64,000 bases of DNA, taken from contig CM055113.1 of NCBI GenBank assembly GCA_029204225.1, positions 17,262,445-17,326,444 of the forward strand. Reading direction: 5' to 3'. Position 1 is the first letter of the stretch. Every line of letters begins with the position of its first letter. The notes under the pieces were generated by a model. It was given only the letters and a program-made list of their open reading frames with translations, had not been told where the DNA came from and did no database searches. The position numbers and the translations under genes were made by a program. The stretch comes from Diphasiastrum complanatum (taxonomy: Eukaryota; Streptophyta; Lycopodiopsida; Lycopodiales; Lycopodiaceae). This document shows positions 1 through 64,000 of the stretch, piece by piece.

Positions 1-143
1 CCAATCATATGTGGAGTCATGTTGTCAACCTCTTGATGTTTTGTTAATGTGGGTGCAATAGTGCGAACTAGTTTTGGCTCCTAAAATTCGTCATACCCAC
101 ATAACTTTCTTGTCATCTGTCCAAAGAGAATTGTTTTTATCAC

Positions 144-275
<132 letters not shown>

Positions 276-483
276 CATAAGTATATATGAGATAAAGTGG
301 AGATCATGTCAACGTTGCTTAGCTAACATTATTGATCACCTGCCCAATCTCCAGTCCTCAACACTACACAATTAGACCTCCCAGGCTCAACCCTTTGTTG
401 CTTTGAAACATCTTATTATCAATTTTCACCCCTTCAAGCTCATCAAAGCTCACTATAGGGTTTGAGCTCCAAAAAGAGAGTGA

Positions 484-1302
484 ATGTGTGTATCCCACAT
501 GTCCATAGTCATTAAAAAGAACAATGTCCATTGTGGAAAATTTCATATGGAAAATTGTAAGAGCATTGATACTTCCGTGGAGCATGTTGTAAAAGATCCT
601 ATCAAAGGGGATGAAAGATCCTTCGAGGACATCACCCTTTATAGGAGTCTTATTGGCTCCCTTATATGGTTGACAATTACTAGGCCCGATTTGAGCTTTA
701 GTGTGCATAAATTGAGTCAATTCATGCAAGATCCAAGATTTGTCATTGGAAATCGTCCAAAAGGATCTTGAGATATGTATCGTCCACACTTGATTATGGA
801 TTATTTTACAAAAGTGAAGATCTATCAATGGTTGCCTACTTGGACTCGGATTTTGCAAGTGACATGGTGGATAGAAAATCCACTAGTGCATTCACCATTT
901 TTTTTAGAGGCAATCTTGTGTCTTGGTTATCCAAGAAACAAGAAACCATATTTTTGTCATCATGTGAGGCCGAGTATAAGGCCCTTACAACCACTAATAA
1001 AGAGATTTTGTGGATCAGAAGATTACTTATGGAGCTCAAGTGCATCAAGGATGGAGATCTACCTATCATCAAGTGTGACAACATCTCGACCCAAGCTCAA
1101 TCCTATTTTTCATGCAAGAAGCAAACATATTGAGATTGCACCCCATTTTGTAAGGGAGAAAGTCATTGGAGGAGAAATCAACTTGGAGCATATTGGATCA
1201 TCATCTTGTACTGCCGATCTCCTCATCAAACCATTGCTCAAGAGTGCTTTCATAAAGCTTAGATCTAATCTTGGCTTGATTCCAAGATCCATGTTAAAGT
1301 AG
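484..1302 (+). pseudogene. Ty1/copia RT C-terminus and RNase H fragment
   Basis: Only the 3' part of a copia pol gene is present, read in at least three frames because of frameshifts. Recognisable blocks are the RT thumb segment with LIGSLIWLTITRPDLSFSV near 640-710, the RNase H core with AYLDSDFASD and DRKSTSAF near 835-890, SWLSKKQ and SCEAEYKAL near 925-990, and a degenerate C-terminal tail with ADLLIKPL near 1215. The fragment is close in sequence to the RT/RNase H of the full-length copia at 4267-10423, so both belong to one clade. Gag, protease and integrase are not seen upstream; the fragment starts near the GA tract. It is non-functional. Confidence 0.88.
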
Positions 1303-1324
1303 ATAGATATCTTTTAAAGAGGAG

Positions 1325-1930
1325 TGTGAGATTGTAAAAGCCATCTATCTTGAGGTTTGGGCGTCCTCTTTCAAGTTTACTCATTGTACACTTGTAAATA
1401 AGTGATTAGGGCTCGTGGTAATATAGGCTAGTTACACGTGGCTTGATGCTAGAGGATTAGTGACATAGCACCTCTTGATCTCCTTTGTCAATTTGGGCCA
1501 ATCATATTGTGAGGTGCACCAAAATGGTCCAATCATTGTAAGAGGTGACATGTAGGAGGTCCAATCAAAGTAAGAGGTGGTGTTTCTAGAGGTCCAATCA
1601 ATTTGCTTCATTTCCACACTCTTGGATCTCGAGCTACTATGAGTAGGAGTGAGGACGTACTTAGTTTTTTGCAAGATTGAGAGATAGGAAGCTCCAACAC
1701 TTAGTTTCTGTTTTACATTCTCTCTCTACCCAAGAGCAAGCCAAATCCATACTTAGTTTTTTTCATCCAAAGTGTCCTTCATTATGTGTGATGAATGGTG
1801 TACGATAGATGCATGTGTAGAGTGCTCTTGCCTTAGATTTTTGAGCTAGCATGCTATCCTCTATATCGGAGCCAATGATCACAACAAATTGGGAGACTTA
1901 GAAATTTGTGCACACAACTTTCTATTTATG
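1325..1930 (+). repeat. Probable 3' LTR of the copia fragment
   Basis: A purine-rich tract (AAAGAGGAG) directly precedes TGTGAGATTG at 1325, the usual arrangement of polypurine tract and LTR start. No second copy is present, so the right boundary (about 1930) is a guess. Confidence 0.5.
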
Positions 1931-2376
1931 AATTAATTTTAAAGATATGGCCAAAGAAAAGTAGATACAATACACCTTAGCAAGAACAAAGGAGGCTGGC
2001 TACTACACCAACGATGGGTCCCTTTAGATTAGGGAGAATTGCCTTGAAAAAGCACTGATGTACTAAAAGTACATAACACTCCCCCTACTTAGACATTTTT
2101 GTCCTAAAAATGAAGACGTTTGTTTGATCAGCTTGATCGCCTTGGTTAAGTAGTTATGATGGAGGATGTGTCGTCGTAGAAAAATTACTGCTTCATTACA
2201 GATCCAAAGTTGTCGAATTGAATCCATTTTGCTAGCTTCAGACTGTAATCCTTGTTCCCATGAAGGAGAAAAGATGGCCGAAGAAGAGATGGATGAAACA
2301 CCATATTGCTTTTTGACAATCAAATCACAATATCCTCGTTTGTCTGCTTCTTCGACATCGTAATAAGTTGGATGAT

Positions 2377-2808
2377 CTATCCAATTCCTTTAGGATCATA
2401 TTTTAGCATTGCATTTGGCTGTGCTGGTCTGAAGATTTTGTCATGTTGTTGGGTAGTCACTTTGTTGTTCAATCCAAATGCTTCAATGATAACCATAAGC
2501 CTTGCATCTGAATTGTGAAGATCTTGCATGAAGGAATTATTGGCATGATCAATCCCCAACTTAGGGACTAATATGCTTTGATTGATCATCTCTAAAAATG
2601 ATAAATGATATTCTGGATGGACATTCATTTCCAAGAACATCGAGTGAATGAGATGCTTGCAAAGAGTGAGGACATCTCTTTCACTCAAAGTCTCTACGAA
2701 AAATCGTTTGTAGATTACGTCATCATGTTCGAAAATATTGATATCTCCAATATTTTGAACCACAAACTGGAAATTGTGATATAATGGATCTTTGATTGTT
2801 TGTCCCAT
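2377..2808 (-). CDS. Unidentified 143-aa ORF inside the small LTR element
   Basis: Begins MGQTIKDPLYHN and ends YDPKGIG, with no stop in 143 codons. The composition is protein-like and mixed (aromatic, acidic and aliphatic residues, no low complexity). I recognise no domain: there is no zinc knuckle, protease triad, RT or integrase motif. It may be a divergent gag, a captured host gene fragment, or an open frame that is not translated. No splice or promoter signal decides between these. Confidence 0.35.
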   Translation of the reverse strand: MGQTIKDPLYHNFQFVVQNIGDINIFEHDDVIYKRFFVETLSERDVLTLCKHLIHSMFLEMNVHPEYHLSFLEMINQSILVPKLGIDHANNSFMQDLHNSDARLMVIIEAFGLNNKVTTQQHDKIFRPAQPNAMLKYDPKGIG

Positions 2809-2919
2809 CTTATAATTAGGACAATTTTCAGCTTGTATAATACAAGTTTCATCACATTTCGTTGTGCACTCTATACTGAATGTGAAACATTCATATAGAT
2901 CAGTTGTATCCTGGTCTGT

Positions 2920-3111
2920 TTATCCCATTTCACAAGATGTTTCAAACAAGTTTTTTGGTTGAATGCGATGTGATAATTCTGGTGATCTCAAGGTTGATAG
3001 GGTCCTTGAGTGATTTGCCTCATTGACAACGTCTTTGCCTGAATTGGCCCTTGTACTTCTCAATTGAAGAACAATATTGAAAACAAAAGTATTGTCCTCA
3101 TAATCCTCCAA
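2920..3111 (-). CDS. Short unidentified ORF upstream in the same element
   Basis: A 63-aa frame beginning MEDYEDNTFVFN, between the primer-binding site and the 143-aa ORF. It may be the first part of the same disrupted gene. No homologue is recognised. Confidence 0.2.
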   Translation of the reverse strand: MEDYEDNTFVFNIVLQLRSTRANSGKDVVNEANHSRTLSTLRSPELSHRIQPKNLFETSCEMG

Positions 3112-3771
3112 AAAAAAATTCCAAAATTCTGGCCATCTCCACTAATTTGATCATAACTTTCACAATATTGATCCAAATCAAACAAACTCAGTACCTCTGA
3201 AAACCAAACAACAAGCTCTATCAGGTTATATATTAGATCAATGATTGGATGTGATTACGTAGGTCTAATTAACAACAGAACAGGGCTGAAAACTTTGAAG
3301 AAAGAAAAACTAACAAAACTAGAGCTACAAATCAAGATTTGTCATAACTTTTTGGATACAAATCCAAATGACCTGCCATATGGATCAGATCAAAGCTAAG
3401 ACAATGCTCTAAAATCCTATGGATAGAAACTTGAAATAAAAACTCAGATCAAATTTGAAAAATTCAAATCAAGTGAAAGCAAAACCCTAGTCATCTGTTT
3501 TGACAACTCTTGGGAAAAGTGCAATAACTTTTGCATCTCTTATCCAATTGGCTTGAAAATTGGTACAAATTAAAGCTGAAACAAGCTCTACAACCCTATT
3601 GAATCAAATGAAAAACAAAATTGAATGCTAAAAATTCGTCTAAACAAAACTGAAAAATTCAAAGTTAAAAATTAGCAAAAAAAAAGCTACAAAAACAATA
3701 AACTCATCAAATCTAATGGAATTCTCATAGAATAATCATAAATCATGGATCTATGCTTTGATACCAAGAAA

Positions 3772-4235
3772 TGTCATGTGCCAAATATAAAACTAATAGC
3801 AATAACAATGAAGTAAAGCTAATAGCAAGAAAATAACAAGACAATCATGATAGCATATTAATAGAAAGCTAGATACATGGAGATCACCATAGAATCACAT
3901 TAGCCATGAAAGAAAGAGTACAAGATATGTACATGAGCATTGATTCATGTGGATAGGGCACATCAGACCTAGCAATGGAGATCCGAATGGCTCACAATCA
4001 CAAGGAAGCTAGAAGCTCTCACTTGTAAATGAGCCAAAAGATAGTTAGCCCTTGTTAAGTATTATTTAAACTACATTGGGCCCTTGTTGGCCTATTATCC
4101 TTATTAATTACTTTGGAGGGCCTAAAGAGGGAACCGCCTTGTTATTAAGGCTAATAGCTCCTTTTGGGCCTAGAAAGCTTACAATGGATATTATATTGCC
4201 TTGAAAAAGCACTGATGTACTAAAAGTACATGACA
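3772..4235 (-). repeat. 5' LTR of the small RT-less element
   Basis: Reads TGTCATGTG at the left and ends in TGACA at the right, beside a tRNA-iMet-type primer-binding site. A terminal block of about 40 bp recurs at 2038-2078. Confidence 0.6.
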
Positions 4236-4261
4236 CACCCAAGCTCATAGAATAGTCAAAT

Positions 4262-4266
4262 ATTTG
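4262..4266. repeat. Target site duplication, left copy (ATTTG)
   Basis: ATTTG abuts the left LTR of the copia element and recurs at 10424-10428. Confidence 0.9.
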
Positions 4267-4947
4267 TGTAAAAATTACAGCAAATAAGGATCCTAAAACA
4301 CTTGAAATGATGAGGAAAACAATAGATTATGATTTCATAAGATTAGCACAAGTTGAACCATCAAAATCCATCAAAATCTATGCTTGAACCTCACTAAATG
4401 GCCCAAATCCTTGAAGAAGGCTTCACACGTGTGAAAGTACGGCCTCCCACAGTCTGAGTACTGTACACCAGACCTACATTCAATCCTATAATAATTAGTA
4501 ATCACAAGTACTCAAACAATTATGAACATAGAGAGCAATTGCACCATTATGAGAGAAAAAACATGAAATTGCTTGATTGATTTTGGTGAGATATCATCAC
4601 CTATATATACATGATCCATCACGGTTTTGGGCAGGTATGAGTAGCCCTAAACCTATCCCTAATGCTAATTTTGGTGGATCTTTCATCCCTACCAAGTTAG
4701 GGTTGGAATCTTGGAGATCCCTCAACAATGCAAAAATTACCAAAAATAGCTCCTATTTTTTCTCCCTTGTATCTAAGCATAATTTGGACTCATTCCAAAG
4801 GTTCTAACACTTAGGTCTACTTGAGAACATCCTTATGAATGGAATCCTATGCTATTTGGCACGTGTGACAAGCCACATCATGACCATCTAACTATTTACA
4901 AGTCATATGACCAAAACTAGTCAAGCTAGAATTGTGAATTTTTAACA
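4267..4947 (-). repeat. 3' LTR of copia 1
   Basis: On the plus strand starts TGTAAAAATTACAGC and ends TTTTTAACA. A CACCTATATATACATG block about half way along may contain the TATA box. The short ORF at 4577-4807 recurs exactly in the other LTR and is not a gene. Confidence 0.95.
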
Positions 4948-4961
4948 CTCCTCCTCACTAT

Positions 4962-7900
4962 CTAGCTTGGTTCAATCATTGCTTTACTAATCACTCCAAG
5001 TGATGATCTGAACTTCATAAAAGGTGTCTTTTGAAGTGGTTTAGTAAGTAGATCAGCTACACATTCATTGCTTGGAACATGCTCCAAAGCAATCTCCTTG
5101 GCTTGCACCATTTCTCTCACAAAGTGATGGCATATCTCAATGTGCTTATATCTTGCATGGAAGATTGGGTTAGATGCAAGGTGTTGGGCTGATATATTGT
5201 CATTGTAGATGATTGGTGCCTCCTCTGAATCCATGATCTTTAGTTCCACCAATAATCTCTTGATCCAAAGTACCTCCTTTGTAGTGGTTGTCAAAGCTTT
5301 GTACTCGGCCTCGATTGAAGATAGAGATATAGTTTCTTGATTTTTTGAAAGCCATGAAACACACCTTCTCCTATGAAAGTTGAATAGGCACTTGTTGATT
5401 TCCTATCCCTCTTGTCCCCTGCAAAATCTGAATCACTAAATGCATGAAGGTTAATCACATCTCCTCTATATAGAATCCCAAAATCCAATGTACCCGAGAT
5501 GTATCTTAGAATCCTCTTAGCCTTTTTCAAATGGATATTCAATGGCTTTTGCATGGATTGGCTCAACCTACATACACTAAAGCTAAGATCTGGTCTAGTT
5601 ATAGTGATCCACATTAAGGAACCTATAAGTTGCCTAAACAAAGTGATGTCCATGAAGGATCTTTCATCATCTTCATTTGGCACTTTTACATCTTGCTCCA
5701 TTGGTGTGTCAACACTTTTGCATACTTCCATCTTAAACTTCTTCAAAAGACTTTGAGCATAGTTTACTTGACTTATAAAGATAAAATCAGACCCTCTAAG
5801 TACTTCTATGCCTAAGATGAAGTGAAGACACCCTAGATCTACCATCTTGAACTCTAAGGATAGATCTATCTTGATTTTTTCAATACCATCAACACTATTT
5901 CCACTAATGATGATGTCATCTACATAAATGAGTAAAAGTACAATACCAACATCATCAAACTTAATGTAAAGAGTAGGATCATATTCACTTTGAACAAAAG
6001 AAAGTGAAATAAGATAGCAATGTAGTCTTGAATTCCAAGATCTCGAGGCTTGCTTCAAGCCATAGATGCTTCTTTGGAAATGGCATACTTTGTTCTCCAT
6101 TCCATGCTTGATGAACCCTTGTGGCTGCTCCATATAGATATCCTCTTCCAAAAAACCATTCAAGAAAGAATTAGAGACATCCATTTGACATAGAATCCAT
6201 CCAAAATGTGATGCAAGTGCAATGATTAGTCTTATTGTGACCATCTTGGCCACGGTTGCAAAAGTTTCCTCATAGTCTATCCCTCTCTCTTGAGCATAAC
6301 CTTTTGCAACTAATCTTGCTTTATGTTTGTTAACACTCGCATTTGCATTCAACTTAAGCTTGAAGACCCACTTGCATCCTATTACATTCCTTTGAGGTCT
6401 CTCAACAAGCAACCAAGTTTCATTCTCAATCAAGGCATCATACTCATCCAACATAGCTTTATACCATTCTTTGGAGTTCAATGCATCTTCAACATTAGAC
6501 GGTTTCTTCAAAACTAGATAAAGCATAAGAAGTGGATGAGATACCCTCAACTTGCTGTCCTTTGCCTTGATATGTGAGCCTTGATGGCTCCACTTTTGCC
6601 CTTGAAGATCTCCTTGGTGTGATAGGTGGGTTTGGTGCTTGCTCCTCCATGAGCTCCACCTCAAAACCAAGATCTTGCTCCTCGGCCATCTTCTTCTTGA
6701 TTGTTGGAGCACTTGAGCCTTCTTCAAGCATATGCATATGATGTTCATCAAAGATGACATCCCTTGAAACAACAAATTTGTTCAAGGATGGGAGATAGAC
6801 TTTGTAGCCCTTGCTTGAGCTTGCATATCCAAGCATGATCCCTCTTGTGGAAGATGGATCCTCCTTGGTTCTTGTTTCCAATGGCACATGCACATAACAT
6901 ATACACCCAAAAACTTTCAAGTGATTAAGATTGGGTTTCTTTCCATACAACATCTCATAAGGAGTTTTGCCTTCAATTGCTTTGCAAGACACCCTATTCA
7001 TCAAGTAGTTTGCACATACAAGAGACTCACCCCAAAAGGATTTGGGCAAACAAGCATCTAATCTTAAAGCCTTAGAACATTCACATAATGTTCTATTCCT
7101 TCTTTCAGAAACTCCATTTTGTTGAGGAGTGTAAGGACAAGAAGTCTCTTTCTTGATCCCTTCCTCCTCACAAAAGGCCTTGAACTCATTGGAGATGAAT
7201 TCTCCACCATTGTCACTTCTAAGAATCTTGATGCTATGATTATGATGCTTTTCCACAAACAACTTGAACTTTACAAAAGTATCAAATACTTGAGACTTGA
7301 AGGAAAGTAAGAACACCCAACAATATCTTGAGTAGTCATCAATGAAGGTTAAAAACATGGATGAACCTCCATTAGATTTGGTGCTAGCAATGTGCACATC
7401 CGAGTGTATGAGTTCAAGAGGATGAGATGACTTTGTGATGGAGTTAGGAAACACCTTCTTATGTGCCTTGGATAAGGCACAAGCTTCACAAACCTTGTCT
7501 TCCTTCCCAATAGACCTTGGTAGGCCTAAAGCATACTCCTCCTTGATCATAGCCTCCATGGAACCCGAGTTGACATGTCCAAGTCTTTTGTACCATAAAG
7601 TAAAGGTAGATATCTTGCTCTTCTCGGCCAACATGACAACATTAGTATCCACAAATGCATCCAGCTTATAAAGTTTGCCAAGTCTAGTGCCCTTAGCCAC
7701 TATCTTACCCTTCTTCTTGATGAAACATTCATTTGAAGCAAAGTCAACATTGAAACCATTGTCTACCATTTGGCCAACACTTAGTAGATTCTTTGTTATT
7801 GTAGGAATGTACAAAACACCTTCTATGTTGATCTTTTTGGAAGATCCTAAGCAAAGGGGAATGCTACCAACTCCTTCAATCTTACAAGCTTCATCATTTG

Positions 7901-8930
7901 CTGTATAGATAGACTTTATAGGTCCATCATAAGATAAGAGAGAAGAGAAAAACTCCCTTTTACTAGTCATGTGTGAACTAGCACCCAAGTCAATCCACCA
8001 AGGATCTTCTCCTTTGAAGCTTGTTGAAGAAAATATGGACATCATGAGAGAGTCCTCATGTGAACTCTCCTCCTCCTCCTCTTTGCTCATGTTGGCTTGG
8101 CTTTGATCTTGCTTCCTCTTGAAGCATTCCGAGGCATAATGCCCCATCTTGCTACAATAGTAGCACTTCACCTTTGATTTGTCCTTCTTGACTTTGGTGG
8201 TTGATGGAGATGCCTTTGGGGGTCCTTCTTGATCCTCAAGCTTTTTAGACTTCTTGAATGTTGATCCTTTGCCTTTGGACTTGCCTTTGCCTTTGGTGAA
8301 GAGAGCTTGGTCATCTCCACCTTGGATGGAAAGCCTATCCATCCTCTCTTGCATTTGGCTCCTTCTTGATTCCTCGGCCATGAGTGTGCCTTGGAGTTCT
8401 TCAAGTATGGGTAGCTTACCCATAATTGCATATCCCTGAACCAAATTGTCAAATTCAAAGCTTAGTCCATTCATTATGAGTTGAACAAGCTCTTCATCCT
8501 TGATAGGGTCACCTATAAAGGCTAGCTCTTTGTTCAATTCCTTTACTCTTAGGACAAAAGTATGTGCACTCTCTCCTTTCTTTTGATAGCTTCTATAGAT
8601 TTGATTCTTCAAAGCTAACATTCTAGTTTGGTTCTTGGATTCATAGACCTTTTGCAAAGTCTCCCAAGCATCTTGAGCTGAAGTGAAATCTCCTACCTCT
8701 CTTAAGAGTTCATTTGGAACATTCATTTTTATGCAATGTAGTGCAACATTGCACCTCTTGATGTATTTGGCTTTTTCTTGAGGATGAATAGGTTCACCCT
8801 CCTTACCATTTACAATTTCCATCAGATCTTGCATGATCATGATAGATTCCATTCTAACTTTCCATATGGAATAGTTAGTTTTGTTGAGCCTTTCATTAGT
8901 ATCCAAAATATATGCATTTATAGATGCCAT
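4962..8930 (-). pseudogene. copia 1 gag-pol polyprotein, two frameshifts
   Basis: The first frame (8930 to 6495, 811 codons) starts at an ATG 0.8 kb inside the LTR. It codes a UBN2-type gag (residues 1-200), a CX2CX4HX4C zinc knuckle near 255, an aspartic protease near 311 and an integrase with the Asp, Asp and Glu of the catalytic triad near 510, 570 and 608. A shift near 6510 moves to a 494-codon frame with the RT (YVDD near residue 283). A second shift near 5345 moves to the RNase H tail, ending at 4962. Oddities: the protease motif reads D-L-G-A instead of D-S-G-A, and the first His of the integrase HHCC finger is Tyr (LWYKRLGH). The protein is therefore likely inactive although the insertion is young. 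Confidence 0.93.
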
Positions 8931-9741
8931 CTAGTCTCCTAATCAAGGACTTGACACAAATGAAGGTTACTTCTATTGATTTGATTGAAGGTCTACCTTA
9001 TCCCACTTCTTAGGGACCTGAAAAGATCAGTAATAGACTTCCTATAAAGATCTAAGAATGATCTCTAACAAAATCAAATCATAGAATACTAGAAACAATG
9101 CACTTGCTTGATTGAAGTAGACAATACTAGTAGAATTGCCCCTCTTTCTATAAAGAACATTAAAGCTTCCAAATGATCTGATCAAGATTGAATTTCAGCA
9201 ACCTAATATACTTCCAAAATCACTTGTAAAATATCTAAATGGAACTTAATGAGGATGCAACACAATCTACTATCCAATCACAAGCAAAAAATGATCAAAA
9301 TTGATGAAAAATTGATCTAATTTGGTGCATAAGTCAAGCAATGGTTGGACTGAACCTAAATCACTTTAGGAGGTGTCTACTACACCTTAGAACAGCCTTG
9401 AAGAGTCCCAAAAACTCTGATCTTCCCTCTCCTTGAATGCTAGAAAGCCTCCTCTATGAAATCACCTCCAAAACTCGCTTAGAAATCAATGCTTGGAGCA
9501 AGCAAAACTTGCTATCTTGGTAATGTGAATTGAATTCAACTTTGCCTTTGGTTTTAGACACCTAAACACCTGCAAATGAAGTCACACAACACCAATCTCC
9601 AATGTATTTGACTCACTTTGAGTTCTAGAATCAATACTAGATGCTAAGATCCAATCTACACAAGATTTAGATCAAAAATTGTGATCAAATTGAATGAAAA
9701 CCAAGGATTTAGCTCATTTCAACCTTTAGGCTCTGATACCA

Positions 9742-10423
9742 TGTAAAAATTACAGCAAATAAGGATCCTAAAACACTTGAAATGATGAGGAAAACAATAG
9801 ATTATGATTTCATAAGATTAGCACAAGTTGAACCATCAAAATCCATAAAAAATCTATGCTTGAACCTCACTAAATGGCCCAAATCCTTGAAGAAGGCTTC
9901 ACACGTGTGAAAGTACGGCCTCCCACAGTTTGAGTACTGTACACCAGACCTACATTCAATCCTATAATGATTAGTAATCACAAGTACTCAAACAATTATG
10001 AACATAGAGAGCAATTGCACCATTATGAGAGAAAAACCATGAAATTGCTTGATTGATTTTGGTGAGATATCATCACCTATATATACATGATCCATCACGG
10101 TTTTGGGCAGGTATGAGTAGCCCTAAACCTATCCCTAATGCTAATTTTGGTGGATCTTTCATCCCTACCAAGTTAGGGTTGGAATCTTGGAGATCCCTCA
10201 ACAATGCAAAAATTACCAAAAATAGCTCCTATTTTTTCTCCCTTGTATCTAAGCATAATTTGGACTCATTCCAAAGGTTCTAACACTTAGGTCTACTTGA
10301 GAACATCCTTATGAATGGAATCCTATGCTATTTGGCACGTGTGACAAGCCACATCATGACCATCTAACTATTTACAAGTCATATGACCAAAACTAGTCAA
10401 GCTAGAATTGTGAATTTTTAACA
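9742..10423 (-). repeat. 5' LTR of copia 1
   Basis: Same sequence as 4267-4947 apart from about four substitutions and one 1-bp indel. It adjoins the primer-binding site on its left. Confidence 0.95.
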
Positions 10424-10428
10424 ATTTG
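10424..10428. repeat. Target site duplication, right copy (ATTTG)
   Basis: Matches 4262-4266 and confirms both ends of copia 1. Confidence 0.9.
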
Positions 10429-12029
10429 GTGAAACACATTGATTCATTACATAATCCCAATTTGCTTTCGAGGGAGCTCATGTTAACCTTTTGCAAGACT
10501 TTGAGATGTATTGATGAAGATGAGTCCCTTTAACAAAATACTTGAATCTCATCAAATTTTATTGGAATCTATTGAAAGATTGCATTTTTCAAATGGTTAA
10601 AGAGTCTTTCTCCTTTAAATGTTTTTCTATTTTTACTGTGGAGGGTTGGTCAAATTCATACCAAAATGTTTGTTGTCATCTCCATTGTGACTACTTTCTT
10701 GTATTACTATCACCATATTTCGAATGGATTTATTTATGCGCTAGTTGATTCAATTATGTGTACCGAGTACAAATAATTCTAATGAACCTTATGGACTTTT
10801 GCTTTGATATATACTAGCATATGGAGTTCAAATATATTGCTAAATAACCTATGGATAGTTAAATCTTCAATATTTGTTTCAAAAGAAACCAATTTTCAAG
10901 TTTACTTGAATCATGTCAAAAAACTACCAAACTTTACTCGACATTATACAATGATATTTTGAGTTACTGAAATACTTAATTTTGGGTAAATGTGTGTGTG
11001 AGTGTGAGTGTGTGTGTGTGGTGTGTGTGCGTGTGTATGTGCGCGTGCGCACGATGTCAAAAGTAACATGGTCTATGCGGTTCTTTAAATGTGCGATTTA
11101 TTTATTGCAATTCGCATTCTTTTACAAATTCACTCATGCAATTAATTATGGCATGTTTTGTTTTGAGTCTGTTTAGTATGGTTTTGACTAGGTCACAAGC
11201 TAAGTTGCAACAAAGATGGACACTCAAGTTGTAGTGTATGTTTCTTCTAATGAGGGAGGACCTAGCTGACCCTGACTTGATAAAGGTATTCCTAACATTC
11301 CAATGTTGTTGTGTGAAAGTTTTCTTGTAGATGCAGCATGTGAAGTTGGTTGTTGTGAGATGGGTTGCTCAATCTACATACAATTAAAAAATCTGGGTAG
11401 TGAAGAAAACCCACTAGTACAAGATGTGGAATATGACTACAAGTTTTATTGTATGATTTTTATACAATTTTTTGAAAATAAATTATGTGCACTTTAAATA
11501 AATAGACACATTTAGATTTGTTGGATGTACTTGTATGCTTTTTTTAGATTCAATCAATTAGATTTAGATTTAATCTACAATAGGTCATTTCTATCAATTG
11601 ATTCATTTCAAAACGCTAAAACATGGACAAAATAAATATAACATCACACTTGAAATAATTTTTTTCATATACCATTAAATAATTGTGATCGTCTCTTTAA
11701 ATAGATTGGAGATCAAAATACAAAAAGCAGTGTATTTGGTTTACTTGTGAAGGAGACATTATGTGCAACTGGAATCTGTGGATCTCGTCTTTGATAAATG
11801 CAAAAATGTTTAGGAGAACATAGTTGATCACTAATTACGGATTGAAAACATGCTACAAGCAATCCAATGTGACCTATCGGTTTTTATATAAGATGCAGCA
11901 ATTTAAGTATGATGTCAAACAACTGAGTTAAGATCAAAAGCATATGTGTGCATGATAGTGAATAGATCTTCTAACCATTTACAGCACCAATTGCCAGCTC
12001 CTCAGAACATAGCAAAAATGCATAAATAT
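10429..12029. other. Anonymous AT-rich sequence
   Basis: No conserved coding block is seen. It contains a GT-rich simple repeat at about 10990-11053 that passes into alternating GCGC. Short open frames at 10542, 10982 and 11303 have no recognisable motif. Confidence 0.5.
10990..11053. repeat. (GT)n microsatellite with alternating GC end
   Basis: Imperfect GT repeats pass into GTGCGCGTGCGCAC, a purine-pyrimidine alternation. Confidence 0.85.
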
Positions 12030-12366
12030 CAAGTCCTCAAACAAAAAAAATCTAAAAGAAAACTACTAGATGTTGTCTATAACAAATATACCACTGTACA
12101 AAGTCAAGGTTAACAGTAACTTAAAAGGGCCATCTCTAGTTAAAACACTTTACGTGAAACTCAGCTAAAAGGGCACACTAAGCAGGGAGGATGTGAAGAG
12201 TCAAGACCTCAAACAAAAAAAATCCAAAAGAAAACTACTAGATGTTATCTATAACAAATATACCACTGTACAAAGTCAAGGTTAGCAGTAACTTAAGAGG
12301 GCCATCCCTAGTTAAAATACTTTACGTGAAACTTAGCTAAAATGGCACACTAAGCAGGGAGGATGT
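12030..12366. repeat. Tandem duplication, two 165-bp copies
   Basis: 12030-12194 and 12202-12366 match almost base for base. Both run from a CCTCAAACAAAAAAAATC block to GCAGGGAGGATGT, and differ at about ten positions. No coding content. Confidence 0.9.
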
Positions 12367-13006
12367 AGAGAGCAACAGACGAGATATTGTCTCTTAAATG
12401 GCTAGTAAATTTTAAAACTTTCATAGAAAACGAGTGAATAGTTTAGAAATGTAAGAAATAAAAGTGGAAACAAATATTGTCATCCTCTTTCCCATAAATA
12501 TTTATTCATTCACGGTGGCCTAGATTGCCCATAGTGAGTGAAATTTACAAAATGGAAGTCCAAAAGGAAAAAGACCTTTGTAAGAAAGGAAAACCTTTCA
12601 CATTTGTTAAAAATAAAACCTATTGCATGACTATGAAGAGAGGGGCCAGGACGCAGATATGACCCATCAGGCAAATGCATAACCTAAGCATCTAGAATAC
12701 TAGGTGTATTTCAAATTTGAATCTGCAAAAGTAAAGACAAGGCTACCTAAACTTAGTTTTTACTCTTGCAGGTTCCTTGTACACCCTATAATGTTTGCCT
12801 CTACATAGCCGCTGGTTGTTGCTCACAAGCCCACAAGCCCAGCGCAAACAGGATCATGCTAAGTGAAATTGATCTAAGCTCTACATTAATAGGCTATCAT
12901 AAAGATGGGAGCAATTTTTTTTCCAAAATCAACTTTGTTCGTTCTGCACTAGGTCTGGAATTCCAAAAGAGGGTACATAAGTCATACAAAAGTATACTTT
13001 CTTGAA
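12367..13006. other. Anonymous sequence with a short plus-strand ORF
   Basis: A 79-aa frame at 12766-13005 follows a plausible splice acceptor (CTCTTGCAG at about 12770), but its product is not recognised. The rest holds nothing I can assign. Confidence 0.3.
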
Positions 13007-13222
13007 TCAGTATGACTTGTGAACTTGCATTTGGCCGAGTATGGATGCAGCAGCTTGTTGTTGGCATGCATTGCTTTCCTCCAAGTGCTTCAGAAACTTA
13101 CAAGGATATGGAGGAAGATCCCTTGGTAAGTAGGCATGTGATTTGATCAATTTCTCCTCGAGTACCTTAATGTGTGAAAGTACATTAATCAACTCATGTA
13201 GTCCACATGTAGGAAGACCCAA
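13007..13222 (-). CDS. Possible exon of an unidentified protein
   Basis: A minus-strand frame whose C-terminal 50 residues look like real protein: LEEKLIKSHAYLPRDLPPY, then KFLKHLEESNACQQQAAA, ending VHKSY before a TGA stop. It has no low complexity and a charged, helical character. It lies on the same strand as DHAR but does not resemble the DHAR C-terminus. It could be the last exon of another gene, a captured fragment or chance. No domain is recognised. Confidence 0.3.
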   Translation of the reverse strand: MGLPTCGLHELINVLSHIKVLEEKLIKSHAYLPRDLPPYPCKFLKHLEESNACQQQAAASILGQMQVHKSY

Positions 13223-13862
13223 TTATGTAGAAGGAGCTCAAATTTATTCTGGACAAGTTAAGATACTCTTTGGGGAAAGAATCACCATGCATTGCTGCCA
13301 TGATCTTCAACTATGCAATGCCATGCCAAAAAGGAGCACCAATAAAAGTTCCACATACAAAACAAACAGTATGCACAGAAACAGAGAGTTTTGGCACATT
13401 GATAATTTGATCAATAAAGTCTTGCACATTCAACTAAAGACTTCATATTTAACACATTCATGAAGCTAGATCTGAATCGTTTCTGATGAGAATAGATTCT
13501 ATACAGTATAGACCAGTTGTGAATCTCATAAACTTAACTGAACCAAGGAGATGTACATCAACCAATTTCTAAATGTTTATGCTTCAAAAATTCAAGAGAA
13601 TCTATATGTAAGACAAAAAAAAATAGTCCTTAATGGCAGAAGCGGACTTAAGTGACGTGTTTTGCCCAGCCACGTATAACGTCATCTGCTGATGATTTTG
13701 TCTTTAGAAAGCTCTCACGATTGAACAGAGCCTGCCACAAAAAAAAGCAAAATAGTTTAGCCTTTATTCACGAGATCATTACAGACAAACAGAAAGCAGT
13801 GGTCAAGTTTCCAACTTGCTCTTGAGCTCCCATAGTCGAGCTATTAAAAAGTTGGTATGAAC
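13223..13862. other. Anonymous sequence
   Basis: No gene, repeat or element boundary is recognised here. Confidence 0.4.
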
Positions 13863-14849
13863 CTTAGTTGCCCGTTCCGGAACGGAACGCGTTCTCGTTC
13901 TGGAATGGGACTCCCAAAGAAAATAAAAAGAATGCGTTTTTTTAACAAGAAAAAAAAAACCATATGCTGAGAGTTGATAGACAGAACAAGCAACTAAGCG
14001 TTTGGCTTCCATTTAGGATTGCGTTCTGGTTCTATAGTTGATCGCAGTTCTATGCATTATGCTTCTACAGGTTATCTTGGTTGTAAAATTCCTTCCATCA
14101 TAAAGGCTTCTGTGAGTAGTGGCTTTGTTCAGGCCCACGTCACGTCATCCATGGTTTTGAGACGTCTCAAATATAGCATGGCTCATACAGCAATTCTGGC
14201 TCGGATATAGATAACATGGTCTTTAACAAAGCATTGGAGATTAAGGAATAGAATCAAGATATATAGCGTGGCTCAGACAGCGATTCTAGCTCGGATTTTT
14301 GATAGATTGGATGGCGATGATATTGGTAAGGAATCCAGGGAGAATGGATGCCGTGCAAAAAAGAGATCAAGAATCAATTATGCTGATATGTTTGAGCAGG
14401 TTAAAGGAACGGTAGTGCTGCATATTAATTTCTCTGTGAAGCAAGATCCGCCTTTAGGACAGGAATTGTTGAACATAGTGCGAACCGCTTGCCAGCCAAT
14501 GACAGCTTTTGAGATACTGGTATTGCTTTCTATAAGCCGCATTTAAAGGCTTGATCAAGCGTCCCTGGAACTTTTGAAGACTGCAGTGTTAATGTCATAT
14601 CGAGACGCTCACTGTTGAAGGTATTAAGTTTTGCTGTTGGGGTTTCTCTGATCTCAGCTCATCCCCAAAGTGGATGTAGGTGCACTTTCCCTGCTCGCTA
14701 TCTGTGAAATGCAGAATGCGCGGGCCAGCAGGGTCGTTTACCATTTTTTTTACCTTGAACTAACTCGTTCCGAGCCAGTAAGTTCCGGAACGTACGGAAC
14801 GGGTGGAACGGAACGTTCCGACCCATTTTGCTCGGAATGGGCTTCTAAG
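13863..14849. mobile_element. hAT-like non-autonomous element carrying a host gene fragment
   Basis: The left end reads CTTAGTTGCCCGTTCCG; the right end, reversed, reads CTTAGAAGCCCATTCCG, giving 17-bp terminal inverted repeats with three mismatches. Subterminal GTTCCG/CGGAAC repeats are dense at both ends. The flanks GTATGAAC (13855-13862) and GTATGACA (14850-14857) match at six of eight positions, as expected of an old 8-bp hAT duplication. The 987-bp unit has no transposase and carries a piece of FANCI, so it behaves like a Pack-type element. A related small element lies at 15508-15706. Confidence 0.65.
14255..14660 (+). pseudogene. FANCI: FANCI (Fanconi anaemia complementation group I) gene fragment
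   Basis: The frame codes a block beginning GTVVLHINFSVKQDPPLGQE, then FEILVLLSISRI, a TAA stop, and RLDQASLELLKTAVLMSYRD before a TGA. This matches the N-terminal solenoid of FANCI (roughly residues 280-370 of the vertebrate protein): the GT-hydrophobic-LH segment, GxELxxxL, the ALLLSVTRI-like segment and LLKTxVxxSxxD. FANCI partners FANCD2 in nuclear interstrand-crosslink repair. Only about 130 codons are present, with at least two in-frame stops and no start, so it cannot code functional FANCI. It lies wholly inside the GTTCCG-ended element. Whether it came from genomic DNA or spliced RNA cannot be told; no intron is visible in the matched part. Confidence 0.8.
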
Positions 14850-15507
14850 GTATGACATAGTTTTAGCATGGAATAGAAAAACGTCTTGCCTAAGATGAAT
14901 AAGAATCATGTACAATTAATAATGAGCTGGTATACATGAATAAGGTGGTCAACTCTTCACCTTCTGTGGTCACGCTATGGGAAGGTTGGTATGGAAGCAA
15001 CATCAACACAATATATATTGCTTGTTGCATGCAAGAAAAGGTTTTGCCTAAGATAAGGAAGTATTGTTCAGAATTGATAATGAGTTGATACGCACGAATC
15101 AACATGCCCACTTTCAAATATCTCTTCTCCAGATGATGGGATTAAGTAAGCAAAAAGTCCTCTTTTTTGGATATTAATGAGCATCTCTACTTCCGAGTTG
15201 GAGCAGGTGACTGTGGAGAATAGAAGTGAAAGCTTGAAGTGGTCCAGACTCCAATATGCTTGTCTTGATGTTGATGATGCAATATTATCTCATCCTTGGA
15301 ATTAGTGTTTTTAAAATCAGCTTTGATGCAACAAGAAGATTTTTTGCACAGCAGTTGAGGCTGATGGTATCACTTGAATTTCCTGTCATATCTGACTAAA
15401 ATATGTATCAATTTGGCCCTAAGAAAAATGTACTAGCCAGACAAGATTTTGGTGTAGGAAAGTGTAACCACATCATTTATTCTGCTACAGGCAATCGTTA
15501 CTTAAAA
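14850..15507. other. Anonymous sequence between two GTTCCG elements
   Basis: No coding or repeat structure is recognised. Confidence 0.4.
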
Positions 15508-15706
15508 GCTTAGAAGCCCGTTCCGACCAAAATGGGTCGGAACGTTCCGTTCCAGCGTTCCGTATGTTCCGGAACGTTCCTGGTCGGAACGATATTGATG
15601 TACATTTAATTATTTTAATTATTTATCTTAATTAAATCCTTTGTTAAAAAAACGTATTTTTTTATTTGTTTTTTTTGGGCATCGTTCCGGAACGGAAGGC
15701 AAAAGT
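15508..15706. mobile_element. Small GTTCCG-family MITE
   Basis: The left end (GCTTAGAAGCCCGTTCCG) is nearly the same as the reversed right end of the 13863-14849 element. The right end, reversed, reads ACTTTTGCCTTCCGTTCCG. The flanks ACTTAAAA and TCTTAAAT share six of eight bases. The 199-bp unit has only subterminal repeats and AT-rich filler, with no coding content. Confidence 0.6.
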
Positions 15707-16049
15707 TCTTAAATTGCACCATAATCTTACCTTGGCGACTGGCCCTTGAATAATCTGGAACTTACTTGAACCTCTTGCCACATCCCATCAAAGTATGTAT
15801 GGTTTGGCAGACACCTCTAATGTGGAAGTCAATTGAGATGTTAGTGAACGAAAAACCATTCATCAGTTCGTTAGTAGGACCCTTGACATAACAAATTTAA
15901 AAAATTGGACCTTGCATAAGTTCGGCCTGCCTAGGATTTCAAGCATGAAGATCAAATTGGTTAGAGAGATAAAAGTTCAGCTGTCAATACAAACCATAAA
16001 CTTTCTTCCATGGAGGTAGTGTTTCCAAAACTTTATTATGTGTGAACAC

Positions 16050-16545
16050 GTCAAACCTGTAAATTGTAAATTGTAAATATTAAAATGGCTCACACTAGCC
16101 TATGGTGGTTTGTAAGAAAATGTAAATAGCAGGTTTTTGATAACTTGTTGACCTGCTTATATTTGGTGTAGGGTACTAGGTCTTAATCTAGATTCTAGAG
16201 GCTATTGGATTGACCTCCTAAAAAGTAGGAAAGTTGACCGGTCAACAGGACAAGTGTCATATGCTCATTGGGACACTTGGTCCAGTGCATGAGTGACACG
16301 GGTCGGACGGTCCTACACGTTTGCCAATGTGTCAAGGTACTGTCAAGTGGCAAGTGTCGATTGTGCATGGGGCTCACCATGTGTCGACGTTAAGAAAGGG
16401 TCAGGGTTAAGTGGGTGCTTGAGGATTATGTATAAGTGAGCCTAGAGAGAGGCACTCCCCATCATATTCTATGCAGTGGGTGGCTGGGATGAGACTTTGC
16501 AGCAATGCTCTTATGTGTTTATGCTTGTAACTTGATACGTTCTTT
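16050..16545 (+). repeat. Gypsy LTR relic (family of gypsy B and C)
   Basis: Shares the ordered LTR blocks of gypsy B and C: GGGTACT near 16175, CTCCTAAAAAGTAGG, GACCGGTCAA, ATATGCTCATTGGGACACTT, CAAGTGGCAAGTGTCGA, GCTTGAGGATTATGTATAAG with a probable TATA box, and CCTAGAGAGAGGCA. No internal region adjoins it. Both ends are diffuse. Confidence 0.8.
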
Positions 16546-16624
16546 CAAGAGAAATTAATAAAGAGGATATTTGGTGCCTGCTTTGGTGTGCTTTGGATTG
16601 AATTCAGATAGCTTTGTGATAGTT

Positions 16625-17110
16625 GTTGACTAGGCGACATTATGAGTTCCATTCTTCTTTATGCCAATGATGGGGTACTAGTCTCTCCGACTAGAGAGGG
16701 GTTACAATGACAGTTGGATTAGGCCTTTTGTACCTTGTGAAGACCAAGGTTATGGTCTTCAATACTTCTAGGCTTTGATGCAGCGTCGAAAGCTTATTTT
16801 CAATGGACAGCACCTTTATGTGCTTTCTTCATACACTTGCAAATACTTTTCGCTGATCCTACAGTATGCGACAGGCAAGTACCACTCGACTTGGGAAGGG
16901 ACACTCTTCACTTGTTCAATTAGAGAGGTTTTGTTTCAGGATGCCCTGAGTAAGTGTAGACATTTTGATACCATCGTCACCCCCACAGCCTTATATGCAG
17001 CGGAGGCATGGTGTATCGGCCTTTCCTCCTCACACTGGACCAGTATCTCGAGATCGCAGACTACCAAATTAGCTCGTATGATTTGGAATGTACAGACATC
17101 AGCCCATTGA
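16625..17110 (+). pseudogene. LINE (non-LTR retrotransposon) RT relic
   Basis: Across broken frames the sequence reads SSILLYANDGVLVSPTREGL (the RT Y-A-D-D region, here Y-A-N-D), then KTKVMVFNTS, and later FDTIVTPTALYAAEAWC with a following SSHWTSI block. These are the order and spacing of the RT palm and thumb in plant LINEs. Several stops and frameshifts are present. No 5' end, ORF1, endonuclease or poly-A tail is seen. Confidence 0.75.
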
Positions 17111-17412
17111 CAACCATTGCTTGTTGCCAGCAATGGGAGATATATTGGGATATTTGCATTGCTTGATCACCTTCTGCTAGGTTGTAAATGATTATAGATT
17201 AACTAAATGTGACATGTTGATAACAACACCCCTCACTGATTGCTTTTCAACTTTAGAAACGTTTTTAAGGAAAAGTTCATTGAAATAGCTCACTCTGGCA
17301 CCACTTTCTTAAATATATGCAGCGGAAACCTTTCTGATAGCCACAGGTGCAAAGAAGCTTTACTAGAAGATACTCATATTTGTGGTCAATATGTCAGCCT
17401 TATTTTGTGTCA

Positions 17413-37743
<20,331 letters not shown>

Positions 37744-37746
37744 TTA

Positions 37747-38215
37747 AGACCGAACAAAGTGAATTGCATGAATAAACGCAAACTATCGATACCTTAGTAC
37801 TTTTGACATATGCAAAAAATAAATAGGCTGATAACCACAATACAAAGGTGAGATAAAAGATCAAGTGATGAAAATGTGAGCCTCCCTAAGTTTCATTGAA
37901 GAACCACAGCATAATTGACTCCAAAAGTGCTTGCTTGCAAAACAATCCTCAAGAAGTATATTACTTGGAAAAGATGCAAATTATCCCTACAAGTACATAA
38001 GAAAAATTAGTACTCTATATTGATAATTGATTTTGATGATTTGTTGTAAAAGTCCAGACAAAAAGTCAAGTCCTCTTTGATCTTATCCTTATATTCATTG
38101 TCTCAGCTATCACTATTGATACTTTGTTCATTATCTGCCACTCACGTTCAATAGACAAATCGATTTGGATCTTTTTTTAATTCTTTTCCTCCTTGCTTTG
38201 TGATGATCTCTAGAA
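37747..38215. other. Sequence upstream of the first recognised DHAR exon
   Basis: By gene orientation this belongs to the preceding DHAR intron. I searched for an exon ending in G-D plus a split Cys codon and did not find one. Confidence 0.4.
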
Positions 38216-38700
38216 TTAGGATCTAATTCATAGATTTTGCATCATTGAAACATGAAAAGACAGCATGTAGGCTAATTTATCAATCTCCCATGAAGAATGG
38301 CTAACTATCATTACATGAAGTCACAAGACAATAGGTTCTCCCATGAAGAGCCCAAGCAATACCAATCAGTAAACTGAATAATCAATGTACAAAGTGCCCT
38401 ATATATATCTAACTAATGAACCCTAATGTACGAATTCAAAAATGAAGGGAGGCAAAGTATATGGAGAGAAAATAGTGCCCCTCACTCCACATATGACTCA
38501 ATATATAAAGGCACTTGGCTAGTCAATGTTAGAAATAAGGCCCAAGGCCAATCCTAAGCATAAAAAAGGCTCTCTAAGGGCCTATAAATAAATAATATAA
38601 AATGCGTAACTAGGAACAAAAGTATAAACAAAAGTAAATGTAAAAAGGCCCGCAAAATATATGCAGAGTAGCCTAGCAAGCCTATAGCCTATAGTCCATA
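38216..38700 (-). repeat. 3' LTR of the gag-only element
   Basis: Aligns with 41300-41762, with several substitutions and short indels. Confidence 0.87.
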
Positions 38701-38951
38701 ACTCTCCCCAGCTATGAAGAACATTGCCCCCAATGTGGGCAAAGTAAGAAAGGAACCACTGTTGTAAAGCAGCCTCAAGATACTACATCTAGTAACGGAA
38801 CGTCAGGGTGAGTAGGAGCATCCTGGGAAGCAATAGAAAATATTTGAGAGAGAGACTATCTACCTACCCTTGTGTCACACTACCTACCTAACCTGTGTCA
38901 CAATACCTACCTACCTACGTTCCAATGTTAAAAAATAATGCATTAAAAAAG

Positions 38952-38960
38952 TCTCTCTCT

Positions 38961-39049
<89 letters not shown>
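38952..39049. repeat. (CT)n microsatellite
   Basis: About 45 CT units; the flanking Leu-Ser and Arg-Glu frames are artefacts. Confidence 0.98.
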
Positions 39050-39052
<3 letters not shown>

Positions 39053-39056
39053 AAAG

Positions 39057-39106
39057 ATTTTATTAATGTCCTATGTACCTTAGGGTATTCAAGGACATTA
39101 ATAAAA

Positions 39107-39107
<1 letters not shown>
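39057..39107. repeat. Inverted repeat between two CT tracts
   Basis: 39057-39072 (ATTTTATTAATGTCCT) is the exact reverse complement of 39092-39107, with a 19-base loop. CT tracts of the same orientation lie on both sides. Confidence 0.93.

Positions 39108-39108
<1 letters not shown>

Positions 39109-39162
<54 letters not shown>
39109..39162. repeat. (CT)n microsatellite, second tract
   Basis: About 27 TC/CT units directly after the inverted repeat. Confidence 0.98.
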
Positions 39163-39165
<3 letters not shown>

Positions 39166-39659
39166 GTAGAATAGCAGCTGGCAGGAGTGGAAAAAGCTTT
39201 GGATCAGTAGGAAAGGTAGAATCCCCAAGAGCATCATCCTCTATAGCAACACGCAGAAAGCTAACATGAAAGATATCACGAGCCCGAGTAGCAGCAGGTA
39301 ACTCAAGGCGGTATGTAACTCATGAGTATCCTAACATCCAATATACGCATAAGCTTTGTGGCAAAGGTGGTGCTTTCGCAATAGGCTATACCAGCTGAAT
39401 GGACAAAAGAACTGCACAATGGGCCTTAGGGATGCTCGCCATAAACTGTTTCCCCGAAATGAGGTGATAATCATGCCGATAATCAGTACCAAAAAGTAAA
39501 TGTCGAGTACCATCATAAAAAAATGTCAAGGTCTGTCGTTGTAGATTCAAAGTAACTGCTCCCAAAGAGGTAAACCAATTGGCACCGAGGATGAGATCAT
39601 AACATGTAAGTGAATGATGTGAAAATCTGCCTATTCAAGGAAATCTCCAACATTGTATG

Positions 39660-40904
39660 CAAGCTGCTGAAACATCTACGTGCTAGAAAAAAAATGTGCG
39701 CTAACAACCTCAACATGGAGGAGATAAGGAGTAGCAACTGGCGTAGCATGAATGAGACAAAGAAAGAGTGAGTACTGCCAGAAACAGTGAATACTGCCTG
39801 TGTCAACTAGGGCAATGAACTCACGGCCAATGATATAGAGGTGAAGGCAAATATGGCGGAACGACAACTGAGGGATCATCATCTAAAATATGAAGGCATA
39901 TGGCGGAATCAAGACTATCATCAAGTGTGTCAGCCTCATGGAAATAAGATACAGTGGCAGAGGAAGGCTGGCAACAATCACGAGCCATATGATCAGGACT
40001 TTTACAATTGAAACATAAATGCTTCTCACGGATCTCATATATCTTGGTAGGTGAGTAGCAACGGGCAAAAACGGGCGAGGAAAAATGGAAGAGTGTGATC
40101 TGAGAGAAAAAGTGGAAGGAGAAGAACTGACAAAGATAGGACTAACAGAAGAGGTGCAGACAGAACGGGATGTGAAAAAGAAGATGACATGGGAAAATAC
40201 TTATGCTACAAAGTGGTGGCAAGGAAGATGGCATGAGAGACAATGAGTGGAAAAAACAAAGAAATGTCATATTTGAGTGCTCCTCGTAAGCTGCAACATA
40301 GCGGGAAATGAGCTCCAATGTAGAAAAATCTGGAACCGGGTAGAAGAGCTTTATAAAGCGTGTTGTATGAGTAGCCAAATCAGCAGTGTGGGTGAGACTA
40401 CAAAAAATATCACGCTGCTGAATAAGCCACTGAGGATCCATCATAGCAAGGCGGAGGGTCTGTCATCAACTCTGTACAACTAGAAAGGCCAAGATGTAAA
40501 GTTGTCTACCAAAACACATGCCACCAAGTAGCGACGCAGCCCTTCAAATGTAGAGGAGTTAAATGGATGTGCTGAACATCGATCTTGGGAAACATAAAGA
40601 AATAGGTTTCAAGCTTAGAATACCAATTCTCGAGCTCATTCACATCGGATGACCCAGAATATACAGTAAGCTGAACCTTATCCTTAAATTCCCGAGCAAG
40701 AAAAGTAGAACCATAACCAAAAAGAGGCGCTGGTGGTGTAGGAGATGTAGGGGAAAAAGGTGGAGCATTTGGCGTGGAAGAACTCAGTGGGAGGTGGAAT
40801 AGATGATGGTGGAACGAAGATGGATTGTAAGGAAAGCAAAGCAATCTGGGTGGAGAGGCATTGAAAGTCTCTCGTAACTCAAGGTGCAAGGCAGAGCCAG
40901 CCAA
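39660..40904 (-). pseudogene. Gag-protease gene of the gag-only element
   Basis: The first frame (40904 down to about 40506) has a long Pro/Ser-rich N-terminus, then KVQLTVYSGSSDVNELENWY, the LETYFFMF segment and LKGCVATWW, the typical gag core of gypsy-type elements. Gag continues in another frame near 40440-40260. A CCHC knuckle (CFNCKSPDHMARDC) lies near 39980-40020, and an aspartic protease with FIALVDTGS near 39800-39840. At least three frameshifts break it. No pol sequence follows before the 3' LTR. Confidence 0.78.
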
Positions 40905-40984
40905 TCCAAGATAGTCTTGATCTTCTTAGGATCCATCCGAATTCGTCCGTAACCTCAAACTGGATCTGAAAATGTGCTAAGACA

Positions 40985-41250
40985 TCACCAAAAAGATGAT
41001 GTAGTGGGCACTAGACAGCCTCCAATAAAAGTTGTAAACACCCTGCAAAAAGGTTGGAAAATCTCCCAAAGAAGATGATGTAGACATGCAATGGACAGCC
41101 TCCAATAAAAGCTATAAACACCTGCAAAAAGGTTGGAAAATCTCCCAAAGAAGATGATGTAGATGTGCGATGGACAGCCTCCTATAACCACTCTGCAAAA
41201 AGGCTGGAAAATCCACCGAATAAGATGATGTAGATGGGCGCTCAATAAGA
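40985..41250. repeat. Three tandem 79-bp units
   Basis: Units containing GACAGCCTCC, CTGCAAAAAGG and AAGATGATGTAGA recur with starts near 41013, 41092 and 41171. They lie in the leader between the primer-binding site and gag. Confidence 0.92.
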
Positions 41251-41299
41251 TCTGAAAATGAGCTTCAAAAACCGACAAGACAAGTGCTCTGATACCAAG

Positions 41300-41762
41300 T
41301 TAGGATCTAATTCACAGATTTTGCATCATTGAAATATGAAAAGAAGGAATGTAGGCTAATTGATCAATCTTCCACGAAGAATGGTTAACTAGCATCACAT
41401 GAAGTCACAAGACAATAGGTTCTCCCACGAAGAGCCCAAGCAATACCAATCAATAAGCTGAATAATCAACGTACAAGTGCCCTATATATACCCCACTATT
41501 GAACCCTAATATAGGAATTCAAAAATGAAGGAAGGCAAAGACTACGGAGGAAAAATAGTGCACCCTACTAAGGGCCTCCACTCCACATATGACTCAATAA
41601 ATAAAGGCACTTGGCCAGTCAATATTAGAGATAAGGCCCAATCATAAGCATAAAAAAGGCTCTATGCGCAACTAGGACCAAAAGTATAAACAACAGTAAA
41701 TGTAAAAGGCATACAGAATTTATGCAGAGTAGCCCGGTAAAGCTTGTAGCCTGTAGTCCATA
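41300..41762 (-). repeat. 5' LTR of the gag-only element
   Basis: Partner of 38216-38700, beside the primer-binding site. Confidence 0.87.
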
Positions 41763-43040
41763 GCTTCTAGCATCTTCTCCACATCACAATCCTCTTCTAA
41801 TGAAGCCTTTGCTACCAAAGCACATTAGACTTTATTGATATGTGAACTTGTCTCTTCTAGGCTTTACAGTTCTTATTGTATAATGGCATTGCTTCCTCAA
41901 ATCTACACATCATAAATGGTTAGCATGAGTTCCTCAAGTTAGTCAACTTAGAGACTAGAAAAAACCTCAATGAAGCATGGTTACTGAACAAGACAAGCTA
42001 TTACAATTCTTGGCTTCAAGCTCTATTATATGTTATCATATTCTTGCCTCATTCAAAACATAGATTGTAATTGCATTGGAAAAATCTCAGTTGTAAAATG
42101 TATAAAAAATCTTTATTGGCAAATGGTTGTCTTTCATGTATAGTGATGTGCTTATATCTCTTACAAAAGAGTTGGGTATCAAAATCGATCTACTATAACA
42201 CCTTCTTTAAAAGGAGTGGGCAAGTCAATAAGTCATGCTTCTTATGTCCTGTGGATCCTGTGAGAGTACTTACAAAGTGAAATGACTTCTTCATGGCTCA
42301 TAACATTGACCGCATTTGAGCATGATGGAACAGATTCAAAATTAGCAAAGCATTAATCCCATTACTCAACCAACATAAAAGTTGTAGGCAACTCTAAAAA
42401 ACTTGAATAAAAATAGTGCAAAGGTACATGAAGAAACTATGATTTGAATGCTACGTTAAGACAAATCCGCATGACCAATGCACGTAAATAGACAAACTTA
42501 AATCTGGGACTAAAGATGAACTATATGCCAGATCTCCGAAAATAGAGCAAGTCCAATCCTGTGTTTTGATTAATACACACAACAATAGAAGAACTTCCAA
42601 GATGATATGATGACGATGATGTTGTATTTGAGTTCCTGTCCTACATTTGGCTCTGTGCAAGATGACAAGTATTTCGGCAAACTTGAATTGGGACTGGCTG
42701 CTTGTTCAAGACTGTTTTGCAAATCTTGACTTGCATTGGCTGCTTGTTCATGACTACTTGTATTTCTACAAGTTCGGGTCTGCTCGAGATTCTCATTCAT
42801 TTTTGCAGGTCATCTGTTGCAAAAATTTGGCTATTCAAGAAACAGTTCAAATATACAAACTGTTCAAGAAACCGTGTAAATATGTTGACTGTTCAAAACA
42901 TAGTGTGAATATGCAGGTCACAAATGTATGGAAAACAATGTGCAGATAAATTGTCTTGATCTGCGAATGCAAGTAAGATTTGTTTATTGTCCTTGAGGAC
43001 TTCATAATTTGCTCAAGAATTTGGAGTGGGAATAAAATTC
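41763..43040. other. Anonymous sequence with a possible LTR
   Basis: No gene is recognised. The part left of 43041 may be an LTR, because a polypurine-like tract and TGTTGG occur there on the minus strand. Confidence 0.35.
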
Positions 43041-43210
43041 CAACACTTCCCCTTAACTACACTTCAAATTCTATTAAGAATATAAAACATCATGAAAACA
43101 TGTATGAAAAAAGTGAAGATTATGCAGCAAATTGTCTGAGCCATACATATGGCCCATATTGCCCCAACTAACTCAGCTTCTCTTGAATTTTTGAAGTAGC
43201 CAAAATTAAT
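43041..43210 (-). pseudogene. Possible copia RNase H tail
   Basis: The minus strand shows a purine tract (AAGGGGAAG) before TGTTGGAATTTT near 43041. Upstream is a degenerate segment REAELVGAIWAICMAQTI near 43160 that faintly resembles the S-x-E-A-E-Y block of copia RNase H. The evidence is weak. Confidence 0.3.
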
Positions 43211-43265
43211 AGAGTAAATAATTCCCATTGTGTCGGCAAATATTTGTTGTCTTATATATATAGAT

Positions 43266-43273
43266 ATATATAT
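43266..43273. repeat. hAT target site duplication, left copy (ATATATAT)
   Basis: Same 8 bp follows the right end at 53848. Both lie in AT repeats, so the match is less informative than usual. Confidence 0.65.
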
Positions 43274-43360
43274 CATAGTTGCAGCGAATCGCGATTCGCC
43301 AGCTTCGCGATTCGGGAATCGCGATTCTGCGAATCACGATTCGCTGCAGCGAATCGTGGA
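43274..43360. repeat. hAT left terminal and subterminal repeats
   Basis: The 13-bp inverted repeat is followed by about six GCGATTCG / CGAATCGC motifs in both orientations. Confidence 0.9.
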
Positions 43361-45860
43361 CATCGTAAAAAAAAAAAAACCAGAAACCCGAATTTCGGCC
43401 TCCTCGCGCACAGAACCGCGCCAGCAGTGGAGGAGGCAAATCTTTTTTCTGAGAGCTGTGGGCGTCCAATCTTCGCAAGTGAATACTTGGCAAGCATCTA
43501 CTCGACGATACGGAGTTGGTGTGCACGGTGCCGGGTGGGTCTGAGCTTCGTGGAGAGCGAAACGACCAATTTTCGATATTTGGTAAGTGTAGGCTTGATT
43601 TTTTGCAATTGTTGACATTGAGCTGTAGGCAACCAAATCGAGCGTAGTTTGGCTCTAGACCACCTTTCTTCACGCCCATAGTGATTCCTACAGCATCAGT
43701 TTCAGCCGTTACGAAACGCCTAGCGAGATTTGAACACCACATTCCAAATGCTTGTGTATTTTGGCCATTTTCACAGAATGGCTTGTTGGAAACTTAGTGA
43801 GGTGATGTCTGAGCCTAGAATGCATTTCCACATGCTTGCACAGAATCCTATGACCTCCGTTCCACCCGTCCAAGTCCGTATCACAAATTTCAATTTTCAT
43901 GCCCTGATTCCATACTTTTTAGGGTTTAGGCGTGGACCATTGTGCAAACATCTGCTAGGGGCGCGGTTTAGGCCCACACTCCACTCCTTTATGCCTGCAC
44001 GGACTCCGACGGTAAAGTCAGTCGCCTGTTATCCCTCATACAGAAATTATTCTATCCCACGCCCTAATCTCATGTTCTTCTTTGGTATAATGTGTGAACT
44101 GGAATCGTTCTGATGTATGCTCTGGTATTTTGAGCTCTATTTGAGCTCGGTAATGTTGTTCAATGCAATGTATTTTTTTTCTACTGAACGTTTGCCTGAT
44201 TATTTGTTGTTTGCAGGTTTAGGGTCGTGTTGATATGATGCCAGTGCGGGACCGAGGCCTTTGGGCCGAGGTTGAGCTTACCGACGGGGATGTGGGCACA
44301 CACCAGGGCTCAGGCACCCGCAGATGGAGATGCTTGCATTGCGGTGGTCACTTCACGGGATCACTCACCAGGGTTAGGGCTCACTTGCTGCGGGTCAGAG
44401 GGCCAGATGGGCGGACATTGGGCATATCTGATTGCCCCAGGATTTCTGATGAGGATCTGCAGAGGTTGTCTACGATGTACGGACCCGGTATTGTATCACA
44501 GGGTTCTAGACAGGGACAGGCAGCAGGAGCAGCTACAGGCAGGCATGCAGGAGGGCTCACAGGCAGACAGGCAGGGCCTACCATGGATATTGGGCCCAGT
44601 ACATCACGGGCAGGGCATGGTATAGCTGCAGGGCGTAGTACATCATGGGTTGGGCATGGTACAGGTGCAGGGCCCAGTACATCACGAGCAGAGCATGGTA
44701 CAGCTGCAGTACAACACGGGCAGAGCATGGTTCAGGTGCAAGGCCTAGTACAGCACCTTCAGTTCCATCCGCAGCAGCAGTAGGACCATCAGATGAGCAT
44801 GTTGGTTCAGCAGCAGCGGGTGCTTCTCGACCCTCCTCCTCGGCAGCAGATGCACCACTTGCTTCAAAAGATGTTGCCAGAGAGAGTGACACACCCACGG
44901 ATCAGCCATCCGTTGGGCATGCTAGACCACGAGCACCATATACACAACAGAGAGGGGTTAGGCCCAGGCAGCAGACCCTTGATCGATGCGGCTGGCAGAG
45001 AGAGCAGCAGGCCCATTGCACTCGACTGTGTGGCCAGTTCTTTTACGAGTGCGGCATTGCCTTTGCTGTTGCTGACACTTGGATGTTCAGGGAGTTCTGT
45101 GCACAGATGGCGGCCGTGGATGCTACATGGACACCTCCCAGGCGAGAGGCACTACGAGGGAGGTTGCTTCGTCAGGAGGAGGAGACCATCACGCGGGAGT
45201 TGAGTTCCATTCGCTCAGCTTGGCAGCAGTAAGTAACTTGTCTCTGTAATCTCTTTGCATGTGTTTAGGATTCACTGGTGCCGCAATTTTTGCATGTAGC
45301 TAATGGGTGTTTTGCGGCAGGTATGGATGCACGATATTGAGTGATGGATGGACCGACATTCGTCGGCGATCCGTCATCAATGTCTTGGTTTCTTGCCCGC
45401 TTGGCACAGTATTCCTACGTGGCGTGGATGCCACTCGAGGTGGTGACGCCATCACAGCCGATTTCATATGGGAGGTCATTAGAGATGTTATTGCTGACAT
45501 CGGAGTTGAGCACGTGGTTCAGGTTGTCACCGACAACGCCTCGAACTGCAAGCAGATGGGCGAGATTATGATGAAGGAGCACCCCAGCATTGTGTGGACA
45601 CCCTGTGCTGCACATTGCATAGACTTGCTCATCCTGTGTGCGCTTCCATGGATCAGAGAGGTATAGTTTGTTCTATTTGCTATGCTTTCTTCCTTCGATG
45701 CTGCTAACCACATCTCAACTACTGTCTAAACTTTTTTACTGGGTGTTTGTGTTACAGATCACTTCTACGGCCATGCGCCTGGTCACTTTTGTCACCAGGA
45801 AGAGGCGTGTGTTGGCCCTGTTCCGCACTTTCTCCACCCTAAACCTGAAGAAGCCCGCAC

Positions 45861-45865
45861 CCACG
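45861..45865. repeat. Target site duplication of copia 2, left copy (CCACG)
   Basis: CCACG ends the interrupted hAT exon and recurs at 51358-51362. Confidence 0.96.
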
Positions 45866-46519
45866 TGTGAGAGATTTCAACTAGTTTAGTCTAGTTTAGT
45901 CACATTTTGGTAAATTGTTAATAAGAGGCCAAAACTCATTTTAGACTTAGAGATAAACTTTTTGAAGTTATATTAGTTTAAACTACATTCAATAAACACT
46001 TTTGGAAAGTGTGGGAAAGTTGGTAGTCGAGTTTGAGAGAGATTCAAATTTGAACTTTGGGTACATTGAATCTAGACCCAAAAATAGTAGGGTTTACATT
46101 TTGGAGGGAAAGCCAAGTGGCCAAATAGGGTTTGGAAACTCTATAAAAGGATGTAACTATTGGAGAGACACATCTTCTCTCTTCTCTCTCTCATTTCATC
46201 ATTATACATGGTTCTCTTTGGGTTCTACTACTCATTGGTGCACTATCTTGGTGTTATCTTGCAATCTTGTGTGTAGAATGATCATTTATTGCTATTTTCG
46301 GTTCCACACGTGTGAAATACAGTAGGGTATTGTAATTGTACGAACAGCAAACATATTTTATGTTTTGGTTCATGTTTGATCAATATCTCTTAGAGTTTGC
46401 ATCTCATTTTGTATGTAGATGCTGATTTTTCTACATTGGCAGGATTGTTGGTTTGCTCCTTATTGTAACCAAAGATTTGGGACTTGGATTGGATCTTGAA
46501 TGATCTGAAATCCTTCACA
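45866..46519 (+). repeat. 5' LTR of copia 2
   Basis: Starts TGTGAGAGATTTCAAC and ends CCTTCACA. CTCTATAAAAGG at about 46138 is a good TATA box, so transcription should begin about 30 bp later. The 107-aa ORF inside it recurs in the other LTR and is not a gene. Confidence 0.96.
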
Positions 46520-47120
46520 TGGTATCAGAGCTCTTGTGTTTCAGGTTATGAAAGGATCAGCCATCTTTAGCAAGAAGTTTGAGGAGTTACCAATGCTAGA
46601 GCATGCTAGATTGATCTCTACTCAAAAATCAGCATTTTTGCATGTGTAGAATTGATCTTTTGTAGGTCAAAACTCAATATAGGGTTATATACTTGATCAA
46701 TTCCGATTTAACACTTGGCTTACTGGAATTAGATGTTTTTTGGTGCATTAGGAAGGTCTCATTGGAGTCTACAAGAAGATATACCAAGTTTCTAGAAATT
46801 GCATGTAGAATTTGAGATATTCAATTTTTTGTGATTTTGTCAAAACCCTAATTTTGATTGGATCTCTAGTTTGTGAGGTTACTGAACTTTATTTGAGTGT
46901 GTTTCAATCTTAGGAAGTGGCAAGAATCATTAGATTGAGGATAGATCATAGGTTGATCAAGATTTCACTATTCTATGTGTTGATTTTCTAGTTAGAAGTG
47001 CTAGAAGAGATTTGAGAGGTTCCATATCTTTGTGATTTCTTCTTGAGTTCATTTTTTGACATTCAAGAGAGTGCTTTGTGCATTGGAACAGGTTGAAAGA
47101 GAAGATCAGGTCACTTCAAC

Positions 47121-50100
47121 ATGGCTACAAGTGGTGGATTTATGTTGGAGAGCAATGATAGGCTTACCTCAATCAACTATTCTACTTGGAAGGTGAGGAT
47201 GGAGTCCTTATTGGAGATGAATGAGTTGATGGAGATTGTTGCAGGTGTGGAGGAGAGACCTCAAGCACCTCAAGATCAAGTGAGGTATGACAAGAGAGCA
47301 AAGAAAGCTCTACACATGATTAAGATGAATGTTACCAATGAACTTCTCAAGGAAGTTGGTAAGTGCACATCATCTTTGGAGGCTTGGGAAATTTTGAAAA
47401 AGCTTTATGAATCCAAGTCTACATCAAGAGTGCTTACTCTTAGGAGGCAAATCTTTCAAAGTTTGCAAAAGAGGGAAGAGAGTACTCATGCTTTTGTTTT
47501 GAGGGTTAAGGCATTCAATGATGAGTTAGCATGTATTGATGAAAGCATTAAGGAGGTAGAGCTTGTTCAAGTTATACTTAATGGCTTGTTGGATGATCAT
47601 GCTAATCTTGTTCAAAGTTTTGCTATTCAAAAGACTTTGCCAAGTATTGTGGATTTGCAAGAGATCTTGGTGAATGAGGAGTATAGGCTTCAATCAAGAG
47701 GAGGTGGATCTACATCGACATCTCATTATGAAGAGGATGCTATGTTCATCAAAGGCAAGTTCAAGGGCAAAGGCAAAGGCAAGTGGTCTAAAGGGCAAGA
47801 TCAAGGTGAGACTTCTTCTTTTGGAAAAAAGAAAGATAAGTCTAAGTTGAAATGCTTTTATTGTGGAATCAAAGGGCATTTTGCAAATGAATGTTTGAAG
47901 AAGCAAAGAGATGAAGGTAGCAAGCAAATCAACTTTACTACTAATGATGAGGGTCTAGGTGGTGGTGATTCTCTTTTGATGTGTTCATCAAGTCCAATAT
48001 CAAGTGAAGGTGACAAAGATTCATGGTGGATTGATAGTGGAGCTAGCTCACACATGACTAGTCACAAGGAGTTCTTTACTTCTTTGGTCACTTATGATGG
48101 AGCCAAGAAAGCAATTCACATGGCCAATGGTGGTGAGTGTGTGATTGAAGGTATTGGTTCAATTCCTATTTGTCTCTCTACTAATAGGAAAGCAAGACTT
48201 GATGGTGTTCTTTACATTCCTTCACTTTCAAAGAATTTGCTAAGTGTTGGTCAAATGATAAAGAAAGGATACATGGTAAAGTTTGGTGGTGATGCTTGTT
48301 TCATTACAAAGGAAGAAATCTTGGTTGCTAGGGGCAATAGACAAGGTAGACTTTTAAAGCTTGATGCTTTTGTTATGGCTAACAAAAAGGATGGAATGGA
48401 AAAGGAGATTGGTCTCAACTTTCCAAAGTTATCTTTTAGCATCAATAAGATTGTTGGATCTTATGCAAAGTCTAACAAGCTTCCTTATGCTAGATCTAGG
48501 TCAAGATCTAATATGCTTCTTGGAGATGTTCATCTTTGTGCTAACTTGGCTAGTCTTGAGGATAATGATGGTGTTTCAATGGTTCTTCATGGCAAGTGCA
48601 AGCATGCAAAAGATAAGGAAAGAGCTAACTTCATCAATGGAGGTGAAGGTTCTTCCTTGGAAAAGATTGTTGTTAATGATTTCTTTGATCATATGTCAAA
48701 AGATGTTGCTAGGTGCATTCATGAAGGAGGTGGTTCTTCTACATTTTTTAGTGATGAGTCCAAGAAAGTCATTTTTGCAGCAAGTGGAGTCACATTTCCT
48801 CATAAAGAGAGTAGATCAAATGGTTCTATCAAGAGACTTGGTGAGGGAGATAGTCACAAGTCAAGAAGAAGAGAAGTATGTGAAGAGTTCAAAGTAGGAT
48901 GTACTTTGAATGATGTCATTTTGAATGATAGTGAGGAGGAATCATTATCATGTGAGTCATTACCTAAAACATTGAGTAGAAGTTCTTGTTTGAAAAAAGA
49001 GAGTACTTCAATCATTCTTATGTTGAATGTACTAATCATTTTTTTCATGGCTTCTAATGTTTTTGAGGTTTCTACTTCTTATGATGCAATCATTAAGAGG
49101 GAGTCTTATGAAGGAAAGAGCAATGAAAGATTGGTTCTTGGGAAGATCCAAGGCATGGATCTCACATCTCTTCATCAACTCAAAGGATTCTATGATTATG
49201 AATTGATCACTCATGATCAAGATGGCAAAAAGTTGGTTGGAGAAGACTACATGGAACAAATCGAGAGGCAATTTCTTCAAGGCAAGGGAGATCTCATTGG
49301 TGAGCTTATTGAGGTTTGTTATGGACTCAAGAGGGCTGGATTTATTAGGTTTGATACTCATCTTCACCTACTCTACTTCATGTTGGATGGAAAATTTGGA
49401 ATCTATCTTTTGATTTATGATGGTGACATTGGTGACATTGTTTTCACTAACCTTTGTGGGAGATCGAGATCAAGCATTGATGAGATCTTGTTGAATCTAG
49501 ATCATATGTTTGAGAGGGAGTATTTCCAGAGGTTCAGGTCTGAAGATATTCATATCTTTGATATCTTTGATGATCAAGAGAAAGGTAAGCACATGGAAGC
49601 GACTCACTTTGCTTTATTCACATGTTTTGAAGAATTTTCTTGTGTAGATGAAGCTATGCAAGTGGATATTGGTTCTCATGTTTTTCATACTAGAAAATCA
49701 AGTAATGGATCTGGAAAAAAAAGTTTGTTTAATGACTTTGATGATCAAGAGGAAGATCAAGAGGTTGGTCTTAAAGGGCTTCAACAACACAAAAGGAAAG
49801 GTGGCAATTTGGAGCTAGTCAAGAGTATCAAAGGAAGGTTATTTGGCAAAGATGTTATGGATCTATTTTTGCAGCTTATTGAAGACTCAAGTAAGGTCAA
49901 AGGAGCAGCAAGGAAGTGTTGTTCAAGTTTACTTTACTTGTTCTATCTCATGTTTGAGCTATTTCATGTGGATGTGTGCAAATTGTCAAGATATGGACAA
50001 ACTAGCTACATTGTCTTGCAATATCTTATTGTTGGAGTTGTACTAGCATTCTTGGCTGGTTTTGCTGATGGAAATGAAGTTATTGGAGGTTCATTATGTC

Positions 50101-50708
50101 ACTCATCCATGGCTAAGTTCTCAAGTGTTGAGCTACTTGGTGCCAATACTTGGGGATTGTCAATTTTTGGTGAATTCATGGTCATTTTCTTGTGTCAAGT
50201 AGATCTTGAAGATGGACTAGTGCAAATTACTTGGTTTATGGAGTCATGTGGTGCTAGATTTGCATCATGTATATACTCACCTACTCATGGATTTCCAAGG
50301 TTTGATGGTGTCTTGTGGCAAGATGGAGATGGAGGCACATTCATGGAGTTTTATGGTGAAGACATATCAAGAAAGGACAAAGTTGGAGGAGACAAGCAAG
50401 CAAATGGTCATCACTCACATTTATTGTTTGGTTGCTGTAATTTTCCAGAGAGTTCAAAGTTTGAAACATGGAGGAATCATTTCATTTACATTCTATTTGG
50501 TTCTTCATGTTCTAGTTATATCTTGATGTGTAAAATTGATGTAAGAAATAGTGAAGCATCCAATTTGGACACTATTCTCTATATCAATTATGAAAGATAC
50601 TTTAGAACCTTAGAAAGAAGATCTATACTTAGGATGGAGATCATTCTAAAGTTGGATCAAAGTTCTATTGTCAAAACTATGCCAAAACTAGTTGAAGAGG
50701 GAGTGTGA
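47121..50708 (+). CDS. Gag-protease protein with a long altered pol-derived tail (1195 aa)
   Basis: Residues 1-200 are a UBN2-type copia gag (INYSTWKVRMESLLEMNELM); a basic Gly/Lys stretch and a zinc knuckle (CFYCGIKGHFANEC) lie near 244; the protease is canonical (WWIDSGASSHMTS, near 303) up to LLKLDAF near 415. Beyond that a normal copia has integrase then RT. Here only echoes remain: LPYARSRSRS before LLGDVH, DYMEQIERQF near 715, YGLKRAG near 733, and LLIYDGD near 764 where active RTs have Y-V-D-D. No D-D-E integrase core or RNase H motif is visible. Three hydrophobic segments (about 628-648, 934-950, 966-985) could span a membrane. The stop codon TGA lies at bases 3-5 of the 3' LTR. No frameshift or stop occurs in 1195 codons. 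Function of the tail is unknown. Confidence 0.88.
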   Translation: MATSGGFMLESNDRLTSINYSTWKVRMESLLEMNELMEIVAGVEERPQAPQDQVRYDKRAKKALHMIKMNVTNELLKEVGKCTSSLEAWEILKKLYESKSTSRVLTLRRQIFQSLQKREESTHAFVLRVKAFNDELACIDESIKEVELVQVILNGLLDDHANLVQSFAIQKTLPSIVDLQEILVNEEYRLQSRGGGSTSTSHYEEDAMFIKGKFKGKGKGKWSKGQDQGETSSFGKKKDKSKLKCFYCGIKGHFANECLKKQRDEGSKQINFTTNDEGLGGGDSLLMCSSSPISSEGDKDSWWIDSGASSHMTSHKEFFTSLVTYDGAKKAIHMANGGECVIEGIGSIPICLSTNRKARLDGVLYIPSLSKNLLSVGQMIKKGYMVKFGGDACFITKEEILVARGNRQGRLLKLDAFVMANKKDGMEKEIGLNFPKLSFSINKIVGSYAKSNKLPYARSRSRSNMLLGDVHLCANLASLEDNDGVSMVLHGKCKHAKDKERANFINGGEGSSLEKIVVNDFFDHMSKDVARCIHEGGGSSTFFSDESKKVIFAASGVTFPHKESRSNGSIKRLGEGDSHKSRRREVCEEFKVGCTLNDVILNDSEEESLSCESLPKTLSRSSCLKKESTSIILMLNVLIIFFMASNVFEVSTSYDAIIKRESYEGKSNERLVLGKIQGMDLTSLHQLKGFYDYELITHDQDGKKLVGEDYMEQIERQFLQGKGDLIGELIEVCYGLKRAGFIRFDTHLHLLYFMLDGKFGIYLLIYDGDIGDIVFTNLCGRSRSSIDEILLNLDHMFEREYFQRFRSEDIHIFDIFDDQEKGKHMEATHFALFTCFEEFSCVDEAMQVDIGSHVFHTRKSSNGSGKKSLFNDFDDQEEDQEVGLKGLQQHKRKGGNLELVKSIKGRLFGKDVMDLFLQLIEDSSKVKGAARKCCSSLLYLFYLMFELFHVDVCKLSRYGQTSYIVLQYLIVGVVLAFLAGFADGNEVIGGSLCHSSMAKFSSVELLGANTWGLSIFGEFMVIFLCQVDLEDGLVQITWFMESCGARFASCIYSPTHGFPRFDGVLWQDGDGGTFMEFYGEDISRKDKVGGDKQANGHHSHLLFGCCNFPESSKFETWRNHFIYILFGSSCSSYILMCKIDVRNSEASNLDTILYINYERYFRTLERRSILRMEIILKLDQSSIVKTMPKLVEEGV

Positions 50709-51357
50709 GAGATTTCAACTAGTTTAGTCTAGTTTAGTCACATTTTGGTAAATTGTTAATAAGAGGCCAAAACTCATTTTAGACTTAGAGATAAACTTTT
50801 TGAAGTTATATTAGTTTAAACTACATTCAATAAACACTTTTGGAAAGTGTGGGAAAGTTGGTAGTCGAGTTTGAGAGAGATTCAAATTTGAACTTTGGGT
50901 ACATTGAATCTAGACCCAAAAATAGTAGGGTTTACATTTTGGAGGGAAAGCCAAGTGGCCAAATAGGGTTTGGAAACTCTATAAAAGGATGTAACTATTG
51001 GAGAGACACATCTTCTCTCTTCTCTCTCTCATTTCATCATTATACATGGTTCTCTTTGGGTTCTACTACTCATTGGTGCACTATCTTGGTGTTATCTTGC
51101 AATCTTGTGTGTAGAATGATCATTTATTGCTATTTTCGGTTCCACACGTGTGAAATACAGTAGGGTATTGTAATTGTACGAACAGCAAACATATTTTATG
51201 TTTTGGTTCATGTTTGATCAATATCTCTTAGAGTTTGCATCTCATTTTGTATGTAGATGCTGATTTTTCTACATTGGCAGGATTGTTGGTTTGCTCCTTA
51301 TTGTAACCAAAGATTTGGGACTTGGATTGGATCTTGAATGATCTGAAATCCTTCACA
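50704..51357 (+). repeat. 3' LTR of copia 2
   Basis: Appears identical to 45866-46519. Confidence 0.96.
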
Positions 51358-51362
51358 CCACG
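51358..51362. repeat. Target site duplication of copia 2, right copy (CCACG)
   Basis: The hAT reading frame resumes directly after it at 51363. Confidence 0.96.
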
Positions 51363-53261
51363 CGCTTTGCGTTTTACTTCTTGGTGCTAGAGTGATTGGT
51401 GGTGGTGAAGGACGCATTGCGGCGGATGGTTTCCAGCGTGGCCTTCCGGGACTTAACAGACCTCCCCCATGCGGCATTTTTCCAATCCACTGTGTATGGC
51501 GACGAGTTCTGGAGAGCTGCTGAGGAGATTAGTGGGATCCTACTACCCATTTACAGAGTGCTGCGTCTGGTAGACCGTGAGGGGTGCACCCTCGGTCTCA
51601 TTTACGAGTTCATGGAGCGCATCGGCGAGGGGATTCTGTTGTCAGCCTTGGACGAGCATAGGTATGACTTTTCAGTGTCACTCAAGTCAGATGCGTTTCT
51701 TTTATGCTCTGGTTTAGTGATTGTTGTAATTTGTCTGCTGCAGGAGGCGCGAGATCTCACGCATCTGGGAGGCCAGATGGGACTATTTCCACCGACCCAT
51801 CCACGCCGTAGCCCACATGTTGCACCCCTTGTGGCGCTCTACACGAGAGAGGGACGATCCAGAGCTGCACCGGGGATGGGTGGAGTACACGGAGCGCGTA
51901 TGGCCCGGACCAGGTACGTGTGAGAAATTGTTTGGTAGCAATGTTACTGCAGTATTGTACTCATTGGTAGTGTCTGAATTCGAGGGGTCTTACATGTGCC
52001 ATGTTTTTCCTTTTGCCAACAGGTCCGATGCTGGCCAACATTGCAAGCTAGCTGCTCGCATTTGAGCGCTTCCAGTTTCCTTTCGATGGAGAGCAGAGTC
52101 GGTGGAGGGAGGATCAGCTGAGGCCCGTTACATGGTGGTGCATCCACGGGCGCAACACAGGTGACCTAAGGCGATTGGCTGAGAGAGTCCTTGCACAGGA
52201 CTGTTCTGCAGGAGCTTGTGAGCGGAATTGGAGCACCTGGGCCTTGTATCACACGCAGAAGAGGAAAAGGTTGTCCATCGAGCAATGTAGGCGGTTGGTG
52301 TTTGTGAACACCAACGGCCGTATGCTGAGGCGCACACGAGGAGAGGGTCAGATGCTCGACGTGAGTCACATCATCACCCCTTTTTTCTTGGTATGCTTTG
52401 ATGAATTGATTTGCTTTCAAAATATGCAGTGAGTTGCACAATACCTGCCTGACAACAATGTATTGTTTTTGGTTGCAGGTGGACCCTGACACTTGCTTGG
52501 TGGATTCGATAGCTGCTGCTCCTCGGGCACCACCCACACAGGAGGAGATGGATGATGAGATCAATAGAAAGCTCTACAGACAGGCACAGGCTGACGCACG
52601 GGCTTTACGGCGGCAGAGGAGGACAGAGAGGCAGAGGGAGAGGGCTGAGGAGGGAGATGACGAGGTCTCGGAGGGTGGAGAGATGCTCGGGGCAGACTAT
52701 GTGGAGGGGGAGGAGTGGGTTGAGGGAGATACAGAGGAGGACGAGGAGATGTGGGCGGAGGCACAGGGGGATGACTTGGCTGACCTGCTGGTGGACCCTG
52801 ATGCAGAGACAGAGGAGGAGCCAGCCATTCCTGCACGTAGGCCTAGGGGGAGACCTAGAGGTTCTAGGAGGGGGGGGCTGAGTACTCTTTTTGTAGACAA
52901 GAGTGGAGCATCACAGGCAGTCGTCGGCCAGGCATCATCACAGTGGATAGGGCCATCCCAGGGCGTAGGGTTACAGCCACCTGACACACAGGCACGACGG
53001 AGTAGACACAGGGCTGGGGGCAGCCAGATGGGGGCCAGAGGAGGGGAGAGAGGCAGAGGCAGAGGCAGAGGCAGAGGTAGAGGCAGGGAGAGGGGGGTGG
53101 TCCAGAGCCAGGGCACGCAGCAGGGATCCAAAGCACGCAGCAGAACCAGGGCCACACCACGGCATATGGCTCCCTCCAGTTCCGATTCATCTGCGGACCC
53201 ATGGGACCTGCAGTCCACAGATTCGGATGATTTATCCTACCATGACTCTGACGAGCCTTAG

Positions 53262-53432
53262 TTATATAGTTTTCATTACGTTCATGGAACATCATTGTAC
53301 CCCTTTTTGGTGCCATGTGGCCCGATATTATATATTATGATGATCCTATTCACAGCATTGTCGTGATTCAGTATTGTTCTTTGTGGTTTCAGTTCAATAA
53401 CTTCGGTTTTATGGTTTATGATTTATGGTTGT

Positions 53433-53463
<31 letters not shown>

Positions 53464-53834
53464 GGTTGTTTTGTCAAAAATTGTTTCATTTAAGGCTAAA
53501 GTTCAGAATGATTCAGCTAGGTTTTTGTTCAGCATGGTTTTAGTTCCGTTTGTTGTCAATCGTGATCAGAGAGAGATAGAGAGAGGGAGAATCAGAGAAA
53601 GGGAGATTCCTGCTATGTTCACTGGGAATGCCCCAATGTGTTCTCTTTTTTTTTATATGGGATGAAACGTTAGCGTAAAGGGACCATCCTGCACCTGAAA
53701 CAGTCGGCAAACTACACAATCATACTCCCCTCGATCAGAGCTTTCATCTGATACCCATATTGCACAAAAAAATTTCAAAAAAAAAAAAAAATTTGATTCT
53801 ACACGATTCTGGGAAAATCCCGAATCGCGAATCG
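53262..53834 (+). other. 3' untranslated and subterminal part of the hAT element
   Basis: Contains a short (GA)n at 53434-53460 and, from about 53805, the CGAATCGCGA subterminal repeats. No coding content. Confidence 0.6.
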
Positions 53835-53845
53835 CGCTGCAACTA

Positions 53846-53847
<2 letters not shown>

Positions 53848-53891
<44 letters not shown>
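53848..53891. repeat. (AT)n tract between two hAT ends
   Basis: 44 bp of AT repeats lie directly between the CTATG end of one hAT element and the CATAG end of the next. Confidence 0.95.
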
Positions 53892-53893
<2 letters not shown>

Positions 53894-55940
53894 TAGTACC
53901 CCGTGGTACCCGCCGGTACCATATCAGTGGTACCGCCGGTACGGTACCGCCCTTAGACCCGCGGTACCAGGGCGGTACCATTTTTAGTATTTTTTTTTTC
54001 TAAATATTTTTAATAATTTCTTTTGCATATTAACTACCAAAAAAGGACAAAAAAAAGTAAAAAAAAGGGGTTCTGGGTGTAAAAAAAGAGGGTACAGTAC
54101 ACGATGCAGGGGACTGGTGCAGTGGCACATGGGCACTGCGGGTGAGCACACCGAGGGGCCAATGGGAGACCAACACAGGGGGGTAGCAACACATGGGGGC
54201 AAGTACAGAGGCACATGAACGTCCAACACTGAATATAATATGGAAAATGGTCTGAATACAGTGTTCGACCATCTGGCCGCCAAACATGGAACATGATATG
54301 AAACTGCTAAAAATAAAACAACAGAGCCACAATCAATGCTCTGGCTCTGACTCAGACGAATGCTCTGGAGACAACTCAGGGCCCTGAGCTGACTCTCGCA
54401 GCCGATATCTGTGCCCGTCTGGAGCTGGCATGGGCTGTGTATCAGAAGAGGAGGACTGGTCACTAGCATCATCCCAATCTGCCTCCGCATCAGCCCCCAA
54501 GCAAGCCAAACCAGCAACACCTGCTCCAGCTCACTGTAATGCTGCACCTCTAGCTGTACCTGGAGCCCTGCGTGGTCGTCCTCTCCTCCCAGGCAGTTTC
54601 TGTGCCTTGCCTTTCTTGTTCGGGGCACCCTTGGGCCTTCCTGGTCTCTTGCGGACAAGAGGAGCTGTCAATGCCTCGTCACCCCCATGCAAATCACCTA
54701 GCTGGCTAGGCTAGGCCCAAGCTGAGGCCGGCTGGGATAGGGAAGCAAAAGAGGGAACTCCCTGTGCAGCTGAGCAAGGATGATGAGCTCCTGAAGTGTG
54801 TGCCCGTGGGGCTGCTGTTGGTGGAGGGACTGGCTGTAAAGGAGGCAAGTACAACGGCGATATGTACTGAAAGGGGCGCTGCGGTGGCCGGTACTGGTAC
54901 ATCCTGGGTGCTGCCAAAGGGGGAGCCAGTGGAGTGGGTGCTGCCAAAGGAGGAGGACGTGGAGTGGGTGTTGCCACTGGAGGAGCCACTGTGGATGTGG
55001 GCACTGCGAGAGAAAACCTGGGCACAGATGGTGGCCTGCCATGGAGACCTGGTGCTGCAGAAGTGGACGGCGATGGAGGGGCTGCAAGCCTGAATGGCAT
55101 CGGTGGCACTGGAGGAGCTGTGCGGCGCACATATACCCTCTGAGGAGCTGGAGGAACTGTGGGCACCTCGTGCGGCTGCTCTGGCTGTGACTCTGTATAT
55201 GGCATGCTGGCAAGAGATGAAGGGGTGCCCTGACACTCGGCATCTGCTGGGCCTCTGAATCAAATGTGGCAATCAGGTCGTCCAGCTGGGCATCTGAATA
55301 CAAATGCTTTGGGCTCTGGGCCTCATCTTGTGCACCATCCACAAAATCATCCTGTGCACCAACCTCTGAATCATCCCGTGCCTCATCATGTGCACCCTGT
55401 AGACCCTGCATGGCCTCCCAATCTGTGCAATCAAAGTCATCTGGTGCCTCCTCTGGTGTGTTGTCGTAGTAACGGCCATGACTCTGTGCTGCACGCATCC
55501 AAACACCTGCGGGACCGGCATCTAAACCACTCTGCCCTCTATCAAGAGCCTCCTCCATCATGTCGACATAGGTAGGTATGCCACTGCCCCCCCCTGTGTG
55601 CCCTGCCTGTCTACCGGTATAACCTATGCCATGTGTCCCACCTCTGCCATGTGATGCACCTATGACCCCTGCCCGTGGCGTGTGCCCTGCACCTGTATAA
55701 TCTGCCTCATCCCTCTCTAGTCTGGCAAACACAACCCGAATGGGCTCATCCTCGTCATGCTCATCCTCTGACACTGGCTCATCTGCCTCATACAATGGAG
55801 GCTCTCTGTGCTCAAGCCCAAGCTCTCTCTCTCATCTCGGCAAGCTCCCTCTCTCTCTCTGCCATCAACTGTGTGCCCAGGTCATCTACAGGCATGGGAT
55901 GGGTGCTGTCCGTAGGCAAGTCGACCTGGTGCTCCAAATC
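53892..55940 (-). mobile_element. 3' part of a second hAT-like element
   Basis: The left end reads CATAGTACCCCGTGGTACC, followed by repeated GGTACC/GGTAC subterminal motifs up to about 53980, the layout seen at the ends of the first hAT. A transposase C-terminal region follows on the minus strand. No matching right end was found; the sequence gives way near 55940 to copia, so the 5' half is missing. Confidence 0.7.
54535..55795 (-). pseudogene. hAT transposase C-terminal region, frameshifted
   Basis: The minus strand codes an acidic stretch (SEDEHDEDEP), a Gly/Arg-rich linker, DMMEEALDRG, TPEEAPDDFDCTDWEAM and DAQLDDLIATFDSEAQ. After a shift comes a Pro/Ala-rich block, and then two AT-hook-like basic motifs (KRPGRPKG, GRRGRPRR) near 54560-54650. 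Acidic, low-complexity and RGRP-rich tails occur in plant hAT transposases with DUF659, and the first hAT here has one too. No BED, DUF659 or dimerisation core is present, so assignment rests on composition and the hAT-like end at 53892. Confidence 0.6.
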
Positions 55941-55944
55941 TGAT

Positions 55945-56030
55945 ATCAAATGCTCATGGTGTGGAACTGGTTTACTGTCACATAGATTCCGTGGAGGCTG
56001 ATATTTTCACTAAGGCATTGCCGAAGGGGA
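55945..56030 (+). pseudogene. copia RNase H C-terminus
   Basis: The plus strand reads LVYCHIDSVEADIFTKALPK, the conserved end of copia RNase H, followed by a purine tract (GAAGGGGAG). Confidence 0.85.
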
Positions 56031-56389
56031 GTGTTGGAAATCAACAGTCCTCATCGATCTTGTACATATTCTAAATTGCTATATTTACTTTTCTATATTT
56101 AATTTTAATAACAAAGCAGAACACACTGCGGAAGTGTTTAATCTACATATTTTCATGGGTTTCTTGCACAACCATGAAACTTGCACTTTTACATGAGATT
56201 TTTGCACAATCCAAAGACCTGCAGAGCTATACATGACCGTGAGTACAGAGTATCAACTTAAGAAGAGCATTTGATTTCAATTGAATCACCTTGATTTTAA
56301 CTTGGCATCCTTCGTGGGAGCTAACTCAAAGGGAGCTTTCAATGAAGTTGGACTCCAGTTAGGTTCCCAACTTTGCAGCTTAGTTTTAT
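56031..56389 (+). repeat. Probable 3' LTR after the copia RNase H end
   Basis: TGTTGGAAATC follows the purine tract at about 56031. No partner LTR is present; the right limit is set only by the next element. Confidence 0.5.
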
Positions 56390-57947
56390 ATGATAGCTCA
56401 AATACCAATTTTGAAAGATAATTGAATTTCAACGTGCTTAGTCCTAGAATTGAATCTAGGATTGGGAAGAAAGTGCTCTGCAGCTAGAATTGTCACAATA
56501 AATGGTAGTTGGATTATGATGCCTGAAGTCAAGACCTTGTAAGAACTATCATAGCCAGATTGCCTCCTTTGTTGTTTGTATTGCTGATACATACTCAGCC
56601 TCAATTGGGGATAACCAAATTAATTTTTCTTTTCTACTTTCCAAGAAACAGCTCAAGTAGAAAACAATATCCTTAATTGGACATTTTCAAGAACACCTCC
56701 CCAATCTAAATCAAAATAGCTGAACAAGGAAACAACAGCATCTTTGGTACCATTGTAGCATAATAGGTTATCTTTAGTACCTTGTACATATTTCAAAACC
56801 CTCCTTAACAGTTTTCCTTAACAATTTGGAAGCCCGAACTAGACACGAAATGGCTGAGTGTGCTTACCATGTAAACCAAGTTGGTCTTGTGCAGACCATT
56901 GCATACACCAGGGATCCTATCAATGATTCGTAAGGATATTGCTTCATGTCCAAAATCTCAATTGGTGTCTTAGGACACATCTCTTGACTGAGCTCAAGGC
57001 ATGGATCCATTGGTGACTCAATGGGCTTAGAGTCAACCTTCTTGTACTTCTCAAGCATTGTGGGTTGATGTATATCAGCTTTTTGGATCTATCACAAATA
57101 GCTTGAATACCAAGAATACAATGTATTGGTCCAAGATCAAGCACATCAAACTATAAAACCTCCAGTCTAGTATTATTCAAAAGATCGATGTTAGTGTTCA
57201 ATAATGCATCATCAACATATAACTCAATAATGCCAAAATGTCAAAACAATCATGCTTGATACATGCATTGGAATCTGCAGCACTGAGTGAAATTATATGC
57301 TAAGAGATAATTGTTAATCCTTTGAAACCAAGCTCTAGGAGCTTGCTTAAGCCCATAAAGAGCTTGTGCAACTTATAGACTTGATGTTTGTGGCCCTCCG
57401 GAACAAAATCTTCAGGCTAATACATATGGAATTTTCTTGAGCATAACCATTCAACAATGTCGTATGAACATCCATTTGATGATCTTCGTTGCAACTATAG
57501 CCAACAAGGTTCGAATAGATGATGACTCAATGATAGGATCAAAATTATCATCTATCTAGTCGATATTTGGGATCTAAGAGTAGCCTTTAGCTATTAATCT
57601 GACTTTTTATTTTGAGATAGAGCCGTCTGGATTGTACTTGCGCTTGCAAATCCATTTGCAAATAATTTTTCTTTTGGATAGTGACCGACAAGATTCCAAG
57701 TTTTGTTCTTGTGAATTATATTCACTATCCATAACAGCTTTTCACTAATCAGCATTAATGTTTGAGAGTGCATCTTGAACAGTCTGAGGCTACTTGACTG
57801 CTGTCCACAAAGCTTGAGGAGTATATCGCTTTGGCGGATGCCTCATCCTAGTAAAGCTCTTGAATTGTTGTGGCTGCTCAAGGTCTGAATCTGAAAATTC
57901 AGATTTGAAGTGGAAGGTGCATTGACTACAAGTATGACATAAGTACG

Positions 57948-58632
57948 TGTCAAACTCCAATCTGAAACTTTACTCTAATCCTAGCACATCAAGTACACAT
58001 AGATCTGAAACTTCGATCCTTGTTGACTTTCCCCGCATGTACAAATCATCCGAAAGCATAAAACATGGTGGAGCTGGCTGCCTTGTCTCCTCCCAACCTT
58101 TGCTGCATAGATTATGATGAGGAATGCCTCTCCCTAGACTCACTTATGAGCAATCCTCAAGCACCCCTTAACCCTGAACCTTCCTAACGTCAACACATGG
58201 CCAATTCCATGCACAGTCGACACTTGCCACTTGGCACCCTACACATAGGCAAGTGAGTAGGCTTCTCTATACTTTTAGAAGACTCTGGGTATCACTGATC
58301 ATGTTATCAGGTATGTTTGTTCACACAGACCCTAAAGAGCTCAAGTCTTCACATTCTTTGTATGTGATTTTTCGTATACATAATTTTTTACAACAAGGCT
58401 GCATCAAAGGAGGTCAGCCTAGCCACTCCTAATAAATGACCCAGTACCCCATGCCAAAGCTAAGCACGACTCTCTGAGGTCCAATGCCAACTAATTACAA
58501 TTTATTTACAAATTACTTACAAAGGTCACAACAGGCCGATGAATTAGCCATTTCAGTAATTACAGAAATTACAAAATGTACATCTGTCACTGAATACTGT
58601 AAATAATCGGGACAGGGAGTATAAGCTCTAAC
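57948..58632 (-). repeat. 3' LTR of gypsy C
   Basis: Plus-strand ends TGTCAAACTCC and GCTCTAACA; a polypurine tract (TTGAGGGGGAAGGGA, reverse strand) follows on its right. Confidence 0.88.
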
Positions 58633-58639
58633 ATCCCTT

Positions 58640-61500
58640 CCCCCTCAAAAAAAGACATCGTCCGCGATGACAAAACTAGGGTACTGTGAACACAAACCGT
58701 GTGCGGTCTCCCAGAAAGCATCTGGTCTTCCATGCCAAGCAACTAAATATATCAAAGATCAAGCATTAACACAGACATTTCTCTTGCCTATCCAATATCC
58801 TTGTTGGCTCATGGATCTCCTCTACATGCTCTTGAATAGAGTCACAAGTAACTCACCTTCGTACATCGGAGTTGTCGACAACAACTGGCCTAATCAAGCC
58901 TCCTACAATGACCAACATCCCATACTACTGGCAATCACACTTGGCTCTCACTAGCACCACAATTGCTTGTCTTAATTTTTTTCAACTAATCAATCATTTC
59001 ACCCATTGAGTTAGAAATCAGTTGTACTAGGCACTTTGAGGAATTCCCACCGTAAGAAGAGTAGTAGATCTAAAACCATATTGGGCCACCACAAGTTACA
59101 TAGGATCATCTCATAAGTCCAATCCACACCAAGATGGTACTATCATGACATAAATGCAAAATCTCCCTACACAGCCCTTTACTAACTGGAATGGGGAGTT
59201 TGTCATTTCCTTTAACTATACCATTTGCCATGGTATACTTTAGGCAAGTGTGAGCAAAGAGATTAGAGTTCTCTTTCTGAAACTCTACTTGGCCAAGATT
59301 TACCTCTGTCACAACTTCCTTACAATAAACAACGAGGATCCTCTTGCTTAATCTATTTGATCTCAGCAACTAGGTCATTCTCTATGACCACAAGAGACAT
59401 TTGATCCAATATACGAGATAATGCATCAGTCACACAACTTTCAACAACTTCCTTTACCGAATTTCCATGTGAACTTCCTACGTCAATTCAGCCCACCTGG
59501 CTAATTGCAGAAATACATAAAAACGTCATGGTCGGTAAATACGAACCCGCACCACACAAATAATGTCTCCATACTTTCAAAGCATGGACAATGGCATAGA
59601 ATTCTTCTGAGCAAGGATGAGCTTCTCGCTCTCAAAAGCATATGGCCTACCCTCTTGCATCAAAATTGTTCCAACGACGACATCACTCGCATCCGTTACT
59701 TTGAAAAATGGTTTCTGAGGGTCTACCATCTTTAATGTGACAAAGTCAGCCACAGCTTGTTTCAAAGCGTCGAAACTTCGCTGCTGAACTTCCGTCCACT
59801 TATTATTCTATAGCATATCAGTCAAAGGTGCAGCCATGTGTGAACAACCCTTCACACCTTGCAATAAAATCAAACCAATCCAAGAGAGCCTCTCAGTACC
59901 GTCAAGTCTGTAGGTTAGGCCACGAAAGGAGAACAACAACTTTCCTTGGACTCGATTTTATGCCTTCAGCTAACACGATAAAACCCAAATATGCCAACTT
60001 TCATTATCATAAGAAAACAAGATGTTATCCCTCAGGGTTGACAAAACACTTCAAAGGTGAGTTACATGCAACATGTCTCCACAACTATAAACCAAAACAT
60101 CATCCATGAACGATATGAGTACATCTTTCATCAACATCATACATGTTGATGGGGCGTACGTCAATCTGAAAGGCGTAACAAAAATTCAAAGTGACCGATA
60201 CAAGTTCTAAAAGCAGCCTTATGTGCATGCCCTTCACGAACTCTGAGTTAGTGATATCCATTTTTCAAACAACTTTGCTAAAACAATAGCACCGTACAAT
60301 ACCAAATCATCAATATGCAGAATAGGATATTGATGCTTGGCAAACTCTTTGGACATTTTGCGTCCCATACCGTCTTTTGCTCCTGGGGAGTTTAAGCGTC
60401 GATAAGCCCACACAAATACACCATGACCTGTCTGTTGATCTAGGTTCCTAAGTAAGTGAATTTGTTCTTGCCATATGTTACTTTTGCAACCAGCAGTAAA
60501 CATATCAAACAAAAACAAAAGCACATATACTCATAGCGAACCCCCACATACTAAGCTGCCATAATCAAAGGTCCTGGAGGCACATCGGGAAGTGAATGGA
60601 TTCTACCATCACGCTGAAACTCATACACATGAGTACCCCAAGCGATGAAGAGCTTCTGTGCTACGTGCTAATATATCCCCAATACCACATCAAAACACAC
60701 CAAACAATCGACTGTGTACTTCTACAGGGATGGTTGTGTGCTCACATTCAACCTTTCAATCAAAGTCAAGTATGTTATGGGACGACCTAGTGTCAAGTGG
60801 AACACAAATTCTTACCACACATCTATCCAGTCATAACAATCATACAATTGTGGCAAAAGAAATAACATCAACCTTACCTGATTATTGACACTCTCACAAG
60901 GTGAAGAGTACTTCCCTGCAGTTCATCCTGCTCCAGCTCTTCAATAGCCATAGGTGCTCGTGCCTACTTCACTAGAAAATTGCATGAAGTCCACATTGGA
61001 TTCCGTGGACATTCCTTCCACATGCATCCTCCCAAGTAACCAAACCAAAATGAAACTTTCACATTTTGAACACTCTTGGTCGTGTGCATTAGCAACAAAG
61101 ATCACGGGCCCCTTTTGAACATCAGATTGCCCATACAATCGCTGTTCCTAGAAGCTACAGCTACTTGTTGCACTATAAGACTTTGACCTCTTTGGACACT
61201 AGACCGCCCATACGATTCTCTGCCCTCAAAAGCCCTACTCCTCCTTTCAGGTCACCTTGAAACTTGCCTTTGCACAAATTGACTCTTAAACCTTTTGAGA
61301 ATCTTCTTATCCCAAGGCCAAGGCTCATCACTAAGCTTATTACCGTATTTCAAACACAGAGCTATCTGAACTGCTCCTTGAAGGTTACGAGTCTTCTTTA
61401 CAACGAAAGGTTTTGAGACTTCCATGCAAGCCCTCCACAAAATGAAACAATTGAACAATCCTGTGAGAATCTTGATGTCTTCAAAGTTCAAGGATTTGTT
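58640..61500 (-). pseudogene. gypsy C gag-pol remnants
   Basis: From the 5' side: a gag-like piece near 61250-61490; a pre-RT segment (NIWQEQIHLLRNLDQQ) fused to PILHIDDLVLYGA near 60300-60490; RNase H with KVTDASDVVVGTILMQEGRP near 59640-59720; and the linker HLCHDSTILVWIGLMR near 59110-59170, where the integrase finger should begin. A chromodomain-like piece follows near 58645-58760. Each block is recognisable by comparison with gypsy B in this window. The RT catalytic motif and the integrase D-D-E core are absent. Confidence 0.8.
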
Positions 61501-62097
61501 GAAAAATCACCATAGCATCCACCTTGGCTGCCACTTCCTCAACCCTTGTCAATCTTGCACTCGTACCTTCTTGTGGATCCATAATCACAATGTTGCAGAC
61601 ATGTCCACCCGATTAGAGGTCTAAAATGTGGGGAAAAAAGGGCTTCTGACTCACAAAACTATCTCCAATTAAACGCACCACGTCTGTCCTGGTTGGTACA
61701 GCATACTGTAGTCGATTCCTAGTTGTCCAATTGTCCAAATCAGCAAAGATAAGGCCCTTCCGCACTAAGCTAGTACACAGCCAACCACAAGTTATTTGCG
61801 CGATTTCGGCGAAGATTTGGGGTCAAAATCACAGATTCCAGTCCCTCGAGGCTCTATCAGCGCTGGACCTGCAGCCTAAAAATCAGAATTTTTACACTTC
61901 GCTTGATCCATTTTCCGGTTCAAAAATTGCTCACTTTCCTGCTATCCTTCAGCATTGTTGGCTCCAATTTCCGCAAAATTTCACAACCTGCAAAATTTCA
62001 TGACCTTTTGATGCTTCCGATCAGCGATGGTCCATCTAGGGTATTTCTGAAAAATTTGCAGCTATCTTCTCAACACAAGCTTTGCTCTGCTACCAAA

Positions 62098-62879
62098 TGT
62101 CAGACTGAAATCTGAAACTTTACTCTAAACCTAGCACATCAAGTACACAGATCTGAAACTTCGATCCTCATTAAATTCCCCGCATGTACAGAACATCAGA
62201 AAGCATGAAACACAGTGAAGCTGGCTGCCTTGTCTCCTCCTAACCTTTGCTGCATAGATTATGATGAGGAATGCCTCTCTCTAGGCTCACTTATGCACAA
62301 TCCTCAAGCACCCCTTAACCTTGACCCTTCCAAACGTGCATAGATTATGATGAGGAATGCCTCTCTCTAGGCTCACTTATGCACAATCCTCAAGCACCCC
62401 TTAACCTTGACCCTTCCAAACGTCAACTCATGGCCAAACATGCACAGTCGACACTTGCCACTTGGCAGTACCCTGACACATAGGCAAGTGAGTAAGCTGA
62501 CACTCATACATTGGACCGAGTGTCCCAATGAGCACGTGACATGTCACGTTTGACCAGTCAACCCTGACATGTGTCACTCATTCATTGGACCAAGTGTCCT
62601 AGTAAGCATATGACACGTGTCTTGTTGACTAGTCAACTCTCCTACTTTTAGGAGATCAGTCTAGTCACTCCTAATAAATGAGACAGTACCCCCCCCATGC
62701 CAAAGCTAAGCACAACTCTTTGAGGTCCAATGCCAACTAATTATAGTTTATTTACAAATTACTTACAAAGGTCACCACAAGCCGATGACTTAGCCATTTC
62801 AATAATTACAAAAATTACAAAATGTACATCTATCACTGAAAATTGTAAATAACCAGGACAGGGAGTATAGGCTCTAACA
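62098..62879 (-). repeat. 5' LTR of gypsy C, with an 86-bp tandem duplication
   Basis: Matches 57948-58632 but is longer: 62251-62336 is repeated as 62337-62422. It also contains an extra subrepeat of the CACATGTCA / GGACCAAGTGTCC type. Confidence 0.9.
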
Positions 62880-63330
62880 GTATGTTGATCATGATTAGAG
62901 CTTGATGGAACAATCTATGATGGTCTGCCTTTGAAATCAAATAGTTTGTGTTTTAGGAAAACAACTACTTAATATATGAACACTTTGCCAAGAACAGAAT
63001 CATACACTTTGTGTTGCATTGGATAACTGATAGATATGCACTTTGTACTCGTAGGATGTCATCGCTTTTTCAAAGATGTGTAGGGACTTGTGCATAACAC
63101 ACGATTCCAAACACTTTGAGGAGCTTGACAGAGGGCTTGGTACCTAACTGCGACTCCTCTAATGTCACGTCATCAATGACCTTGATACAACAATAATTTT
63201 CAACCTATGTCATCATCACTATCGCCTAAGCCAGACCTTCTTGGAAGATTGGAGTTTGATAGTTATGGTCGGTTGTGTTATAGCTTCTTGGCATAGACTA
63301 GTTTGGGCAACACTAGTTTGACTTAACCTC

Positions 63331-63690
63331 CCAGCTGTAGAGTTCAATCTAAGCTCACCCTCTAAGTGTGAGGGTCTACAATGACATCCGAGATCAATAC
63401 CTTAGATAGTAGCTACTAGCTATGGTGACACGTATCACCATAGCCCAACCCCACTCATGGGTGGTGCGGTAAGACTTTGATCTTAATGTCCTATTTAAAA
63501 CTAAAGCGATCAATCTATCATTAGTTGATGAAATACACATAGCGTAGCCCTTAGCTACCCTCTTTTAATTTGGTGCAAGTTACTTTTAGGCATGACACCA
63601 CAAATTGTCCTCTAGGTGCTACTTTTGCATGAACTCCAACTCATAATAGACTTATTTAGAGCTATCATGTGTTCCACCCTAGTGACCTCT
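63331..63690. other. Anonymous sequence
   Basis: No clear coding segment is seen. It may be further decayed copia sequence. Confidence 0.4.
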
Positions 63691-63989
63691 TAACTTTAAT
63701 TGGGCAGCTACACAACACACGACATTACATCGTGAATTTCTTCAAGGAGTTCTTTGTTTCGAGTCATTGCAGAATGATTTGCCCTGGTGACTCCAGTACA
63801 CACAAGGTCGAGGGACAAGGAACAATACTTATCAGTTTTTATATCTCTGTTGTCCTATATGTTTCAAATTTGACATCTTCGAGCTTTCAACAATTCAAGC
63901 ATATGACCGAGAACCATACTGGGCGAAATTTCAAGGCTCTGCTAACCAATGGACGGGGAGAGTTCATTCTCATAGAGATAAATGATTAG
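63690..63989 (+). pseudogene. copia protease-integrase fragment, internally deleted
   Basis: Reads PGDSSTHKVEGQGTILIS, the segment after the protease active site in copia (L-G-D-N-S-T-x-x-V-x-G-x-G-T). It then passes with a deletion to FQQFKHMTENHTGRNFKALL and NGRGEF, the integrase core around the second Asp (here N-G-R-G-E-F). It continues toward the window end. Confidence 0.78.
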
Positions 63990-64000
63990 CTTGATGCAAG

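Follow-up and report, generated by a model that had tools for sequence, protein, structure and literature searches.

The window analyzed here is a stretch of 64,000 nucleotides of Diphasiastrum complanatum, and at 45866-51357 it holds a Ty1/copia element of 5,492 bp. The internal region after the leader is filled by a sole open reading frame (ORF), whose first part encodes Gag and protease and whose remainder is a long open tail. The features are as follows.

45861-45865 (left) and 51358-51362 (right), no strand: target-site duplication CCACG, read from the sequence
45866-46519, + strand: 5' long terminal repeat (LTR), TGTG...CACA, 654 bp, identical to the 3' LTR
46142, + strand: TATAAAAGG within the 5' LTR, read by eye
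46520-46531, + strand: primer-binding site TGGTATCAGAGC, adjoining the 5' LTR, read from the sequence
46520-47120, + strand: untranslated leader, 601 bp, read from the sequence
47121-50708, + strand: sole ORF, 1195 codons and TGA, from ORF reading
47199-47699, + strand: Gag (Retrotran_gag_2, PF14223), residues 27-193, Pfam E 9.6e-22
47850-47894, + strand: zinc knuckle (PF00098), residues 244-258, Pfam 22.0 bits with a cut-off of 20.8
48024-48272, + strand: Pol_BBD (PF22936) with DSGA protease motif, residues 302-384, Pfam E 1.8e-24
48363-50705, + strand: open tail, residues 415-1195, without Pfam match
48363-48800, + strand: faint integrase (INT) trace, residues 415-560, from pairwise comparison with the INT piece of the window's other copia element
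49221-49610, + strand: faint reverse transcriptase (RT) trace, residues 701-830 (YMEQ...YGLKRA), from pairwise comparison with the RT piece of the other copia
50694-50703, + strand: polypurine tract GAAGAGGGAG, directly 5' of the 3' LTR, read from the sequence
50704-51357, + strand: 3' LTR, whose bases 3-5 are the ORF stop TGA
4267 to beyond 10148, - strand: the window's other copia element, with LTR repeats at 4267-4672 and 9742-10148

The element thus has the structural parts of Ty1/copia, namely two TG...CA LTRs, a target-site duplication, a primer-binding site, which we take to be of the initiator-Met type, and a polypurine tract. Between the 654-bp LTRs (45866-46519 and 50704-51357) there are 0 differences over 654 bases. 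An earlier reading made from the letters by themselves (the sequence-only reading) had described identical LTRs, a perfect 5-bp duplication and an ORF of 1195 codons without any stop, and each of these holds: 654 of 654 bases are equal, CCACG stands on both sides, and 47121-50708 has zero internal stops. Because the LTRs are identical and the duplication is perfect, the insertion is recent, as that reading had also stated. With no mismatch in 654 positions, LTR divergence is at most about 3/654 (95% upper bound). The substitution rate in rice is 1.3e-8 per site per year, at which the LTRs would be younger than approximately 0.2 million years, an illustrative figure since the rate may not be that of the host. 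The LTR comparison also shows a 655th repeated base, which arises because the duplication ends in G and a G likewise precedes the 3' LTR.

Just to the left of the insertion, 45307-45666 encodes the Pfam domain DUF659, presumably of hAT type, and thus the element probably sits inside an older transposon; a Pfam search of the right flank gave no DUF659-like match. The window also contains the other copia element, a Ty3/gypsy element with a chromodomain (Pfam) and a further LTR-like pair, and is therefore repeat-rich. The other copia resembles the element described here in its related Gag-Pro and its same primer-binding site, but it has different LTRs and recognizable INT and RT in broken frames. 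The 12 bases TGGTATCAGAGC also follow LTR-like repeats at three other places in the window, so that the primer-binding site alone names no partner, and no partner element with a matching LTR was found within the 64,000 nucleotides. Rfam returned 0 matches in 45000-52000.

The first 414 residues are those of a copia-type Gag, a CCHC knuckle and a copia protease domain. Gag, zinc knuckle (CFYCGIKGHFANEC) and Pol_BBD all exceed their own Pfam cut-offs, and the sequence-only reading was thus right to call them canonical. The Gag also matches a solved copia capsid structure (2.1e-5), and the protease motif reads WIDSGAS, in which we take DSG to be the catalytic motif of an aspartic protease. Comparison with Gag-Pro of the other copia gives 42.8% amino acid identity over 530 columns, and for residues 1-414 a pN of 0.32 against a pS of 0.64 over 411 aligned codons. 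Since synonymous sites are near saturation, the lineages are old, and Gag-Pro has been under constraint. The Ty1/copia order of INT before RT-RNase H is absent as domains, with no domain match and only weak traces in INT-RT order; membership in copia therefore rests on Gag-Pro, and we file the element as copia-derived and non-autonomous, not as an autonomous copia.

Beyond residue 414 the picture changes. DNA similarity to the other copia stops abruptly at 48373, around residue 418, and amino acid identity goes from 21-32 per 50 residues down to 10-15 per 50 after residue 450. No Pfam family was matched by residues 415-1195, and for rve, gag_pre-integrs and RVT_2 no match was reported in the ORF or in pieces of the tail; the corresponding pieces of the other copia match RVT_2 at 4.2e-71 and rve at 5.6e-15. 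We also built profiles from 19 RT and 20 INT homologues, with the other copia left out. These homologues are copia sequences that came from contigs contaminating GTDB genomes and were chosen by length rules; among 36 loci, E of at most 1e-3 to the other copia was obtained in 24 of 25 on genome contigs and 0 of 11 on viral contigs. The tail scores -1.4 bits with the RT profile and -3.7 bits with the INT profile, versus 448 and 390 bits for the pieces of the other copia, and the same profiles found nothing in the tail in six frames. When the other copia was included in the profiles, 1000 shuffles of the tail reached up to 5.6 bits (RT) and 10.2 bits (INT), exceeding the tail itself. These results agree with the earlier claim that no working INT or RT is encoded.

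Pairwise comparison does detect two faint traces. Against the INT piece of the other copia, residues 415-560 score 83, versus 49.0+-8.0 in shuffles (0 of 200 as high); against 15 INT references this trace is absent, with z about 0. Residues 701-830 score 86 against the RT piece, versus 56.0+-8.1 (0 of 200 as high), and here the references agree, as 14 RT sequences give z of 3.1-3.7 with 0 of 60 shuffles as high (14 of 20 RT and 15 of 21 INT sequences were used, the other copia being counted). Shuffling in blocks of 40 residues matches the RT score in 24/60 and 19/60 cases, so the RT trace is confined to a short stretch around YMEQ...YGLKRA, which leaves pol descent weakly supported; an RT profile matches 709-739 at -1.6 bits. 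The landmarks pointed out by the sequence-only reading, YGLKRAG and a YDGD at the place of the usual YVDD, are indeed present, although the resemblance that they mark is weak, with z from 2.8 to 3.7. Residues 561-700, 831-960 and 961-1195 resemble neither the INT nor the RT piece of the other copia, and for the whole tail 2/300 and 19/300 shuffles score as well against the INT and RT pieces. In 198 six-frame comparisons of tail windows with gag, INT and RT of the other copia, the top score was INT in the true frame (z 4.9), and RT in the true frame gave z 2.8. An antisense frame matched gag with z 3.5 in the same comparisons, which is implausible yet outscores RT. It is likely from these comparisons that residues 701-830 descend from pol, and possible that residues 415-560 do; pol descent of the rest of the tail is unsupported.

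Three further candidates were considered and rejected. Pol in another frame or strand does not appear in the 198 six-frame comparisons or the six-frame profiles. An RNase H remnant at about 950-1050, suggested by an alignment made by eye, did not hold, as 930-1195 gives z of -0.3 and -0.7 against 14 references and of -1.1 and 0.1 against the C-terminal piece of the other copia. As to a captured domain, Pfam was without match, and pieces of the tail and ORFs in other frames gave nothing above cut-off. The tail could also be a working but extremely diverged INT-RT-RNase H, given that its 781 residues come near the roughly 900 of the other copia and that its traces follow pol order; we find this hardly credible, in view of the negative profile scores, the YDGD motif and the RNase H comparison (z below 0.2), and nothing supports enzymatic activity.

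The tail is nonetheless entirely open. Against 0 observed stops, 2000 order-2 random sequences with its trinucleotide make-up contain 38.2 on average and 19 at minimum, and its own phase-specific base composition predicts 39.4. Neutral decay of the RT piece of the other copia down to the similarity of the tail, simulated as random substitutions, yields on average 22-26 stops in 376 codons and never fewer than 13; indels, left out of the simulation, would add frameshifts. The roughly 780 open codons therefore exceed both chance and decay, as had been argued before. A fluke or dead copy, with an open frame unique to one insertion and meaningless, would be compatible with the single copy examined, but 0 stops stand against 38 expected, and a just-inserted copy reflects its parent, which was thus open too; we regard this explanation as very improbable.

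If stops were simply avoided, three-base periodicity should be no higher than in random sequence without stops. The observed periodicity lies above this null in 415-640 and 641-830 (0/500 null sequences as high in each) and in 831-930 (1/500). Windows of 190 codons up to residue 930 give 52.8, 43.7 and 34.4; the 95% points for stop-free neutral decay are 20.8-23.7 at d of at least 1.5, and at each d tried, 0 of 200 simulated decay windows reach 43.7. The periodicity of 415-930 is thus as would be expected of a translated protein, a conclusion that these nulls support. Residues 931-1195 are open with a weak coding signal: windows 931-1120 and 1006-1195 give 14.4 and 11.7, inside the range of stop-free decay, and the region as a whole is at the level of the stop-free null (111 of 500 as high), while G is more frequent at codon position 1 than at position 3, to a degree reached by 0 of 500 null sequences. 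The intact RT piece of the other copia itself has a periodicity of 17.8, and low periodicity is therefore no argument against coding. Synonymous codon choice was also compared with that of Gag-Pro (0/300 in 415-640, 641-830 and 931-1060, 56/300 in 831-930 and 16/300 in 1061-1195), and was dropped as evidence because its control failed, the other copia scoring 0.096 in the true frame versus 0.231 in a wrong frame. Wrong frames score higher in places in this test.

A different explanation of the openness lies at the RNA level. The sequence of the tail might be free, with the frame kept open for the sake of the RNA or the tail serving as a spacer for length or packaging, since with a stop after the protease the genomic RNA would carry an untranslated region of more than 2 kb and be vulnerable to nonsense-mediated decay. 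The ORF does run to the edge of the 3' LTR, where its stop is formed by LTR bases 3-5; the conserved pol sites are gone, and 931-1195 is stop-free at null periodicity. The periodicity of 415-930, far above both the stop-free null and stop-free decay, speaks against it, and no literature found by title or abstract start describes such RNA decay for plant LTR elements. We judge this account quite unlikely. The sequence-only reading had left the choice between a tail constrained as protein and an RNA or structural spacer; for 415-930 the periodicity of the single copy favors protein and disfavors the spacer, and 931-1195 is compatible with either.

Strong periodicity up to residue 930 would also suit a recombinant, in which a template switch near residue 415 joined Gag-Pro to another coding sequence, from an ORF or a host gene, the openness of the tail then being inherited from that source. 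The abrupt end of DNA similarity at 48373, the drop in identity after residue 450 and the lack of pol similarity in 831-1195 are all in line with such an event. It fits poorly with the two weak traces (415-560 and 701-830), which are in frame and in INT-RT order, with an ORF end that falls exactly at the LTR, and with a tail that matches no Pfam family, and we consider it unlikely.

The tail was also examined for hydrophobicity, fold and relatives. Using a 19-residue Kyte-Doolittle mean and a threshold of 1.6, two segments pass (630-648 and 964-982), and five pass at 1.4. At least two occur in 165 of 500 shuffles, stop-free random DNA of like composition has on average 1.45 segments in 415-930 and 1.74 in 931-1195, and 5 of 20 copia RT pieces have at least one. 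Single peaks are fairly high, the highest being 2.44, a value reached by 20 of 500 shuffles. The three hydrophobic segments counted earlier are hence two at this threshold, a number no greater than composition gives, and the membrane-active tail imagined from them is not supported and was rejected. Structure prediction, proposed in the same reading, gave two models of the tail with pLDDT 30.8 and 42.6, both very low, so that neither model is confident. Foldseek returned 0 of 298 matches at E of at most 0.001; among the best 50 of the 298 none carried a reverse transcriptase label, and a lentiviral intasome chain stood at rank 7 (E 1.4). Internal repeats in the tail are short ones only. No relatives of the tail were found in IMG/VR or among plasmids, and in GTDB contigs 17 pattern matches yielded 0 confirmed relatives.

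Elements of comparable design are described in other plants. RLG_Quinta of wheat and oat is a non-autonomous LTR element whose Gag ORF is continued by DUF1 without RT or INT, and RLG_Cereba is proposed to mobilize it (PMC11302176). Both RLG_Quinta and our element have an intact Gag ORF continued by uncharacterized sequence and no RT or INT, but RLG_Quinta is a centromeric Ty3/gypsy with a partner known by shared LTR ends and primer-binding site (PMC11302176), whereas ours is Ty1/copia, has a protease and bears a tail far from any family. The semi-autonomous RLG_Sabrina_SA of wheat has an intact GAG-Pro ORF without RT or INT, the same condition as found here; it is Ty3/gypsy, however, and the portion of the source at hand describes no long open tail after the protease (PMC9744471). 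The TR-GAG copia elements of Arabidopsis are reported to transpose without a pol of their own; transposition of one of them, AT5TE33540 of ATCOPIA63, was observed in ddm1 (PMC8704663). They share with our element the copia type, two LTRs and a single Gag-bearing ORF, but the ORF of AT5TE33540 has 562 aa for Gag, whereas the one here, of 1195 codons, also encodes a protease and a tail of 781 residues (PMC8704663). The degenerate RLC_Angela subfamilies of wheat are likewise non-autonomous copia lineages, near the autonomous ones in size, yet their coding regions are interrupted by many frameshifts and stops, unlike the fully open frame here (PMC9744471). The arrangement of Gag-Pro and an uncharacterized tail has precedents in wheat. 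The open-licence literature yielded no copia element with an open, unrecognizable tail of such length, which is a weak absence.

With somewhat more confidence than doubt, we regard the element as a semi-autonomous copia whose RNA is mobilized in trans and whose partly pol-derived tail is translated, with 415-930 kept as protein. An element without RT and integrase needs both in trans, and since no enzymes for copying and inserting are recognizable, they are probably borrowed from a partner element. The RNA would be packaged, partly by the element's own Gag, and an autonomous relative recognizing the same ends would copy and insert it. The whole ORF would be translated, with the tail, which may derive wholly or partly from pol read in the same frame, forming a C-terminal extension of Gag-Pro that is probably released by the protease. 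Once the enzymatic sites had gone, residues 415-930 would still have been retained as protein, and 931-1195 kept open, perhaps under weaker constraint; the role of the tail may be structural or that of an adaptor.

A bolder and rather doubtful proposal is that these approximately 500-780 residues form a non-enzymatic pseudo-pol fused to Gag-Pro, which lost catalysis and was kept and reshaped. It could, for example, recruit RT and integrase of the partner into particles, or alternatively give the element an advantage when it competes with its own helper, and if so it would be the retrotransposon counterpart of a pseudo-enzyme. For the semi-autonomous copia itself, an open tail with dN/dS below 1 among copies would mean a copia lineage whose pol lost its enzymes and persisted as another protein, and such a lineage would show what a helper-reliant retrotransposon must encode besides Gag. 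If dN/dS were near 1 without stops, this would be direct evidence of selection on the openness of the frame itself, and would provide a testable handle on the RNA surveillance of retrotransposon genomes.

The main copia element (45866-51357, plus strand) and the other repeats of the window are located as follows.

4267 to beyond 10148, minus strand: second copia element, with LTR repeats, gag, INT and RT
12029-12372: 172-base unit, duplicated in tandem
21095-25816, minus strand: Ty3/gypsy element with two ORFs
38216-38545 and 41300-41641: pair of direct repeats resembling LTRs; minus-strand PBS
45307-45666: DUF659 coding piece adjoining the main copia insertion
49557-49584 and 49728-49755: 28-base repeat inside the tail (residues 415-1195) of the main element's ORF

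The DUF659 piece, which is hAT-type, adjoins the insertion, and thus an older transposon was probably the target of the main element. Within the main element's tail the two copies of the 28-base repeat are 86% alike and encode FDIFDDQEK and FNDFDDQEE, respectively. The LTR repeats of the second copia are 99–100% alike and its gag, INT and RT are all recognizable; its pol, however, is spread over three reading frames, and the protease has DLG in place of the DSG motif.

Elsewhere, the units of the tandem duplication are 94% alike, and the Ty3/gypsy ORFs encode gag, protease, RT, RNase H, integrase and a chromodomain. The LTR-like pair is accompanied by a Met-type PBS and by three leader repeats of 67 bases each (41042-41258).

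Among the copia sequences gathered for comparison, gag-pol is encoded on contigs (L012, L015, L017, L022, L028, L031, L034, L035 and L036) from a genome that carries the label Trichormus sp. in GTDB. These contigs are eukaryotic contamination, whose source, as we infer, is perhaps the Azolla fern host.
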